A stretch of DNA of 60,309 nt from a virus: positions 1 through 60,309 of IMG/VR virus record IMGVR_UViG_3300028800_000101; one strand, 5' to 3'. Positions 1-60,309 of this stretch are shown here, piece by piece; within the stretch, counting starts at the first letter, position 1, and each line of letters opens with the position of its first letter. Under the pieces are notes generated by a model that searched no databases, was not told where the DNA came from, and saw only the letters and a list, made by a program, of their open reading frames with translations. The position numbers were made by a program, and so were the translations under genes.

Positions 1-149
1 CGCAGGCTTTAACACATCAGGGTAATACCATCGCAGGGAATGGCAATGGGTTGACAAATCTGCCGTGGTTACCGGCATACTCATTTCATTGTGACAGCGG
101 AACATTCGGGACGGCGGCAGCAGCTGACTACTTCCCGCTTGCAGGTTGG
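1..149. repeat. Left copy of the 149-bp terminal overlap
   Basis: Bases 1-149 repeat bases 60161-60309, with two differences (position 15 c against a at 60175; position 132 t against g at 60292). The reading frame of the tail-fibre gene is continuous across the join: 56866-60160 plus 1-488 is 3783 nt, exactly 1261 codons. This fits an assembly overlap of a circular or circularly permuted genome. A true short terminal repeat is possible but less likely, because the overlap falls inside a gene. Confidence 0.9.
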
Positions 150-488
150 TCTACCGGAAATGCAAGTTACAAAAGAGACCTTACTTGTTTGGCGGCTGGA
201 ACCTACGGAATGGTAAGAATAGAATTGTATCCTGGTCAAACTATAGCCCCAACGACAAATATAGTCTTTACGCTATGCACGAATCAGTTTGGTGTGGCTC
301 CAGTGGCCTCGGGAATCGTTTTAACTTTTTCAGGTCCATTATCATCTTCGATCGATAATTATTCCACAAACTTCTCGAATACGTTTACAGTTCCGGAAGG
401 ATGCTACGGTACATGGGTTATAACAAATAACACAAGCGCAGGTCTTTCTGGTCAATACTTGTCTATCAGCCTAGATCGTCACAACTGA
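3..488 (+). CDS. Tail-fibre protein, C-terminal end (continues the gene that starts at 56866)
   Basis: The frame is open to the left edge and ends at a stop at 486-488, giving the last 162 residues of the large fibre gene at the right end of the window. It begins in a Gly-Asn-rich connector (GNGNGLTNLPW), a motif type seen in fibre shafts, and finishes with a Thr/Ser/Asn-rich beta-type domain that is probably the distal tip. No hydrolase motif is visible here. The GH43-like tailspike gene starts only 4 bp downstream. Confidence 0.8.
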   Translation, partial: QALTHQGNTIAGNGNGLTNLPWLPAYSFHCDSGTFGTAAAADYFPLAGWSTGNASYKRDLTCLAAGTYGMVRIELYPGQTIAPTTNIVFTLCTNQFGVAPVASGIVLTFSGPLSSSIDNYSTNFSNTFTVPEGCYGTWVITNNTSAGLSGQYLSISLDRHN

Positions 489-492
489 ACCA

Positions 493-2586
493 ATGATTCG
501 GCTACTCTCCATTCTGATCTTGTGCGTGCTATCGGTCCGAGTCGCGCTTGGGTCGGTCAATGTCACGAACTACGGCGCATGGCCGGATTGCCTTACGCTG
601 ACAAACCTGACGCTCACTAGCAACTCTGTCACCGTCTCCTTGACTGGCAACGCGACCAACAGCGCCGGCTCGCGGCAATTCCAAGCGGTCGACCTCGGCA
701 AGCTGATCGAGATTCTTGCTGGCGGCTACTATACCGGAACGAGCAACTGCACATTCATCGGATACATCACGAATGTCGTCAGCCCAACGTCGGTCAAAGT
801 GGCCTGCTCAAATGGAGTTCTGAACAACACGATCCAAGCGACCGGCTCCGGCTTCCTCGGCTACTTCGGCAGCGATAGCGCCCCAGGATTCGCCAGCGCC
901 ATTGCGGCAGCCGCCGTGCCGAACGACACGATTTATGTCCCGGCGAACTCGCTGGGCAACACGTACCTGATGGCCCCTCGGCAGGCCATTACGGGCTATC
1001 CCGGTGGCATTGGCCACAAGGCGAGCGTTTACATTGAACGAGGAGGATTGACGTTCGTGGGGCAGAGCTATACTGTTCCAGCGATCACTAGCTACGCGAA
1101 TGGGACTCCGATGCTCGATACCGCCGGGCAAAAAATGCAGACCTTTGGCGGAAACATAATCAAATCGGGATCAACGTACTATTGGGTCGGAGCTGATATA
1201 TCGGCAACCAATGCCAGCAACGCGTCAGGAGGTCCCGACATTGCCGGTTGGTCTGGCGGCGTGAGAATGTACAGCTCCTCAGACCTTTACAACTGGACTC
1301 CAATCGGATTGATTCTGACAAACCCGTTGTCCATGGGATGGCTGACACGTCCCAAGCTCGCGGCGGTCAGCGGCGGATTTGCAATTTGGGCGCACGGCTA
1401 CAATTATCCGCGTGTGACTAGCGCGGATCGGGCATTGATCGCCACCTCGGCGAGCATAACCGGACCGTGGTCATGGGCGAACACGAATGTCAACCCTGAG
1501 GGATTGGGATTTCAGGATGCTAATTTGTTCACTGCAAATGATGGGACTCTGTGGCTGATCTACAGCGACCAGAATCAAGGTGGTGGTAGCGGCTACATGC
1601 ACATCTGCGGGCTAACGGCAAATGGATTGGGCACAAACGGTGCTCGTGTCGCGCTCAACACAATGACAAACGAGGCTCCATTCATGTTCCAAAATGGGAG
1701 CAATTTCTTTTTGGGATTCGGGACCGAACATGACTATAGCAGCAATGCGGATTGGGCTCCGCGATATTTGCTCGCAACCAACTCACCACTTGGGCCGTGG
1801 TATGTTGGACAGCAACCGACTGGGATTTGCGTCTATGATCCGCGACTGCCCGTTCTCAATTCGCAGCCAGCGTGGATTCAACAGGTAGGGACAAACTATT
1901 TTTACTACGGGGATAATTGGAGGACAAACCTGCGCGATTCACTGGAAGTCCTGATGCCATTGGCTATCACTGCCACAAACGCCTTTCAAGTTGTGCTACA
2001 AACAAACTGGACGCTTGCAGGGCTTCCGTACACCACGAATGCCAATCCGTATTTGGCTCTGGACACATTCTATGAGTCGGATGGTGGCCTCGGCGCGCCA
2101 ATGGTCGGCAGCTCATGGACGTGCTACTCTAGCGGCATTGCGACGCCAGTATCGGACATCAATATCCGCAACAACTCTGCATTCAGCTCGAACTCTGGAT
2201 CGACCGTGCAGGCATGGGTTGCCGCCGCCGCAAACGGGACCATCAATTTGACATTCCTGGCCGCGCCGTCAACCGACTTCCCGATGATGATATTCCGCGT
2301 GCAAGACTACGACAATTACTGGCGCGTTGGACCTTATTCGGGGATATATTATTTGCAAAAAATTGTGGCTGGAAGCCTCTCTACTGTTTGGTCCGGAGGA
2401 ACATTTGCCAATGGCGATAATATCAAGGTCGTCCTCTCAGGCTCGTCCATAAGTGTGTACAACAACGGCACCTTGTTGACTACGCAAACCGACTCCACGT
2501 TTAGCACTCAGACTGGAACCGGAATTGCGTTCGGCTCTGGTACATCCACCTCGGCTGCCGTAGCCAACTTCAGCATGACGCCATGA
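493..2586 (+). CDS. Tailspike-like protein with GH43-type beta-propeller and a signal peptide
   Basis: 697 residues. A Sec-type signal peptide comes first (MIRLLSILILCVLSVRVALG). A segment of about 150 residues follows that resembles the head of pectate-lyase-like tailspikes (YGAWPD near the start, then a GSDSAPGFASAI stretch). Residues of about 210-480 carry repeated propeller-blade signatures typical of glycoside hydrolase family 43 (GGVRMYSSSDLYNWTPIG, QDANLFTANDGTLWLIYSD, NEAPFMFQNGSNFFLGFG). The last 150 residues look like a LamG/concanavalin-type jelly roll (DYDNYWRVGPYSG). The likely role is binding and trimming a host surface glycan. It overlaps the next gene by 4 bp. The signal peptide is odd for a virion enzyme; a moron gene secreted during infection is an alternative. 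The family call is by eye. Confidence 0.6.
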   Translation: MIRLLSILILCVLSVRVALGSVNVTNYGAWPDCLTLTNLTLTSNSVTVSLTGNATNSAGSRQFQAVDLGKLIEILAGGYYTGTSNCTFIGYITNVVSPTSVKVACSNGVLNNTIQATGSGFLGYFGSDSAPGFASAIAAAAVPNDTIYVPANSLGNTYLMAPRQAITGYPGGIGHKASVYIERGGLTFVGQSYTVPAITSYANGTPMLDTAGQKMQTFGGNIIKSGSTYYWVGADISATNASNASGGPDIAGWSGGVRMYSSSDLYNWTPIGLILTNPLSMGWLTRPKLAAVSGGFAIWAHGYNYPRVTSADRALIATSASITGPWSWANTNVNPEGLGFQDANLFTANDGTLWLIYSDQNQGGGSGYMHICGLTANGLGTNGARVALNTMTNEAPFMFQNGSNFFLGFGTEHDYSSNADWAPRYLLATNSPLGPWYVGQQPTGICVYDPRLPVLNSQPAWIQQVGTNYFYYGDNWRTNLRDSLEVLMPLAITATNAFQVVLQTNWTLAGLPYTTNANPYLALDTFYESDGGLGAPMVGSSWTCYSSGIATPVSDINIRNNSAFSSNSGSTVQAWVAAAANGTINLTFLAAPSTDFPMMIFRVQDYDNYWRVGPYSGIYYLQKIVAGSLSTVWSGGTFANGDNIKVVLSGSSISVYNNGTLLTTQTDSTFSTQTGTGIAFGSGTSTSAAVANFSMTP

Positions 2587-3941
2587 AAATAACTCAAGCC
2601 ACCATACTGATGATTGTGCTTTCGATCCGGTTCGCATGGGGTCAAGTCCAGCCAGTGCTGCAAGAGACTGGATGGGAGCCTGTAGGCAGCGAAGGCGAGC
2701 GCGGAACAATCTTTTCTTCGGTTACTCCGATGACAAACGACTACCCGGTGATCGTGACGAACATCGTCTTTTGGAGCGGTGAGTTGATCGGCAATGCAAA
2801 CACCTACGCCATTCAGCCGAGCCGAAATCAGGACGGAGTAGGCTGGGATGAAGGCAACCATGCTTATTCATGGACCGAGAGCAGCGGACAGTTTACGAGC
2901 TGGTTTGAATTGGACAACTGCCCGATGTACGGATTCCGCGGCGAGACGCTGATTACCGCCTTTGGTTCGGTTCATTCAAACGTGTTTCTAGTGGTAAGCA
3001 ACTGCAACATCTACGACGGAAACGCTCAGGCATTCAACGTGGACGTGTCGCACGGTTACTTTTCAAACACGCTCAACAACTGCCACCAGGTCGAGGAGTT
3101 CTACCGAGACTTCGCGACTCTGTACCCGTCGTACTTCGTCGGCAACTTTTGCACCAACATTTCGAACCTGGCGCTCAACGGTGGGTTCTTCTTTGACCCG
3201 GTTTACTACATCCTCAACAACACGTTTTACGGTGTGGCCGGCGGAAACTTTACGGTCCTTACCTCGCCGGGAAGCGATTGGGTCTTCGCTGGCAACACAT
3301 GCTACAACTCGCAGGGCATCGGCATCGGGTCGGCTGGGTATCAGGACAGCACCTACAACAGCGGGAATTCCAACATCGTAATCAATGCCAACGTGTTCAA
3401 TTTGACCGGCGGCAGTTACGCGATCACGATTGAGGACGGCGGTAACGACGCGGCGCAGGCTGTGACGGCCACATCCAACACCATCACCGGGGCCGGAACG
3501 TATACGATTTGGAGCGGTGGCGTCCTGACCAACGGTCTGTTCGCTTGGAACAACGGCGGGAATTATCCTCAGCAACAGAATTCGTCTCCGTATTACTGGC
3601 TGGATGTGAGCAACAACTACACCTCATGGAGTTCGACGGATAGCAGCACCAACTGGCAAACCATCAGCGCCGCCAACGGAAGCTCTGCGTGGGTTCGGAA
3701 CAACTTCGGAAACGGCGAGCCGGTAGGATTGGCTCTCGATTCGAGGATTCCTGTCGGTGCCCCGATGACCGTAAGCAACGGGAACGGAGTTGCGATCAGC
3801 GTTTACACCAACGGAGTGTTTACAGGAACGCCGATCACGCTTCCGTCCGCAGGCGTCCAGACTTTCACGTGGTCCGGCGCGACGTGGTACATACCCGGCC
3901 CAATAATCAGCGGCCCTTGGCCTGCTTATTTGACCCGATAA
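2583..3941 (+). CDS. Secreted right-handed beta-helix protein, tail-associated
   Basis: 452 residues starting in an ATGA overlap with the GH43-like gene. There is a signal peptide (MKITQATILMIVLSIRFAWG). The body has recurring short turns with Asn ladders (LVVSNCNIYDGNAQAF, FVGNFCTNISN, FAGNTCYNSQG, INANVFNLTGG, ATSNTITGAG), the pattern of a parallel beta-helix as in polysaccharide lyases and tailspikes. The C-terminal 80 residues are Thr/Gly/Pro-rich. No catalytic residues could be assigned. Coupling to the preceding gene suggests the two act together on host glycan. Confidence 0.55.
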   Translation: MKITQATILMIVLSIRFAWGQVQPVLQETGWEPVGSEGERGTIFSSVTPMTNDYPVIVTNIVFWSGELIGNANTYAIQPSRNQDGVGWDEGNHAYSWTESSGQFTSWFELDNCPMYGFRGETLITAFGSVHSNVFLVVSNCNIYDGNAQAFNVDVSHGYFSNTLNNCHQVEEFYRDFATLYPSYFVGNFCTNISNLALNGGFFFDPVYYILNNTFYGVAGGNFTVLTSPGSDWVFAGNTCYNSQGIGIGSAGYQDSTYNSGNSNIVINANVFNLTGGSYAITIEDGGNDAAQAVTATSNTITGAGTYTIWSGGVLTNGLFAWNNGGNYPQQQNSSPYYWLDVSNNYTSWSSTDSSTNWQTISAANGSSAWVRNNFGNGEPVGLALDSRIPVGAPMTVSNGNGVAISVYTNGVFTGTPITLPSAGVQTFTWSGATWYIPGPIISGPWPAYLTR

Positions 3942-3945
3942 AATT

Positions 3946-4254
3946 ATGAATCAACCTATCCAAGAAAAAGGCAAGATATTCAAGTGCGAAATCTCTATTG
4001 ACGGAGTTGCTGTTATTCTTGCAACGATAAGCTTATGCGTGTGGTTGGTGACGTTAAAAAATAGGCTTGATACCGTGTCGGACTTGGTAAAAGATCAGGG
4101 AGTGATGCTGAAAGATCATCAAAAGATGTTGACTGATATGGAGATCAGGAACGAAACCACGGAAGCGATAAAAAGAGCATATGAAGATCACGAAAGCAGG
4201 TTGCGGGTGCTCGAAAAGGATGCTGACTTTCTTCGCATATCGAAAGGCCAATGA
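3946..4254 (+). CDS. Single-span membrane protein with coiled coil (holin or spanin-like)
   Basis: 102 residues. About 20 cytoplasmic-type residues are followed by one hydrophobic span (IDGVAVILATISLCVWLV) and then a charged heptad-rich region to the end (LDTVSDLVKDQGVMLKDHQKM, HESRLRVLEKDADFL). This resembles inner-membrane spanins or haemolysin XhlA-like holin helpers. It ends in a 4-bp overlap with the next membrane gene and sits in a membrane/lipoprotein trio just after the tail genes, as in lysis cassettes. The assignment to lysis is from context. Confidence 0.5.
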   Translation: MNQPIQEKGKIFKCEISIDGVAVILATISLCVWLVTLKNRLDTVSDLVKDQGVMLKDHQKMLTDMEIRNETTEAIKRAYEDHESRLRVLEKDADFLRISKGQ

Positions 4255-4538
4255 TGACGTCCAAATATACAACCTACTGCGGCATTGCAACGATAGTCGC
4301 CAGCACAATAGCCACGTACAATTTTAGCCCTTTGGTGACGAAGATTTCCGCATGTGCCGCTGCGATAGCTACCGGCATAGGACTTCTTCTCGCCCGTGAC
4401 AACAAAGTCTCCGATGAACAGGCCGGGGCAGGCAATACAATTTCCGCTGACCTAAACACGGCGGGAAGCATAAAAAACTCCGCGCCGGTTGCGACTGTTT
4501 CGCAGCCGGTAGCGGATGTTATGAAAGAAAAACAATGA
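4251..4538 (+). CDS. Two-helix membrane protein, holin candidate
   Basis: 95 residues with two hydrophobic segments near the N-terminus (YCGIATIVASTIATYNF and ISACAAAIATGIGLLLA) joined by a short turn, and a hydrophilic tail of about 45 residues. Size and topology fit a class II holin. It overlaps both neighbours by 4 bp, so translation is probably coupled. No family was recognised. Confidence 0.5.
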   Translation: MMTSKYTTYCGIATIVASTIATYNFSPLVTKISACAAAIATGIGLLLARDNKVSDEQAGAGNTISADLNTAGSIKNSAPVATVSQPVADVMKEKQ

Positions 4539-5047
4539 AAACACTGGTTCAATTCACGGCAATCGCAATCGCGGCAATCGGTCTGGCAGGCTGCGCGACA
4601 TACCAAAAAACAACAACGTTCACGCTAAACAAGGACGGCACAACGAACTCCGTTGTCGTGTCCGAGAGCGGCAGGACGGATCCGCTCCTGACCAAGACTA
4701 CCGAACAGACCATGACCGGCAGCGGCGTGGACCTCGACTTCTTAGGGTTGGCGAATTATTTCTCCCCGTTCCATCTGAAGTTCGGCAACTTCGGGACGAC
4801 CTATAGCTCGCTGCCAACGGCCACATCGCCGGTCTATACCGCTCCGTTCGCTACCACGTCGCATGAAAACTCAAGCATCATCCAGCACGCTTGGGACCGC
4901 AACGTCAGCACCACGGGCCCGCTGCCGGCAGCGGCGTACCTGGGGCCGAACATCTCGACGTTGAATCCGATTGTCCAGCCGACAACCGTGACGACCACGA
5001 CAACCACGACGCCCGCGGCAACAACCACGAGCACGAACGCACCATAA
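4535..5047 (+). CDS. Lipoprotein in the lysis-like cassette
   Basis: 170 residues with a lipoprotein signal: basic start, hydrophobic core and lipobox LAGC with the acylated Cys at residue 19. The mature part is Thr/Ser-rich, has a segment resembling a beta-structured outer-membrane lipoprotein (TTFTLNKDGTTNSVVVSESG) and ends in a poly-Thr tail. Following two membrane genes, it could act as an outer-membrane spanin, although it is longer than most. It could equally be a surface lipoprotein that blocks superinfection. It is the last gene before a strong hairpin. Confidence 0.5.
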   Translation: MKTLVQFTAIAIAAIGLAGCATYQKTTTFTLNKDGTTNSVVVSESGRTDPLLTKTTEQTMTGSGVDLDFLGLANYFSPFHLKFGNFGTTYSSLPTATSPVYTAPFATTSHENSSIIQHAWDRNVSTTGPLPAAAYLGPNISTLNPIVQPTTVTTTTTTTPAATTTSTNAP

Positions 5048-5069
5048 TTTGCGGAGGCATGGCCGCATA

Positions 5070-5112
5070 GCCGGCGCGGGCGGTTGTTCCCGGGTTCCCG
5101 ACCCGCGCCGGC
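5070..5112 (+). terminator. Strong hairpin closing the tail/lysis operon
   Basis: A perfect 11-bp stem (GCCGGCGCGGG at 5070-5080 with CCCGCGCCGGC at 5102-5112) lies 22 bp after the lipoprotein stop. Only a weak T-run follows (actttaca), so it may slow or process RNA rather than act as a full intrinsic terminator. Confidence 0.5.
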
Positions 5113-5122
5113 ACTTTACAAT

Positions 5123-5260
5123 ATGATGACGACAATCCGATTTAGCTGGCTCTGGACTAGCATGGTCGTCCAGAACATCGAGGCGAAGTACCGGACGACG
5201 GCGCAGGTTACGGCCATCGGATTCGGCTTCTACCGGATCACGTGGATGCCAAACGCATGA
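5123..5260 (+). CDS. Small protein, 45 residues, coupled to the SGNH gene
   Basis: The reading frame starts at ATG 5123 just after the hairpin and ends in an ATGA overlap with the next gene. The product is rich in aromatic residues (FSWLWTSMVVQNIEAKY, IGFGFYRITW). No family was recognised. Support is the tight coupling and the lack of any other explanation for the 130-bp gap. Confidence 0.45.
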   Translation: MMTTIRFSWLWTSMVVQNIEAKYRTTAQVTAIGFGFYRITWMPNA

Positions 5261-6000
5261 GCGCGCAATTGACCATCGTGGCGGACGGCGATAGCTGGTG
5301 CGCGTATCCGCGCTGGCTGGGGACCGGCGGCGGGCTGGCCGACCATCTGGCGAGCATAATGGGCGCGCGACTCATAAACCTGTCGCGTGACGGGGATGCG
5401 AGCGCAGAGACGTTCGGTCTAAAGAATGTCAATCGCATCCGTGACGCGCTCAAGGATCATCCTCAAATTTTCCTTTTCACGTCCGGCGGCGATGATTTCG
5501 CGGGAGATCAATTCAGGCTGGCGATCAAAAAGAACTTGGGTGGCGACATCGGCAAGGCGATAAACTGGCCCTGGCTCCATGCGGCGATGGATGAAATCAT
5601 CGAAGATTACCGCGAGTTACAACGGCTGCGTGATGAATACTCCCCGGGCACTCTGATAATCACCCAGAGCTACGGATTTCCTCCGGCATCGATGATGGGC
5701 GCCGGTGTAAAAATTTGCGGTATCACCGCCGCGGGCCCATGGCTCGCCCATGGATTCATCGACCGCGGCTGGATACGGCCGACGGACCAAGCGGCGATTG
5801 TGGCTCCGATGCTGACCGAGCTCGAGACACGGCTTGCTGCGCTCGCTTCATTGGACCCGATGCACTTGCATGTCAATTTGCAACCATTCTTGCAGCCGTG
5901 GCATTTCGGGAACGAGCTACATTTGACTTCGGATGGTTGGGATTGCGCAGCGCAGCAAATCAACGCCGCCTATCTCAAATGGACGATGACGAAGACATAA
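5257..6000 (+). CDS. SGNH/GDSL-type hydrolase
   Basis: 247 residues. Block I is VADGDSW near residue 10, with the Ser of GDS as the expected nucleophile. Block III could be the FTSGGDDF segment. The C-terminal ELHLTSDGW segment has the Asp/His arrangement expected of block V. Such enzymes deacetylate glycans or cleave lipid esters. The ATG at 5257 is chosen because it overlaps the previous stop; a GTG at 5242 is in frame. With the peptidase gene next to it, a role in attacking the host envelope is plausible. Confidence 0.6.
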   Translation: MSAQLTIVADGDSWCAYPRWLGTGGGLADHLASIMGARLINLSRDGDASAETFGLKNVNRIRDALKDHPQIFLFTSGGDDFAGDQFRLAIKKNLGGDIGKAINWPWLHAAMDEIIEDYRELQRLRDEYSPGTLIITQSYGFPPASMMGAGVKICGITAAGPWLAHGFIDRGWIRPTDQAAIVAPMLTELETRLAALASLDPMHLHVNLQPFLQPWHFGNELHLTSDGWDCAAQQINAAYLKWTMTKT

Positions 6001-6038
6001 GGTATAACGACGGTTATTGGCATTAAAAACAAACGATT

Positions 6039-6800
6039 ATGATTACATTCAAAGGCGGAAAACGAGCGGCGATTCACAAGGCGAAGAACTTCAAGTTCGG
6101 CAAATACTGTCTGACCCCATTGCCGGCGGCACCAGCATCAGTCGATTGGGGCGCCCGAGTCACCGAGTGGCTGATGCTCGGCAACGATGAGGCCGGCGAC
6201 TGCACCTGTGCGGCGGTCGGTCATGGCGAAATGGATTTCACGTCAAACGCATCAACCGAGTTCGCGCCGGCAACCGATGATGTACTGGCCATGTACTCTG
6301 CGATCACTGGTTATGATCCTGACGCGGTGCCGGATGTGGATGGAAACAATCCGACGGACACCGGCGCCGACATGGTGACGGTGCTGGATTACTGGCGGAA
6401 AACAGGATTGTGCGGGCGCACGATTGCGGCCTATGCCGAGATCGACATAGCGAATATTGAACATCTCAAGCTCGCAATCGCGCTGCTGGGAGGCGCGGAC
6501 CTGGGCGTGCAACTGCCGCAGTCGGCCATGGATGCGTTCAATGCCGGTCAAGACTGGTCAGACGTTATGGACCAGAACATCCTGGGCGGCCACGCGGTCT
6601 GGGCGGTTGGATACGATGCGACCGGTGTGTTTCTAATAACCTGGGGCAAAGTCGTTCATGCAACATGGGACTGGATTGCGACATATGCCGATGAGGCGTT
6701 CGCGGTGGCCAGTCCTGATTGGGAAGAAGCGAGCGGCGAGTCGCCGAGCGGCATCGACACGGCGCAGATGGTGGCTGATTGCGCGGCGATTGGAAAGTGA
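6039..6800 (+). CDS. Papain-like cysteine peptidase, endolysin candidate
   Basis: 253 residues. The segment GNDEAGDCTCAAVGH (about residues 48-62) looks like the Cys active-site helix, and GGHAVWAVGYD near residue 182 like the His strand of papain-fold peptidases. The segment after it (FLITWGK) sits where the NSWG-type motif normally lies, with Thr in place of Asn-Ser. The fold call is from these motifs. Position after holin-like genes suggests peptidoglycan cross-bridge cleavage. There is no signal peptide, as expected for a holin-released lysin. The leader is A-rich (aaacaaacgatt). Confidence 0.5.
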   Translation: MITFKGGKRAAIHKAKNFKFGKYCLTPLPAAPASVDWGARVTEWLMLGNDEAGDCTCAAVGHGEMDFTSNASTEFAPATDDVLAMYSAITGYDPDAVPDVDGNNPTDTGADMVTVLDYWRKTGLCGRTIAAYAEIDIANIEHLKLAIALLGGADLGVQLPQSAMDAFNAGQDWSDVMDQNILGGHAVWAVGYDATGVFLITWGKVVHATWDWIATYADEAFAVASPDWEEASGESPSGIDTAQMVADCAAIGK

Positions 6801-6804
6801 CGAT

Positions 6805-7107
6805 ATGGGACTCACGATCAAAATACGCGACGTGCGGGCGCCTGGATTCGACGCCGCATGGAACCGGCTTTGTGTTGATCCGACGCTGCCGGTCAAGACG
6901 CGGTACAGGCTGGCGCTGGCACAACGCGACATCATGGAGGCAATGTCGGTCTATTCGACCGAGCGCCAGCGGCTGTCACCGGTGCAACAGCACGAGTTAC
7001 AGGATGTCGAGTTTGAAGTGCGGCTTAATGCCAAAGTGGAATTGCGGAGCGTAAGCTATCTCACGACGGCAGAGATAGCGCTGCTGCGGCCTTTTGTTGA
7101 AACTTGA
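6805..7107 (+). CDS. Hypothetical protein, 100 residues
   Basis: It starts 5 bp after the peptidase stop and ends in a TGATG junction with the next gene. It is rich in Arg and Glu with predicted helices (RYRLALAQRDIMEAMSVYS, VQQHELQDVEFEV). No family was recognised. It belongs to the same transcript as the peptidase. Confidence 0.5.
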   Translation: MGLTIKIRDVRAPGFDAAWNRLCVDPTLPVKTRYRLALAQRDIMEAMSVYSTERQRLSPVQQHELQDVEFEVRLNAKVELRSVSYLTTAEIALLRPFVET

Positions 7108-7196
7108 TGAAACGAGACATGTTTTGTTTCGCATGCGGAATGATCTTCGCTTTCGCGTTGGTCTGGGCGGCGGTGCGCGGCTGGACAAAACCGTAA
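7107..7196 (+). CDS. Tiny membrane peptide, 29 residues
   Basis: ATG 7107 shares one base with the previous stop (TGATG). The product is a basic start followed by one hydrophobic helix (FCFACGMIFAFALVWAAVRGW) and a short tail. It is too short to classify; it could be a lysis accessory peptide. The evidence is the coupling and the clear transmembrane pattern. Confidence 0.4.
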   Translation: MKRDMFCFACGMIFAFALVWAAVRGWTKP

Positions 7197-7264
7197 AATA
7201 ATCCTTGCATTGTTAACTGGCTTGTGAGAAAGTCAGTCCAATGATCCGCAGATACGGCAAATAA

Positions 7265-7273
7265 AACAACGAA
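7265..7273 (+). promoter_or_regulatory. AACAACGAA leader motif of the SSB-like gene
   Basis: Exact 9-mer, 9 nt before ATG 7283, in a G-poor leader without a Shine-Dalgarno box. It is followed by a second partial copy (taacgaac). Confidence 0.6.
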
Positions 7274-7282
7274 TAACGAACT

Positions 7283-7945
7283 ATGGCAAAGACGATCTAT
7301 CACAGCGAACTGGTAAAACTTGGAGCGATTAACGTGCGGATAAAATCCGACGTGACACCAAGCAAGTTCAAAGACAAATCTCCATATTGTACTTTGGAAG
7401 TAAATGGTGAGGAACGCAATTACACCATCGAGTCGCAGGCCTGCGCGGACGTGTTGCACGCGAACAAGGGTCGGCTGGTGATGCTGGAAGCGGCGGGTAG
7501 CCGGGAGGAAGCGACGATCAAGGTGCTTGCTGCGGGCGCGTCACAGGAGCAGCCGCCAGCGGCACCGGTCCGGCAACCGATTCAAGTGCCAGCGGCACAA
7601 GCGAGCGCTCCAGCGCCAGTGGCAGCGCCACACGTGCAGGCGCAGTCCCGGCGGACGCCCATGGGGCAGACCTTGGGCATGGCGATCAACAATGCGTGCG
7701 CCAGCCTCACGGCGCAAGGAGCTGAACTGAATCCGCGCCGCGTGTTTGAGCTTGCGAGCGACATTCTTCGGCTGAGTTACTATCTCGAAGAAGGGCATCT
7801 TGCACCGACGTACGAGGCTCGACTGAAAGCGGATTATGCTTTGCAACATCCTGACACTACGCCACAAGCGCCAGCACCGAAGCAGCTATCACAGATTCCG
7901 CCGGCAGAGCCGCCTGAACCTGAAACCGATGAAGTCCCTTTCTGA
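7283..7945 (+). CDS. Single-stranded-DNA-binding-like protein with SSB-type acidic tip
   Basis: 220 residues in three parts. An N-terminal part of about 85 residues has beta-strand character. A Pro/Ala/Gln linker covers residues 87-130. A helical segment and another Pro-rich linker lead to a C-terminus ending ETDEVPF. That end mimics the acidic tip of bacterial SSB (usually DDDIPF) that docks repair and replication proteins. The N-terminal half was not recognised as a canonical SSB OB-fold, so ssDNA binding is inferred from the tip and from being first in the replication block. Confidence 0.5.
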   Translation: MAKTIYHSELVKLGAINVRIKSDVTPSKFKDKSPYCTLEVNGEERNYTIESQACADVLHANKGRLVMLEAAGSREEATIKVLAAGASQEQPPAAPVRQPIQVPAAQASAPAPVAAPHVQAQSRRTPMGQTLGMAINNACASLTAQGAELNPRRVFELASDILRLSYYLEEGHLAPTYEARLKADYALQHPDTTPQAPAPKQLSQIPPAEPPEPETDEVPF

Positions 7946-7948
7946 CGT

Positions 7949-8263
7949 GTGAAAATTGAACTCGTTCAGCGCCGAAACATTCTACTGAGCCGAGACAATC
8001 GTGTGAACATTTCCGCCATCATCGAACCAGACGAAATCTTTCTGGTCAGGCTGCAAGCCGCCGTCCCGGGCTGCGGCATCGGCAGCCAGGCGCTGTCGCA
8101 TCTGAAACGAATCGCGCGCCGGCTGCGCAAGCCGATTCACCTGTTCGCCGTGGCGGATCATCCGTGCTGGCAGCGGCGGCTGGACCGGTTCTATCGGCGG
8201 CACGGCTTCCAGCGGCGGAGCGACAGCATCGGGCATCCGGTCATGGTGTGGGAACCAAAATAA
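7949..8263 (+). CDS. GNAT-like acetyltransferase, small
   Basis: 104 residues from a GTG start 3 bp after the SSB-like stop. The central GCGIGSQALSHLKRIARR segment fits the acetyl-CoA pyrophosphate loop and following helix of GNAT enzymes (Q/RxxGxG/A). The C-terminal LDRFYRRHGFQRR fits the usual last strand where the substrate neighbour turns. It is shorter than typical GNATs (about 150), but phage forms of this size occur. The substrate is unknown. Confidence 0.5.
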   Translation: MKIELVQRRNILLSRDNRVNISAIIEPDEIFLVRLQAAVPGCGIGSQALSHLKRIARRLRKPIHLFAVADHPCWQRRLDRFYRRHGFQRRSDSIGHPVMVWEPK

Positions 8264-8341
8264 TTTATCGAACGTCCCTCGGCGGCTGGACTGAGTTTGG
8301 CGGTAGCTCCGGTAAAAACCGTCCTTTAATTTCACGTAGTA

Positions 8342-8350
8342 AACAACGAA
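8342..8350 (+). promoter_or_regulatory. AACAACGAA leader motif of the SbcC-like gene
   Basis: Exact 9-mer in an A-rich leader 17 nt before ATG 8368. No Shine-Dalgarno box is visible. Confidence 0.6.
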
Positions 8351-8367
8351 CAATTGAAAACGAAAAC

Positions 8368-10440
8368 ATGAACCGCATTAAAACACTATCCGCAAAGAAC
8401 CTGAAAGGCCGCAGCTTCAGCTACGATCTGGCCCCGCTGAACATCATAGTAGGCGACAACGAAGTCGGCAAGACCGCCGTGCTTGACGCGGTGGTTATGA
8501 ACCTGCTTGGCTACAAGCTCAAGCCCGGGAAGCCGCCGCTGAAAAGTTCGGCGGCAATCTTCCGCTCGTGCGGCTGCCGCGGCGGCGGGGCGACTGAGTT
8601 GGACTTGCAGGCGGAGTTGACGGACGGTCAGACGATTCACCGCAACTGGGCGATGAAGCGCGGCAAGATCAGCTACACGGGGCCGGACAATGAGTGGATA
8701 CCTCCGCTTCTGCTAGACCCGACCGGCTTCTTTGCCATCAGCGGCCCGGAACGGCGCAACCATGTGCTGCGGCAGTGCGACCTGTCCGCGCTGGGGCTAG
8801 GCTACAAGCCGCTGTTGCAGAAGCTGGACAAAATCGAGTACGAGCCGGCGCTGGGCGAGGATGGGAAAGTGGCAGTGGAAGCAGTCAAGTTGACGATCAA
8901 TCAGCTTGAAACCGCACGCGCCGAAGAAGACGTGAGCATTTACGACTGGCTGTCCAGCGTGGTGGAGTCGATAACGGCGCTGCGCGATCAAGCGAAGGCT
9001 CTGGCGGAGACGCATGAAGAGACGATCAAAGGTTTGACCGATGGCAAGGCCCAGGATGCGGACATGACGGCGATTCAGAGCGTGCAGCCGGAACTGAACG
9101 ACATGCGAGCCAGCCACACGGCGGCCGTGCAGGCGGAAGCGAACGCGCTGAACCAGTTCAACGCCGCCGCCAAAGAGCTTCAAGACGCGAAGGCACTGGC
9201 AGCAACGCAGGTGGACGAAACTGCCACGCGCAACCAGATCAGCGCACAAGAACAATTCATAGCCAAGGCCAAGGAGGTGCCTGCCCCAGGGGACCGACCG
9301 ACCGAACAGACGATGCAGACACCGCGGCCTAACGTGTTGGAGACGCATAAAGAGTGGTATGCCAAGGATAATGCTGCAAGGTTGGAGGCCCGGAAGGCCA
9401 GTGACATCATGCTTAGAATCACTTTGCTTAAAACACAAATTGAAGAGGCACGGGCGCGCACGACCTGTCCGACCTGCGGCCACGACATCACCACACAACA
9501 AGCGAAGATCGTGGCGGACTTGGAAAGTAGTCTGAAAACACATCTCAACGAATACCAAATTCAACAGACGCTATGCGATGATGCTCGCGCCGCCGCTATA
9601 ACAGCGCAGGACGTCGCGAAACGCGTCGAAAATGACATCGCCACATGGGACGCCGAAGCCTCAAGGCTGCGCGCGCTCAATCAGACGATGCTTGACGCTT
9701 GGACAGCCCGCCACCGTGGCTACACGGACGCCCAGACAAAGATCAACCGCACCACGGCTGAAATCGCACGGTTGCAAGCGAGCTTGACCAGCAACGCGGC
9801 GGCGCATGACGCATGGGTCAAGCTGCCGATGCTGGAAGCATCAACGGCAGAATTGGCAAAATTATATCAGATTGCTAAATCCGAGGTGCCGTCCATTCAG
9901 GAGACAATTCGGCAACTGGAAGTGCGCCAGCGCCAGTTCATCGCCCGGACCCAGGATCAGCGCCGGGCAGATCAGTCTCGCCAGATGCTCAAGCAAGCGC
10001 AGGAGCGCCTGACCGTGTTCAAGGCCGCGCTGAAACTCGTAGCCGGCGAGAAAGAGCGGGCGGCAGCCGATGCGTTCGGCGCGCTGCTGAAACATGCGCG
10101 GCTGTTCACGGACGGCAACTTGAGGGCCCCACTCGAATACCGGGATGGCGAAATCGGAATGACGTTTGAAGGCAACTGGATCGAGGTCGGCGAGTTCAGC
10201 GGCAAGCAACAGATCTTCGCGCTGGCTGGGCTAGGAGTGGCCCTGACGCAGGATAACAAGGGGCTGCGCATCGTGCTCGTGGACGAGATGGGCCGTCTCA
10301 CCGAAGCAAATAAGCAAAAGCTGATTGATCGATTGCTGGAATTGATTGACCAAGACATAATCGATCAAGCATTCCTGTGCGACGTGTCCGCTGAATCTTA
10401 CTTTGGAATCGTTGATGCCAACCTGATTTACGTCGCATGA
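8368..10440 (+). CDS. SbcC/Rad50-like SMC-family ATPase
   Basis: 690 residues. The N-terminus has the Rad50/SbcC start pattern and Walker A GDNEVGKT (residues 29-36). A long coiled coil is broken in the middle by a zinc hook CPTCG (Cys367 and Cys370). The C-terminus holds a Walker B-like IVLVDEMG. Rad50-type proteins join two arms through the hook and work with an Mre11/SbcD nuclease on DNA ends. No SbcD-like gene was seen nearby, so the partner may be host-encoded or one of the unknown neighbours. The ATG at 8368 is chosen over an upstream in-frame start because it follows the leader motif and begins the ATPase fold. Confidence 0.75.
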   Translation: MNRIKTLSAKNLKGRSFSYDLAPLNIIVGDNEVGKTAVLDAVVMNLLGYKLKPGKPPLKSSAAIFRSCGCRGGGATELDLQAELTDGQTIHRNWAMKRGKISYTGPDNEWIPPLLLDPTGFFAISGPERRNHVLRQCDLSALGLGYKPLLQKLDKIEYEPALGEDGKVAVEAVKLTINQLETARAEEDVSIYDWLSSVVESITALRDQAKALAETHEETIKGLTDGKAQDADMTAIQSVQPELNDMRASHTAAVQAEANALNQFNAAAKELQDAKALAATQVDETATRNQISAQEQFIAKAKEVPAPGDRPTEQTMQTPRPNVLETHKEWYAKDNAARLEARKASDIMLRITLLKTQIEEARARTTCPTCGHDITTQQAKIVADLESSLKTHLNEYQIQQTLCDDARAAAITAQDVAKRVENDIATWDAEASRLRALNQTMLDAWTARHRGYTDAQTKINRTTAEIARLQASLTSNAAAHDAWVKLPMLEASTAELAKLYQIAKSEVPSIQETIRQLEVRQRQFIARTQDQRRADQSRQMLKQAQERLTVFKAALKLVAGEKERAAADAFGALLKHARLFTDGNLRAPLEYRDGEIGMTFEGNWIEVGEFSGKQQIFALAGLGVALTQDNKGLRIVLVDEMGRLTEANKQKLIDRLLELIDQDIIDQAFLCDVSAESYFGIVDANLIYVA

Positions 10441-10479
10441 ACCCAAGCCAGCCTAATCCGGTTCTGTTTGGATAACCGT

Positions 10480-10761
10480 ATGATGACGTTAATTCAGACT
10501 CCAGATGGAGAGTGGATTCAGCCAGCAATTGTTGGTTCCATTATGATTAATGAGGATATAGAAACGTCCGATAAGAAACAAAACACGATATGGCAAGTGA
10601 CGGTTTACAATCGTGGCGGAGGTGAAGTTACAACATGCCTTCCAAACTTCAAAAGCCTAAGAGATGCTCAAGATTGTGCATATACAATTGCTGACGCAGT
10701 AAACAGAGCTATCAAAGAGGATCAACAAACAATCAATAAAACGATATATAAAGCTCAATGA
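10480..10761 (+). CDS. Hypothetical protein, 93 residues
   Basis: A small beta-rich N-terminus (LIQTPDGEWIQPAIVGSI, WQVTVYNRGGGEVTTCL) and a helical C-terminus (AYTIADAVNRAIKEDQQ). It ends in a 4-bp overlap with the helicase gene. No family was recognised. A TTG 12 nt upstream is an alternative start. Confidence 0.55.
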   Translation: MMTLIQTPDGEWIQPAIVGSIMINEDIETSDKKQNTIWQVTVYNRGGGEVTTCLPNFKSLRDAQDCAYTIADAVNRAIKEDQQTINKTIYKAQ

Positions 10762-12413
10762 ATCTTAACCAACTACAGCAACACGCCGTCGCCTGCACGG
10801 CGCCGCGCATCGTTTGCAGTGCCGCCCCTGGCAGCGGCAAGACTCGGGTATTCGTGGAACGGATCAGCCGCATGATCCAGGACGGCACGGACCCGCACAG
10901 CATTGTAGCCGTGACATTCACGAACGTCGCGGCGGCAGAGATACAGAAGCGGCTGGGCCCCGGCGTGATGCTCGGTTACGTGGGCACGCTCCACGGATTC
11001 GTCCTGCGGCTGTTGCAGGAGCATGGCCGCACAATCGGGCTGGCCCAGCGGCTGACCGTGCTGGATGAGGCGGAAGCGGAGGTCATGCGGGTGGCGGCCA
11101 TACAGGCGATGAACTACAAGGGGACTCGCAAATCGGTGGACGCGGAGATTGATCTTGGCGTGCAACACTTCCGAGCCGCTGCTCGCCGGCCGGAGAACGA
11201 TACTGAGCGCGTGGCGTTCGAGTATTATTTTAGACTGTTGACGACCGGATGCCTCACCTTCGATATGATTTTAAGCTTGGGGCTTGAACTGGTGCAGAAG
11301 CTGGCGCAGCCGACGCTTGGGCAGTACGGGCACCTGCGCAGGTACGAGCATCTGCTTGTCGATGAAGCACAGGATGCGAGCGAGATCGACTGGCAGATTT
11401 ACGAGGCGCTGCCGGTCAAGACTCGGTTCTTCGTGGGTGATTCTCGACAACGTATATTCAGCTTCCGCGGATCATGTGACGGATTCGAGTCGCGGATTGC
11501 CGGCTCACCTGGCAACGGTTGGACCGCACTGGAATTATCCTCAAACTATCGCTGCGCGTTCGCCATTGTGACCGCCGCAAACAACCTGATGCGGCAACAT
11601 GCGCCGATGGTGAGCGCGACCGGCGAGATTGGAAGCGTGATAGTCACGCGGTACGATACAGCGGCAGAGGAACAGTCGGCAGTGTCGACGCACGTCAAGC
11701 ATTGCCTGGCAGTCACGCCCGCGAACGACATGGCGGTGCTGGTCCGAACGAACGCATTGGCCGCGGAGTTTCGCAAGGCTCTGGAATCTTCCGACATCCC
11801 GGTGCGATCTCGAAAGAAGATCGAGCATCCGCTGGACTGGCACATCGCCCGGGCGTTCATCGGACTCCTGACCAACCCTGAGAATGACCGGCTGGCGTTC
11901 AAGTTCGTCGAATTGAAGTTGGGCACCGAGAAGGCTGGCCAGATGCAACGGGATGCCGTGGCCGACTTTACGACGATCAATGACCGCTGGTTGCACATTC
12001 GAAACATGCAGGTAGCCGACGTGACGACCGCCATGGTGCAGGCTGGGCTAGACCGGGAGAGCATCGGGCGCGTGCGGGAGTTGATCGACACGCTGCAACC
12101 CGGCTCGACGCTGCTAGAGCTACAGGGCGCGCTACAGGCGCTTGAGGCGGACGAGCAGATGGAAGGTGACGGCGTGACGGTTACGACGTGCCACGGCGCC
12201 AAGGGCAAAGAATGGGAGTGCGTGTGGCTACCAGCATGGGAAGAGGGCATCCTTCCGGGCCGTGGCGACGTCGAGGAAGATCGCCGCCTCGCATACGTGG
12301 CCCTGACCCGCGCCAAGGCGCTGGCGGCCATCTCTTGGGCTGGAAAGCGCGTACTAGAATGGAAGGGTGTGCAGGTGCAGAAGCCGAGCCGGTTCATCGC
12401 CGAATTATCATGA
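10758..12413 (+). CDS. UvrD/Rep-like superfamily 1A helicase
   Basis: 551 residues with SF1 motifs in order: Q-motif LNQLQQHAV; Walker A AAPGSGKT (22-29); VVAVTFTNVAAAEI (motif Ia); LLVDEAQD (DEAQ at 202-205); GDSRQRIFSFRGS (motif III); LSSNYR (IV); VTTCHGAKGKEWECVWL (V); AYVALTRAK (VI). It unwinds DNA 3' to 5' in replication, repair or recombination. It is shorter than cellular UvrD (about 720), with reduced 1B/2B insertions. It is coupled by ATGA overlaps to genes on both sides. Confidence 0.85.
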   Translation: MNLNQLQQHAVACTAPRIVCSAAPGSGKTRVFVERISRMIQDGTDPHSIVAVTFTNVAAAEIQKRLGPGVMLGYVGTLHGFVLRLLQEHGRTIGLAQRLTVLDEAEAEVMRVAAIQAMNYKGTRKSVDAEIDLGVQHFRAAARRPENDTERVAFEYYFRLLTTGCLTFDMILSLGLELVQKLAQPTLGQYGHLRRYEHLLVDEAQDASEIDWQIYEALPVKTRFFVGDSRQRIFSFRGSCDGFESRIAGSPGNGWTALELSSNYRCAFAIVTAANNLMRQHAPMVSATGEIGSVIVTRYDTAAEEQSAVSTHVKHCLAVTPANDMAVLVRTNALAAEFRKALESSDIPVRSRKKIEHPLDWHIARAFIGLLTNPENDRLAFKFVELKLGTEKAGQMQRDAVADFTTINDRWLHIRNMQVADVTTAMVQAGLDRESIGRVRELIDTLQPGSTLLELQGALQALEADEQMEGDGVTVTTCHGAKGKEWECVWLPAWEEGILPGRGDVEEDRRLAYVALTRAKALAAISWAGKRVLEWKGVQVQKPSRFIAELS

Positions 12414-12643
12414 CCCCACAATATCAGGCGCTGCTCGACGAGTTCTACCCGCCCGGCCCCAAGCCGCCGCGCCGCCGCGTGTTCAAGCTGCGGCTGGACA
12501 AACGCTCAACCGCGATCCGGCTGGCCATGCGCCGCCTGCGCGAGCGCCGCCGCCAGCAGCGGCTGAACAACCGCGGCCAGCCGCTGTTGCCCGTCAATGC
12601 CAAGTTCATCAATAAAAAATACCGCAAACGCTACGCAAAATAA
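12410..12643 (+). CDS. Small highly basic protein
   Basis: 77 residues starting in an ATGA overlap with the helicase. More than a third is Arg/Lys (LAMRRLRERRRQQRLNNRGQ), suggesting nucleic-acid binding, with a Pro-rich N-terminus. The last 18 codons lie in the left copy of a 55-bp direct repeat. No family was recognised. Confidence 0.55.
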   Translation: MTPQYQALLDEFYPPGPKPPRRRVFKLRLDKRSTAIRLAMRRLRERRRQQRLNNRGQPLLPVNAKFINKKYRKRYAK

Positions 12644-12644
12644 T
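12590..12644 (+). repeat. 55-bp direct repeat, left copy
   Basis: 54 of 55 bases match 13453-13507. It encodes the end of the basic 77-residue protein (PVNAKFINKKYRKRYAK). The two copies bracket an 808-bp segment with two genes. Confidence 0.9.
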
Positions 12645-12680
12645 AAGAATTTCTGTTTACTTTGATAAAGGAGGTGGAAA

Positions 12681-12923
12681 ATGAAATATATAAACTTTCT
12701 GAAAATGTTCGCAGCAGGATCGGCCTGTATTTTTGGCGCTGGGATGCTTGGTTCTGGATTTGTCGATTGTGTTTTTAAGCTATTAGACTGGATTCAAAAA
12801 ATCGGCTGCGATGGTTATGAGGGATGGATTCTTCTAGCGGTTTGGTCTTTGCTTGGGGGTCTTGGATTTGCGGTAATGTTTTATCCTGGGCCTTGTGAAT
12901 CCCAACCGAAAGACGATCAATGA
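12681..12923 (+). CDS. Two-span membrane protein in the repeat-flanked cassette
   Basis: 80 residues with two hydrophobic segments (MFAAGSACIFGAGMLGSGF and ILLAVWSLLGGLGFAVMF). It has the clearest Shine-Dalgarno box seen in this genome (AAAGGAGGTGG, 12669-12679). That is unlike its A-rich-leader neighbours and hints at a foreign origin. It overlaps the next gene by 4 bp. Function unknown. Confidence 0.6.
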   Translation: MKYINFLKMFAAGSACIFGAGMLGSGFVDCVFKLLDWIQKIGCDGYEGWILLAVWSLLGGLGFAVMFYPGPCESQPKDDQ

Positions 12924-13513
12924 AAAATATTGATAAAATGAGATGCGAGCAAACGGTTGAAACTTCGTTGATTCCGTTTGTCTGTTTTGGACCTATCACT
13001 CTCCGTCAAGCGAACGAATGCCTGACGGCATGGGGCCATAAAATGGGTCCGTGTGTGCGTGGGAACGCTCAAGGATGGTCACATGGGCTATCGTTTGAAG
13101 GCAAGCTTGTGGCGGTCACAGTCACGGCGACCTTGATCCGCGACGCAGTTGGGAACGCCCCAGGATTGGACCGGAGCAATACTATTGAGCTGGCAAGATT
13201 GTGCGCATCTCGCCCAGGACTTTGCCGAGCTGCAATCAGGCTTTGGAGAGAATTTGTCTTTCCGAATCTCGGCTATCGTTACGCCATTTCGTACCAGGAT
13301 TCCGAGCTTCACAACGGAAACACATACCGTTTTGACGGATGGAAAAGAATATCACGAAGTCGTAGCGGTACAGACTCCAGAAGTGGTAGAAAGGGGCGTG
13401 ATAAGTGGGTTTGGTTGTGGCCTCCAATTCAGCCGGACATCGTTTCCGAAAGCCCGTCAATGCCAAGTTCATCAATAAAAAATACCGCAAACGCTACTCA
13501 AAATAATCGTTGA
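12920..13513 (+). CDS. GNAT-fold protein resembling Mom/XF1762-type phage acyltransferases
   Basis: 197 residues. The core runs from LSFEGKLVAVTVTATLIRDAV through TIELARLCASRPGLCRAAIRLW to GYRYAISYQDSELHNGNTYRFDGWK. This strand/cofactor-helix/GW pattern is known from Mom DNA-modification proteins and the related XF1762 family. Mom adds a carbamoylmethyl group to adenine and protects phage DNA from restriction. Here the function is inferred from the pattern only. The last 20 residues are encoded out of frame by the right copy of the 55-bp repeat, so the original C-terminus was probably replaced when the repeat arose. Confidence 0.5.
   Translation: MKNIDKMRCEQTVETSLIPFVCFGPITLRQANECLTAWGHKMGPCVRGNAQGWSHGLSFEGKLVAVTVTATLIRDAVGNAPGLDRSNTIELARLCASRPGLCRAAIRLWREFVFPNLGYRYAISYQDSELHNGNTYRFDGWKRISRSRSGTDSRSGRKGRDKWVWLWPPIQPDIVSESPSMPSSSIKNTANATQNNR
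13453..13507 (+). repeat. 55-bp direct repeat, right copy
   Basis: It differs from the left copy at one base. Besides giving the out-of-frame tail of the Mom-like protein, it is also in frame with a GTG that follows a stop near 13395. That frame could make a 33-residue peptide ending VNAKFINKKYRKRYSK, a near copy of the basic protein tail. Confidence 0.9.
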
Positions 13514-13545
13514 CAGCCACCACGCGGCAGGCCCATGATGCGGAC

Positions 13546-13701
13546 GCAGCCGGAAACGGCTGCCGGAGTTGGAAGCTTCGATAAAAGACAGCAAAAATGC
13601 ACAACACTGAAAATTCAGAGCGCCACCCGGCGACCTCGGTAATGATTCGCGGGAAACTTCTCCGCGTGCTGTCACCGCTTCCAACGTCGGGTTGCGCTCT
13701 G
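13546..13701 (+). ncRNA. Candidate structured RNA between the cassette and the next gene
   Basis: The 199-bp gap 13514-13712 holds no gene but two strong secondary structures. The first is a 7-bp stem with a GAAA tetraloop (GCAGCCG-GAAA-CGGCTGC, 13546-13563). The second is a 14-nt arm (13616-13629) pairing with 13688-13701 with one mismatch. It encloses a 6-bp inner stem (CGCGGG 13648-13653 with TCCGCG 13661-13666). It is not a tRNA and matches no riboswitch I know. It could be a cis-leader for 13713 or a small RNA. Confidence 0.35.
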
Positions 13702-13712
13702 AGTATTTAAAT

Positions 13713-13874
13713 ATGAGCAATGAACGAAGATTGCACCATAAAATCAGGATGTTTGTGTGGTCCAAATCAAACGAGCAAATCAAGATACTAGAGATGCTTG
13801 GATATGAAGACGTTCTCCAGCGGATGCGAGAACACGCAAACAAACATAAATTCTGGTTCGAGAAACAAAAATGA
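13713..13874 (+). CDS. Small helical protein, 53 residues
   Basis: It starts at ATG 13713 just after the structured region and overlaps the next gene by 4 bp. It is charged and helical (NEQIKILEMLGYEDVLQRMREH). No family was recognised; coupling to the initiator-like gene suggests a replication accessory role. Confidence 0.5.
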   Translation: MSNERRLHHKIRMFVWSKSNEQIKILEMLGYEDVLQRMREHANKHKFWFEKQK

Positions 13875-14605
13875 AAACATTCACATTCGAGATGCTAGAC
13901 CGGCCCATTGCGTTCCAGAGGATTCTTGTCGAAATAACGCATAGCATCACCGGAGCTTTGCTTCTTTCACAGGCAATCTATTGGCAAAAAAGATCAGAAA
14001 CGGAATGGTGGTATAAAATCCAACAGGAATGGGAAGAGGAAACAGGAATGGGCAGACGGGAGCTTGAAACAGCAAAGATAGCCTGCAAAGGCATTTTGGA
14101 ATGCGAAAGGCGTGGAGTACCAGCAAAATGCTATTACCATGTTGACGGAGAAGCTCTCAAGACTTCCCTGAGGGCTGTACAAACAAGATTGGCGGAAAGC
14201 GCCAAACTGGATTGTACGAAAGCGCCAAACAAGAGTGGCGGAATCAGCCAAACTACTATAGAAGAGACTACATCAGAGACTACTACACCAATTACGCCTA
14301 TCGGCGTTGATACTTTGTTTGAAGCATTCTGGAAAGCATACCCGAAGAAGACGGGGAAGCTGGCGGCGCAGCGCGCATGGAAGAAGATCAAGTCCCCGGC
14401 TACCTCGTTGCCGGAATTCCTTGCAGCGCTTGAAAAGCAAAAGAAGAGCGATCAGTGGACGAATGAAAACGGCAGGTTCATTCCGAATCCGGCTACCTGG
14501 TTGAACCAAGGCCGATGGATGGACGAACTATCACCTGCCACGCCGCAGTCTCAAAAGCTCCGCTACCGTGACGCTGACGACGACATGCCTGAAAACGGTT
14601 ACTGA
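13871..14605 (+). CDS. Replication initiator / helicase-loader-like protein
   Basis: 244 residues. The N-terminal 100 residues look like the winged-helix domain of phage replisome organisers (ALLLSQAIYWQKR, WYKIQQEWEEETGMGRRE). An Asn/Thr-rich linker follows. The C-terminal part carries the motif set common at the end of such proteins (FEAFWKAYPKKTGKLAAQRAW, FIPNPATWLNQGRW). These proteins bind the origin and recruit DnaB, and the DnaB gene follows directly. Family assignment is by pattern. Confidence 0.65.
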   Translation: MKTFTFEMLDRPIAFQRILVEITHSITGALLLSQAIYWQKRSETEWWYKIQQEWEEETGMGRRELETAKIACKGILECERRGVPAKCYYHVDGEALKTSLRAVQTRLAESAKLDCTKAPNKSGGISQTTIEETTSETTTPITPIGVDTLFEAFWKAYPKKTGKLAAQRAWKKIKSPATSLPEFLAALEKQKKSDQWTNENGRFIPNPATWLNQGRWMDELSPATPQSQKLRYRDADDDMPENGY

Positions 14606-14606
14606 C

Positions 14607-15977
14607 ATGTCCAACCGCATCATCATCCCGTCGCGCGCGCACGGCCGCCCTGGCGTCTCGGTGGACCGGCTGCCGCCGCACTCGCTGGCGGACGAACAGG
14701 CGATGATCGGGTGCCAGTTGCTTGACCCGAATCAGACGATACCCGAGGTATTCTCGAAGTTGAAGGGGGATGTGGGGGCGTTTTACGACCTGCGAAACCA
14801 ACAGATTCAGGCGGCGATATTCGAGATGTACGATGAGCGGACGCCGGTGGACATCGTGACGCTGTGCGGTCGGCTGCGGGACAAGCAGGCACTGGACCAG
14901 TGCGGCGGAGTGGTCTACCTGTCAGAGTGTCAGGACATGGTGCCGAGCGCGGCGAACCTGCCGACCTATGTGGAAACGGTTTGCATGAAACATCTGCTGC
15001 GCAGGACGATTCAGCTTTGCATGTCATCGGCGAATCGGATTTACGAATTCGAGGGAGATGCCAACGAGATTTTGGATGACTTTGAGCGGGAGGCCCTGGC
15101 GCTGCGCACCGTGCGCGGTGCGGGCGAGATGACACCGATACGCGAAGTGGTTGCCCAGACATTGAACGACATTGAAGAGATGTTCAAGCGGCAAGGATCA
15201 ATCTCCGGACTGTCAACCGGGTTTCCGGACTTGGACGCGGAGACGGACGGTCTGCATGGTGGCGAGTACATTCTGATTGCGGCGTTTCCATCGGTCGGTA
15301 AAACATCGCTGGCCATGAACATTGTGGAGCACGTCGCGCTCGACCTAGGATTACCGGTGGGTGTATTCAGCGCCGAGATGTCGGCCCGGTCGCTGGTCCG
15401 GCGCGGCATCGCTTCGGTGGGCCGTGTGAATATGAGGATGATCCGTGACGGCAAGATGGGTGAAGAGGATTTTCCACGAATACAAAACGCGGCTGGCAAG
15501 CTATCTGCCGCGAAGCTTTACATTGATGACACTAGCGATTTATCAATTCAGTCTGTGCGCGCGCGTGGCCGCCGCATGGTGCAGCGGTACGGCGTCAAGC
15601 TGCTGGTGGCCGATTACGCGCAGATGTTTTGCTCGCCCGGCGCCGAGAATCACACGATGGAACTTGACCAGGTAAGCAAGGGTTTCAAGAACATGGCCAA
15701 AGAGTTGGATATTCCAGTAATCGTGTTGAGCCAGTTGACAGAGGACAGCAAGGGCAACATCCACTTGAAAGGAGCCCGGGCGCTTGGCGAAGATGCGGAC
15801 GGCTACTGGCTATTGAAGCGACCGAAAGAAACTCCGGATGGAACAGACGAAGAGGCTGAACTGATCGAACTGTGGTTGCGCAAGCAGCGTAACGGAGCGC
15901 GAAATGTGAAAATAAAACTGACCTTCCTGAAAGCTTTCACCAGATTTGAAAGCGCGTCGAAATACGAAAATCCATGA
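14607..15977 (+). CDS. dnaB: DnaB-type replicative helicase
   Basis: 456 residues. The N-terminal helical domain has the DnaB signature (PPHSLADEQAMIGCQLLD, RTPVDIVTLCGRLRD, YLSECQD). The RecA-like domain has Walker A FPSVGKTSL (Gly231-Lys-Thr233), the VFSAEMSARSLVRRG motif, a Walker B-like LLVADYAQM and the VLSQLTEDSK loop. It unwinds DNA 5' to 3' at the fork. The ATG 2 nt after the initiator stop is chosen over an upstream GTG. It overlaps the next gene by 4 bp. No primase was recognised in the window. Confidence 0.9.
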   Translation: MSNRIIIPSRAHGRPGVSVDRLPPHSLADEQAMIGCQLLDPNQTIPEVFSKLKGDVGAFYDLRNQQIQAAIFEMYDERTPVDIVTLCGRLRDKQALDQCGGVVYLSECQDMVPSAANLPTYVETVCMKHLLRRTIQLCMSSANRIYEFEGDANEILDDFEREALALRTVRGAGEMTPIREVVAQTLNDIEEMFKRQGSISGLSTGFPDLDAETDGLHGGEYILIAAFPSVGKTSLAMNIVEHVALDLGLPVGVFSAEMSARSLVRRGIASVGRVNMRMIRDGKMGEEDFPRIQNAAGKLSAAKLYIDDTSDLSIQSVRARGRRMVQRYGVKLLVADYAQMFCSPGAENHTMELDQVSKGFKNMAKELDIPVIVLSQLTEDSKGNIHLKGARALGEDADGYWLLKRPKETPDGTDEEAELIELWLRKQRNGARNVKIKLTFLKAFTRFESASKYENP

Positions 15978-16399
15978 ACACGCTCTTTGACCCACCGCGC
16001 TGGCCCGGCGGCCCGCATCATTGCAATTACGAGAACCGGCCAGCCTTTCCAGACATGAAGGCGCTCAAGGCGTTCATCGACGATTCGACCAAGCTGCTGG
16101 TAGTCTGGAAGTGCGAAGTATGCGGTGAATGGCATTTCACCTCGACGATGCGGCCGCCGTCCGGCGACACGAGCGGGAGCGGGCGGCGGCATCTGCCCGT
16201 GCCGCTGCCGCGATTCGTCCGGGATGCGTTTGAGAAACAGAAGCCGCGGGAGACGAAGATTGACCTCGATGACTACGTGATATTTGAAACGGTGGCGGCG
16301 GAAGAGCGGCAAGCCGAACTGGAACGGATTTGGATGAAATCTTTCTACGCGGACAAGACGGTGACACAGGATCAGCCGCTGGCGTGGAAAATTAAATAA
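15974..16399 (+). CDS. Hypothetical protein with a Cys-pair finger
   Basis: 141 residues, ATGA-coupled to dnaB. It contains WKCEVCGEWHF, a knuckle that could bind zinc together with the nearby His. The second half is charged and helical (FETVAAEERQAELERIW). No family was recognised. Position suggests a replication accessory role. Confidence 0.5.
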   Translation: MNTLFDPPRWPGGPHHCNYENRPAFPDMKALKAFIDDSTKLLVVWKCEVCGEWHFTSTMRPPSGDTSGSGRRHLPVPLPRFVRDAFEKQKPRETKIDLDDYVIFETVAAEERQAELERIWMKSFYADKTVTQDQPLAWKIK

Positions 16400-16414
16400 A
16401 AAGAGAGTAATAAA

Positions 16415-16720
16415 ATGAATAAACAAACAGCTTTGGAACTGCCACGGCGGGAATGGGTATATGTCGATTCACCCAATGATCTCGGCTTCGGAGAATGTCC
16501 TCGATGCGGTGGCAAAAACTACTGCTGGTCCAACTACTGCGGGCGTGTGTGGTGTTTCGATTGTTGCGACGACGTGCGCCCAACGCATTACGGGATAATT
16601 GACTGTCACGTCTCAATCGAGTGCTGCAAGATGATGGGTTTTACATTTGCGGCCGTGGACGTAATGCTTGGAACGTTAATTGAATTTGACGATCCACGAT
16701 GGCCAAACAAAATATTTTAA
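16415..16720 (+). CDS. Small Cys-rich protein
   Basis: 101 residues with Cys pairs CPRCGG and WCFDCCDD, the layout of a zinc ribbon, plus DCHVSIECC. No family was recognised. The start follows an A-rich leader (aaaagagagtaataaa). Confidence 0.5.
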   Translation: MNKQTALELPRREWVYVDSPNDLGFGECPRCGGKNYCWSNYCGRVWCFDCCDDVRPTHYGIIDCHVSIECCKMMGFTFAAVDVMLGTLIEFDDPRWPNKIF

Positions 16721-16755
16721 AAATGATTGCAACCTAGCGCCTCGTAGAAAACATG

Positions 16756-16783
16756 TTGACAAAATACAATTTAAGCCGATACT
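16756..16783 (+). promoter_or_regulatory. Sigma-70-like promoter before 16833
   Basis: TTGACA (16756-16761), 16 nt, GATACT (16778-16783). A short hairpin (CTGGC-acgaa-GCCAG) and the AACAACGAA leader lie just downstream. It shares GATACT with the promoter at 26141. Confidence 0.5.
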
Positions 16784-16808
16784 GAAAACGCTGGCACGAA
16801 GCCAGTGA

Positions 16809-16817
16809 AACAACGAA
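16809..16817 (+). promoter_or_regulatory. AACAACGAA leader motif of 16833
   Basis: Exact 9-mer, 15 nt before ATG 16833, about 20 nt after the predicted transcription start. Confidence 0.6.
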
Positions 16818-16832
16818 CAAAGAAAACGCAAT

Positions 16833-17102
16833 ATGAAAAACGAAACGAACAAAACAACTCCCGAAACTATTACCATCCGCAAGAAACGCAAGCCCCGGCA
16901 ACTGACGCTGCTCGAAGTCGAAGCCAAGCAACAGTTCGACGATGCGAAGGTGCTGGCGAAGATTCTGCCGGTCATCGACGACCTGTCGTATTTCGGCTAC
17001 ATGTGGTTGCGCGAGCATCTGGAAGATACCGAAGATGCGCACAAGTCGGCCACGGCTGCACCGATTCCCGATGCCAGTACACTCGACGGGACGAATCCTT
17101 AA
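16833..17102 (+). CDS. Hypothetical protein, 89 residues
   Basis: First gene after a visible promoter and an AACAACGAA leader. A basic N-terminus (ITIRKKRKPRQL) is followed by a helical acidic part (QQFDDAKVLAKILPVIDDL). No family was recognised. It probably heads the accessory transcript. Confidence 0.55.
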   Translation: MKNETNKTTPETITIRKKRKPRQLTLLEVEAKQQFDDAKVLAKILPVIDDLSYFGYMWLREHLEDTEDAHKSATAAPIPDASTLDGTNP

Positions 17103-17149
17103 CCATCGCAACATTAACCTCCGCAACCGTAACGACCGTGCCACACATT

Positions 17150-17641
17150 ATGATCGCTGAAACATCAATCGACTCCCCTGGTATCACCTGGGGACCGGAC
17201 TCACCTCCGCCCACGAACGCTCCCGCCGTGAAGCCGAGCAAGCCGAAGAAGGCTGGCAAGAAGCTGGCAAAGAGCGCCGCTGCCGAACTGAAAGACGCGA
17301 TGGAGCGCGGCCAGGTCGGGGCACCACCGCCCGAACCGAAGCCAGCCAAGTCCAAATCGGAGCGCCGCAAGTTGAAGCCGAAGTCGCAACAGATCGACCT
17401 GGTGACGGACGGCAAGATGCTGGTGCCCGAGCCGGACTCGCCGCTGTACAAGGCGGGCAAGCGGCTGGCCGAGGCGGTAGAACAGGTTGACCTTGCCGTG
17501 GACGAAAAGGCCGAGGCGTTGCAGGAGGTCATAAAGTCCATGAAGAACGCGAAGCGGTACACCTACAAGGTGGCGGGCTACGTGTTCGAGTTTGTTCACA
17601 AGGGCGCGTCGGATAACGTGAAGGTCATCAAACCGAAATGA
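17150..17641 (+). CDS. Lys/Pro-rich hypothetical protein
   Basis: 163 residues. The N-terminal 90 are disordered and basic (KPSKPKKAGKKLAKSAAAEL, KSKSERRKLKPKSQQ). The C-terminal 60 form a helix and a short beta unit (AGKRLAEAVEQVDLAVDEKA, RYTYKVAGYVFEFVHKGASD). It may be a nucleic-acid-binding or scaffold protein. The reading frame stays open far upstream, but that part overlaps the previous gene, so ATG 17150 is preferred (GTG 17138 is possible). Confidence 0.5.
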   Translation: MIAETSIDSPGITWGPDSPPPTNAPAVKPSKPKKAGKKLAKSAAAELKDAMERGQVGAPPPEPKPAKSKSERRKLKPKSQQIDLVTDGKMLVPEPDSPLYKAGKRLAEAVEQVDLAVDEKAEALQEVIKSMKNAKRYTYKVAGYVFEFVHKGASDNVKVIKPK

Positions 17642-17718
17642 TGCGCGGCGCCGGTGCGGCAGCCGTGCCTGTCCGCTGATTCAATGACAGTATTAGCTAC
17701 AAAAGAAACGACTAACCT

Positions 17719-18321
17719 ATGATGCCCGAACCAAAATTTGAGAAGTTCCTATCCGACCTGCTGCGCGACCTCGTAACCGCATTCGTCGCGCATCCAGAAG
17801 TCCTGCGGATCAATGCGCGGCATTTCAGCACGATCATCGATATCGCATGGTCCGGGCACCGGGCGGACACCAGCCGCATGATCGGTGAAGGAGGCCAGAC
17901 GTTTCACTGGCTCAAGCAACTGGTGCGAATGATCGGAGAGCAACACGGATTCGATGCGGAGTTGTCGCGAGTGGGCGAGCCGACCACGGGCGAGTCGGAG
18001 CGGTATCCAGAGTTCGTGGCGCGTGCGGACTGGCCACGGGCGCGGCTGCTCTCGCTGCTGGAACGGACGGTTCTGGCGGCGACGAAGCAAAGTCAATGCG
18101 AGATTGACCATGCGAACCAAGACGATGAGACGAGCGCCATCATCGTGCGGATCAGCCGCAACGAAACGAGTGGGATGGAACAGTCGTTGAAGGAGTGTCT
18201 GAAACACATATTCAAGGTGATCTTCAACGCGAACGGGCGGTTGCTGCGGCTGAACGTGGAGCGAACGCTCCCGCCGGAAGCGAAACAGCCGGCAACGGCG
18301 GCTGGGCGGTTTGCACGGTAG
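17719..18321 (+). CDS. KH-domain (RNA-binding) protein
   Basis: 200 residues. Residues 30-70 read as a KH fold of the KhpA type. They run strand FSTIIDIAWSGHRAD, then the conserved GxxG loop as MIGEGGQ, then helix TFHWLKQLVRMIGEQHG. The rest is helical without a recognised domain. KhpA-type proteins bind RNA and affect translation and cell growth in bacteria. A KH protein in a phage accessory block could steer host or phage mRNA. The leader (gaaacgactaacct) is a variant of the recurring motif. Confidence 0.5.
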   Translation: MMPEPKFEKFLSDLLRDLVTAFVAHPEVLRINARHFSTIIDIAWSGHRADTSRMIGEGGQTFHWLKQLVRMIGEQHGFDAELSRVGEPTTGESERYPEFVARADWPRARLLSLLERTVLAATKQSQCEIDHANQDDETSAIIVRISRNETSGMEQSLKECLKHIFKVIFNANGRLLRLNVERTLPPEAKQPATAAGRFAR

Positions 18322-18330
18322 AAAGGAATC

Positions 18331-18792
18331 ATGAATCTTAAAAATTATACATCATCGGTGCCGGTCGATACGACGGTAATGCGAATTGAGCAATATCTGA
18401 TAGCCACCGGTTTAGTAACGAACATTGGTAAGCAGTACGTTAAAAGCACTGTGACAGCTATCGTGTTCAATATCGAGTATGAGCATGGAAAGCTACCTCT
18501 GACAGTTCGGTTGGCGGCAAAGGTGGCAGAGTGCCAGGAATATTTTTGGAAAGATCATTGCGCGACAGCCATGCGCAATCGACGTACGAAAGACGATTTC
18601 TTTGAGCAGGCAGCGCGTACGGCATGGAAGCTTCAAGAGGACGATGTGCGTGTACAGACCAGCTTGATTCTATTAAATCAAAGAACAGTTTTGGAAAGTT
18701 TCATGGCCAGCGTGTGGGATGGAGAGCGGACATTCTATCAGCGAATCAAGGATACTGGTTATAAGCAACTGGCGGCTCCAAAAGAGGATTGA
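18331..18792 (+). CDS. Hypothetical phage protein, 153 residues
   Basis: It starts with YTSSVPVDTTVMRIEQYL, then a beta hairpin (AIVFNIEYEHGKLPLTVRL) and a long helix (AARTAWKLQEDDVRVQTSL). This order is familiar from uncharacterised proteins of many phages and prophages, with no known function. It ends directly at the start of the next gene. Confidence 0.6.
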   Translation: MNLKNYTSSVPVDTTVMRIEQYLIATGLVTNIGKQYVKSTVTAIVFNIEYEHGKLPLTVRLAAKVAECQEYFWKDHCATAMRNRRTKDDFFEQAARTAWKLQEDDVRVQTSLILLNQRTVLESFMASVWDGERTFYQRIKDTGYKQLAAPKED

Positions 18793-19125
18793 ATGTCAAC
18801 TCCCCGAAATCCCCGCCGCAAGCCGCGCCTGACCGTTGCGGAGGCTCTGCGGCTGGTGCGCGAGATCAAGGGAGAGCCGCTGCGGCTGTACGTGCCGAGC
18901 CGGTCGCAGCGTGGCATGTTTCATTTGGTGGACTTGGAGGAGCATAATTTCAATGGAATGTGCGGCTGCCATAATTGGATGTGCCGACTGTCACCGCTGC
19001 TGCGCGAGCCGGACTGGGAGCCAGGATCAGAAACACGGTGCTGGCATATCGAGGTGGCAAGGCTGTACTGGCTGGAAAAGTATATTCGGTTGATGGCGGC
19101 CAAGATGAACGGAGGCTCACGATGA
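18793..19125 (+). CDS. Hypothetical protein, 110 residues, Cys/Trp-rich
   Basis: It begins on the base after the previous stop and overlaps the next gene by 4 bp. A basic N-terminus is followed by GMCGCHNWMCRLSPLL, which could hold a metal. No family was recognised. Confidence 0.5.
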   Translation: MSTPRNPRRKPRLTVAEALRLVREIKGEPLRLYVPSRSQRGMFHLVDLEEHNFNGMCGCHNWMCRLSPLLREPDWEPGSETRCWHIEVARLYWLEKYIRLMAAKMNGGSR

Positions 19126-19598
19126 TCCGCCGCCGCACTCCGCGCAGGCCCGCGCTCTGGACACAGTTGCCGGGCGCAAAAGATTTTCAACGGCGACATA
19201 TACTGCCAAATGAAAAAGGGGCGGCGGTAGCCGCGCAGCCGCCGAAGCGGACACCGCTCCGCCGCCCCCGCGCCGCCACCTCGAAGCATGCGGCTGAACT
19301 GCGGCTGTATCGGCAGGAGGCGCGCGAGTTTGTGGCGGAAGCGATTGCCGCTGGTGGTCACTGCCCGGTTGTTTCGGCGATAACGCAACTGCGCAACGGG
19401 TACAAGTATGGACATCCAACAAGCGATAAGTTGAATGAAGTGCATCATACACGAGGACGGATTGGACCATTGTTGAGAGACAAGCGATTTTGGATAGCAG
19501 TCAGCAAACAAGGCCATCGATGGATTCATTCGAACATCCACTGGGCTAGGCATTTTGGATGGATTTGTGAAGCTGGACAATGGAATACGATACCATGA
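19122..19598 (+). CDS. HNH-endonuclease-like protein
   Basis: 158 residues. The C-terminal half has the order found in small phage HNH-type nucleases: NEVHHTRGRIGPLLRDKRFW, a short spacer, then GHRWIHSNIHWARHFGW. The His pair and the later His would be the metal site. The first 70 residues are basic and disordered. The usual CxxC zinc pairs are missing, so activity is uncertain. It could resolve or nick DNA in recombination or packaging. Confidence 0.45.
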   Translation: MIRRRTPRRPALWTQLPGAKDFQRRHILPNEKGAAVAAQPPKRTPLRRPRAATSKHAAELRLYRQEAREFVAEAIAAGGHCPVVSAITQLRNGYKYGHPTSDKLNEVHHTRGRIGPLLRDKRFWIAVSKQGHRWIHSNIHWARHFGWICEAGQWNTIP

Positions 19599-19708
19599 AT
19601 ATAAAACTTAAGTTGTGGGGTTTAATGATGCTTCCGGTATGGCGTTGGCGTTGCGGATATTGGGCATTCGCTGAATTGCGCGCCATCTGGACAATCAAAT
19701 CAAAATAA
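19595..19708 (+). CDS. Tiny hydrophobic peptide, 37 residues
   Basis: ATG 19595 overlaps the stop of the HNH-like gene (ATGA). The product is Trp-rich and hydrophobic (LWGLMMLPVWRWRCGYWAF) and may be membrane-associated. Support is coupling only. Confidence 0.4.
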   Translation: MNIKLKLWGLMMLPVWRWRCGYWAFAELRAIWTIKSK

Positions 19709-19710
19709 TC

Positions 19711-20076
19711 ATGACCACAACCCTTGACCCTCAGTTTCTACGCGCTGTCTGCCTGCTGACCGGCTTCAAGCCGCACCCGATGCGGCGGTGCCAGGCGGCG
19801 CTGCTCATGATCGGGCTACAGTGCGAGAGCTTCACGGCTTGCGACATTCCTCGGGACGTGACGAACGGCGACAAGCATCTGGCCGGCGCGGCGACTGGCA
19901 GCCTGATCGCCACCGGGCTGCTGACGGTCACGGGGCGCGTGAAGAGTCCGGACCCGGCAGCGAAGGGCCGCAAGCTCGACGTGTTGCAAATCGTAAGCAT
20001 CGAAAAGGCCAAGACATGGCTTAAAGCGAATGGTTTTGAACTTCCGCAAGAACAGAAACAACCAACAATGATATGA
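19711..20076 (+). CDS. Hypothetical protein, winged-helix-like
   Basis: 121 residues. The run from AALLMIGLQCESFTACDIP to LAGAATGSLIATGLLTVTGR looks like a small winged helix with two helices and a wing. Such proteins may regulate transcription. No family was recognised. It overlaps the next gene by 4 bp. Confidence 0.45.
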   Translation: MTTTLDPQFLRAVCLLTGFKPHPMRRCQAALLMIGLQCESFTACDIPRDVTNGDKHLAGAATGSLIATGLLTVTGRVKSPDPAAKGRKLDVLQIVSIEKAKTWLKANGFELPQEQKQPTMI

Positions 20077-20375
20077 TAACCAAAGAAACCGCTGGTCAAA
20101 TATGGAACTGTTTCCAGGAGATCGAAAATGGAGAGAAGCTCCTAAGCGACATGCAAGAACAGTTGAAACAATACGAAGATCCAAACCCACGAGACGCTTT
20201 TGGCAAGCGACGTAATTTGCAACTTGGAATTCCGTGTGGCAATGGTAGCAGTCGGTTGATGGACGTGCATCCGACTCTCGCAATGGCAATAATCAAGGCC
20301 CACATCGCAGAGAAGCGGTCAATACTTGAAGTGTTGAACGAGACAGCCAAAAAAGAAGTCGATGCAACAAAATAA
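20073..20375 (+). CDS. Hypothetical helical protein, 100 residues
   Basis: It is coupled to the previous gene by ATGA. Predicted helices at both ends (IWNCFQEIENGEKLLSDMQE, AIIKAHIAEKRSILEVLNET) flank a short loop. No family was recognised. Confidence 0.5.
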   Translation: MITKETAGQIWNCFQEIENGEKLLSDMQEQLKQYEDPNPRDAFGKRRNLQLGIPCGNGSSRLMDVHPTLAMAIIKAHIAEKRSILEVLNETAKKEVDATK

Positions 20376-20393
20376 TAAGCAACCGAAGACTGC

Positions 20394-20858
20394 ATGAAAG
20401 CAATCACACTCTGGGAGCCATACGCATCGCTCATGGCGATAGGGGCGAAGCGCAACGAAACGCGAGGCCGCCGAACGAGCTTGCGCGGCGACGTTGCGAT
20501 TCATGCCTCCGCCGCCGATCACGGCATGCCCGAAGAGATTGTGCCGCTGGTGATCGAAGCATTCCAAAGCCGCGGTGTAAAACCGTCGCCTGACACAATG
20601 GGTTGCATTGTGGCTGTTGTGGAACTGTACGATTGCCTTATGTCTGAATGGTTTTACGAACAAAGAGAACCAAATAACCCGATGTTGATTGAGCTATCCA
20701 AAGAGGAATTCGCGTTCGGAAATTACGAGCCTGGCCGATTCATCTACATGACGCGCAACGTGCGGCGTCTCAAGCATCCGGTGCCGTGCCGCGGCGCACA
20801 GGCCATCGGCTGGACTGTGCCGTCCGACATTGAAGCGAAAGTGAGAGCGGAATTATGA
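20394..20858 (+). CDS. ASCH/PUA-fold domain protein
   Basis: 154 residues. The start KAITLWEPYASLMAIGAKRN, the following ETRGRRTSLRGDVAIHAS and the later MGCIVAVVELYDC match the ASCH layout (hydrophobic strand, basic RG turn, IHA strand). ASCH domains bind RNA or modified nucleotides; some are nucleases or amidohydrolases. The phage role is unknown. It overlaps the next gene by 4 bp. Confidence 0.65.
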   Translation: MKAITLWEPYASLMAIGAKRNETRGRRTSLRGDVAIHASAADHGMPEEIVPLVIEAFQSRGVKPSPDTMGCIVAVVELYDCLMSEWFYEQREPNNPMLIELSKEEFAFGNYEPGRFIYMTRNVRRLKHPVPCRGAQAIGWTVPSDIEAKVRAEL

Positions 20859-21085
20859 CCCGTCTTCAAGGATACCGCGCCGCCGAAAAGTTGATCGAAA
20901 GCATGCTGGACGATGCTGAGAAGGAACGCCCCAAGAAGCTCATGCGCATAAACACACGTTCAGCGGAATACCGAGCCGGAGTTTATCGGGCGGCACTATC
21001 TGCGCATTGTGCGATGGTCCTGGGAGATTTTCCAAATAACCCCATAAACAAAGTGCATATCAAAAACATTCTGAACATCAAATAA
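20855..21085 (+). CDS. Hypothetical protein, 76 residues
   Basis: Helical and charged (GYRAAEKLIESMLDDAEKERP). It is coupled to the ASCH gene. No family was recognised. Confidence 0.5.
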   Translation: MTRLQGYRAAEKLIESMLDDAEKERPKKLMRINTRSAEYRAGVYRAALSAHCAMVLGDFPNNPINKVHIKNILNIK

Positions 21086-21093
21086 TCAACAAT

Positions 21094-21528
21094 ATGAAAT
21101 ACAGCATAACCATTCTCACGCTTGTAATCGGCGCCGTGGCGTTCGGTGCCATGCCACCGCTGCCGCCAGTCCCGACGAACAGGCTTCGAAGCTCGGTCAG
21201 TCCGTTGCCGCCCAGCGGTCAAGTCACGGTCGCATGGTCCTATCCGAGCAACCAACTGAGCGACGACATGAGCTTTGTGATCGAAGCGACAAACCAGTTT
21301 TCGGCGCTCCCATGGTTCTCGGTTGCCAACCCAACGGCGTCAAACTGCCTGACCGGATTCGATGGAACAAACTGCCGGTTCGCCACGCAGTTCCAAATCC
21401 AGCCAGGTCAAATGTACTTCACCTGCTATGCGTCGAACTTCTGGGGGTTGTCGACGACCTCGAACGTCACGTCAACGCCGCCGCTGCCAATCGAGGTTTG
21501 GCCAATCAGTATCACCCGGACGAACTGA
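21094..21528 (+). CDS. Secreted protein with FN3-like domain
   Basis: 144 residues. A signal peptide (MKYSITILTLVIGAVAFGA) and a Pro-rich spacer precede a beta-sandwich pattern like fibronectin type III (GQVTVAWSYPSN, QFQIQPGQMYFTCYASN). It stands in the middle of cytoplasmic accessory genes and ends directly at the RecU-like start. It could coat the host surface or belong to the virion. It resembles the signal-peptide proteins at 35245 and 48856 in composition only. Confidence 0.5.
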   Translation: MKYSITILTLVIGAVAFGAMPPLPPVPTNRLRSSVSPLPPSGQVTVAWSYPSNQLSDDMSFVIEATNQFSALPWFSVANPTASNCLTGFDGTNCRFATQFQIQPGQMYFTCYASNFWGLSTTSNVTSTPPLPIEVWPISITRTN

Positions 21529-22032
21529 ATGACCAGTAACGCATTCAACGATGGCCGATCATTCGAGAAGTCGCTGGAAATGATTCACGGAATCTACGAA
21601 CGGCAGGGCCGGGCTACAGTGTCAAAAGTCGAGCCGCCCGTCCGCGTGATGGGCTGGGGGCCGGCGCGCAAGGTGATCTTTCTCAAAAATCCATTTTGTG
21701 ATTTCACGGGCGTTCTGTGCGAGCTTGGAAACCGCCCCTGCCACTTCGAGGCGAAGAGCACGAGTGAACCTATTTTGCCATGTCAGGAGCGATCTAAATT
21801 CAGCCAGACACAGCGCGATGCGTTGGCGCGGTGGCGGGCGGCTGGCGCGGCTACTTGGCTTTTGTGGGAGATGGATGGCCATGTGCGAATCTTCTTTCAC
21901 AACATGATCGTGACCGGGCTGGCGGCGCGCCGGTCGCTGGTGTGGGACGACGGGTTGGACGTGCCGGCAGGGTTGGGTTATGTATTTTACGACTGGCTTG
22001 CGGCGGTGAAGCGATACGAACAATATCTTTAA
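21529..22032 (+). CDS. RecU-like Holliday-junction resolvase
   Basis: 167 residues with the RecU order: GRSFEKSLEMIHGIYERQG (first helix with the conserved Glu), NPFCDFTGVLCE (catalytic DF), HFEAKSTSEP (catalytic ExK), FSQTQRDAL and TWLLWEMDG. The Asp, Glu and Lys of the nuclease core are all present. It cleaves four-way junctions before packaging or in recombination-dependent replication. There is no intergenic gap to the preceding gene. Confidence 0.75.
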   Translation: MTSNAFNDGRSFEKSLEMIHGIYERQGRATVSKVEPPVRVMGWGPARKVIFLKNPFCDFTGVLCELGNRPCHFEAKSTSEPILPCQERSKFSQTQRDALARWRAAGAATWLLWEMDGHVRIFFHNMIVTGLAARRSLVWDDGLDVPAGLGYVFYDWLAAVKRYEQYL

Positions 22033-22076
22033 AATATCCCCGGCCTAAAGGACGAGGTTTCCAACCACAAATTTTT

Positions 22077-23288
22077 ATGAACAAGGAACAACCGAGATTG
22101 ATATTCTTGGACTGCTTTCGGGCTGTAGCGGTGCTTGCTGTATTCGCCTGCCACACGCTGGCAATGATTTATGGTTATGGATTCATTCCGTGGAATGGCA
22201 ATGTCCGCGCATTTGGATCAGTGTCATGGGACAAGGTTTTGATGTTCCCGATGTCGTTCGGGCAATGCGGAGTGGCTATATTTTTTGTCATCAGCGGTTT
22301 CTGCATTCACATGGCATTCCATCAGCACGGCTGCAAGTGGGGCGAGTTTTACACGCGGCGATTCTGGAGGTTGATGCCCGCATATGTGTCTGCTTTGATT
22401 CTTGGGATTGTGCTTATATCCCCGATCAACGTCGGGGCCCTATTCGTATCTCATGATTTCCAACTGCATTTCTTCAGCCATCTATTTCTAGCGCACAATT
22501 TCTGGGACTCCACTTTCAAATCGATAAACCCGGCATTCTGGAGCCTGGCAGTCGAGGCTCAGCTTTATCTACTATACCCGTTGCTTCTTTGGATGGTCGT
22601 TCGCGTCGGCTGGAGTAAAGTTTTAATTGCACTTCTATGCTTGGAAGTGGGTATTCAGATAGCAGGTGCAAATGTCGATTGCACATTTACCAGGTTACTT
22701 GTGCGATCACCATTCGGATACTGGTTCAGTTGGTCCATTGGTTCGGCCATTGCGGAATCATATAGATCAAACTGCCATATCTGGGCATCCAAACTTCCTT
22801 TCAGTCTGGCTATGGTACTGGCATGTGGATGCTATTTCTATAAGCCAGTGTCGTGTCTTTGGTTTACGCTGTGGGCAAGTGCGTCCGCCATCGCAATGAG
22901 TAAAATGCTGGACAAAAGATGGTCAATAAATGAAATTCCAAAGCACATCACTGGTGCTCTGAAAGCAATCGGACGGTGGAGCTATAGCATCTATTTAATT
23001 CATTGCATATTGCTTGGAATATTTGCGAACTGCGTGGCAAAACTATTGAACGAAAGCCACGTGTTTACGCAGCAACCGTCGCCACTGATCGCGCTGGCGG
23101 TCTGTTTCTCAACATGGTGCTTGATAATTCCATTCTCGGCGCTTTGGTATCTAGCAGTCGAGAAACCGGGAATCGAACTTGGAAAGATCGCTGTGTTAAA
23201 TCAGATGGTGTGGCTCAAGAAGATGCTGCTAGCATCGATACTGTTCTGCGTCATAGTGGGTATCATAGAAATCAAAATACTAACATGA
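22077..23288 (+). CDS. Acyltransferase-3 family membrane O-acyltransferase
   Basis: 403 residues with about ten hydrophobic spans. The family signature is FLDCFRAVAVLAVFACH near residue 10. FFVISGFCIHMAF, YTRRFWRLMPAYVSALIL and FWSLAVEAQLYLLYPLLLW (the conserved Arg-Phe/Arg and the Glu of VEAQLY) follow. These enzymes O-acetylate surface sugars. Phage members (as in seroconverting phages) modify the host O-antigen and block further adsorption. This gene probably does the same. The 44-bp gap before it has no clear ribosome site. Confidence 0.8.
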   Translation: MNKEQPRLIFLDCFRAVAVLAVFACHTLAMIYGYGFIPWNGNVRAFGSVSWDKVLMFPMSFGQCGVAIFFVISGFCIHMAFHQHGCKWGEFYTRRFWRLMPAYVSALILGIVLISPINVGALFVSHDFQLHFFSHLFLAHNFWDSTFKSINPAFWSLAVEAQLYLLYPLLLWMVVRVGWSKVLIALLCLEVGIQIAGANVDCTFTRLLVRSPFGYWFSWSIGSAIAESYRSNCHIWASKLPFSLAMVLACGCYFYKPVSCLWFTLWASASAIAMSKMLDKRWSINEIPKHITGALKAIGRWSYSIYLIHCILLGIFANCVAKLLNESHVFTQQPSPLIALAVCFSTWCLIIPFSALWYLAVEKPGIELGKIAVLNQMVWLKKMLLASILFCVIVGIIEIKILT

Positions 23289-23298
23289 TATTATCGAC

Positions 23299-23628
23299 AT
23301 GAAAACCGACGACGATTTGAAACAGTCACTGGCGAAGATGCTGCCATGTAAAGTTTGGTGGTTCATCGCGGCAAAGCAACTCGCGTGGATTCACCGAAGA
23401 GTCCATTCGTTATTCGTTGAAGATTCCGAACTCCTTCAAATATGTTGGGAGATTGAGGAGAAGCTGACCTATGCTGAGGCTATTAAGTATGAAATAGAAT
23501 TGAACAAAATGATAATGCTCAACGCTAACAAGCACTGCAAATTAGCAACTGCCGTGCTCTTCGATTGGCACGCCACCTGGCAGCAACGTGCAACCGCGCT
23601 TGCAAAGGTGAAAGGAATTGAGGTATGA
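23299..23628 (+). CDS. Hypothetical protein, 109 residues
   Basis: Helical with many aromatic residues (PCKVWWFIAAKQLAWIHRRV). It overlaps the next gene by 4 bp. No family was recognised. Confidence 0.5.
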   Translation: MKTDDDLKQSLAKMLPCKVWWFIAAKQLAWIHRRVHSLFVEDSELLQICWEIEEKLTYAEAIKYEIELNKMIMLNANKHCKLATAVLFDWHATWQQRATALAKVKGIEV

Positions 23629-23780
23629 AAAGCATCATTTACGTCCTTGAACTGATCTGTCTCTGCACCGGCGCCGCGCTCTGGATCGTGACGCTGCTCG
23701 GACTCCTGGCGGCCGTGATCCTGTGGCTGCTGTGCCCGGCGCAGGTGCATGATGAGCGGGAGAAAGATATTTCAAAATAA
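23625..23780 (+). CDS. Small membrane protein, 51 residues
   Basis: ATGA-coupled to the previous gene. One long or two short hydrophobic helices (ICLCTGAALWIVTLLGLLAA, VILWLLCPA) and a charged tail. Function unknown. Confidence 0.5.
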   Translation: MKSIIYVLELICLCTGAALWIVTLLGLLAAVILWLLCPAQVHDEREKDISK

Positions 23781-23783
23781 CAC

Positions 23784-23812
23784 TTGAACAAAATGCAGCG
23801 TTGAGCCATAGT
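23784..23812 (+). promoter_or_regulatory. Sigma-70-like promoter before 23844
   Basis: TTGAAC (23784-23789), 17 nt, CATAGT (23807-23812). The AACAACGAA leader starts about 9 nt after the predicted start of transcription. Confidence 0.4.
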
Positions 23813-23827
23813 CAAATCGAAGTAAGA

Positions 23828-23836
23828 AACAACGAA
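23828..23836 (+). promoter_or_regulatory. AACAACGAA leader motif of 23844
   Basis: Exact 9-mer, 7 nt before ATG 23844. Confidence 0.6.
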
Positions 23837-23843
23837 CTCGAAT

Positions 23844-24005
23844 ATGAAACGACTTTTCTCAAACATCTGGTTCTGGCTGACCGTACCCGTCATCTGCGCC
23901 TGGTGCCGAAGCACGATGCACCGTGCGCCGCTGTTCTGGCTCGGCAACAGCATCAGCCACGGCGTATGCAAGGCGTGTGATCGTAAATACTTTTCACACT
24001 TATGA
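23844..24005 (+). CDS. Small Cys-rich protein, 53 residues
   Basis: First gene after a promoter and AACAACGAA leader. A hydrophobic N-terminus contains CAWCRS, and the end reads HGVCKACDRKYF; two CxxC pairs could bind one zinc. The end is an ATGA overlap with the next gene. Confidence 0.5.
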   Translation: MKRLFSNIWFWLTVPVICAWCRSTMHRAPLFWLGNSISHGVCKACDRKYFSHL

Positions 24006-24268
24006 ACAGCCAGCATCTTGCAGGAACGGGACTCATGATGCATAATTCGTTTATGACACTGGCCACATTCGAGAAGAAGCTGCACGACGCGCACACGGCG
24101 GCGGAGGTCCAGCGGCTGCTGCACATTGATCTGCCGCTGGTGGCCGCCGCGAACAAGGACACGCTGTTCAATCAGGCGCTAGGCCGGCTCGACGCCATGC
24201 TGGAGGACCGCACCGGAATCGGATCATGCGGCGGGCGCGGCGTGGCATTGACTTGTGACGAATTATGA
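24002..24268 (+). CDS. Hypothetical protein, 88 residues
   Basis: Coupled on both sides by 4-bp overlaps. Helical (TFEKKLHDAHTAAEVQRLLH). No family was recognised. Confidence 0.5.
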   Translation: MNSQHLAGTGLMMHNSFMTLATFEKKLHDAHTAAEVQRLLHIDLPLVAAANKDTLFNQALGRLDAMLEDRTGIGSCGGRGVALTCDEL

Positions 24269-24384
24269 TTGCCATTCTGATAATCATTGGCGCGATGTTG
24301 GCGTCGGTCCTGATCTGCTGGATTGCCGCCGCGTGCGCTCCCGAAGGCTGGCAGGATGAAAATGGATTTCACAGGAAGAAATGA
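24265..24384 (+). CDS. Tiny membrane peptide, 39 residues
   Basis: One hydrophobic helix from residue 2 (IAILIIIGAMLASVLICWIA) and a short charged tail. ATGA overlaps at both ends support expression. Function unknown. Confidence 0.5.
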   Translation: MIAILIIIGAMLASVLICWIAAACAPEGWQDENGFHRKK

Positions 24385-24794
24385 AAGCAGTTGAGCAGCC
24401 GCTGATTCCGAACGACCGTCCTGAACAGGTGACAGTATACGGTGAGGAGCTTCTGGCGTGGCATGAGCGAGCGAAGGCTGGCGAGGTGCATATTTACAAG
24501 ATGGTGCGCGGGAAGCACAATAGCCAATACACGATATTTCTGATGTGGCTGGATGGCCGGAAGCTATACCAGTGTGGAGAAAAGCCAGAAACCAACTTAT
24601 CAACGCCCCAATGCAGTACCGGATCAACCGAGAGCAGGCCATTTCCTGCGACGGCCGGGAAGATAATGGAAAGTGCGGGGCATCTACGCAACCGAAACGC
24701 TGCGGCTGGCAGCGGTGGAACGGTGGAAAAACCGAATGCGACCGATGGCAAACGCCAGTTTGGAAACGCAACCAGCCTCGATTTATTCTCATGA
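24381..24794 (+). CDS. Hypothetical protein, 137 residues
   Basis: The first 75 residues are ordered (VYGEELLAWHERAKAGEVHI, YTIFLMWLDGRKLYQCG). The rest is Ser/Gly/Asn-rich and looks disordered. It is coupled to both neighbours by 4-bp overlaps. No family was recognised. Confidence 0.5.
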   Translation: MKAVEQPLIPNDRPEQVTVYGEELLAWHERAKAGEVHIYKMVRGKHNSQYTIFLMWLDGRKLYQCGEKPETNLSTPQCSTGSTESRPFPATAGKIMESAGHLRNRNAAAGSGGTVEKPNATDGKRQFGNATSLDLFS

Positions 24795-24979
24795 ACACCG
24801 ATTCAAATTTCCGTCAGGTATTAGGGGTTGGGTCAGCTGATGGCCTTCGCGTTGCAAGCCCTGACGGTCCTACCTTGCAACGCAATAGTGACCGTGCGCC
24901 TGGGCGCGGAAACGTCAGCACCAGGACGGCTTCTGAACGCAAAATGCATCGCCATTACCTTGGGCCACTGGTCAGATAA
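24791..24979 (+). CDS. Small hypothetical protein, 62 residues
   Basis: It starts in an ATGA overlap. Low-complexity, polar, no clear structure. It competes with an alternative frame that would extend the next gene to a TTG at 24828; coupling favours this reading. Confidence 0.35.
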   Translation: MNTDSNFRQVLGVGSADGLRVASPDGPTLQRNSDRAPGRGNVSTRTASERKMHRHYLGPLVR

Positions 24980-24983
24980 TAAT

Positions 24984-25436
24984 ATGAACGAACAAGAAAA
25001 GCGAGAACTGGACGTGTGGATTGCAAACCTTATGGAACCGCAACCGGCACGTGTATCGCTGCGATATGTGCGAAAGCCAAAGGATCATCTTTACAACAGC
25101 GCCGAACACACCACTCCGAACGGCTGGTGGATGTGCAAAACCGGGTCCGATGCTGAGGATGAAAATGGCGAAGATACATATTGTATCTGGCAGCCGAGTT
25201 TCAATATTTGCGAATATCCAAATTACCTGCAAAACAATGGTGCTGCGATGGACGTTCTGAAGAAGTGCGTTGACCGACTTTGCGAAGAGGATAATGAGGA
25301 AACAGTTTCAATCGGGTTCGAAGTGCCAAACATTTGGGTTGTTGAGAAGACTAACAACGTCAAGAATCTGAGAGTGGAGGCAGCCACACTTGAAATTTCA
25401 ATCTGCCTCTTTGCCAAAAAGCTATTCACGAAATGA
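24984..25436 (+). CDS. Phage ABA-sandwich-like protein
   Basis: 150 residues. A helix and a beta unit with GWWMCKTG and YCIWQPSFNICEYPN precede the order seen in phage ABA-sandwich proteins: helix AAMDVLKKCVDRL, a strand pair (VSIGFEVPNIWVVE) and a final helix (ATLEISICLFAKKLF). These are common and of unknown role. ATG 24984 is preferred because this is where the fold begins. It overlaps the next gene by 4 bp. Confidence 0.5.
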   Translation: MNEQEKRELDVWIANLMEPQPARVSLRYVRKPKDHLYNSAEHTTPNGWWMCKTGSDAEDENGEDTYCIWQPSFNICEYPNYLQNNGAAMDVLKKCVDRLCEEDNEETVSIGFEVPNIWVVEKTNNVKNLRVEAATLEISICLFAKKLFTK

Positions 25437-25747
25437 GCGCCACGCCCCAACGCATCACGCTGCGCCGCACCCGCGGCTGGCGCCTGCAACGGACCAGCCG
25501 CGCTCTGAACGGGCTGGCGGCGGTGCGAGTGGCGCGGCCCGGTCCCTGGGGCAACCCGCAACCGGTTCAGCACGGTATCACAGCGGCGCAAGCGTGCCAG
25601 ACGTTCAAGGAATACGCGCGCGACATGCTTGAGCTTGACCCGGACTGGCTAGAGCCGCTGCGCGGCAAGAACCTGGCGTGTTGGTGCAAGAGCGAACCGT
25701 GCCATGCGACTGTGCTTTTGAAACTGGCGAACAGGAAACGAAAATGA
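25433..25747 (+). CDS. DUF4326-type protein
   Basis: 104 residues with the family pattern from end to end: RITLRRTRGWRL near the start, AVRVARPGPWGNPQPV, and LRGKNLACWCKSEPCHATVL near the end (Cys-Trp-Cys, then Cys-His). The Cys/His set may bind metal. The family is widespread in phages and plasmids with no proven function. It is coupled at both ends by ATGA. Confidence 0.75.
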   Translation: MSATPQRITLRRTRGWRLQRTSRALNGLAAVRVARPGPWGNPQPVQHGITAAQACQTFKEYARDMLELDPDWLEPLRGKNLACWCKSEPCHATVLLKLANRKRK

Positions 25748-25932
25748 ACCTCTCATGTACCGAAGGCGGAGATCGTCACGTATGGATCAACGGTCGGTGT
25801 CTGGACTGCGGCATTGGCCGCCACATATTCAAGCGCGAACAGGCGAAGCGCCGGCAGGTATTCGACCGTAACCGAACGATCAAGAAGCGCGAGCTACGCA
25901 TCGCCGGCCGCACACAAACCGCACAGCTATGA
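25744..25932 (+). CDS. Small zinc-finger-like protein, 62 residues
   Basis: SCTEGGDRHVWINGRCLDCG could hold one zinc (three Cys and a His). The rest is basic and helical (FKREQAKRRQVFDRNRT). It may bind nucleic acid. ATGA overlaps at both ends. Confidence 0.5.
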   Translation: MNLSCTEGGDRHVWINGRCLDCGIGRHIFKREQAKRRQVFDRNRTIKKRELRIAGRTQTAQL

Positions 25933-26144
25933 GCATGAGCCATTCATCACGGGCCCGCGGCGGCAACCGGGGCGGCTGCGGCGGCGGATTCGAGAGGACC
26001 GACCCTGACTACGATAGCACGAAGCTGCGCCGGCTGCGCGCCGACTACCAGGCTCTCGCCCCGGAATGGCGCGACGTATTCTTGCAGGGCCTGTCACGAT
26101 TCGAGCGCGACTACGTGACGGGCAAACGGACGCTTGATGCTTGA
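25929..26144 (+). CDS. Hypothetical protein, 71 residues
   Basis: An Arg/Gly-rich start (SSRARGGNRGGCGGGF) is followed by a helical part (EWRDVFLQGLSRFERDYV). RG-rich starts are typical of RNA-binding proteins, but this is weak. The stop overlaps the -35 box of the next promoter. Confidence 0.45.
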   Translation: MSMSHSSRARGGNRGGCGGGFERTDPDYDSTKLRRLRADYQALAPEWRDVFLQGLSRFERDYVTGKRTLDA

Positions 26145-26169
26145 CACTGGGCGGCGCGGCGGCGATACT
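26141..26169 (+). promoter_or_regulatory. Sigma-70-like promoter before the SNF2-methyltransferase gene
   Basis: TTGACA (26141-26146), 17 nt, GATACT (26164-26169). Same hexamers as the promoter at 16756. Confidence 0.5.
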
Positions 26170-26184
26170 ACGCTCGTAAAACGA

Positions 26185-26193
26185 AACAACGAA
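26185..26193 (+). promoter_or_regulatory. AACAACGAA leader motif of the SNF2-methyltransferase gene
   Basis: Exact 9-mer, one base before ATG 26195. There is no room for a Shine-Dalgarno box. Confidence 0.6.
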
Positions 26194-26194
26194 C

Positions 26195-28438
26195 ATGAAC
26201 TACGATCAATTTATCGACGACAAAAACAAATTGTCAAAGCCTTGCGGGTTTGAACCAGATGAGATCAACGCGCCTTTATTTGACTGGCAAAAACATGTCG
26301 TGAAGTGGGCGCTCCGGCAAGGTCGCGCCGCTCTATTTGAGGATTGCGGACTTGGAAAAACAGCCCAACAATTGGAATGGGGTCGTCAAGTCGTAAAGCA
26401 GACTGGTGGACCTGTATTGATTCTGACTCCGTTGGCAGTTGCTCACCAAACAGTAGCAGAAGGCGTAAAGTTCGGAATCGAGGCAAAGATCGCAGAAGCG
26501 CAAGCTGACGTAACTGGACCTGGAATCTGGATCACCAATTACGAAAAGCTTGAACATTTCGAGTCGCACAAATTTAGCGGAGTCGTGCTAGACGAGTCGA
26601 GCATCTTGAAGAACTTCACCGGAAAAACAAGAATCGCACTCACAAACACATTCAGCCATACCCCATATCGGTTATGCTGCACCGCAACGCCATCACCAAA
26701 CGACTATACCGAGTTTGGGCAGCACGCGGCATTTCTTGGGATATGCTCTCCGATGCAAATGCTGGCAACATTTTTTTTGAACGACACGTTCAATACTGGC
26801 GATTGGAGATTAAAAGGCCACGCCGAGGCCGAGTTCTGGAAATGGCTGGCATCCTGGGCAGCGTGCATTTCAAAGCCTTCCGATATAGGATTCAAAGATG
26901 ACGGCTACAACTTGCCACCGTTGGACATGAAAACAGAATTAGTGGACGTGGACGAGCGTGGGAGCGGTGAGGATTTGTTCAAGCACGTCACGCTTTCTGC
27001 CACGACGATGCACAAGGAAATGCGTGAAACATCCACCCAACGGGCAGCGCGAGTCGCGCAACTTGTGGCATCAAATGATGAATCATGGATTGTGTGGTGT
27101 AACACAAATGACGAGGCCGATAAGCTTGCTGAGATGATTCCAGAGGCGGTTGAAGTGCGCGGGTCAGATTCTGAATCGAGTAAGGAAAATAAGATCGGTG
27201 ACTTTACAAATAGCCGATGTCGCGTCATCATTTCAAAGCCGTCTATTTGTGGCATGGGGTTGAATTGGCAGCATTGCCATAACGTAGCATTCGTTGGTCT
27301 GTCATACTCCTTCGAGGACTTCTATCAAGCCTTGCGCCGGTCATACCGATTCGGACAAACACATCAAGTCAATGCGTTCATTGTTCAGGCGAAAACCGAA
27401 GGTGCCATTTTGCAATCCATAAAACGAAAAATTGAACAGCACAAAACTATGCAGGAGAAAATGAAGTTGGCGGCGCTGGCGTTCAGCGAAAACAGAATCA
27501 AGGAACTAAAGAAAAACACCAATGTTACAATTCAGTCAGGCGACGGATGGCAAATGTACCATGGCGATTGTGTGCGTGTGGCAAAGCAGATTCCAGACAA
27601 CTCTATCGACTTCTCCGTGTTCTCCCCTCCTTTCGCGGACCTGTTCACATATTCGGACGATTTGCAGGACATGGGTAATTGCCAGAATTTGAGCGAGTTC
27701 ACAAAACACTTTGAGTTTCTTATTACCGAGATTTCCCGGGTTATGGTGCCTGGCCGGGAAGTGGCTGTCCATTGCGTGGACCTGCTGTCAACAAAATGGA
27801 AGCAAGGAAAGATTGAGTTCCAGGATTTCAGCGGTGAGATAATCCGCGCGTTTTGGCGCCATGGTTTTCTTTTTCATTCGCGAATTTGCATTTGGAAATC
27901 GCCAGTCACTGAAATGCAACGCACTAAAGCGCACGGATTGCTTTATAAGACGCTCAAAGCTGATTCGTGCGATTCGAGAGTCGGTTGTGCGGATTACCTT
28001 CTGGTATTTCGAAAGCCCGGGGAGAATCCGCGGCCAGTCACTAAAGACCCATCCTCGTTTCCGGTTGAATTGTGGCAGGAGGTTGCTTCGCCAGTGTGGA
28101 TGACCGTCGATCAAGGTCGGGTTTTGAATCGGGACGGAGCTCGAGACGATAAAGATGAAAAACATATTTGTCCGCTTCAACTGGACGTTATTGACCGTGC
28201 GATTAATCTGTGGACGAATCCCGGCGACTTGGTCTACTCGCCATTTGCCGGAATCGGGAGCGAGGGATTTTCGGCTTTGAACGCCGGACGAAAGTTCATC
28301 GGTTCTGAATTGAAGGAGAGCTATTTTAATCAGGCTTGCGCCGAACTTGAGAATGCGCGAAAGCAGTCGCTGCTCGCTTTTCAAATGAAGAAACCAAAGA
28401 TTTTTGAGAGCACGAAACATAAATCCGAAGGAAAATAA
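26195..28438 (+). CDS. SNF2-type helicase fused to a beta-class DNA methyltransferase
   Basis: 747 residues. The first 440 form a superfamily 2 motor: Walker A CGLGKT (51-56), LDESS (132-136) in place of DEAH, TATPSPND (motif III) and QALRRSYRFGQ (motif VI, SNF2 type). The rest is an amino-methyltransferase with SPPF (477-480, motif IV) before FAGIGS (684-689, motif I). That is the beta-class order for N4-cytosine or N6-adenine. No separate restriction nuclease is visible, so it probably modifies phage DNA for protection, with the motor tracking along DNA. It has its own promoter and leader. Confidence 0.8.
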   Translation: MNYDQFIDDKNKLSKPCGFEPDEINAPLFDWQKHVVKWALRQGRAALFEDCGLGKTAQQLEWGRQVVKQTGGPVLILTPLAVAHQTVAEGVKFGIEAKIAEAQADVTGPGIWITNYEKLEHFESHKFSGVVLDESSILKNFTGKTRIALTNTFSHTPYRLCCTATPSPNDYTEFGQHAAFLGICSPMQMLATFFLNDTFNTGDWRLKGHAEAEFWKWLASWAACISKPSDIGFKDDGYNLPPLDMKTELVDVDERGSGEDLFKHVTLSATTMHKEMRETSTQRAARVAQLVASNDESWIVWCNTNDEADKLAEMIPEAVEVRGSDSESSKENKIGDFTNSRCRVIISKPSICGMGLNWQHCHNVAFVGLSYSFEDFYQALRRSYRFGQTHQVNAFIVQAKTEGAILQSIKRKIEQHKTMQEKMKLAALAFSENRIKELKKNTNVTIQSGDGWQMYHGDCVRVAKQIPDNSIDFSVFSPPFADLFTYSDDLQDMGNCQNLSEFTKHFEFLITEISRVMVPGREVAVHCVDLLSTKWKQGKIEFQDFSGEIIRAFWRHGFLFHSRICIWKSPVTEMQRTKAHGLLYKTLKADSCDSRVGCADYLLVFRKPGENPRPVTKDPSSFPVELWQEVASPVWMTVDQGRVLNRDGARDDKDEKHICPLQLDVIDRAINLWTNPGDLVYSPFAGIGSEGFSALNAGRKFIGSELKESYFNQACAELENARKQSLLAFQMKKPKIFESTKHKSEGK

Positions 28439-28528
28439 AACGGCAGAACTTTCTGATTGACATCATGTGCGAGTCAAACCACTATAGGCAGAGCCGTGAC
28501 AATATCAGACCCAAACATAGACCAGGGC

Positions 28529-29026
28529 ATGGCACACTGCGCCCCTGACATAGATGTCGATTCGTTACTTGAACAGAGAATAAAAGACTGGGGTGAAAGT
28601 GAGGATGTTGCGCGCGAGCAACTCGAATGGTTCCAGGAGCGCGCAACCAGCATCGCCGGTAAAAAATCACATGCTGGCGATGCCATCGGAACGGCTCTGT
28701 TCGACCTCTTCGCCGCGCTTCTGACCCCTCCTGTAAAAGCCCCCGTAAAATACCTCGTTAAGTTCTACCTCTGGCGCTGCGACATGCCGCTGGCAGATGC
28801 GATGCTGAATTATGAGACGCCGGCCAACTGGTATCGGGACATGGGCATCAGCAAATGGATGTGCTTCAAACTGGCAAACGAGTTCTGCGATTTTATGAAG
28901 CTGAAACGCCGGAGCAACCAGCGCGACGATGATGCGAGAAAGAAGATGTCGGTTAAAAGGTTGGCGAAACATGAAAACAACAAAAAGAAAATCAAAGCGT
29001 CAGGCTCTTCCATCAACGGACGTTGA
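28529..29026 (+). CDS. Hypothetical protein before the packaging genes
   Basis: 165 residues from ATG 28529; an in-frame GTG at 28496 and a TTG at 28457 are alternatives. Helical N-terminus (LLEQRIKDWGESEDVAREQL), a Pro/Val-rich turn, then a Lys/Arg-rich tail (DDDARKKMSVKRLAKHENNK). A 27-codon frame (28465-28548) overlaps its start and may be a leader peptide. No family was recognised. It overlaps the next gene by 56 bp. Confidence 0.45.
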   Translation: MAHCAPDIDVDSLLEQRIKDWGESEDVAREQLEWFQERATSIAGKKSHAGDAIGTALFDLFAALLTPPVKAPVKYLVKFYLWRCDMPLADAMLNYETPANWYRDMGISKWMCFKLANEFCDFMKLKRRSNQRDDDARKKMSVKRLAKHENNKKKIKASGSSINGR

Positions 29027-29636
29027 GATAGGACATCGGCGCGAGATCGAGCGCGGCGAGGCGCTGTCACTCCACACCGAGATCTGTAGCCGCATCGGGT
29101 CCGTGCGCGACAGTATCGAGGCGCATGTTACCGGGATAAAGGACGACCTGAATGCCTGCCGGGCGATTGGTGAGCTAATCCTGAAAGAGGAAGAGAAGCT
29201 GCCCGGGAAGCAAATCACGTTCGACTTCTTCATGCAGCAAAAGGCGATGTGGGTTGATCCTCAAGGCCGTCCAATCTCATTCGACAACCTGAAACATTTC
29301 AAGAAAATCGCGGCGTCTGAAATGTCGGAAGTGGCGAGTGTTATCCGGGCTCTATCATGGAAAAATGAGATGCTCGGATTCATTGGTGTCAGTGCGGAAG
29401 GCGAGGCGCCCGGCCGTGAGCCGGTGGAACGGCAAAATCATTTCGTTTTGTTGACGCGCGAACTTCCGAAGCTCGCCACCATCATTGGACTGCATGTGAG
29501 TGCGATAGAGGCGGACCCGCATTTCGGACGGTTGGAAAATCTGGGGGCGGACGAAGTGGGAATCATTCGTGACAAAATAAAAGATGCGAGGACGGTACTG
29601 GACGATCTAGAACGCCGCTTGCCGCCGAAAGTCTGA
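28971..29636 (+). CDS. Hypothetical helical protein upstream of terminase
   Basis: 221 residues, helical, with a charged start. It contains FDFFMQQKAMWVDPQGRPIS and a coiled-coil-like end (DEVGIIRDKIKDARTVLDDLE). No family was recognised. Position suggests a packaging or late regulatory role. The start is ATG 28971; a longer frame overlaps more of the previous gene. Confidence 0.5.
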   Translation: MKTTKRKSKRQALPSTDVEIGHRREIERGEALSLHTEICSRIGSVRDSIEAHVTGIKDDLNACRAIGELILKEEEKLPGKQITFDFFMQQKAMWVDPQGRPISFDNLKHFKKIAASEMSEVASVIRALSWKNEMLGFIGVSAEGEAPGREPVERQNHFVLLTRELPKLATIIGLHVSAIEADPHFGRLENLGADEVGIIRDKIKDARTVLDDLERRLPPKV

Positions 29637-29641
29637 ACGCA

Positions 29642-30352
29642 ATGACCTCTGCGGCTACAGCCAAGGAGCGACGAAAACGCCGTGAGAGGAAAAAAAAATC
29701 AACAGTCCAGACCGAACACGGGTTTCCGAAGTACATCCTTACGCAACGCACGCTCTGCGCGTGCTACATGCGATGCTTCCGTGAGTATCACGTCAAGGTA
29801 GCGCGCAGCCAGATCAGCCAATGGCAGGCAGGACTCCGCCTTGGCCCTGGAAATAAACCATGGCATCCGCTGCCAGACGACGAACAACGATATGTCTGGT
29901 CAGAATGTAAAACATGGTTCGAGTCGGTCATCCTTCCAAAGTACAAGGCGCGATCAAACGCAGCGGTTGGACAGGCGCAGACCGATGATGGCCAGATTCC
30001 GATTGAAGACTTGGAAGACCTTGAGAAGCGGAAAGCGTTTGAGCATCGTGAATGGGAGCGGGCAAAGGAGCGTGGAGAATTCATCAGCCGGGCATCGGCC
30101 CTGGCAACTGGAATCTCGGCCGTAAAGAAACTGCACCTGCTGGTCCGGGCAGAGGATGAGCGTCATCTGCCGGCGCAACGCCGGGACAAGCTGGCGGAAA
30201 TTTTAAAATCGGAAAATATAGCCATCGATTTGGCTGCTAAGATTTGCGAGGAGTTTGCTGGTTGGGATATTGAACTTGGAAAGGCAGTGACTGACCACCG
30301 AGAAGCTTTGATGATTGAGGCAACCCAATTCAAACCCGAACAGCCGTCATGA
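29642..30352 (+). CDS. Terminase small-subunit candidate
   Basis: 236 residues. A very basic start (KERRKRRERKKK) is followed by a helix-turn-helix-like part (KVARSQISQWQAGLRL) and a long helical middle (LEDLEKRKAFEHREWERAKERG). It overlaps the large terminase by 4 bp, the usual place of TerS. The sequence does not match the lambda Nu1 family by eye, so the role rests on position and DNA-binding character. Confidence 0.5.
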   Translation: MTSAATAKERRKRRERKKKSTVQTEHGFPKYILTQRTLCACYMRCFREYHVKVARSQISQWQAGLRLGPGNKPWHPLPDDEQRYVWSECKTWFESVILPKYKARSNAAVGQAQTDDGQIPIEDLEDLEKRKAFEHREWERAKERGEFISRASALATGISAVKKLHLLVRAEDERHLPAQRRDKLAEILKSENIAIDLAAKICEEFAGWDIELGKAVTDHREALMIEATQFKPEQPS

Positions 30353-32544
30353 CTATCCCCACCGAAAGCGATGCCAGACTTGAAGCTGAAATCTTCGCCG
30401 CGCAAGGCAAGACGTTTCGCGGTAGCCTGATTGACAACGCAAAAAGGTTCAAGCTGTGCGGCAGCGGATACGATGCGATGCCACAGGATCAGAACGGATA
30501 TTTCAAGATTGAGACTGCCCGGCAAATAACAGGCCCGCTGCTGGCGCTGTCGGATGATGCGGTGCGGCAGGTTCACAACATTGGTGCAACCCAAGTCTTG
30601 AAGAGCTTGGTTGGCGACGTATGGGTGCCATTCTGGTTTGAGCATCTGATGCAGAAAATGCTGGTGCTCTTCGAGGATGACGGAAAGGCAGATTTGTTCT
30701 GTTCGCAACGTTTGATGGATACCTTAAAATATCATCCGGTCCTTGGCAAATGGCGATCAGAAGCAATGAAGGAAAGCCGCTGGAACGTAACCGGAACATG
30801 GATAAAAATTGCTGGCGTAGAATTGTCCGTATGTGGAATGAATGACGGCAACGTCAGTACTTTAAGCTGGCCGGCTGTGTGGGTAAGCGAAGCTTGGCAG
30901 CACGGGAAAGACGGTTTGCTTGAAAAGGCGTTCAAACGGACTGACCGGTATCCTGACACCTATAAAATCCTGAACGAATCCCAAGCCGGCGAATCTGACA
31001 GCGATCTAGCCGCCGCCGTTGCGGTCGCGCATCCGGTGCCGCTCGAATGGGCGTGCCCTGCTTGCGGCGGGATGCAGACCTGGGAATGGCGGCATTGGAA
31101 TCATAGGCGCCCGACCGACTTCAAACCACGCGAACAAAAGAAGCTCGGCATCATCACCGTGGGCGGCGCCGTGGCGACAATCAGCCAGCCGCCGGCCCCT
31201 GGCACGTTCGCTGGGATGCGATTCGGGAAGCGACCGAGTGGAAGTCTGTTCGAGGATGCGAATGACGATTGGAGTTTTACGGACAGAGCGGCGTCCGCAT
31301 ATTGGGAGTGCATCTGGTGCGGCCACAGGATTACTGATACCGAGTCAGAGCGCAGGGCAATCTGTGAAACGTATCGTCAGGAATATCGCATCTTGGATAA
31401 AAGCGGGGCAATACCAAAATGGCGGACGCCGGACAAAGTGGCGTTCACGTTGCCGCGAGAAGCTAACTACAGCAATAAGTTCAAACCAACCGTGGAGCGG
31501 TTCCTCGTGGCGAAAGAGGCAAAGAAGGTAGGCCAGCCGCGGAAGCTCAAAGACTGGTTCATGAGCGAGCGTGCCGTGTTCTACGATGACACGGTGGACG
31601 TTCGGCATAGCGTCATGATCAGCACGCGAAGCTATGATCCGGAGCGATACCGTGAACTGATGGGGGACAAGTTGCACAGCGTTCAAATGACGGTAGACTG
31701 CCACAAGGCTCTGGACGCGCGTGAGGATGAGGCGCGCATCGGCGCATTCTGGTTCGAGGTCCGGGCGTTTGAAAAGGCTGGTCATTCGATACAGTTAGCT
31801 CGCGGATGGGTATTGTCATGGGATTTGGTCAAAGCACAGCAACGATACTGGAAGATTGTTGCCCCATGGGTGTTCATCGATTGCGGATGGATGCCAGACC
31901 AGGTGGCGGAGGCGGCCGTAAAATATCACGACATGGTTGGTGGCCGCCCGGGCACAGTTTACGAGAATATGAAAGTGCCGGTGACGTGGACGCTCTGCGA
32001 AGGCGCGAAGCCGAGTCAGCGGTTGACGATGAAAGGTAAGGCTGTGGCCTATGCCTACAGTCAATTGCCATTCGTAAGGACGTACACCGAGCCGAACGGG
32101 ACGATCCGGCGCATGATGCTGAACAAGCTGCAATGGCACGGGCTATCGTTCGAGAAGCAATTTGACAGCATCCTGAGCAAGGGCGTATCTGTCCGATGGG
32201 AGTGGTTGAAGAAAGATGAATTGATAATCGTGGACACCGACTTGAAACCGAGCGCGAAGTTGCTGGCAATCTCGCTTGACCGGGAGCGAGGTAACGGCGC
32301 CTACGAAGAGATGCTGAACAGCCGGCACTATGATGAGCGCAAGCGGGCGTATCTGGATTGGGACAAGAAGGCCTGGACACTCTTCCGTCCATCAACTATT
32401 GCGGATGACGGGACGATCACAAGCGAAGGCGGCGATGTGCCAGGCCGCCCGACCGAAGCGCGCGACAGCGGCCTGATGCATCTGGCGGGCGTGGCGCAGG
32501 ACGGGATGCTGGGGCATGTGGCAATGGATCAAGAACAGGAGTGA
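30349..32544 (+). CDS. terL: Terminase large subunit, GpA type
   Basis: 731 residues of the lambda gpA family. The ATPase part begins with an atypical Walker A (GATQVLKS) where the second Gly is Leu; gpA proteins often deviate here. A zinc unit follows (CPACGG at 236, CIWCGH later), typical of the family. The C-terminal half holds the nuclease with VFIDCGWMPDQV as a likely acidic motif. It cuts and pumps DNA into the prohead. GpA terminases usually make cos ends, which would fit a defined end somewhere in this circular map. Confidence 0.85.
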   Translation: MTIPTESDARLEAEIFAAQGKTFRGSLIDNAKRFKLCGSGYDAMPQDQNGYFKIETARQITGPLLALSDDAVRQVHNIGATQVLKSLVGDVWVPFWFEHLMQKMLVLFEDDGKADLFCSQRLMDTLKYHPVLGKWRSEAMKESRWNVTGTWIKIAGVELSVCGMNDGNVSTLSWPAVWVSEAWQHGKDGLLEKAFKRTDRYPDTYKILNESQAGESDSDLAAAVAVAHPVPLEWACPACGGMQTWEWRHWNHRRPTDFKPREQKKLGIITVGGAVATISQPPAPGTFAGMRFGKRPSGSLFEDANDDWSFTDRAASAYWECIWCGHRITDTESERRAICETYRQEYRILDKSGAIPKWRTPDKVAFTLPREANYSNKFKPTVERFLVAKEAKKVGQPRKLKDWFMSERAVFYDDTVDVRHSVMISTRSYDPERYRELMGDKLHSVQMTVDCHKALDAREDEARIGAFWFEVRAFEKAGHSIQLARGWVLSWDLVKAQQRYWKIVAPWVFIDCGWMPDQVAEAAVKYHDMVGGRPGTVYENMKVPVTWTLCEGAKPSQRLTMKGKAVAYAYSQLPFVRTYTEPNGTIRRMMLNKLQWHGLSFEKQFDSILSKGVSVRWEWLKKDELIIVDTDLKPSAKLLAISLDRERGNGAYEEMLNSRHYDERKRAYLDWDKKAWTLFRPSTIADDGTITSEGGDVPGRPTEARDSGLMHLAGVAQDGMLGHVAMDQEQE

Positions 32545-32570
32545 AAGCTTTTTGACTTAATCGAGTTGGT

Positions 32571-35207
32571 ATGGCAGACAAATTTAAAACCATACTGACC
32601 GTTCCAAACGAGGCTGCACCGCTATACCGATACTTCCGAGTCAAAAAGGATGACTTCGAAGATGACAGCACATTTCAAGTGCGCATGTCCAGCGAGTTCC
32701 CTGGTGAACAGCGCGCCGGCGAAGAAGAAGAGAAGCTTGGCATAGCAAAAGCAGGAGAAAAATATGTCGAGATTCTAAGCCATGACGACGGAGATGTGGA
32801 TTTGTCAAGATTCGTTGGCGAAAATCGAGCGCCTTTGCTTGATGAGCACAAGGATAATCGTCATTTGGGATATATCAAAACCGCTGCGCTCTCCACCGAC
32901 AAGGCCATTCGGGGTGTGGTAGTGTTCGACAAGGTTTCAAAATTGTCTAAAACACGTTGCGCTGAGGTACTCGCCGATTCTCGCGTCAATTTCAGTCTTG
33001 GATACGTCCATACCGGGTATCTTGGTCCACAAAATCTCGACAATGGAAAAGTCGGGCATCGATTCTCGTTTCGTGCTGTCGAGCTTTCAAATGTCGCATG
33101 TCCACTTGACCCAACAGCTCAGAAGGGCAGAAGCGGAAACAAGGATTGCCACTGCATCCGATGTGGCGATATTTATGACCGTACTAAACTGGACGATAAC
33201 TTCATGTGTCCCGATTGTTCCGCCGCAGAAGATCCTGATGAATCCGAACACCGAACAGACCCAGTCGAGCGGATGTTCAGAGCGAAGAGCAAGGACGGAA
33301 AAGAGACATCGGTTTCGCACTCTGAACTGCGCAGCGCGATTGAATCGGCGGCTTATTCTGACAAGCGCTTCAAAAGTAAGCGCGACAATGGCGACACTCA
33401 TGCAGACTTCCAGGTGCATGATGTCAAAGAGGTATCCAACGAAAAAGGCTCGCAACTTTATGCTTACATCGAAAGCCCAGCCTATAGCCGCGACTCGAAA
33501 TACTACGAAGTGCCGGTCGAATATGACGGCAAGACAGCAACGCTGGGTGAGCATCAGGAGGTCGAACCAACCCAAGAATGGGAGCCGGTTGACCGCGGGT
33601 TGGCAAAGTCAATTCGTTGGGTGAGAAAGACTACTTCTGTTGACTCCCAAAATTCATTGAATGCAGGAAGTACGCCAGACAAAATTTTGAACCAAAATAT
33701 TATGCCAAAGACTGCCGCCGAAATTGCCGCCGAAGCGCCCGAAGCCGCCGCGCAACTGCGTGCCGAAACCGAACGCACGACTCGCGCCGCAGTCGTCGCT
33801 GAGTACAACAGCCAGTCACAGAAGGTTGAGGAAGCGAACAAGGAGGTTCGCGCGCTGGCTGATGCCGCGATGAAGGATTACGGTCAGATGTGGAATGGCC
33901 CCAAGGGCGACGTGATTGTGGTTGGCGCGGAGATTCGGAAGCTCGAAGCTGAAATTTGCCGGCGCGACCATACGCATGACGCGGTGGAACGCCGCACAGA
34001 TTTCAAGCGGGCTCTGGACAAGCTGACGACCGGTGCCTATCAGGCAAAAGACCCGTCGCAAGCCGCGTTCCTGCCTGACCAGTTGGCTGGACGTTGCAGT
34101 CTTCGTTCGCTGTACAACCGGGCGGCCCGCGAGCAGGCGGCTGGCCGCTGCTACGATACGTTCATGCCCAAGGACGGCGCCGAATTCGAGGCTGACAAGG
34201 AAATGCGGAGTCAGGCTCAGAACTTCCCCGGCGGTTTCGGCCATGCAACGCAAGGTGTTTTGCTGCCGGTAAACATGCCATGCAAAGGGCCGCACCAGAT
34301 CGGTCGCAGCTTCGGCGGTCAGGCCGGACGCATGCAGCGCGATGCGCTGGCATCCGATTTCGCCACTGCCGGTGCCGGTATCGCCCCGGAGTACAAATTC
34401 CCGACCATCGAGTTGCTGTACAACTTCATGGCCTTGAGCAAGGCTGGTATCACGATGATTTCCGGTGTCATGGGTTCCCCGATTGTCATGCCGCGTATGA
34501 CGTCTGGCACAACTTCGCAAAGCGTTGCGGAAGGTGTTATTCTGGCTGAGTACGATCAGACTTTTGACCAGGTTAAATTCAACCCGCACCGGCTCGGTTC
34601 CAAGCAGATATGGTCCCGGTTGGCCATGTTGCAATTCGGCGAAGATTTCGAGGCGCTGATTATCAACGATCACATGCGCCAGAATGCGCTGCGATTCGAC
34701 TACCTATTGCTGAGTGGCCAGGGCGCCGGCGAGGAGCCGCTGGGCCTGATGAACCAGCCCGGCATCGGTGTGGTTACGTTCGCTGGGTCCGCCTCTGCGG
34801 CTTACAAGAATTGCGTGGCGCTGGAAACGGCGATCCGCAAGGCGAACATCGATGAAGAGCCTACGTTCATCACCACCTCGGTCGTTCGCGGAACTTTGCG
34901 CGTCACCCCGGCTACGCTGACCGGTTCGACGGTTGTCAGCGGTGCAACGAACTCGATCTGGTCCAATGACGAAATCATTGAACGCCCGGCGACCGACAGC
35001 CAACAGGTGCCGAATGACGCTCTGGTATGCTTGGTTGGCCGCCATGTGGTCGGGATGCAATGGGGTGGCTGGCAGACTGTCATCGACACGCTCACGCTGG
35101 CCGACGCTGACAAGATCAAGCTGTCGATGAACACTTATGTGGACGGAAACTTGCGGCATCCGCAGGCGGTGGCCCGTAGCGCGGACGCCCTGACGACCCT
35201 GAGCTAA
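32571..35207 (+). CDS. Fused prohead protease, zinc ribbon and HK97-type major capsid protein
   Basis: 878 residues. Residues 1-190 resemble HK97-type prohead protease (LLDEHKDNRHLGYIKTAALS with the catalytic His, then VNFSLGY with the Ser). A Cys cluster follows (Cys193, 195, 198, 213, 216) like a zinc ribbon. After a linker comes a scaffold-like helix (378-450) and the capsid fold (FGGQAGRMQRDALASDF, GVILAEYDQTFDQVKF, RFDYLLLSGQGAGEEPLGL). Met378 follows an A-rich stretch (33702) and may give a separate 501-residue capsid product. Protease-capsid fusions are known in phages; the ribbon between them is unusual. Confidence 0.75.
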   Translation: MADKFKTILTVPNEAAPLYRYFRVKKDDFEDDSTFQVRMSSEFPGEQRAGEEEEKLGIAKAGEKYVEILSHDDGDVDLSRFVGENRAPLLDEHKDNRHLGYIKTAALSTDKAIRGVVVFDKVSKLSKTRCAEVLADSRVNFSLGYVHTGYLGPQNLDNGKVGHRFSFRAVELSNVACPLDPTAQKGRSGNKDCHCIRCGDIYDRTKLDDNFMCPDCSAAEDPDESEHRTDPVERMFRAKSKDGKETSVSHSELRSAIESAAYSDKRFKSKRDNGDTHADFQVHDVKEVSNEKGSQLYAYIESPAYSRDSKYYEVPVEYDGKTATLGEHQEVEPTQEWEPVDRGLAKSIRWVRKTTSVDSQNSLNAGSTPDKILNQNIMPKTAAEIAAEAPEAAAQLRAETERTTRAAVVAEYNSQSQKVEEANKEVRALADAAMKDYGQMWNGPKGDVIVVGAEIRKLEAEICRRDHTHDAVERRTDFKRALDKLTTGAYQAKDPSQAAFLPDQLAGRCSLRSLYNRAAREQAAGRCYDTFMPKDGAEFEADKEMRSQAQNFPGGFGHATQGVLLPVNMPCKGPHQIGRSFGGQAGRMQRDALASDFATAGAGIAPEYKFPTIELLYNFMALSKAGITMISGVMGSPIVMPRMTSGTTSQSVAEGVILAEYDQTFDQVKFNPHRLGSKQIWSRLAMLQFGEDFEALIINDHMRQNALRFDYLLLSGQGAGEEPLGLMNQPGIGVVTFAGSASAAYKNCVALETAIRKANIDEEPTFITTSVVRGTLRVTPATLTGSTVVSGATNSIWSNDEIIERPATDSQQVPNDALVCLVGRHVVGMQWGGWQTVIDTLTLADADKIKLSMNTYVDGNLRHPQAVARSADALTTLS

Positions 35208-35244
35208 TCAACGGCAGCGACATTAACGACAATCAATCGAAAAT

Positions 35245-35895
35245 ATGAAATTCATCAAAAAACTTTCGGTGCTGGCAACTGCGATGGCTGCGATGGCAAC
35301 CGTGACTGTCCAGGCGCAGACGCTTGACGCATTCAATCAGTTGCGACCGCTGGTCATCACTGGCAACTCAACGATTGCCGTGAACGCGCTGTTCACTACG
35401 AATGGACCGTTCGACATGATCGGCTACGTTGGCCGCGGAGTGCTGCTGGCAAATGCTTACACTAATGCCGGCGGTACGATTGGCTTCCAGGTGTACACGT
35501 CGCCTGATACAACGAACTGGACCAGCATCAGCAACTACGCTGTTATCAACGCCAACACGTCCGTCATCTACACGAACCTTGGCGTGCTGTCCGCGGGTCA
35601 AATTTGGAGTTCGACAAACTTCAGCGTGACCGACAATTATCTGCTGCCGTACACGGCCACTACCCCATACGCTCCGCTGGCCGGATACAACACGCCCTAC
35701 GCGGCTCCCAATCAATTCACGAATGCCGCCGGCAATGTGAACGTGCCGAGCAATTCGCAATGGGTTGAATGGAGCGTGAACTGGACTGATCAGCAAAGAT
35801 ACATGCGCTTCGTGTGGGCGGCGACCGGCGGCGCCACGAATGGAAATACGGTGGTTGATGCGCTCTGGATAGGGCCACGCATCTACGCTCCTTAA
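35245..35895 (+). CDS. Signal-peptide protein in the head module, decoration candidate
   Basis: 216 residues. A clear Sec signal (MKFIKKLSVLATAMAAMATVTVQAQ) precedes a beta-rich domain (GTIGFQVYTSPDTTNWTSIS, QWVEWSVNWTDQQRYMRFVW). It sits between capsid and portal, where decoration proteins are coded. A capsid decoration protein made with a signal peptide has no clear precedent I can name. It may be cleaved, retained, or secreted. Leader ends aatcgaaaat. Confidence 0.55.
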   Translation: MKFIKKLSVLATAMAAMATVTVQAQTLDAFNQLRPLVITGNSTIAVNALFTTNGPFDMIGYVGRGVLLANAYTNAGGTIGFQVYTSPDTTNWTSISNYAVINANTSVIYTNLGVLSAGQIWSSTNFSVTDNYLLPYTATTPYAPLAGYNTPYAAPNQFTNAAGNVNVPSNSQWVEWSVNWTDQQRYMRFVWAATGGATNGNTVVDALWIGPRIYAP

Positions 35896-35941
35896 CCGAA
35901 TGATCTGAACGCAAATCGAAACAATAAAAGACCAATAAAAT

Positions 35942-36355
35942 ATGAAATTTGTAGCCGCAAACGACTTTTACAATCAGCCGGCGTTCGGTATCACCTTCAC
36001 CGACGAAGATAAAAAGGGGGAGTTTTTCCGTCACGAGAAGCACGTCCACAAAGGTTTTCGATTCGCCATCGGTGCGCCCGAAACTCCTTATGACCAGTTG
36101 CAGCCGCAACAGAAGGAACTGGCCGGGCTTTGCATCAAGCACAAGCTGGCCGTCATCGATGACGAAGCCAATGACAAGCTCGGCATCATCAGCAAGATAG
36201 ACAAGGAAGCTGCCGCGGAGTTGAAGGTGCGCAAGGCTGATGTGGCTGCGGCCAAGGCTGCGGCGTCCGTGAATCTGCCGAACGTGCTGGCAAAGCTTGC
36301 TCAAGTTCTGGATCAGAACGCGCAGCTTATCGCGCAGGTCGCCAGCCGCAAGTAA
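35942..36355 (+). CDS. Hypothetical head-module protein
   Basis: 137 residues. A small beta domain (DFYNQPAFGITFTDEDKKGE) is followed by a helical, Ala/Lys-rich coiled end (VRKADVAAAKAAASVNLPNV). It is followed by a terminator, so the capsid genes form one unit. No family was recognised. Confidence 0.5.
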   Translation: MKFVAANDFYNQPAFGITFTDEDKKGEFFRHEKHVHKGFRFAIGAPETPYDQLQPQQKELAGLCIKHKLAVIDDEANDKLGIISKIDKEAAAELKVRKADVAAAKAAASVNLPNVLAKLAQVLDQNAQLIAQVASRK

Positions 36356-36381
36356 GGCTGACAACTTGATATTGTCTTGTG

Positions 36382-36411
36382 CGCCCGCCGGCGATGCTGG
36401 CGGGCGTTTTT
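36382..36411 (+). terminator. Intrinsic terminator after the capsid unit
   Basis: 8-bp perfect stem (CGCCCGCC 36382-36389 with GGCGGGCG 36399-36406) followed directly by TTTTT. Confidence 0.85.
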
Positions 36412-36427
36412 AGTTGAAAGCGAAACT

Positions 36428-37024
36428 ATGAATCCTCTGGAAATACAATGGCGAGAACCTGAACGATTCACGGCGGGTGACACGCTGTCATTCAACCGCA
36501 AGCTGCCGCGGTTTCTGCCAAGTGCCGGATGGTCGATTCAACTCACGGTATCGAAGGCACTGCCGCAGGGCGGCGCGCAACGAGTGGCCCAGGTTGTATC
36601 GGCGCCGGATCCAACGAATGCATTTCATTGTTTCGCAGTGGCTCAATTCTTGGCAGGCCAATCGACTGGCCAGTATATTCTGAGCGAGGAGGTCGTAAAC
36701 GGAGCAAATGCCGAACAACATCAGATCTATTTCAATGACAACTTCATCATCGGTCCAAGCCTTGGAAGTGGTGCGGCGGGACAGGTCAAGAATCATTACG
36801 AGATATTGCTTGAAAAGGCGCTGGCAAAGCTGACCGAATTGGAAGATATAGCACTGCAAGAAACAGACCAGCAACGGACCCGGTTCCTGATTGAGCAACG
36901 GACGGCCCTGCTTGAACGGATCAAGTTCTATGAGGCGAAGGTTAAAAATCTCCGCGATATTGCCCGGGCGGCCAACGGTCAAGCACCTGGAAACTTTGAA
37001 GAGTCGGTATTCAACATCGGTTAA
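36428..37024 (+). CDS. Hypothetical protein before portal
   Basis: 198 residues. The first 110 are beta-rich (WSIQLTVSKALPQGGAQRVA). The end is a long coiled coil (RFLIEQRTALLERIKFYEAK). It occupies the place of a head-tail joining or portal-accessory gene, but is too long for a gpW-type protein. The start is 17 bp after the terminator. Confidence 0.5.
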   Translation: MNPLEIQWREPERFTAGDTLSFNRKLPRFLPSAGWSIQLTVSKALPQGGAQRVAQVVSAPDPTNAFHCFAVAQFLAGQSTGQYILSEEVVNGANAEQHQIYFNDNFIIGPSLGSGAAGQVKNHYEILLEKALAKLTELEDIALQETDQQRTRFLIEQRTALLERIKFYEAKVKNLRDIARAANGQAPGNFEESVFNIG

Positions 37025-37027
37025 ACT

Positions 37028-38965
37028 GTGAAACTCTCTCTATTCTCAATCGACACGGCCGCAAAGCCTGACTCAACGATGGTACGCACTGGCTCCGACA
37101 TCCGGGCGCCATATCCGCCAGAAGCGATGAAGGTAACAGCGGATGACGTGCGCGGCTATCAGGAGATGCGGAGTATGGTGCAGCGCATGAACCGAGCCAT
37201 GGACGCGGCGACCGTGGACAACTTCACGCAGGACTTGCGAGGATCGTATGGGGACGCCAACACGGAGCTATACCCGTACAATTACACGGTCAGGGCCCGC
37301 GCTCGCACACTTGCTAAAAACACGTCTCACGGAAAAGGGACGATGCGGGTATATGCTGATAATGTCGTCGGTGACGATCCGTTCGAATTGGAAATGAAGA
37401 TCATCAAACGGACGACGGATGGTAAACCGGTGAAAGATGACAACGGCGAGCCAACGGAGGATAAAGAGCTTTCAGAAGCAATTTGCGAAGCTTGGGGGAT
37501 ATTCCGGTGGCAGGAGAATTTTACAGTTCGCAAGAACATGGACTTCATGGAAGCCCTGAGAGTGGCGGAAATGGCGCGTAAACGGGACGGCATGGTGATT
37601 TGCCGCATGTATCCAAATTACAAGTTCAACGATTTCGGATTCGCTGTGGATTTTCTTGAGCGCGATCATTTGCAAGAACAGTGGAGCGGATTCTCTCCTA
37701 GCGATGGACTGTTCGGCGCCGACAATCCAATCGTGGGCAGCATCGAGCAGCATCCTGAGTTCAAATTCGCGCTGGCCTACTGGCTACTGCGCCGGCATCC
37801 AGGTAATGCCTACGCCATTGCGGCAAGTCCGTTCGACCAGCGCAACTTCAGGGAGCAGGTTCCGGCAGATCAGGTGATACTGATGGACAATCCCCGCACA
37901 CGGCCAGAACAGGACACGGGCGACACTGAGTTCGATGCGGCGTTGCTGGCGCTGTGGCGGATTCACCAGTACGAAAAGAGCCTGACGCTGACATCGATCT
38001 TGTGCGCCAGCCGCCCGTGGTGGATTGAAGAGGACAAACCGACCGGTCTGGAAATGCCGGGTTATGCGGCGCAACTGTTGCAGAATTATCAGTTGAACTC
38101 GCTGGACACCGGAATACAGCCATCGATGCCCGGAAGCGATCCTGCAGCCTCACAGAACAATGACGACCCGAAACGGCAGATGATAAAGCCGACCAGCCGT
38201 GAGCAGATACCGGCAGGCAAACATTTGAAATGGGCGGATGCTAAATTCCCAGTGGAGGCGGCCAGCACGTTTCGCAAGGATAACGAGCGCGATCTTGCGA
38301 CCGGCACGCATGGATCGTATGCGCAGATGAGCGGCGATTATCAGAACCTTGGATTTGTTGCCGGCCTGATGAGCCAGATACCTTTCCAGCGGAATGTCAG
38401 GGTAAATCAGAAAACTTTGGTAGAAGACTTGCGCCCGCTCTTCCGCGCATGGCTTAAATCAACGATCCTCAAAGGTTATTTTGACAAGAAAGGAATTCTT
38501 GTAAGTATTTCACGTTTGGAAGAATTTGTTGCCAGCGCGTTCTTCAAAGGACAGCAAGCTGAATTTGTTAATCCGCTGTTGCAGATGCAGACTTTGATCC
38601 TCGGCAATGAGGCTGGTCATTTGACAGATCAGCAAGTTCAAGATGCGCTCCCGAACGGCATCACAACGGACAAGCTGTATGCGATCAAGAAGTCCGAACA
38701 GGAACGGAAGCTTGCGCTCGGCCTCATGGCGCCGTCCGCCGTGGCGGCCATGCCTAGCCTCGCGCACGAGGGCACGGCGGCGCCAGGATCAGAGCGCCCC
38801 ACGGAGCCAGCGACACCGGCAACCGAGCCGGGCGGAGCGGCGGATGCGCCGCCGAAGAGCAAGCCGCAGCGTCCGGGCGTGAACAGGTCGCATACCCCAC
38901 GGATAGCGGGCACGATTGACGACACGACGCGGATGCTGTTGCAGATGAGCGAGAACGGACACTAA
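37028..38965 (+). CDS. Portal protein, lambda type
   Basis: 645 residues from a GTG 3 bp after the previous stop. Typical lambda-portal segments are RARARTLAKNTSHGKGTMRV near residue 90, the later VDFLERDHLQEQ, and the clip/stem part around YEKSLTLTSILCASRPWW. The C-terminal 80 residues are Pro/Ala-rich. It forms the dodecameric ring for DNA entry and tail joining. It overlaps the next gene by one base. The portal is coded after the capsid, not before it as in most siphoviruses. Confidence 0.85.
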   Translation: MKLSLFSIDTAAKPDSTMVRTGSDIRAPYPPEAMKVTADDVRGYQEMRSMVQRMNRAMDAATVDNFTQDLRGSYGDANTELYPYNYTVRARARTLAKNTSHGKGTMRVYADNVVGDDPFELEMKIIKRTTDGKPVKDDNGEPTEDKELSEAICEAWGIFRWQENFTVRKNMDFMEALRVAEMARKRDGMVICRMYPNYKFNDFGFAVDFLERDHLQEQWSGFSPSDGLFGADNPIVGSIEQHPEFKFALAYWLLRRHPGNAYAIAASPFDQRNFREQVPADQVILMDNPRTRPEQDTGDTEFDAALLALWRIHQYEKSLTLTSILCASRPWWIEEDKPTGLEMPGYAAQLLQNYQLNSLDTGIQPSMPGSDPAASQNNDDPKRQMIKPTSREQIPAGKHLKWADAKFPVEAASTFRKDNERDLATGTHGSYAQMSGDYQNLGFVAGLMSQIPFQRNVRVNQKTLVEDLRPLFRAWLKSTILKGYFDKKGILVSISRLEEFVASAFFKGQQAEFVNPLLQMQTLILGNEAGHLTDQQVQDALPNGITTDKLYAIKKSEQERKLALGLMAPSAVAAMPSLAHEGTAAPGSERPTEPATPATEPGGAADAPPKSKPQRPGVNRSHTPRIAGTIDDTTRMLLQMSENGH

Positions 38966-39372
38966 TGAAATCGCCATACGAAGTTCATGCGTATCTTGCG
39001 GCGCAGGCGCAGGCGTTTCTTGGCGGCCAGCCCGGCAACGGCAACCGGACGCTCGGTGCGACACTGACGCTGTTCGGCATCATCGTTCCATGCACGCACA
39101 GTGAGGTCAGGCGCAACTGGATTCTGGATGATGGCAAGTCGATCAAGACTTTCGTGGAATATTGCGAGTTCATTGCCTCGGACCTGCCAGCGGCCGTGCC
39201 GGCAACGAATCCCCCACAACCGATGGCGCAGGCGCTTGAGAAGGGTGTGTTTTGCCAGTTGAAGCTAAACCCGACTCTGCCGACGTTGCCGATGCGGCTC
39301 TGGATCGGAGGCTTGCAACCGGGCGGGCTGCTGTACCGGTTCATGCTGGTCGGTGCGGACTATGCTGGTTGA
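38965..39372 (+). CDS. Head-tail junction candidate
   Basis: 135 residues, directly after portal and last gene before the opposing island. It contains NRTLGATLTLFGIIVPCTHSE and ends with a beta-rich part (LPMRLWIGGLQPGGLLYRFM). A connector or stopper role is inferred from place only. It converges with the glycine-repeat gene 8 bp away. Confidence 0.45.
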   Translation: MKSPYEVHAYLAAQAQAFLGGQPGNGNRTLGATLTLFGIIVPCTHSEVRRNWILDDGKSIKTFVEYCEFIASDLPAAVPATNPPQPMAQALEKGVFCQLKLNPTLPTLPMRLWIGGLQPGGLLYRFMLVGADYAG

Positions 39373-39380
39373 TAGTAAAA

Positions 39381-39629
39381 TCATATTTTTAGTTCTTTCG
39401 ATGTGCCATCGCCATTGCCTCCGCCAAAGACCCCGCCATTGCCATTGCCATAGCCAGAGCCAAATCCATCGGCATTACACCAGCCATCTCCAAAGCCCCC
39501 GCCATTGCTACCGCCAAATCCAGAGCCAAATCCAAATCCATCGCCACCGCCCATACCATAGCCTATGATGTGCGGCGGCCCACCGGAGAAGATGGCTAGC
39601 GCTTCAAGCTCGGCAGTGAATGGAGACAT
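39381..39629 (-). CDS. Glycine-repeat mini-protein, copy 1
   Basis: 82 residues in three parts. The conserved head is MSPFTAELEALAIFSGGPPH. The middle is a Gly-X repeat with X mainly Phe, Asp, Ser and Asn. The conserved end is GTSKELKI. Two paralogues (40894, 42495) share head and end but differ in repeat. It starts 6 bp after the ligase stop. Its own stop lies in ATGA with a short frame on the minus strand (MILLSTSIV...) that overlaps the opposing head gene and may be a relic. No family was recognised. Confidence 0.6.
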   Translation of the reverse strand: MSPFTAELEALAIFSGGPPHIIGYGMGGGDGFGFGSGFGGSNGGGFGDGWCNADGFGSGYGNGNGGVFGGGNGDGTSKELKI

Positions 39630-39635
39630 ATACGA

Positions 39636-40277
39636 TCAGTAAGTAACCAGCCACTCGCGGCACGGCACGGCTTGCCGCAGCTTCCCCGACTCGAAAGCGT
39701 TCAGCGCCTCGCAACGCACGATACTCCCCACGCGCACCATGTCGCACTTGCCGCCGCGCAGTGGCAGCCGCCCGAGGTCCTGCCCGGTCACGGCGTCCAC
39801 GATCCCCACGGACTGCCCGGGGCCGATGCTGGTGACTCGGCACAGGTAGATTGATGCGCGCTTGCACGCTTCCATCGGATCGAAGTAGGTGGCGGTGGCC
39901 AGCTTGCGCACCACACCTTCGCCTCCGCGGGCCAGTACCGCATTGAGCAGCGCGCCGCCGTGCGCGGATGATTCAGCAACGGGTAATCCGGCGAGTCTTG
40001 CCACCTCTTTGCATAGGTCCCACCGAAGGCTGGCGGAAAGACATCGAACATCCGGCTCGGTAGCATACGCATAAATTAGGCAATCCCAAGCGATGAACCT
40101 GCCATTTGGCATCCGTTCGCCAGCCAGAATTCCCCCCGAAACAGCCATAATCTCGAAGCGACCGTCCAGCTTCTCCTGGTAGAGTGCGCCATCGGTTTTC
40201 CACGTCATCCCGGTTTCAAGCGGAACAATTATCTTCGTTGGATGCGTGTCCCATGAGGTAAAGCCTGATATGCTCAT
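39636..40277 (-). CDS. Compact ATP-dependent DNA ligase-like nucleotidyltransferase
   Basis: 213 residues. EKLDGRFE has the KxDG adenylation site (Lys36-Gly39), AWDCLIYA fits motif III and GEGVVRK (119-125) motif IV. The last 65 residues read as a small OB-like beta domain. That is near the lower limit for such enzymes; accessory DNA-binding domains are absent. It may seal nicks during phage replication. The ATG at 40277 overlaps the previous stop (ATGA). Genuine ligation activity is likely, but an RNA ligase is not excluded. Confidence 0.65.
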   Translation of the reverse strand: MSISGFTSWDTHPTKIIVPLETGMTWKTDGALYQEKLDGRFEIMAVSGGILAGERMPNGRFIAWDCLIYAYATEPDVRCLSASLRWDLCKEVARLAGLPVAESSAHGGALLNAVLARGGEGVVRKLATATYFDPMEACKRASIYLCRVTSIGPGQSVGIVDAVTGQDLGRLPLRGGKCDMVRVGSIVRCEALNAFESGKLRQAVPCREWLVTY

Positions 40278-40510
40278 TTGGTCACCTCGACTTTTAATTC
40301 GTGTCCATTCGACGTGTTCAAATAAACATATCCAGTAGACATAATTAACACACTCTTGCAATGAACTGTGCAGACTCGAACCCCAGAACGGGGATACAAT
40401 GGAAACCGCTTATCGTACAGATGCGCGGTGAATGCTGCATTCAGTGGAGTGACGTTTGGAACAATATAAATTGATTCCAGCTTTATCCGTTTAGGATTAA
40501 ATATACTCAT
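40274..40510 (-). CDS. Hypothetical protein, 78 residues
   Basis: It starts after a double AACAACGAA leader and is coupled to the ligase by 4 bp. Beta-rich with a Cys pair (RVCTVHCKSVLIMSTGYVYL). No family was recognised. Confidence 0.5.
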   Translation of the reverse strand: MSIFNPKRIKLESIYIVPNVTPLNAAFTAHLYDKRFPLYPRSGVRVCTVHCKSVLIMSTGYVYLNTSNGHELKVEVTK

Positions 40511-40514
40511 AATA

Positions 40515-40531
40515 TTCGTTGTTTCGTTGTT
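40515..40531 (-). promoter_or_regulatory. Double AACAACGAA leader motif of 40510
   Basis: Two overlapping exact copies on the minus strand (40515-40523 and 40523-40531), the nearer ending 4 nt before the start codon. Confidence 0.6.
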
Positions 40532-40576
40532 TAAGTGCGTTGCTACTATAATCGCGTGGCGTTCGCAGTGCAAGCA

Positions 40577-40897
40577 TTATTGCGGGCCTGGCATGACAAG
40601 GTTATCTTCGCCATCTCGAATATCCCCACGCTCGTCGATATACGTTTCTGGCAACTGTGCGCCGAGACGCCGCAGATCGGCCAGCGCGTAGTCGCGGCGG
40701 ATCAGGGTCGGCGGCGTGGTGGCCGGGTCGAACGCGGTGTAGCGCCGCCGCTTGACCCCGTTAACGACCGGCTCAAAATCCCCCGGGTTGCCGTCGATCT
40801 CGCGGGCGATCAGGGTCGGCGTCAGATGCTTGGCGGTACTGGACCAGTCTCCGGTCGGGCCAGAGTTCGCATATTCGAGAGCAAATAGTAGAATCAT
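40577..40897 (-). CDS. Hypothetical protein coupled to glycine-repeat copy 2
   Basis: 106 residues. The ATG overlaps the stop of glycine-repeat copy 2 (ATGA). It contains a basic/aromatic stretch (VKRRRYTAFDPATTPPTLIR) and an acidic end. No family was recognised. Its first residues (MILL) and first bases resemble the short frame after copy 1, so the two junctions appear related. Confidence 0.5.
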   Translation of the reverse strand: MILLFALEYANSGPTGDWSSTAKHLTPTLIAREIDGNPGDFEPVVNGVKRRRYTAFDPATTPPTLIRRDYALADLRRLGAQLPETYIDERGDIRDGEDNLVMPGPQ

Positions 40898-41064
40898 ATT
40901 TTTAGTTCTTTCGAGGTTCCATCGCCATCGCCATCGCCATAGCCACCGCCATCGCCATAGCCATAGCCATAGCCATAGCCATAGCCATCGCCATAGCCGA
41001 TGATGTGTGGCGGTCCACCGGAGAAATGGGCTAGCGCGGCCAGTTCGTCGCTAAAAGGTGACAT
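40894..41064 (-). CDS. Glycine-repeat mini-protein, copy 2
   Basis: 56 residues. Head MSPFSDELAALAHFSGGPPH, then a repeat of Gly-Tyr and Gly-Asp (five GY in a row, coded by the hexamer GGCTAT) and end GTSKELKI. It is the shortest copy. Its start lies inside the end of the 41031 gene (34-bp overlap), and its stop overlaps the next start. The near-perfect hexamer run suggests length can change by slipped-strand replication. Confidence 0.6.
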   Translation of the reverse strand: MSPFSDELAALAHFSGGPPHIIGYGDGYGYGYGYGYGDGGGYGDGDGDGTSKELKI

Positions 41065-41303
41065 AGACGATCTTTCGGGACCAGGATCTCGCCGCATTCG
41101 TCAGTGACAGTTTTTGAGGTTTTGCCGGTGCGCAACTCCCCAAGTCCTTTGCTAGTCCCCCACACGCGGATGTTCACCGCATGCGAGATGAGGTAGAAAT
41201 CCCCATCGTAGGTTACGTCTCCGTGGAAAACGAATCCGTTGTCAACGACGGCAATGAATTCGCCCATTACCACCAGCGTTTTTGCGTTCAGTTGGAATTG
41301 CAT
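41031..41303 (-). CDS. Small beta-barrel phage protein, DUF6948-like
   Basis: 90 residues. The core VVDNGFVFHGDVTYDGDFYL, then VNIRVWGTSKGLGELRTGKT and TVTDECGEILVP, matches the order (WGTxxGLGEL, then a TSxTVxD turn) of a small phage family I know as DUF6948. Function unknown. It has an A-rich leader (aacaaacaacaaat). The end overlaps glycine-repeat copy 2 by 34 bp. Confidence 0.55.
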   Translation of the reverse strand: MQFQLNAKTLVVMGEFIAVVDNGFVFHGDVTYDGDFYLISHAVNIRVWGTSKGLGELRTGKTSKTVTDECGEILVPKDRLCHLLATNWPR

Positions 41304-41331
41304 ATTTGTTGTTTGTTTGTTGTTTTCAGAA

Positions 41332-42498
41332 TCAAAGAATCCTCACAGTGCGGCCAGTATCGGCCACAGCATCAGCGGTCACAAGCCACAGAGTCGGAAT
41401 GATCTCGCTGGCTGGCTGGCCACTCCCGCACAAGTCTGTCAGATAGATCAGGCCGGCAATCCGCTCCCCGCCTTCGATCAGTTCGGCTGCGCGTGCGAAC
41501 GGCGCGGCGAAGTCGGTGCCGCCGCCGCCTTTGGCTATCAGCGGCACTTCCCCACCTGGTTCAATGCGATGCTCGGCTTGAATATCGGTGTCGCAATCGA
41601 GTAGGATCAAGCCGCAGTTCAATTCCCCACACGCGGAGGCCAGCAGTGCCGAGAACTCGGCGGCCAGCCAATCATCGATGCTGCCGCTCGTGTCGCGCAC
41701 GCCGATGATCCAGCCAATTTCATTCTGACGTTTTGTTGGATAAATGACCGGCTGCCAGGAGTGACGGCGCGGCGAGCGAGTCCAATCGTTCCGAGCTGAC
41801 GCGGAGTTGCGCACGAAGTCGGCAGTTTCGCGGCGCCAGTCGATTTGAACGGCGGCCACGCGGTCCAGGATGCGCTGCATGTCGCCCGGCACGTTGCCGG
41901 CGCCGCTCGCCTTGGCCGCCTGAGCCGCTTGAATGACGGCCCGCTCCCATTTATCGCGCAGGGTATCAGCCGGCGCACCGGCGGCTGGCTGGCCCGGATG
42001 ATCCGGCGCCGGCGCGCAGTACGAGCCGCATGAATCATCGGCGCCAGGTTTGCGCCCGCTCTGCGGCTGGCTCTGTAATGCGGCGTAAATCTCCTCTTCC
42101 GCCATGCCAGCGAATTTTCCATCGGCCAAGCCGCCGACAGGCATCGTCGCATCGTCAAAGCCGCCGTTGAGCAGCAAATTGATTGCATGATCGCACGCTT
42201 GGTTTGCAGTCTCATGGTTGACCGACCCGGCGGGGAATCGCCAAAGATGATGGTGCGCACAATGTAGCGTTTCATGGAGCAAGACAAATCGGGTTTCCTC
42301 GTCGGTCAGCTTTGTAAGAAACTGACGGTCCCACATTATGCACGTGCCGTCGGTGCAAGCGGTGTGGCCGTTCGGATTGCCGAGTCGGTCAGTCAGTTGC
42401 GCCATGAGTTGCGAATAGAACACCGCTTTCGGATTGCTGAGTGCCCACCATCGAGCTCTATCCAGTTTCAGGGTCAATTCGTTATCGGTCATATTCAT
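41332..42498 (-). CDS. VWA-domain protein with N-terminal metallopeptidase motif (DUF2201 type)
   Basis: 388 residues. The N-terminal half has HETLHCAH (His75, Glu76, His79, with His82 near), the zinc site of the putative metallopeptidase domain. The C-terminal part is a VWA-like domain with a MIDAS set: DTSGS (269-273), Thr328 in GGGGTDF and Asp355 in LTDLCG. Such proteins pair with MoxR-type AAA ATPases, and one lies upstream in the same operon. Together they may remodel or cleave a host or virion protein. The ATG overlaps the stop of glycine-repeat copy 3. Confidence 0.8.
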   Translation of the reverse strand: MNMTDNELTLKLDRARWWALSNPKAVFYSQLMAQLTDRLGNPNGHTACTDGTCIMWDRQFLTKLTDEETRFVLLHETLHCAHHHLWRFPAGSVNHETANQACDHAINLLLNGGFDDATMPVGGLADGKFAGMAEEEIYAALQSQPQSGRKPGADDSCGSYCAPAPDHPGQPAAGAPADTLRDKWERAVIQAAQAAKASGAGNVPGDMQRILDRVAAVQIDWRRETADFVRNSASARNDWTRSPRRHSWQPVIYPTKRQNEIGWIIGVRDTSGSIDDWLAAEFSALLASACGELNCGLILLDCDTDIQAEHRIEPGGEVPLIAKGGGGTDFAAPFARAAELIEGGERIAGLIYLTDLCGSGQPASEIIPTLWLVTADAVADTGRTVRIL

Positions 42499-42719
42499 AT
42501 GTTTAGTTTTTTCGATGTGCCACCGCCAAAGCCACCGCCAAAGCCATCGCCACCGCCAAAGCCATCGCCCCCGCCAAAGCCAAAGCCAAAGCCAAAGCCA
42601 AAGCCACCGCCAAAGCCACCGCCAAAGCCAAAGCCAAAGCCACCGCCATCTCCGATGATGTGTGGCGGTCCACCGGAGAACGTGGCTAGCGATTCAAGCT
42701 CGGTAGTGAATGGCGACAT
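42495..42719 (-). CDS. Glycine-repeat mini-protein, copy 3
   Basis: 74 residues. Head MSPFTTELESLATFSGGPPH, then a dense Gly-Phe/Gly-Gly repeat (GFGFGFGGGFGGG type) and end GTSKKLNI. It starts 9 bp after the 264-residue gene and ends in ATGA with the VWA gene. It is thus fixed inside the ATPase/VWA operon and likely translated in step with it. FG-type repeats are typical of self-associating low-complexity proteins. Confidence 0.6.
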   Translation of the reverse strand: MSPFTTELESLATFSGGPPHIIGDGGGFGFGFGGGFGGGFGFGFGFGFGGGDGFGGGDGFGGGFGGGTSKKLNI

Positions 42720-42728
42720 AAAACGAAT

Positions 42729-43523
42729 TCACGCCAGATTTAAATTCCCCAAAATGGTAGCAATTCGGTCCCCAGTGTCTTTGCGCGCAGTCTTGGCGTC
42801 CCGTAAAGCTTCTGCCTTTTGCGTTGCCGGCTCGCGCAGATCACGCGCAGCTTGGGCGATGATCGGATCATCCAAAAGGTTGAATCCTTCGCCGGCCAGC
42901 TCGCACACTTCGCGCAAGTTGTCCAAAGCAGATTGATAAAGTTTTCCGTCCGCCTTGCACACGTCGGCCAGGTGCCGGGCCGTCGTGACCAGTCGCTCGC
43001 GCAGTTCGGCTTGCCCAGCTTGCGCTGTTTCGTCAAGCCAATCGGACCAGGCGCCATCTGACGGGCATGGCAAATAGCGGGTAGCAAAAGCGAATTTGCT
43101 GGCCACCTTTTCACGTGTCGGCCATTTGCGGCCGTCAAACAAGCCATTCAGTTTGACCGGCGCCTCAAGTTTGATCGTCTCATAATCTGCCAAGAAATCA
43201 TTAACGAGAGCCGCATGTCGGCGTCCAAATTCCCCCATGACCAAGCTGTGCTCAAGTTCTTTGCCGCATGGCACGACGCGCAGACCATCCTGGACGGATG
43301 GCAACGTGATGCTTTTGTGCGCTGAATAAGCTTCGGCATGGAGTTTGTACAGCGCCGCGAGTGACGCATGATCGGTCAGGCGCACGATGACCTTGGCGGC
43401 ATTGCCGCTGGAATTCTGGCGGTTCACATCATTCGACGCTGGCCGGTTGAGTTTCTGCGCGCGCCACGCGCCAGTTGTTAGCGTTACGAGTTTGATCCGG
43501 CTTGCGAGTATTGAGTTTTGCAT
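42729..43523 (-). CDS. Middle gene of the AAA-VWA operon, 264 residues
   Basis: A helical protein with a basic start. Contains VIVRLTDHASLAALYKLHAE, LVMGEFGRRHAALVNDFLAD and a coiled C-terminal half (ELRERLVTTARHLADVCKAD). Size, helical build and place between AAA and VWA genes recall the DUF3150-type partner seen in similar phage triads, though this match is from memory. Leader aaacaactaacact is a variant of the recurring motif. Confidence 0.5.
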   Translation of the reverse strand: MQNSILASRIKLVTLTTGAWRAQKLNRPASNDVNRQNSSGNAAKVIVRLTDHASLAALYKLHAEAYSAHKSITLPSVQDGLRVVPCGKELEHSLVMGEFGRRHAALVNDFLADYETIKLEAPVKLNGLFDGRKWPTREKVASKFAFATRYLPCPSDGAWSDWLDETAQAGQAELRERLVTTARHLADVCKADGKLYQSALDNLREVCELAGEGFNLLDDPIIAQAARDLREPATQKAEALRDAKTARKDTGDRIATILGNLNLA

Positions 43524-43554
43524 AGTGTTAGTTGTTTAATTGTTTGATTTCCCC

Positions 43555-44595
43555 TTATTTCCCCACGGTGAACAGTCCTTGATTATCGGTGAACCATTTG
43601 ACCCATTCGCGGCATCCGCTCAGATGCGCGCCAAGCCGCCGGTAGGCATCCCGGGCGCCCAGGGCCGCCATGACCCGCGGCAGGCGCGAAATGTAGCGAA
43701 TGAACGCCGGAGCGGTCGGCGCCGTAACTGCGCGTCCGAGCGAGGTGACGATGAGCCACTGTGCGGACGGTTGATCCGGCAGCGGTGCGCCATCAGGATC
43801 AAGCCAGACTTGATCCGGAGACGGCAATTGCGATGCGAGCGCAGCGAACGCGAGAAACTCGGCTGCAGCCGGCTTGCCGATAACCGCCGCACATTGGGCA
43901 AGCGATTGAAGGCCAGCATTCCAGCGCTGGATCATGGCACCCCAGGATCGGTAATCGGCCATGCGAACGGACGGATCAGCGCAAGGTTTCCAAGCATATA
44001 ACGACTTCCCCACGGTGGACCTGTGCCAGGCGATGATCTCGACAGGCGCCGCGTTGTCCATCGCCCACTCGCACCACGACTCGACTTCATCGCGCCATTC
44101 CCCAAGCATTACCCCACCGTCAGGCTTATCCTCGCTGCCAGGTGTTGGAATCACATAGCATGAGTGGAATCGTGACCGGAGCGGCTCGCACAGCGAATTG
44201 ACACCGGCTTTGTCTCCTGGCCGATTTGTGGCGGCCCAAATTACGACGTTGTCCGGGAAAAAGCCTCCGTCGAACGTACGCATGAGCGCCGCTTGAACGT
44301 CCCCCGGCGCCTGCCCCAAATCATCGACAAAAAGTATAGTTGGCTCCTTGGTTGCGCGGAGTTCGGCTACATCGCAGAACGGTAGCTGGCGCGAAACCCC
44401 ACCGGGCACGTCCGGCACGATGCAACCGCTGATGTCAACGCGCTCCATCAGGCTCGCGCGCCACGTGACGACGCGGTAGCCGGCTGCGCGAGCGGTGGCG
44501 ATGATCCGGGCGGTCTTGCCGGTGCCGGGCGGACCGACCAACAGGACATTCTGGTGGGCGGACAGTTCGGAGCGTAGGGTTTGTGTCGAGTTCAT
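43555..44595 (-). CDS. MoxR/CobS-like AAA+ ATPase
   Basis: 346 residues. Walker A GPPGTGKT (21-28), MERVDISGCIVPD (the substrate loop common in MoxR-type), Walker B ILFVDDLGQA with Asp-Asp in place of Asp-Glu, sensor 1 IWAATNRPGD and an Arg finger in LCEPLRSRFHS. The C-terminal lid is about 150 residues. These ATPases act with VWA proteins as remodelling chaperones. It is the first of three genes that reach the VWA protein. Confidence 0.8.
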   Translation of the reverse strand: MNSTQTLRSELSAHQNVLLVGPPGTGKTARIIATARAAGYRVVTWRASLMERVDISGCIVPDVPGGVSRQLPFCDVAELRATKEPTILFVDDLGQAPGDVQAALMRTFDGGFFPDNVVIWAATNRPGDKAGVNSLCEPLRSRFHSCYVIPTPGSEDKPDGGVMLGEWRDEVESWCEWAMDNAAPVEIIAWHRSTVGKSLYAWKPCADPSVRMADYRSWGAMIQRWNAGLQSLAQCAAVIGKPAAAEFLAFAALASQLPSPDQVWLDPDGAPLPDQPSAQWLIVTSLGRAVTAPTAPAFIRYISRLPRVMAALGARDAYRRLGAHLSGCREWVKWFTDNQGLFTVGK

Positions 44596-44599
44596 AAAT

Positions 44600-44791
44600 T
44601 TAGTGGACTTCGTTTTTGCTCAAAAGCACGCACTCCCCGGTTGCCGGCACAAGCAACTCGACATGCCGCGATGTTTCGAGGTGGACGGGATAGGACTGGC
44701 CGTGCATTTGTTCGCCGAAGATCGTAATGAAGTGAATTTTTACAACGCACCGTTTGCCGGGCTGGGGATATTTGGCTTTCATTGTTTTCAT
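44600..44791 (-). CDS. Small beta-rich protein, 63 residues
   Basis: It ends 4 bp before the AAA start. Sequence like RCVVKIHFITIFGEQMHGQS suggests a small beta barrel. A second Met three codons in is an alternative start. No family was recognised. Confidence 0.5.
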   Translation of the reverse strand: MKTMKAKYPQPGKRCVVKIHFITIFGEQMHGQSYPVHLETSRHVELLVPATGECVLLSKNEVH

Positions 44792-44835
44792 GGATTATTT
44801 TAGTTATTTCATTGTGTTTGATCGTTAAATATCGT

Positions 44836-44997
44836 CTAAATTTCCCCACGCACAGGCTGAACCTCCGCGAGTGTCAGCCGCCGCTGCCCGCGCAGCGCCT
44901 GAACGAGCCGCGACAGCAGCGTGATACAGAGCGGGCGCCGGCGGTTGCAGCGGGGACGGAACGGGCGGTCAGGGGCGAATGTAATTGGAATATTCAT
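44836..44997 (-). CDS. Small basic protein, 53 residues
   Basis: Arg-rich (APDRPFRPRCNRRRPLCITL). It is preceded by an A-rich leader (agaaagcaaaaat) nearly the same as that before 45553. No family was recognised; the call rests on the shared leader and lack of overlap. Confidence 0.45.
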   Translation of the reverse strand: MNIPITFAPDRPFRPRCNRRRPLCITLLSRLVQALRGQRRLTLAEVQPVRGEI

Positions 44998-45018
44998 ATT
45001 TTTGCTTTCTTGTGATCA

Positions 45019-45219
45019 TTACATCGACACAAAATGCGAGTTCACCATGATCCGAAGCTCCGACTTGGTGCGGCAGCGTCCAAATTTTTCCGCGAGCATC
45101 AGATGGACCTGATCGGCAGTGAGCGTCAGCGTGACTCCATTCTCCCGGCAGGCCGCCGCAAATGTTGATTCGATGGTGCTCATTTTGAGCTTCGTTGGAA
45201 TTTCAGTCCAGGATTTCAT
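45019..45219 (-). CDS. Small hypothetical protein, 66 residues
   Basis: It starts one base after an AACAACGAA leader. Helical (STIESTFAAACRENGVTLTL, DQVHLMLAEKFGRCRT). A longer frame upstream overlaps the next gene and lacks a leader. No family was recognised. Confidence 0.5.
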   Translation of the reverse strand: MKSWTEIPTKLKMSTIESTFAAACRENGVTLTLTADQVHLMLAEKFGRCRTKSELRIMVNSHFVSM

Positions 45220-45220
45220 A

Positions 45221-45229
45221 TTCGTTGTT
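45221..45229 (-). promoter_or_regulatory. AACAACGAA leader motif of 45219
   Basis: Exact 9-mer on the minus strand, one base before the start codon. Confidence 0.6.
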
Positions 45230-45244
45230 TTTGATCTACAAACG

Positions 45245-45553
45245 TTATTCGGGCCGCGTGCCGCAATTTGGGGTCGCCGCACAGCACAGGCTCCAGAGTC
45301 CAGCCTGACGGTCGTCATCGGTGGCTTGCCGGCCATAGAGCGCGGCAAATGCGAGATCGAGTTGATCCTGGTCCACCTCTCCCATTTCGTCCTGCTCGTA
45401 GACCCATTCTGTCGACTGTTCGGCGGTCATTGCGTCGTCCAGTGGGATTGGCTGATCAGAGCAACCGCAGACCCATCCGGCATGTCCGTTGGTCATTGCG
45501 ATCATTTTCCCGCCGCCGCAGACGGGGCAGGGTGTGATTTCGTTGAGTTTCAT
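45245..45553 (-). CDS. Zinc-ribbon-like small acidic protein
   Basis: 102 residues. The start TPCPVCGGGKMIAMTNGHAG followed by WVCGC forms a likely zinc site. The rest is acidic (EWVYEQDEMGEVDQDQLDLA). A frame running on upstream through a Pro-rich stretch is a shadow of the Ala-repeat gene, so ATG 45553 is used. The leader contains the repeated hairpin at 45569. Confidence 0.55.
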   Translation of the reverse strand: MKLNEITPCPVCGGGKMIAMTNGHAGWVCGCSDQPIPLDDAMTAEQSTEWVYEQDEMGEVDQDQLDLAFAALYGRQATDDDRQAGLWSLCCAATPNCGTRPE

Positions 45554-45568
45554 ATTTTTGCTTTCTGT

Positions 45569-45620
45569 TTTTGTTGAATTTTCCGCATGCTCCCCACACG
45601 GAATGTGGGGAGACTGCGAA
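45569..45620 (-). promoter_or_regulatory. Repeated leader hairpin, copy A (before 45553)
   Basis: A 9-bp stem CTCCCCACA/TGTGGGGAG with a 5-nt loop. A 32-nt block (45569-45600) and a 15-nt block are identical to copy B at 46147. No T-run follows on the minus strand, so it is a leader element rather than a terminator. Confidence 0.55.
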
Positions 45621-45629
45621 AGATGGGTT

Positions 45630-46130
45630 TCATGCGAATGGGCAGGGAATAATTTCGCGGATTTTATCAGCCTGCCATTTTCGCTCCGCAAGGTAGGCGG
45701 CGGCGTAGGCGGCGGCGCAATCGGCGGCGTCGTAGGCGGCGTAGGCGGCGTAGGCGTCGTCGGCGGCGGCGGCGGCGGCGACGTGCGCGGCGGCGGCGTT
45801 GGCGGCGGCGTTGGCGGTGGCGTTGGCGGCGGCGTCGGCGGCGGCGGCGGCGGTGGCGGCGGCGGAGTCGGCGGAGTCGGCGGCGGCGGCGGCGGCGGCC
45901 ATTCGATTCGCTTCTGTTGACGTTTTGATCCATCGCTCCGCGAACTCGATTGCCAGTCTGACCGATGTCGGTTTGTCGAGTTGTGCCGTTTTTCGAAGCA
46001 ACCAGATAAGCCAGTCGCCGCGCTCGCAAGTATTCCAGATTTTTGCGGCGTCAAAGCCGCACGATTTTGCAAATAATGCTCCGTCTTGGCACGGCTTTAG
46101 GTCGATAATTTGTTGTTTGGTTAGATTCAT
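45630..46130 (-). CDS. Imm-5-like protein with long Ala-repeat tail
   Basis: 166 residues. Residues 10-70 (LKPCQDGALFAKSCG, TCERGDWLIWLLRKTAQLD) match the pattern of the Imm-5-like putative immunity family found in phages. Residues 78-150 are Ala-rich with spaced Asp, Asn and Tyr (AAYAAYDAADCAAAYAAAYL). These come from GCC/GCG runs and give long Pro- or Gly-rich shadow frames. A fused helical rod is likely. The start follows a double AACAACGAA leader and hairpin copy B. Function unknown; the immunity label is a family name only. Confidence 0.6.
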   Translation of the reverse strand: MNLTKQQIIDLKPCQDGALFAKSCGFDAAKIWNTCERGDWLIWLLRKTAQLDKPTSVRLAIEFAERWIKTSTEANRMAAAAAAADSADSAAATAAAAADAAANATANAAANAAAAHVAAAAAADDAYAAYAAYDAADCAAAYAAAYLAERKWQADKIREIIPCPFA

Positions 46131-46131
46131 A

Positions 46132-46148
46132 TTCGTTGTTTCGTTGTT
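46132..46148 (-). promoter_or_regulatory. Double AACAACGAA leader motif of 46130
   Basis: Two overlapping exact copies on the minus strand (46132-46140 and 46140-46148), one base before the start codon. Confidence 0.6.
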
Positions 46149-46202
46149 TTGTTGAATTTTCCGCATGCTCCCCACACGCTCGTCGTATGGGGAGACTGCG
46201 AA
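46147..46202 (-). promoter_or_regulatory. Repeated leader hairpin, copy B (before 46130)
   Basis: Same element as copy A with a longer loop: CTCCCCA/TGGGGAG stem, identical flanks, GCATGC palindrome. It is followed on the minus strand by the AACAACGAA leader. Confidence 0.55.
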
Positions 46203-46210
46203 CAATTCGG

Positions 46211-46681
46211 CTACGCTGCCGCCACCAGCCCAGCGAGCCGCCGGGCCGCGTCCGCCTGCGCGGCGACGTGCGCGGCGACGCGGGCAACCGTGGCCGTCCG
46301 ATACTCCGCGTCCGCGACCTGGCACTGGTCGCCGTAGCTGTCCAGGGCGGCGATCAGGTCGGCAAGCTGTGTGGGCGTCAGGTTCGACGCGATTTTCACA
46401 TTTCCAAGCGTAGCATTGCAGCATGATACGGTATGCCTATCGGTGGACTTGTGAGGGCCGGAGCAGTTGAACTGGCTGGTGAACGGGGCAGGTAGCGGTG
46501 TGACGACTGGCCACTCCGGGAGCTGGTCCATGTCGTCCAACTCGTTGACGCCGTCTTTGTGACGCCGGCAATAGCGATCGCACATGCTACCAAGTGCGGC
46601 ATCGATTCGTGCGGCTGCGCGGTTGATGCGAGCGGCGACTTGTTCGGGGGTTACGGAGGTTATGGTTTGGTATGTATTCAT
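46211..46681 (-). CDS. First gene of the minus-strand island, 156 residues
   Basis: It has helical ends (EQVAARINRAAARIDAALGS and a final Ala/Arg helix AAHVAAQADAARRLAGLVAA) around a Cys/His-containing middle (MCDRYCRRHKDG, DRHTVSCCNATLG). No family was recognised. ATG 46681 is used because the AACAACGAA leader lies before it; a longer frame starts inside the control region. Confidence 0.5.
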   Translation of the reverse strand: MNTYQTITSVTPEQVAARINRAAARIDAALGSMCDRYCRRHKDGVNELDDMDQLPEWPVVTPLPAPFTSQFNCSGPHKSTDRHTVSCCNATLGNVKIASNLTPTQLADLIAALDSYGDQCQVADAEYRTATVARVAAHVAAQADAARRLAGLVAAA

Positions 46682-46692
46682 TGTTGTATTTG

Positions 46693-46701
46693 TTCGTTGT
46701 T
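46693..46701 (-). promoter_or_regulatory. AACAACGAA leader motif of 46681
   Basis: Exact 9-mer on the minus strand, 11 nt before the start codon. It is the first leader of the island. Confidence 0.6.
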
Positions 46702-46867
46702 TCGGACTGCCAAACCGTATAGCTATCGTCGTGCCAACCGAAAACAGCGAATTTATTGGCATTTCGACGTGTCCAAAATTCAGAAGTGCAAAGTAACTTA
46801 GCTACGATTTCGAGTAAAGACGTGCAAAAGATCATAAACACATTGTCATTATTGAACAACTTCCACA

Positions 46868-46905
46868 TGGTAAGTAAATGACCACATGTGATAAGCAACT
46901 TACCA
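46868..46905. promoter_or_regulatory. Nested dyad element
   Basis: TGGTAAGT, 7 nt, CACATGTG, 7 nt, ACTTACCA. Outer and inner palindromes share exactly the same centre (between 46886 and 46887). This looks like a binding site for a symmetric protein. Confidence 0.5.
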
Positions 46906-47034
46906 CATCATCAATCGGTGCATACCATGTCCCGTGCCCTGCCCAGCCAGCCATCCGGTCAGCCAGAATGTCACCTCCGCAGCCCAATAGCCTCACCAGC
47001 GCCAGCCTAGACTAGCCAGCCAGCCGTATAGAGT

Positions 47035-47067
47035 GTGCCGACCGTGCCGACCGTGCCGACCGTGCCG
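47035..47067 (+). repeat. 9-bp tandem repeat GTGCCGACC
   Basis: Three full copies plus six bases of a fourth, at the left edge of the GC-rich array. Confidence 0.8.
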
Positions 47068-47122
47068 TGCGAGCTGAGTAGCCGGGCAGCTAGAGCGCGC
47101 AGCCGGGCTGCCGGTGGCCAGA

Positions 47123-47281
47123 GCCGGCGCCACGGGCCGGCGCCACGGGCCGGCGCCACGCGGCAGCCTGGCAGGGCCGAGCCGGCGCCACGGGCCGGGC
47201 CGGCGCCAACGCCGCAAGCAACAGCTGTGCCAACGACGTGCGCGGCACACGCGGAAGCTGGGCCGGCGCCGAGCCGGCGCC
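47123..47281. repeat. Seven-copy GCCGGCGCC array
   Basis: Copies start at 47123, 47136, 47149, 47181, 47199, 47262 and 47273. The first three are in 13-bp tandem (GCCGGCGCCACGG). Each contains the overlapping palindromes GCCGGC and GGCGCC. The layout is iteron-like. Confidence 0.75.
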
Positions 47282-47425
47282 ACGGGACGTGATTTTCGTA
47301 GGTACTACTACCCTAACCAAACGCCGACTCTAAGTTACGGAACTGTCCGACATTCTTATGAGAGTGGTGTTTTTGGCCTGTAACAAGTCAACTTTGTAAC
47401 ACCATTGACTGCGCGGCGTTATTGC

Positions 47426-48229
47426 ATGGCAACAGCACTGATTCAAGTTTCGATGCGGCTCCGCGGTGACGCGCTGGCTCAGGCTCTGCGCAAGGCCGCC
47501 GCCACGACAAGCAAGACGCAAGATTTCGCTGCTAATCGGGCGTGCAATGCGATTTCGTATAAGGCGTATCTAGCTATGCCGCGGGTATCGCCGGCGTCGA
47601 TTCCGCAGGAGCTTGAAGTATCAGTGCAGGGCGTGACGAAGACCGGGCGGCTGTCGCGCGCCAAGAAGCCGCGGCGGCACCATGTCGGCTCGCATCCGAG
47701 CAGCCTTGCGAGCAGGATCATACTGGCCAGCTTCTACGCAGGATCTCGGTTCAACGAGACTACCGGTCAGGTGTGGAAGCGCGAGAAGCCGGATACGCAC
47801 GGCACGGCGGCGTTCTGGGAATGGATTGCTGGAGCGGCGGAGCGGATGACGATGGCGCGCAGATCGAGCACCGGCTTCTTTGCGGCATGCGCCCGGGCGG
47901 TCAATGTGGGGTTTGGCATGGCCACGGGCAGATTCTTTAGCAAAATACCGGCACCGGTCATACCAAGTGGCGCGATGGATGTGAACAAGACATCGACGTT
48001 GCTGTCCAAAGGGCTGGCGCACGTGGAACCAGCCACAGGCGGCAGCGGCCTGGCTCGGTTCTCGGTTGCGGCGACAGAGCCGGACACGAAAGGCGAGAAT
48101 CATGCGTTGGAGCGGATTGCTGGCCGGGTATGGCAAAACGCCGTGGACCAGGAGACTGCTGCGATCAGCCAGCACACGGCGGAGTTCTACAAAGAAGCGC
48201 TGGCGCGTGGCGGGCTGAAAGTGCGCTAA
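47426..48229 (+). CDS. Tail-module protein, minor tail or completion candidate
   Basis: 267 residues from ATG 47426 (a TTG at 47405 is in frame). A basic N-terminus with helices (LAQALRKAAATTSKTQDFAA) and a repeated Ala/Arg pattern; the C-terminus is helical (AISQHTAEFYKEALARGGLK). It is the first gene of the tail operon, where head-tail completion proteins of the gpG/gp10 type lie. The exact role is not recognised. Confidence 0.5.
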   Translation: MATALIQVSMRLRGDALAQALRKAAATTSKTQDFAANRACNAISYKAYLAMPRVSPASIPQELEVSVQGVTKTGRLSRAKKPRRHHVGSHPSSLASRIILASFYAGSRFNETTGQVWKREKPDTHGTAAFWEWIAGAAERMTMARRSSTGFFAACARAVNVGFGMATGRFFSKIPAPVIPSGAMDVNKTSTLLSKGLAHVEPATGGSGLARFSVAATEPDTKGENHALERIAGRVWQNAVDQETAAISQHTAEFYKEALARGGLKVR

Positions 48230-48252
48230 TTTTGACTGCGAAAGGTGAATAG

Positions 48253-48819
48253 ATGGCAAACACATTCGATCTTGAATCCAAATTGAACCGGGCAATCTAC
48301 GCTTTGATCGTCGGCACAGGAGTTGGGACGCCCGTCAATACGTTAGCGGGTGACGTGAGCAGCCAGCCGCGGACAATTCCGAGCACGACAATCAGGGCTG
48401 GCGAAGGACATGAAGAGAACAGCCTCGGCAACTTCCGCTTCTTTGGCCAGATCATGTTCCGGGATGAAGGGATCAACCAGCCGCAAGCAGGGAATCCGAA
48501 TGCGGCGTTCATGCAGGCACAGCAGAGAGTATCTGCCATCATCTCAGAACTGGTACAATCGGATGGATCGCCTGAAATGGAAGTCTCACGTCAACTCATT
48601 ACCAGCTACGGCCGGGCCCTGGCGGTGGATAAAACGAATGGAGCGGAACAGGCGGCGGCGCAATCGGCGGCGGCCAATGCTGATATGGTGGATTTCACGA
48701 TGATCTACTGGCGGGTGGTCGATTACGGCACGACGAGGCAATCGAAGGAACTGGACAGTGTGTTTTACGAAAGGGAGATTATTTTCGAGGCGCTGTGCTG
48801 CAATAGCAACGTGGATTGA
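48253..48819 (+). CDS. Tail-terminator-like protein
   Basis: 188 residues. It starts LNRAIYALIVGTGVGTPVNT and includes helical and beta parts (FMQAQQRVSAIISELVQSDG, VDFTMIYWRVVDYGTTRQSK). Position before the tail tube, with one gene between, fits a tail-terminator or completion protein. Family unproven. Confidence 0.45.
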   Translation: MANTFDLESKLNRAIYALIVGTGVGTPVNTLAGDVSSQPRTIPSTTIRAGEGHEENSLGNFRFFGQIMFRDEGINQPQAGNPNAAFMQAQQRVSAIISELVQSDGSPEMEVSRQLITSYGRALAVDKTNGAEQAAAQSAAANADMVDFTMIYWRVVDYGTTRQSKELDSVFYEREIIFEALCCNSNVD

Positions 48820-48855
48820 CACCTCCGTGTTTGACTCAAAAACTTTCTCGGATAT

Positions 48856-49263
48856 ATGAAACGAATGAAACTCTTTGCGATTTCACTGTTTGCCGCCTGC
48901 CTTGCGGCCAGCGCATCCGCCGGCGTGCTCATTGGCGGATTCGCCCTGACGACGATCATCACCCAACAGACCAATTCGCCTTCCTTCGCCACGAACACCG
49001 CCTACGTCTATATCCCGCAGATCACGGTTACAAATGACGTTTTGTCGATTCCGGGCGCCTTTACTGGGATGTTCAGATTCTCGCTGGATGGTGGAAATAC
49101 GTTTTTCACAAATAGCTCTCCGGTGTGGACGAACACCTACACGTCGGCCACGAACACGGTATTTCCGGCGCAATCGGCGGCCGTGCCAATCATCATCCAG
49201 ATGCTGGCTATCACCAACGTCGCCAACACTGCGGCAATAAAGCTCGGTGTAACCTCTCCTTAA
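48856..49263 (+). CDS. Signal-peptide protein in the tail module
   Basis: 135 residues. A signal peptide (MKRMKLFAISLFAACLAASASAG) precedes a beta-rich, Thr/Asn-rich domain (GMFRFSLDGGNTFFTNSSPV). It lies among tail tube genes. Size and style recall the 35245 protein in the head module, so it may be a virion decoration protein. No family was recognised. Confidence 0.5.
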   Translation: MKRMKLFAISLFAACLAASASAGVLIGGFALTTIITQQTNSPSFATNTAYVYIPQITVTNDVLSIPGAFTGMFRFSLDGGNTFFTNSSPVWTNTYTSATNTVFPAQSAAVPIIIQMLAITNVANTAAIKLGVTSP

Positions 49264-49266
49264 TTT

Positions 49267-49614
49267 ATGTCTGAAAACATATCCACTCCGTCCACAATCG
49301 CATCGACTCCTGCCGCCGAGCCGTATCAGCCACCGACCTTGCCGGCGCCGCAGGTCAAGCCCGTCAGTCCGGCCCCGTTCACTCCGATGGCGCACCGGTT
49401 GAGCATGCGCCCGCGGGAGATAGCGAAACAGGCCATCGTGGACTTGAAACCGGATGGCAACCCGAAGCCGGAGCTTGTGAAAATCGCAAAGGACGCGATT
49501 GACAAGATGATCGACCTGCACGGGAAAGAGTACCAGGGCATGGAGATTGTGTGCGAGATCGGCGGCGGGTTGGCGCACCAGATCAACATTATCGTCATCC
49601 CTCACAAGTGGTAA
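49267..49614 (+). CDS. Hypothetical protein before the tail tube
   Basis: 115 residues. The N-terminal 40 are Pro/Ala-rich and disordered. The rest is helical followed by a short beta pair (REIAKQAIVDLKPDGNPKPE, HQINIIVIPHKW). No family was recognised. Confidence 0.5.
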   Translation: MSENISTPSTIASTPAAEPYQPPTLPAPQVKPVSPAPFTPMAHRLSMRPREIAKQAIVDLKPDGNPKPELVKIAKDAIDKMIDLHGKEYQGMEIVCEIGGGLAHQINIIVIPHKW

Positions 49615-49624
49615 TTATCAAATT

Positions 49625-50068
49625 ATGGCAACTGTAAGCAGAATCAACGGAACAGCGGTCAACGTCGGATTCGCCGGGACGCCCGGGGGCATCACGATCA
49701 CGAATCCGGCTGTCAAAGGTACGTTGCAGGAACTCGGCATCTCTCAGGATGCGTCAAACGAGCGCGTTCTGGACGAGGTCGGCAACCGCATGGCCAGCAT
49801 CTGGACCGACCCGCATGCGAAAGCGGAGTTGAAGCTGGTCATCACCGGCACCGGGTTGGGAGACGCCATCGTACAGACATCGGTAATTGAAGCGATTCTG
49901 CCGGGAACGCTGTTGAACATCACCGCCTGCCAGCAAGAGCCCGGCATGGTGGCAACCAACTGGGAAGTTATGTCAGCCCCGAAGATCAGCGGGACAAACA
50001 AGAACGCGAAGGAATTCACGTTGAGCGTGGAGAAAGCCGCCGGCATAGTGGCGCAAGCCAACGCCTGA
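49625..50068 (+). CDS. Major tail tube protein candidate
   Basis: 147 residues from ATG 49625. Beta-rich, compact (AVKGTLQELGISQDASNERV, AELKLVITGTGLGDAIVQTS), with a pattern like small tail tube proteins. It is followed by a terminator and then the chaperone-like and tape measure genes, the usual order. A terminator right after it fits the need for high copy number. Confidence 0.6.
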   Translation: MATVSRINGTAVNVGFAGTPGGITITNPAVKGTLQELGISQDASNERVLDEVGNRMASIWTDPHAKAELKLVITGTGLGDAIVQTSVIEAILPGTLLNITACQQEPGMVATNWEVMSAPKISGTNKNAKEFTLSVEKAAGIVAQANA

Positions 50069-50088
50069 TCTAGTCGAGTATTTTATCA

Positions 50089-50119
50089 CGCCCGCTGGCA
50101 ACCGCTGGCGGGCGTTTTT
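50089..50119 (+). terminator. Intrinsic terminator after the tail tube gene
   Basis: A perfect 7-bp stem CGCCCGC (50089-50095) with GCGGGCG (50108-50114), then TTTTT. It is the same type as the one at 36382. Confidence 0.85.
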
Positions 50120-50124
50120 ACTAA

Positions 50125-50871
50125 ATGGACGAAACCAAACCAGCGGTAGAAGAAAGCGCCCCGGACTATTTCGAGAGCGTGTTTCCGGCACCGCCTGTGG
50201 TGTGCGGCAAGCAACTGCTGCCGCTGTCGCTCGGGCTGTACCGGCTGATGGCCCACTTCAAGGTGGCTTTCGTGGCGGAATCGGAGCGGGAGGCCACGCC
50301 CGGGGACTTGCTGGTAGCTGTCCTGATCTGTTCTATGGGTCCGGCGGACTTCGGAAGCTTCGCTGCGCAACCAGACTTCGGAAAGAAGATTCGTAAATGG
50401 GGACAGAAAATCGGATTCTTTGAGCCGAAATTCTATCGTTGGCCGATGATCGGGAAAAAGTTGCGCGAGTGGTGCGAGCCAGCATTCGCTGACACGGATT
50501 TCGAGTATCTGACCGAACAGATGGACGCTTTTCAACGATATGTTGTGGAAGGGTCACGCACGCCTGAGTTCTGGGATGAATCGCCAGACAGCAAAGTCAG
50601 CGCCGCGCATTGGAGCCAGTCGGTCGAGGTGGTACTGCGCGGACAGTTGGGTTGGGAAAAAGAGGAAATCGAATCCGCCCCGCTGGGAAAGGCGCTTTGG
50701 GACTACTTCAAGCATTTCGAGAACCTCGGCATGGTCCGGTTGATCGGCAAAGAAGAGGCGGAGCAGTTGTCGCACAAACTGACCGAACAGGAGTCGAAAG
50801 AGGCAGAGGAACAGGCGGCCAAGGCGCTGGCATATTTGCAGGGCCTGCGCGAGAAAGAAGCAAATGGCTAA
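50125..50871 (+). CDS. Tail assembly chaperone candidate
   Basis: 248 residues. Acidic, helical, with a coiled end (EEAEQLSHKLTEQESKEAEE). It overlaps the tape measure by 8 bp. Position between tube and tape measure is that of the gpG/GT chaperones. No slippery heptamer for a frameshift was spotted near the end, so a single product is likely. Confidence 0.55.
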   Translation: MDETKPAVEESAPDYFESVFPAPPVVCGKQLLPLSLGLYRLMAHFKVAFVAESEREATPGDLLVAVLICSMGPADFGSFAAQPDFGKKIRKWGQKIGFFEPKFYRWPMIGKKLREWCEPAFADTDFEYLTEQMDAFQRYVVEGSRTPEFWDESPDSKVSAAHWSQSVEVVLRGQLGWEKEEIESAPLGKALWDYFKHFENLGMVRLIGKEEAEQLSHKLTEQESKEAEEQAAKALAYLQGLREKEANG

Positions 50872-52996
50872 TCGCATCGAATTCGAGACATTCGTAAATC
50901 CGGCAGGGTTCAAGGCTGGCCTGATGCAGATGGAGGCCGCCGCCGATGCGACGAACGTGCGGCTGCAGAACCGGCTGCGAACCAAGCTTGCCGGAGTGGA
51001 GTCACGCATGTCTGGCATGGATGCGAACTCATGGGAGTATGTCCAGGCAGCGAATAATAAGGCTCGGTTGGAAAAGCGGCTGCTCGATGTCCAGAACGCG
51101 ATGTACGTTCGTAATGCGACGGCAAGAGCCGCAATAAGCAAGCGTGAAGTTGCAGCTACAGCAACCGCAGAATCTGAAAAGGTAGCAGCCAATCGTGCGG
51201 CTTTATCCAGTATTACGGTGGCGGAACGCGAACAGGCAATACTCGAACAGCATTTGATGGATGAGTCCGTCGCAAAGAACGCTGCTGCCGCTGCTGCAAA
51301 GGCCGAAGCAAACAAGATGGCGTGGATTGCTGGACAAGCAGAGTGGCGAAAGATTCAGGAGGTTCAAACTGCCGAGATGCTGGCCAATTTCGAAGTGCAA
51401 AGAGTTTCGAATGCAAAGCTAGCGGCTGAGCAAGTTGCCGCGAACCTGATGATCGCGCGCGGCTTCGGCGCAGGCGGCGGCGGACCATCTGGTGGCCACG
51501 GTGGATTTGCGGGGATCATCCGTGAATCGCTGGTAATCGTGCGAGAACTGTCGATGGGCCGCGGCAGTGGGCGCGTGGCAGGATCGGTGACGTTGCTGGC
51601 GCAGTACCTTGGATTGCTCGGAAAGGTAATTCATTCGACAGCCACGGAAGCAGTTCTGGCATCTGATGCTGCGACGAATCTATCACAAGCCTTGAATTTG
51701 CAGGCATTATCAGCAAAAGGGACGGCTGCTTATTCCGAACTTAATGCTGCTGCATTGGTGGCAGAAAGTAGGGCGGCTGAGTTGGCTGAAAAGAAAGAAA
51801 TCGCACTATTGAATGCGAAGGTCAAACTCAATGCCGTAGGATGGTCAATAATCGGGATTGGAGTTTTATTGACTGCGCTTTACGCCGTCTGGAAACTTTA
51901 TTCAAATATCGCACTGGCGCGCCAGAAGTTCATTTCTGAAACCACATCTACAAATAAAAAGTTCTTGGACGAAGCAGAGTCCATTGAGGCTGCGGCAAAA
52001 GCGCATGAAGACCTAAACCGATGGATGGCAGAAGAATTGACTAATCGGAAAACTTTGGTGGATGCTACAGAGGCAAGAATCAAGCAGCTTGAGCGTGAAA
52101 CGGAAGCGCAAAAAGAATTGATGAGGGCACGCGGAGCTTCTGCTATTGCACTGAACAACATGGATATAGCGGAACTAAAAGCAAAGCTTGAAGAATTCAA
52201 AATGGCGGAGGCAAAAGCAAAATCAGATCTTGAAACGGCAAAATCAAGGTTAGCATCTGCCGATGCAGCGAATGCAGCGAATGCTACAGGCGGTGCTACC
52301 ACATTAAAAACAGCGCAAGGCGGGTTAAAAGCAACCGGAGAAGTCATTGACGCCATTGAAAAAGCTGCACTGAATGATCCAATTTTGATGGCGCTGAAAG
52401 CTCAAAAAGCAAAAGGATTAAAGATTGCGGAACCTCTTGGACTATTAGATGCAGGTCTTGGCGGATTAAAACCTGAACCAGGAGCACCTTCCGGTATAGG
52501 GCTACCGATTGGGCAGGCGATTGAGCAGCGAAAAGAATGGATTGAAAACAAGCATGCAGCCGAAGAGTTCGGATCATCTCTAAATGATGCTGAGATACAG
52601 TATAGGAAACAGGCCCAAGCTGTCGCTGATCTTGAAAAGGCGCAGTCAACACTCGCTGAAGAAACAGAAGCGGCAAAGGGAGACGTGAAAGCTGCCAATG
52701 AAGCACAAAAGAAATTCGCGGCAAGCATCAAAGACATCCAGGCAGAGCTTGGAATCAAATCGGGCATTGGCCGCCAAGTAGCCGCCGCCCAAGATGCCGC
52801 CAAGTTCGGCAAAGGCTCAGGATCGGATTCCATGGTCAAGGTCGGCAACTTCCTTGGGGAGGCCCGGAGCGGAATCCGGTCGCTGGCAGAGAAACAGATC
52901 AAGCTGGCCGAGCAGTCGCTGCACCACTTGAGAAGCATTGACAACAAAATGGGGACGCATGAGAATTCGGGCGCATCGCAATTTTCTGGATTTTGA
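50864..52996 (+). CDS. Tape measure protein
   Basis: 710 residues, mostly helical and Ala/Lys/Glu-rich. One hydrophobic segment lies near residue 330 (VGWSIIGIGVLLTALYAVW), as typical for tape measures. A Gly-rich hinge is near residue 205 (GFGAGGGGPSGGHGGF). Long coiled coils follow. At about 1.5 angstrom per residue the tail would be roughly 100 nm. It sets tail length and exits to the host membrane. Confidence 0.75.
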   Translation: MANRIEFETFVNPAGFKAGLMQMEAAADATNVRLQNRLRTKLAGVESRMSGMDANSWEYVQAANNKARLEKRLLDVQNAMYVRNATARAAISKREVAATATAESEKVAANRAALSSITVAEREQAILEQHLMDESVAKNAAAAAAKAEANKMAWIAGQAEWRKIQEVQTAEMLANFEVQRVSNAKLAAEQVAANLMIARGFGAGGGGPSGGHGGFAGIIRESLVIVRELSMGRGSGRVAGSVTLLAQYLGLLGKVIHSTATEAVLASDAATNLSQALNLQALSAKGTAAYSELNAAALVAESRAAELAEKKEIALLNAKVKLNAVGWSIIGIGVLLTALYAVWKLYSNIALARQKFISETTSTNKKFLDEAESIEAAAKAHEDLNRWMAEELTNRKTLVDATEARIKQLERETEAQKELMRARGASAIALNNMDIAELKAKLEEFKMAEAKAKSDLETAKSRLASADAANAANATGGATTLKTAQGGLKATGEVIDAIEKAALNDPILMALKAQKAKGLKIAEPLGLLDAGLGGLKPEPGAPSGIGLPIGQAIEQRKEWIENKHAAEEFGSSLNDAEIQYRKQAQAVADLEKAQSTLAEETEAAKGDVKAANEAQKKFAASIKDIQAELGIKSGIGRQVAAAQDAAKFGKGSGSDSMVKVGNFLGEARSGIRSLAEKQIKLAEQSLHHLRSIDNKMGTHENSGASQFSGF

Positions 52997-52999
52997 TTT

Positions 53000-53989
53000 A
53001 TGTCACTCTATCCACCACGCATAAACACGAACTTCTACACGTACGACCTGTCGTGGATGCAGCAGGGCTACACGTATGGTGTGAACGACACCGGCCCGTG
53101 GCAGAAGTTCAAGCGCCGCGGGTTGAACAGTTCCATCGAATCATGGTACACGACGCTCTACAATGCCGGCTGGATAGTTCAGGTTACGCGCGAGAAGGTG
53201 AACAACGTAACGGACCAGGGCATATCTGAGATCGAGGCGAGTTGCGGTTGGCCGTTCCCGTACCTGTACGGGACCGAGACGCCAGAAAACGCCTGGGAGC
53301 TTGACCCGCAAGACGAACAGAAGGGGTTGCTCGACGCGGACTTCCCGAACGGAAGCATCAACGTGACCAGCAACCTGACTCGAGTGGCCGTGGCGAAGTT
53401 GCTGGAGGACACGTCGGCTACATTCTACCCAGCCGGCTCTGCTTATAATTCGAGCACGTACAACATCGCGCAGACGAGCGACACGAGCTACGTGTTCGAC
53501 GACGGCGCCATGCCGCTCGCGCTGGGCGACCCGATTGTCGTTGAAAACGCTGGGATATACTCGCTTCAATACCCTGGGCAGAATCCGAAGTTCAACATCA
53601 TCCATCTTCCAGCGGTGGACGCCGCGCCAGCATACTCACTTTACCTTTTGATGAAAGCCGGTGTGGAGAACTTCCCGGTAGAGAATTCAAAGATTCAGCA
53701 CACGATGGTAACAAGCAACCAGTATGCCGTGAAGGCGAGTTTCATCAATCAAGGGCGCCTGATTTCAACGGCGTCCATGTACTCGGTGGAAGGCACGCCG
53801 CTAAATCTGCTTTTCAACGTTCCGAGCATGCCGCTGCCGACGCAGTTCATTGAGGTAGCGGGCGACCTGCAATACGCATGGCGCAAGATCCGGCCGCAGG
53901 TAGCGCGGCTGTCGCGGCTCAAGTGGCGCATCGTCCAGACCTACCAGTTCGGGCTTTGGGCGGTCAAACCGTATGGCATCCCGTTATGA
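53000..53989 (+). CDS. Distal tail protein candidate
   Basis: 329 residues, directly after the tape measure. Beta-rich with many aromatic residues (FYTYDLSWMQQGYTYGVND, NPKFNIIHLPAVDAAPAYSL). Position is that of the Dit-type or baseplate hub. The fold was not recognised from the sequence. It overlaps the next gene by 4 bp. Confidence 0.5.
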   Translation: MSLYPPRINTNFYTYDLSWMQQGYTYGVNDTGPWQKFKRRGLNSSIESWYTTLYNAGWIVQVTREKVNNVTDQGISEIEASCGWPFPYLYGTETPENAWELDPQDEQKGLLDADFPNGSINVTSNLTRVAVAKLLEDTSATFYPAGSAYNSSTYNIAQTSDTSYVFDDGAMPLALGDPIVVENAGIYSLQYPGQNPKFNIIHLPAVDAAPAYSLYLLMKAGVENFPVENSKIQHTMVTSNQYAVKASFINQGRLISTASMYSVEGTPLNLLFNVPSMPLPTQFIEVAGDLQYAWRKIRPQVARLSRLKWRIVQTYQFGLWAVKPYGIPL

Positions 53990-54630
53990 GCACGTACACA
54001 CGGCCACCGGCCCCGCCGCAAGGATTCAGCCCGGAAGCGATCTGGATGCGGCAGATGCTCAAGTACGTCGAGAGCACGATGCTGCGGAGCGTCCGGGGGG
54101 CCAAGACGATTCCAGATGCGCGCGGCGGGTATCATTTGGTGATTGCGAAACAGAATCCAGGCGGCGCGAAAGGATCAGGATCGTCGCTACAGGCGTTCAC
54201 TCTTGTTTCTGACGGTGGCGACTGGTATAACTGCACTCCGGCAGTAGGAAGCGGGATCGTTAAAATAGGAAAAGAAGATTCGCTGCGGTGTATCCTTCCT
54301 ACCGCGTCACCAGCCGGCGGCGCATGGACAGCTCGAACCGAGCGTGGTACAAACTACACTTTTTTTTATGCCTCTATCGGCGGTGCAACGACAGATGGAG
54401 TGAATGTTATTGAATACACACGAGAGAAAAAAGGATCAGTTGCTGGGCCAGGACCTAACGGAGGATTCGTTGAATTCGTAACGCCATGCTTAAATGTCGG
54501 TGATACATTATTCGCTATGCCTTGGAGCTTCACGGCACCCGCAACATTGGTTGGCGTAACGTTGCTTGCCTTGCCTGGGAAATATGAGTTCTCAACCGTG
54601 CTTGAGGATTTGGATTCTTCCGCGCTCTAA
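53986..54630 (+). CDS. Baseplate or fibre-base protein
   Basis: 214 residues from an ATGA overlap. A Pro-rich start (TYTRPPAPPQGFSPEAIWMR) leads to a Gly/Thr beta domain. No family was recognised. A tail role is from context. Confidence 0.45.
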   Translation: MSTYTRPPAPPQGFSPEAIWMRQMLKYVESTMLRSVRGAKTIPDARGGYHLVIAKQNPGGAKGSGSSLQAFTLVSDGGDWYNCTPAVGSGIVKIGKEDSLRCILPTASPAGGAWTARTERGTNYTFFYASIGGATTDGVNVIEYTREKKGSVAGPGPNGGFVEFVTPCLNVGDTLFAMPWSFTAPATLVGVTLLALPGKYEFSTVLEDLDSSAL

Positions 54631-54632
54631 AT

Positions 54633-55451
54633 ATGTCCAGTGTAACCAGCCATGCCATGCGGAGCAGAATGAGCAGCAGAGCCATGCGGAGTCGGATGTG
54701 TAGCATATTCTTCCCGGTCCCTCCTTACGTGGCTGCAAAGTCCATTGTGGCCACATATTCTGGTACTATGTCAAGCATGGCCACTGCTATCGCCGCGATG
54801 AACGATAAAATAGATTCCATTATGTCTTTGATGGCGTTCAACGATAATACTGGTTTAAGCGGGTATCAATATAATTGGGATTTTGGAACAGGCACAAGCG
54901 TAACCGTATCTGCAACTAATATCATGGGTGGGTTCACATCATGGGGAGATAATCCGCTGTCAAATCTTAGCGCGGACGCAGGCCAATATCCAGGCATCAA
55001 TGGCGCTGCATCTGGACTTTCCGACTTAGACCGGGTGATGAAGCATTTAACTTGGACTTGGCTATACATCCCTCAATATCCTCCCGGTACTGCTCGTCAA
55101 CTGTTGCTTTATGACGATATCGCTGTAAACGATGGGTCTGCACCTGGAAGTGCAGCATATCATTGGGGCAACCTGATTTCTGTTGCTCCATCTGCAGATA
55201 CCGGCATTTTGCTCACGCAAGGAAGCGTTTTTAAAATGCCACCTCCTTATTATCGAGGGCAGACGGCATCAATCCGATATTATCAAGCAGGAGTTCCTGT
55301 TTATTTCGTATACACCGGAGGTCAGATTTACCTCGATTGGGATACCGACGTAACCGATTCCGGAGGATCAGGTGGAACAGGCATGACTGGACGTGAAGGC
55401 GCTGGAGGAGGCACAGGTGGAGCGGGCGGTGGTGGAAACCAAGGACCTTGA
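54633..55451 (+). CDS. Tail fibre-like protein with duplicated N-terminal motif and Gly-rich end
   Basis: 272 residues. The first 23 residues hold a duplicated element (HAMRSRM and RAMRSRM). The middle is beta-rich with Asn/Gly loops. The end is a poly-Gly stretch (GREGAGGGTGGAGGGG), like the flexible ends of fibre adhesins. No catalytic motif was seen. Confidence 0.5.
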   Translation: MSSVTSHAMRSRMSSRAMRSRMCSIFFPVPPYVAAKSIVATYSGTMSSMATAIAAMNDKIDSIMSLMAFNDNTGLSGYQYNWDFGTGTSVTVSATNIMGGFTSWGDNPLSNLSADAGQYPGINGAASGLSDLDRVMKHLTWTWLYIPQYPPGTARQLLLYDDIAVNDGSAPGSAAYHWGNLISVAPSADTGILLTQGSVFKMPPPYYRGQTASIRYYQAGVPVYFVYTGGQIYLDWDTDVTDSGGSGGTGMTGREGAGGGTGGAGGGGNQGP

Positions 55452-55459
55452 TTCTATTT

Positions 55460-56815
55460 ATGAAAACAAAATTATGCATTGTGCGAACAATCGCACTTTC
55501 ATTTCTGGCGTTGATCCAATCAGCGATCGGGCAACTGACATCCCCAATTCCATACCAGCCTATTGACACCAGTACGCTCTCAACAAACCCGACATATTCG
55601 GTCGGAATGATGACAGTTACAAACGTATTCACGAACCAGGGATATTTGTCGCAGCGCTCAAACTCTGTGAGCGTTGGCGACAGCTTTCCTATAGCGTTTG
55701 GAAAATTAAATACATTTATGTGGCAGGTGGATGAATGGGCCCAAACCAACAATTTTGGAGGTGGCGGCGGATTTTCATCAAATGCAATCGCAAATTATGA
55801 CGGCTTTGGGACCAACATAACGCTGTTTGGCGATACGGATATCAATGGCACGAACTTGGTAATCAACTATGATCCTGGAATTGTTTCATCAATTGGTTTG
55901 ATACCGTCAATGACATCCGCGACGACTCCGAGTGGCACGGCATCGGCTAGTGCGTTTATGACCGGTCACGATCCTTATTATGCGTTCAGCACAAATGCAG
56001 GCGTAAATTGGAATGCGAATGGAGGTGGAACGAACTGGCTGCAATATCAATTCCCATCCTCTGTGACAGTTGGATCGAACAGCTTCGCATTCAATTTCGC
56101 AGGTTCTGGAACAACTGTTTATTTATACGATTCCAGCGACGGAACCACTTGGAATCTTATTTATAAGTACGCCGTTGGGTCGTCTAGTCCATTCTCGACG
56201 AATTTTACACCAGTGACCGCAACTTATTTTCGCTGGGCCTTTTCCGGGTCCGTAATTACCGTGTTAAGCGGTGATCAGCTTTACGGAAGTTCGAGCCCGG
56301 TCCCGGCGAATGTGATGACCAGCGTTCCGGAGCTTAAAATCGAGTCCCCCAATGGGGTCATCATAGACGGCCCGCTTACGGTTCAAGGTTTCCCGATTTC
56401 CGGTTCATCAATGATTGCTCAAACGTTCAGCCAGCTTTATATTTCCGGGGCCACCGGAACTGCAACCAGCTACAACGGTGTGATGCAGGGAGTTGGCAGC
56501 GGGATTCCAATTTACACCAACACAGCGACCGGCTATGCACTGCTCTGCCCGGGGCAATACTCGTATAATAGCTATCTCTACGAGATGCAGACGTTCATGC
56601 TCACAACAAATTTAACGCCCACAGCATTCACGAATCCTCCAGCCTATTATTCGTGGAACCTTCTGGGCTACTATACCCCGTTATTTAGCAGTCCAAACTG
56701 TCCGATTGTGATTTCTGCCCAGGCTCTCGGAATCACCACGAATTGCACTGTGACGATAAGCGGCGTAAACCACACCGCCAGTTTTACGAATGGAATTCTG
56801 ATGGGATTTCAATAA
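55460..56815 (+). CDS. Signal-peptide tail protein with F5/8-like (discoidin) domain
   Basis: 451 residues. A signal peptide (MKTKLCIVRTIALSFLALIQ) precedes a short stalk. A domain at about residues 155-275 has the F5/8 type C pattern (GHDPYYAFSTNAG, NWLQYQFPSSVTVGSN, VYLYDSSDGTTWNLIYKY). F5/8 domains bind sugars or lipids. ATG 55460 is chosen over an upstream TTG. The role is likely receptor binding. Confidence 0.6.
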   Translation: MKTKLCIVRTIALSFLALIQSAIGQLTSPIPYQPIDTSTLSTNPTYSVGMMTVTNVFTNQGYLSQRSNSVSVGDSFPIAFGKLNTFMWQVDEWAQTNNFGGGGGFSSNAIANYDGFGTNITLFGDTDINGTNLVINYDPGIVSSIGLIPSMTSATTPSGTASASAFMTGHDPYYAFSTNAGVNWNANGGGTNWLQYQFPSSVTVGSNSFAFNFAGSGTTVYLYDSSDGTTWNLIYKYAVGSSSPFSTNFTPVTATYFRWAFSGSVITVLSGDQLYGSSSPVPANVMTSVPELKIESPNGVIIDGPLTVQGFPISGSSMIAQTFSQLYISGATGTATSYNGVMQGVGSGIPIYTNTATGYALLCPGQYSYNSYLYEMQTFMLTTNLTPTAFTNPPAYYSWNLLGYYTPLFSSPNCPIVISAQALGITTNCTVTISGVNHTASFTNGILMGFQ

Positions 56816-56865
56816 TGATGACTCAAACTAAATGCACGGAATCAACTGTTGACTGTCCAATTTTT

Positions 56866-59800
56866 ATGATGAAACATCGTTTCGGAATCAACTGCTTTGC
56901 CCTGGCCCTGGCGTGCTGCATGATTCTACCTGCCCGCGCTCAGTTCTCGCTGGCCACGAACGCCGTCGTTTTCAACTTCACCACGCTGGGCTTGAACCCG
57001 GCCAACATCAACTCAGTGACGGTTCAGAGCCTAGCTCCGGCCTCGACTGCGCAGAGCTACTATGCGTCGTACTACACGAACTTCAACGTGGCGAACTGGC
57101 CGCAGATCACGAACGGCGCGGTCGTGTGCGGGCCGCTGGTGTACGGATTGGGCGTGACGTATCAGATCCAGCTATCGGACGGCTATCAGGTGGCAGTGAC
57201 CAACTTCTGCATCCCGGCTACCGCGTCGTTTGATGTGAACGGCAGGACGCCGGCAAATCAGTGGGTCGGCTCCGGTGTATCACCGGGTTTCGCATGGTCA
57301 ACTCCATGGGTGACGAATTACAACGTGAGTGTGACGGTGACAGGCGCAGTAACGAGCGTGACGAGCAGCAACGGCTCGGTGGCGATCAACTCGACTACGA
57401 ATGGCGGCGCCGTGAACTACGACCTTTCGGCGCAGGGCGGCGGCGGCACGAACGGCGGCACGCCGATTGGCGCGACGGCGACGATCAGCCTCAGCACGAA
57501 CGGTGGCGTAGTCTATCCGTCCGTGGTATCAGCCCCGGCGCTGACCGGCTCGCAGTCGAATCTGGTGGCGAGCGCGGTGCAGCCGGGCACGGCCCCGGTG
57601 CTGAACGGGGCGAACGTCACGAACGTCCCTGCCGCGAGCCTCACGGGCACGGTGGCGCTGGGGCAGTTGCCGCCTAGCGTCGTTGCGGGCAGCACGCTTC
57701 TGCCGCCCGTGAATGCGCTGCCTGTGCTCTGGCTGACCGGCAATTCACTCACTACGAATGCGGCTGGGGCTTACGTCAGCACATGGTACGACAGCAGCGG
57801 CAACGGAAATAATGCGGTGGCAACGGGCAATAATCAGATTTATCAGTCGGACGTTTTTCCGTCGCTCACGTCCACCGCGGGTCTGAATGGGCCTGCACCG
57901 TGGGCGATGTGTGTCACCAACTTCTTCAAGAATTATCCAATGCTGAACACGGGTGGAGTAATAAGCGTAGTATTTCGTAACAACACCTACAACACGAATG
58001 CCGATCCTATTCTTTTGGGCGCTGGCATTGGTGGGATCAATGATCCTTTCCAGGTTCAAGCTTATAGACCTGATTCAAAAGTCGGTGGTGGAGTTACTTT
58101 ATGTCCAATTCCGGATGGAAGTAAACTTGCGTGGGCGGTGTCGGATGGAACATTGAAATACACGTGCGTCTCCTGGCGTTATGACGGTACGTATATCGAT
58201 GTGTGGCAGGATGGTCAATGCGTGCTTCGCAATGAGATTCAAGGCACCTACACTGGATCAGCAAACAGCTTGGGGGCAACCAACAGCCTTTATGTTTTCA
58301 ACGTCGCATCTTCAGGCAATTACCCGGCTCCAAACAACATCGCTGACGTGAAAATTTACACGAACGTTTTGAACGATTCTCAAATGAATGTGCTGTCGCA
58401 ATTCGATGCTCGGAATTACGGAAAACTGAATCGGGAAATCGCCGTGGCCGGTGACAGCGTTTTTCAAGGTGTTATCGGCGCTGGCCTTCCAACCACTTTC
58501 CCGCGTGCAATCGCTTCGCAGGTTCAGCAGTTCGACGTTGTGGTTCACGCTGTCGGCGGTCGTAACAGTTCCAACGAGGTCCAGAACATCCCGACATGGG
58601 CCGGACAGCGCCGCAATCAATCCGGAGTGTCAATTGCAATTGATGACTTTGGTTTGATAAATGACGGATTCGTTTCGCAAGGCAACTTCGTCCCTTTGAC
58701 GGTGGCTCAGGCAAATACTCAACTTCCAATCAGCGAGTCAAACGTCATTACCGCGTGCGCGATGCTTCACAGTAACGGCTGGGTTATCGGGATGGGGACG
58801 TTGTTAAGCTACTACGGAGAAACGAACGGCTGGGTCACAAACGTCAATACGTGGATCACCGGCCCTGGCGCAACCAATTATGATTTCTTCATGCCGTTCA
58901 ATGCCGTTGCGGGACTTTCAACGAACGGTGCATTCAGCAATTCTCTATGGTTCGCTGACGCTCCGCTTGGGCTGCACCCGTCCGGGCTATTCGGCCAGCC
59001 ATACATGAGCACGCAGGCAGTTCAAGCGATCACGGCATACCTTGGAATACCGTTCCAATCGCAGACGTTTGGAACGTTCAAAGGGTCATTCTTCGGAAAC
59101 GGCGGAGGCATTACAAACCTTGCATCATCCTCAACCAACCTCACGCTCGGCTCCTCTGTGACCGGCAACAACAGCGCAACGGCGTCGTGGATGCTCGGCG
59201 TTGACGGCAGCGGCAAGGTCACCACGAACGCCGTGCCGATTTCCGGAAGCTCGGCGAGCAGCAACAATTTCGTCGGGCAGATGAACACCAACCAGATTTA
59301 CCCGCCCGCAGCAGCGCTGAACCTGCTCGGCAGCGCCGCATTCTCTGCCACGAGTGCTTTTGATGCCGCCGGGGCAGCGACAACAGCAGCATCGAATGCG
59401 ACCAACAAAATGTACTCAACGCCGGGCATGGTGACCAACGGGGCAGGATTCTGGGCGGCGGCTCCGGCTGGCTCTGGCGGCGGCAACGCATCAACGAACG
59501 TCTCTCAATATTGGCCAGCAGCGCAGCAGATTACCAACGCCAGCAGCACGTTCAGCGGCAGCGTGGCGGCGGCTACAGGGTATCCGTGGTCAAGCCTAGT
59601 ATCGCCACCGGCTGGGGTGATAATCACCAGCACGCCAGCCATCAAACTTTCTTTCATTTCGACAAATGCAACCGCAAATGGCTCAAATGTCACGATGCAA
59701 ATTGATGTGAATGGGGCGTCGGTCAGCAACCTCAACGCGGCGAACATATCATCCGGCACGCTCAGCGACTCGCGTTTGTCACCGGACGTGGTGCTTCAGT

Positions 59801-60309
59801 ATAGCTCGATCCCGTATACGAACGTCGCGGGGCTGTTAGTCGTTGGGAGCATAGCTAACGCGGCGACAATAGGCATGTGGGATGTGAATGAAACCTTGAA
59901 TCAACTCACCGCGTCCGGCAACGCGCTGCTCTGGAACGGGGACCGCGTTGTCACCAACAACCAGACCGGCGTCACTCTGTCGGGCACGTTCAGCGGGAAT
60001 TTGGCAATCGGGGTGCCTTCGGGTGCTGCTAATGGATACGTTTTTACGCTCACGAACTCTGCTACCGGACAAGGGACATGGAGCAATGCGCCGGCTGGTG
60101 GTGGTAGCGCTCCAAACGGAGCAATTACAAACAATACAGCGACTCAGATATTCTCTGGGCCGCAGGCTTTAACAAATCAGGGTAATACCATCGCAGGGAA
60201 TGGCAATGGGTTGACAAATCTGCCGTGGTTACCGGCATACTCATTTCATTGTGACAGCGGAACATTCGGGACGGCGGCAGCAGCTGACTACGTCCCGCTT
60301 GCAGGTTGG
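56866..60309 (+). CDS. Giant tail fibre with LamG-like and SGNH-like domains (runs off the right edge)
   Basis: Open to the window end and continuing at position 1, in total 1260 residues. A signal peptide (MMKHRFGINCFALALACCMI) comes first. A beta shaft follows. A LamG/concanavalin-like domain lies at about residues 285-510 (WYDSSGNGNNAV, WRYDGTYIDVWQDG). A putative SGNH hydrolase has AVAGDSVFQG (Gly529-Ser531 as block I) and APLGLHPSG (His704 of block V). The shaft then has repeated GNGxGxTNL turns. The enzyme may deacetylate the host glycan. A signal peptide on a fibre is unusual. Confidence 0.65.
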   Translation, partial: MMKHRFGINCFALALACCMILPARAQFSLATNAVVFNFTTLGLNPANINSVTVQSLAPASTAQSYYASYYTNFNVANWPQITNGAVVCGPLVYGLGVTYQIQLSDGYQVAVTNFCIPATASFDVNGRTPANQWVGSGVSPGFAWSTPWVTNYNVSVTVTGAVTSVTSSNGSVAINSTTNGGAVNYDLSAQGGGGTNGGTPIGATATISLSTNGGVVYPSVVSAPALTGSQSNLVASAVQPGTAPVLNGANVTNVPAASLTGTVALGQLPPSVVAGSTLLPPVNALPVLWLTGNSLTTNAAGAYVSTWYDSSGNGNNAVATGNNQIYQSDVFPSLTSTAGLNGPAPWAMCVTNFFKNYPMLNTGGVISVVFRNNTYNTNADPILLGAGIGGINDPFQVQAYRPDSKVGGGVTLCPIPDGSKLAWAVSDGTLKYTCVSWRYDGTYIDVWQDGQCVLRNEIQGTYTGSANSLGATNSLYVFNVASSGNYPAPNNIADVKIYTNVLNDSQMNVLSQFDARNYGKLNREIAVAGDSVFQGVIGAGLPTTFPRAIASQVQQFDVVVHAVGGRNSSNEVQNIPTWAGQRRNQSGVSIAIDDFGLINDGFVSQGNFVPLTVAQANTQLPISESNVITACAMLHSNGWVIGMGTLLSYYGETNGWVTNVNTWITGPGATNYDFFMPFNAVAGLSTNGAFSNSLWFADAPLGLHPSGLFGQPYMSTQAVQAITAYLGIPFQSQTFGTFKGSFFGNGGGITNLASSSTNLTLGSSVTGNNSATASWMLGVDGSGKVTTNAVPISGSSASSNNFVGQMNTNQIYPPAAALNLLGSAAFSATSAFDAAGAATTAASNATNKMYSTPGMVTNGAGFWAAAPAGSGGGNASTNVSQYWPAAQQITNASSTFSGSVAAATGYPWSSLVSPPAGVIITSTPAIKLSFISTNATANGSNVTMQIDVNGASVSNLNAANISSGTLSDSRLSPDVVLQYSSIPYTNVAGLLVVGSIANAATIGMWDVNETLNQLTASGNALLWNGDRVVTNNQTGVTLSGTFSGNLAIGVPSGAANGYVFTLTNSATGQGTWSNAPAGGGSAPNGAITNNTATQIFSGPQALTNQGNTIAGNGNGLTNLPWLPAYSFHCDSGTFGTAAAADYVPLAGW
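60161..60309. repeat. Right copy of the 149-bp terminal overlap
   Basis: Second copy of the terminal overlap. The two mismatches to the left copy could be population variants or sequencing errors in low-coverage contig ends. Confidence 0.9.

Follow-up and report, generated by a model that had tools for sequence, protein, structure and literature searches.

What do three short glycine-repeat open reading frames (ORFs) on one phage genome encode, and which gene is their partner? The window, by which we mean the whole 60,309-nucleotide stretch analysed (IMG/VR record IMGVR_UViG_3300028800_000101), carries the three Gly-X ORFs on its minus strand:

39381-39629, minus strand: Gly-X copy 1, 82 aa, with an interrupted array.
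40894-41064, minus strand: Gly-X copy 2, 56 aa, with a Gly-Tyr/Asp array; member of a two-gene module.
42495-42719, minus strand: Gly-X copy 3, 74 aa, with a Gly-Phe/Gly/Asp array; transcribed first.

A preliminary description had placed the ORFs at these coordinates and given them a fixed head and end around a fast-changing aromatic-glycine middle; our analysis bears this out. All three share the protein head MSPFxxELxxLAxFSGGPPHIIG and the end GTSK(E/K)L(K/N)I. As DNA, the head TTCTCCGGTGGNCCNCCNCA has exactly three copies in the window and the end GGNACNTCGAAANAACTAAANATATGA also has three; chance would give 0.2 for the head if 3 mismatches are tolerated, and 0.00 for the end. Hexamer arrays are present in the window sequence of these ORFs. 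The middle had been called pure Gly-X, which does not hold for copy 1, whose array is broken by GMGG, GWCNADG and GGVFGG.

Are the copies coupled to the genes that follow them? Each stop had been said to overlap the next ATG, and indeed all three lie within ATGA, but a plausible downstream gene follows only two of them, copy 3 (41332-42498, whose start is overlapped by the stop of copy 3) and copy 2 (40577-40897). The neighbours concerned are:

43555-44595, minus strand: AAA ATPase, 346 aa, encoded upstream (PF00004, 8.1e-10; phrog_1297, 3.9e-41).
42729-43523, minus strand: 264-aa protein, encoded between the AAA and DUF2201 genes here and also in related phages.
41332-42498, minus strand: DUF2201 metallopeptidase-like and VWA-like protein, 388 aa (PF13203, 1.7e-24; PF09967, 3.2e-13).
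40577-40897, minus strand: 106-aa ORF, whose ATG belongs to the ATGA at the end of copy 2.

The frame behind copy 1 comprises 39 codons and runs antisense to a convergent gene (38965-39372). It looks like a duplication remnant, because copies 1 and 2 have ATGATTYTACTAT in common from the ATGA onward and GATCGTNT in common ahead of the ATG; copy 1 is probably a duplicate of the copy 2 unit. The 264-aa gene stops 9 nt ahead of copy 3, and its product, which matches nothing in Pfam or PHROG, has relatives of 37-47% identity in L014-L020, a group of related phages. The 106-aa ORF has no Pfam match; a 58-aa stretch of it is 48% identical in L014, and in L020 a TTPP stretch resembling it is found 3' of the DUF6948-like gene.

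The mini-proteins had also been proposed to serve as a scaffold for the neighbouring ATPase/VWA (MoxR/DUF2201) proteins. We dropped these as a general partner: of the 120 pattern loci among the matches listed, about 5 have them beside a Gly-X ORF, and the DUF2201 gene is better described as a neighbour in this phage group. The regular partner is a DUF6948-like gene. In the window it sits upstream of copy 2, a stronger coupling that the preliminary description had missed:

41031-41303, minus strand: DUF6948-like protein, 90 aa, recognised by iterated HMM, adjacency, AlphaFold2 (AF2), and Sm/LSm and BFVD matches.

Copy 2 starts inside its 3' end, the two genes sharing 34 nt; an in-frame ATG of copy 2 also exists further upstream, at 41097. 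The IMG/VR matches listed that were found via the DUF6948-like gene, a sample and not a census with loci partly dereplicated, comprise 77 loci; 68 of them have a Gly-X mini-ORF as the next gene downstream (70 if two short ones recognised by eye are added), and 64 of these 70 pairs use one relative frame. The profile for this search was made from Gly-X-linked members, and the linkage is possibly overstated. Conversely, among the Gly-X-pattern loci listed, the DUF6948-like gene is immediately upstream in 62 of 107, compared with 1.9 by random placement. The pair is present in the isolated phages RcapNL (Rhodobacter), Barba (Rheinheimera), CV-1-33 (Chlorobiaceae) and Sabo (Pectobacterium), where both genes are annotated 'hypothetical'; in Barba phages, which infect Rheinheimera sp. 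BAL341, they are gp17 (Gly-X) and gp18 (DUF6948-like). Frequent neighbours in relatives are RecT, Sak, ERF, RecE/YqaJ, DnaB and DNA polymerase, and in most annotated phages examined the pair lies in replication or recombination regions, not among virion genes. DUF6948 genes without a Gly-X neighbour occur as well (PhiPLPE, L019, L287, L290), and many Gly-X arrays are solitary or fused to other domains. Taken together, there is good support for Gly-X and DUF6948-like genes forming a widespread, conserved and usually overlapping two-gene module of phages. With an array and a short head directly 3' of a DUF6948-like gene, copy 2 belongs to the class of Gly-X mini-proteins linked to DUF6948; copies 1 and 3 share its protein features but lack the adjoining gene.

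What is the 90-aa protein? It gives no direct match to the PF22253 (DUF6948) model (E 1 in a single scan, 0.01 in an alignment scan), and we therefore call it DUF6948-like and not a member. Iterated HMM searches bring its relatives together with the Pfam family DUF6948. Of the 62 relatives aligned, 22 hit PF22253 (best 3.5e-30), and hhalign pairs close relatives with PF22253-type sequences (probability 79.6, P 1.5e-5). A BFVD model of DUF6948 superimposes on that of the 90-aa protein with a TM of 0.81. The AlphaFold2 model is confident (pLDDT 93) and shows the helix and five-stranded bent barrel of an Sm fold, plus an extra helix between strands 3 and 4. Nearly all of the best PDB structure matches are Sm/LSm proteins (top Z 8.7), most of them at VIA Z 7-8, which is near the level of common arrangements. 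By eye, the spacing of G23 and G28 resembles the Sm1 motif; the DUF6948 profile, searched against PDB sequences, retrieved nothing at E 1, and so no solved Sm protein. Model comparison thus predicts, with good support, an Sm/LSm (Hfq-like) fold. Sm/LSm-fold proteins as a rule assemble into rings with which they bind RNA or single-stranded DNA, and we infer the same for the DUF6948-like protein. DUF6948-like proteins carry almost no net charge (median 0; window protein -1), and an Hfq-style electrostatic nucleic-acid-mimic model is for that reason not favoured.

The Gly-X products are of another kind. They are acidic (median net charge -6), of low complexity and about 20% aromatic, and copy 2 reaches a pLDDT of only 52 in AlphaFold2, that is, no confident fold. 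We therefore predict a disordered protein, for which the self-association envisaged in the preliminary description is plausible.

How might the two products work together? We are nearly evenly divided, leaning slightly to doubt, over the reading that we nonetheless prefer, in which a phage module combines an Sm-like protein with a disordered, acidic aromatic-glycine tail encoded in trans. Gene 1 would supply the protein with the predicted Sm/LSm fold; the product of gene 2 would be an acidic disordered (Gly-Tyr/Asp/Asn/Ser/Phe)n chain between a short head and a short end. Coupled re-initiation is probable because gene 2 starts inside or just after gene 1. The head, the end or both would dock on the Sm-like protein or on a client, and through the chain the Sm-like ring would gain, in trans, a flexible tail that is both acidic and aromatic. 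The chain may compete with nucleic acid for the ring, collect the complex at sites of phage DNA replication or recombination through multivalent weak contacts, or do both; role, docking and site of action are what we infer. Selection would hold head and end, while chain length could vary, because on this proposal composition alone matters. Copies 1 and 3 seem to have arisen later, when the tail gene was duplicated and the Sm-like gene was not. A bolder version, which we regard as speculative, is a widespread phage system organising ribonucleoprotein or replisome, in which an Sm ring is served by a separate, translationally coupled, fast-evolving micro-gene for a Tyr-rich acidic low-complexity tail, open to duplication and to adjustment of its length by hexamer slippage.

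Could the Gly-X proteins act on their own? They may be free-standing condensate or gel formers, with Tyr/Phe stickers and Gly spacers, which sort phage DNA or proteins into compartments; the Sm-like gene would then be co-regulated and not a physical partner. Composition and lack of a confident fold fit this idea. So do solitary and multi-copy arrays lacking a DUF6948-like neighbour, examples being copies 1 and 3 and the four tandem copies of L020. The near-constant way in which the Gly-X ORF is paired with the DUF6948-like gene, overlaps it and keeps its relative frame points instead to a joint product ratio or a complex, and we consider free-standing condensates possible but unlikely. We give rather less credence to Gly-X as a modular spacer or adhesive segment found in phage proteins of many kinds, whether structural, anti-host or other, of which the mini-proteins would be the smallest form, with a host target and a DUF6948-like chaperone or regulator. 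Gly-X segments are indeed fused to several unrelated domains, DUF7666 included, but this explanation leaves the conserved overlap with DUF6948 without a reason, and the genes lie mostly away from virion genes in the annotated phages examined.

Do the ORFs encode protein at all? An open frame is weak evidence here, and since hexamer arrays stay open in all three frames, the real coding evidence comes from codon-level and frame tests. Between copies, head and end substitutions fall chiefly on the third codon position (4/4/15), with a pN/pS of 0.15-0.35. In L214, an independent phage fragment, head and end both stay in frame and the overlap is 34 nt as in copy 2, so that the check set out in the preliminary description, whether homologues keep both in frame, does not refute it. 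At the X positions, Tyr, Asp, Asn and Ser account for 94% of residues and His for 1.2%, yet His codons are one transition from Tyr codons. Length changes by whole hexamers, which had been suspected, are seen in frame between near-identical phages. A hexamer element acting in DNA or RNA (a recombination hot spot or structured RNA), with the ORF as by-product, would account for arrays that are open in every frame and that expand and contract, but the synonymous-biased divergence, the head and end retained in L214, the single relative frame of most pairs and the avoidance of His make it very improbable. As judged by these tests, the Gly-X ORFs are genuine small proteins under coding selection. 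A RiPP-type precursor (conserved leader, variable core, modified product), also proposed earlier and suggested by short multi-copy ORFs whose head is conserved and whose middle varies, is scarcely credible, as the end is conserved and not the head alone, no maturase or other modification enzyme, processing peptidase or other protease, or exporter adjoins the pair in the annotated phages examined, and the genes around it in the window encode an AAA protein, a DUF2201 protein and uncharacterised products.

Searches with the window's own motifs led little further. The strict head FSGGPPHI recovered, among the matches listed from viral and genome contigs, L004, which is this phage again (99.99%), and otherwise matches due to chance; the strict end pattern found nothing, a portal-based search for phage relatives again returned the same phage, and plasmids gave no match. 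Pfam hits on the Gly-X ORFs were composition artefacts (TrAA12, keratin head), and PF22253 was absent from the one bacterial genome searched, that of L007, a result that is not informative. Our literature search found no mention of DUF6948, no report on phage GYGYG proteins and, as the preliminary description had supposed, no family of this layout; the pair genes are not taken up in the main texts of the Barba and RcapNL papers. In the literature found, the pair is thus undescribed. Our results offer a testable identity for 'hypothetical' genes of many unrelated phages, propose an Sm/Hfq-like fold for DUF6948 and suggest an Sm core with a disordered tail in trans; the four isolated carriers make the pair directly testable.

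How does the module compare with known systems? No description found of PF22253, the nearest family by HMM and model, includes a Gly-X partner gene. In PHROG 18306 (function unknown), DUF6948 members align at 155-240 and Gly-X stretches weakly at 56-138, a sequence-level hint, and the sole one, of a fused form; the loci examined contain no single ORF fusing the two. The phage Sm-like protein of PDB 3by7, from a marine metagenome, matches the predicted fold (Z 7.6, 2.1 Å over 63 residues) at 14% identity, and has no known Gly-X partner. In Hfq, an acidic disordered C-terminal tail can regulate nucleic-acid binding by the Sm core (PMC5606850). The likeness, Sm core plus acidic disordered tail, concerns how the parts may work and implies no sequence relation; the Hfq tail is in cis and the rim basic, whereas in the phage module a gene of its own encodes the putative tail, which is Gly-aromatic, and the core is near neutral. 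Eukaryotic Sm/LSm proteins likewise join an Sm core to Gly-rich or low-complexity tails, as in the RG tails of SmD1 and SmD3 and in Lsm4, and such tails promote assembly. Those tails are in cis and RG- or QN-rich, whereas the putative phage tail is acidic, aromatic and encoded in trans.

Do the three glycine-repeat frames represent genuine genes, and what accompanies them? The frames at issue are:

39381-39629, minus strand: Gly-X mini-ORF, copy 1
40894-41064, minus strand: Gly-X mini-ORF, copy 2
41031-41303, minus strand: 90-aa protein, DUF6948-like, directly upstream of copy 2
42495-42719, minus strand: Gly-X mini-ORF, copy 3

All three mini-ORFs lie where the preliminary description had placed them; they account for every head and end motif in the window, three of each and far over chance, and the hexamer arrays are evident in its sequence. 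Since such an array leaves every frame open, the presence of an ORF says little about coding, which was therefore tested by codon positions and pN/pS. Over head and end, the columns that vary among the three copies number 4, 4 and 15 at codon positions 1, 2 and 3, and pN/pS is 0.15-0.35, indicating codon-level purifying selection, as judged from small numbers and a comparison of paralogs. A search with the strict head pattern recovered no phage other than the window's own (L004, 99.99% identical). The neighbouring 90-aa protein, used as query, led to L214, a fragment of a different phage whose homolog is 71% identical. Directly downstream of this homolog stands MPFDSRDLEPLGNFSGGWTRIVNSGSGSGDGARSGSGSGYGDGDGESRELLC, with a 34-nt overlap as in the window. 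Head (M, PF, (D/E)L, L, FSGG) and end (S(K/R)EL) are retained in frame in this independent phage, around a shorter Gly-rich middle. The suggestion that the repeat changes length by hexamer slippage is supported in relatives: Barba 12-8E carries one hexamer more than Barba24S next to an identical upstream flank, and array length differs between loci L155 and L192, whose flanks are >99% identical.

The 90-aa protein, which a Pfam scan left without a match, belongs to the regular upstream partner of these arrays. Homologs are present in 29 of 120 loci fetched solely for carrying Gly-X arrays; an iterated HMM detects one in 75 of the same 120. This HMM merges with Pfam DUF6948 (22/62 aligned members match PF22253, best 3.5e-30), a union supported by hhalign (P 1.5e-5). 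A DUF6948-like gene lies directly upstream on the same strand in 62 of the 107 loci with clear Gly-X ORFs (random placement, 1.9). In the reverse search, which set out from the DUF6948-like protein with a profile built from Gly-X-linked members and may favour linked branches, a Gly-X mini-ORF directly follows in 68/77 assessable loci, or 70/77 with L214 and a further locus, L264, added by eye. In the commonest arrangement the upstream stop codon ends 16 nt past the Gly-X start, and the relative frame of the two genes is identical in 64/70 loci.

The pair is present in Rhodobacter phage RcapNL, Rheinheimera Barba phages (five examined out of 115 records with a match to the 90-aa protein), Chlorobiaceae phage CV-1-33, Pectobacterium phage Sabo and metagenome-assembled phages, one of whose Gly-X genes is labelled 'lamprin'. 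In Iodobacter PhiPLPE the annotated gene after DUF6948 is not Gly-X. The deposited CV-1-33 gene (L299 4274-4519, gene25) uses another frame of the hexamer array (MAMAMAL...); the Gly-X frame, which begins at a separate ATG within the last part of the DUF6948 gene, is more probably the real one. Hexamer arrays such as this one are prone to wrong-frame annotation.

The ATPase/VWA genes (AAA, 43555-44595; DUF2201, 41332-42498; both minus strand), earlier raised as possible partners, are neighbours within this phage group and not general partners, as the relative L020 and phage L018 illustrate; in L018, another DUF2201 phage, Gly-X comes after a DUF6948-type gene and overlaps it by ATGA. The best PHROG match of 41332-42498, phrog_1314 ('HNH endonuclease'), looks mislabelled, because Pfam gives a DUF2201 metallopeptidase-like/VWA protein. 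Two sequences are common to copies 1 and 2: GATCGTNT ahead of the ATG, and ATGATTYTACTAT beginning at the ATGA. Most simply, copy 2, within the module, would be the source, with copy 1, and probably copy 3, as later duplications of the tail gene alone. The frame downstream of copy 1 would therefore be a remnant, so that the coupling to a downstream frame, claimed for each copy, can apply to no more than copies 2 and 3. L020 has four tandem, stop-to-start linked Gly-X copies between its DUF2201 and DUF6948-like genes.

Three further ORFs lie nearby:

39636-40292, minus strand: 218-aa ORF, stretches EKLDGRF and EGVVRK
40577-40897, minus strand (also L014 7286-7627, L020 7789-8025): small ORF family, (D)xxTTPPxLxR stretch
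45630-46424, minus strand: low-complexity ORF, array 45696-45899

By eye, the stretches of the first look like motifs I and IV of ATP-dependent ligases; Pfam, PHROG and PDB sequence searches gave no match. The second follows copy 2 in the window, the DUF6948-like gene in L020 and the DUF2201 region in L014. The third runs from an N-terminal stretch (LKPCQDGALFAKSCGF...WLIWLLRKT) through an Ala-rich part into an Ala-Tyr repeat; its N-terminal part looks similar to segments joined to the Gly-X arrays of L097, L155 and L195. The Gly-X arrays of L169, L136, L166, L302 and L303 are fused to one and the same C-terminal domain (IDGVPTII...WHHxLTGSCxxGRxxF...), for which Pfam gave no match, and several of them lie directly downstream of DUF6948-type genes.

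Modelled together with its relatives, the 90-aa protein forms a strand-strand-strand-helix-strand-strand barrel (AlphaFold2 pLDDT 93), matched nearly exclusively by Sm/LSm-type chains (Foldseek, VIA-align; best Z 8.7, 2.9 A/73 residues), Sm-like protein 3by7 among them. As no sequence similarity to solved Sm proteins was detected, the Sm/LSm assignment denotes a predicted fold, neither proven homology nor RNA binding. Copy 2 yields no confident structure (pLDDT 52), with a short helix in the head as its one element. Across 130 arrays, the residue at X is Tyr in 42%, Asp in 24%, Asn in 17% and Ser in 12% of cases; His, although a single transition separates its codons from those of Tyr, makes up just 1.2%. 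At X, Phe and Gly are commoner in the window copies than in most arrays. The median net charge of complete mini-proteins is -6, and they contain ~20% aromatics.

What might the pair do? The literature search found no paper naming DUF6948, a catalogue entry without assigned function, or describing phage GYGYG proteins. The strongest hint, we infer, is that a Sm-type fold is paired with a disordered, acidic chain and that the gene for this chain starts within its partner's. The Gly-X chain may act on the Sm-like core, possibly where the pair is often located, close to RecT, Sak, ERF, RecE/YqaJ, DnaB and DNA polymerase genes, a neighbourhood no more than suggestive because phage early regions commonly contain genes of this kind. 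A condensate-forming chain stays a live alternative, as its aromatic-glycine composition could contribute weak multivalent contacts. The Sm-like proteins are close to neutral in charge, which speaks against a mechanism that is electrostatic alone.

Action of the chain on its Sm-like partner would resemble that in Hfq, where an acidic disordered chain attaches to the Sm core, drives nucleic acid off it and keeps DNA from aggregating (PMC5606850). Hfq carries this tail in cis, whereas the phage tail would act in trans, from a separate gene. With fold and disorder predicted and joint function putative, we rate the phage pair a variant on a known element, the Sm-type core with a disordered tail.
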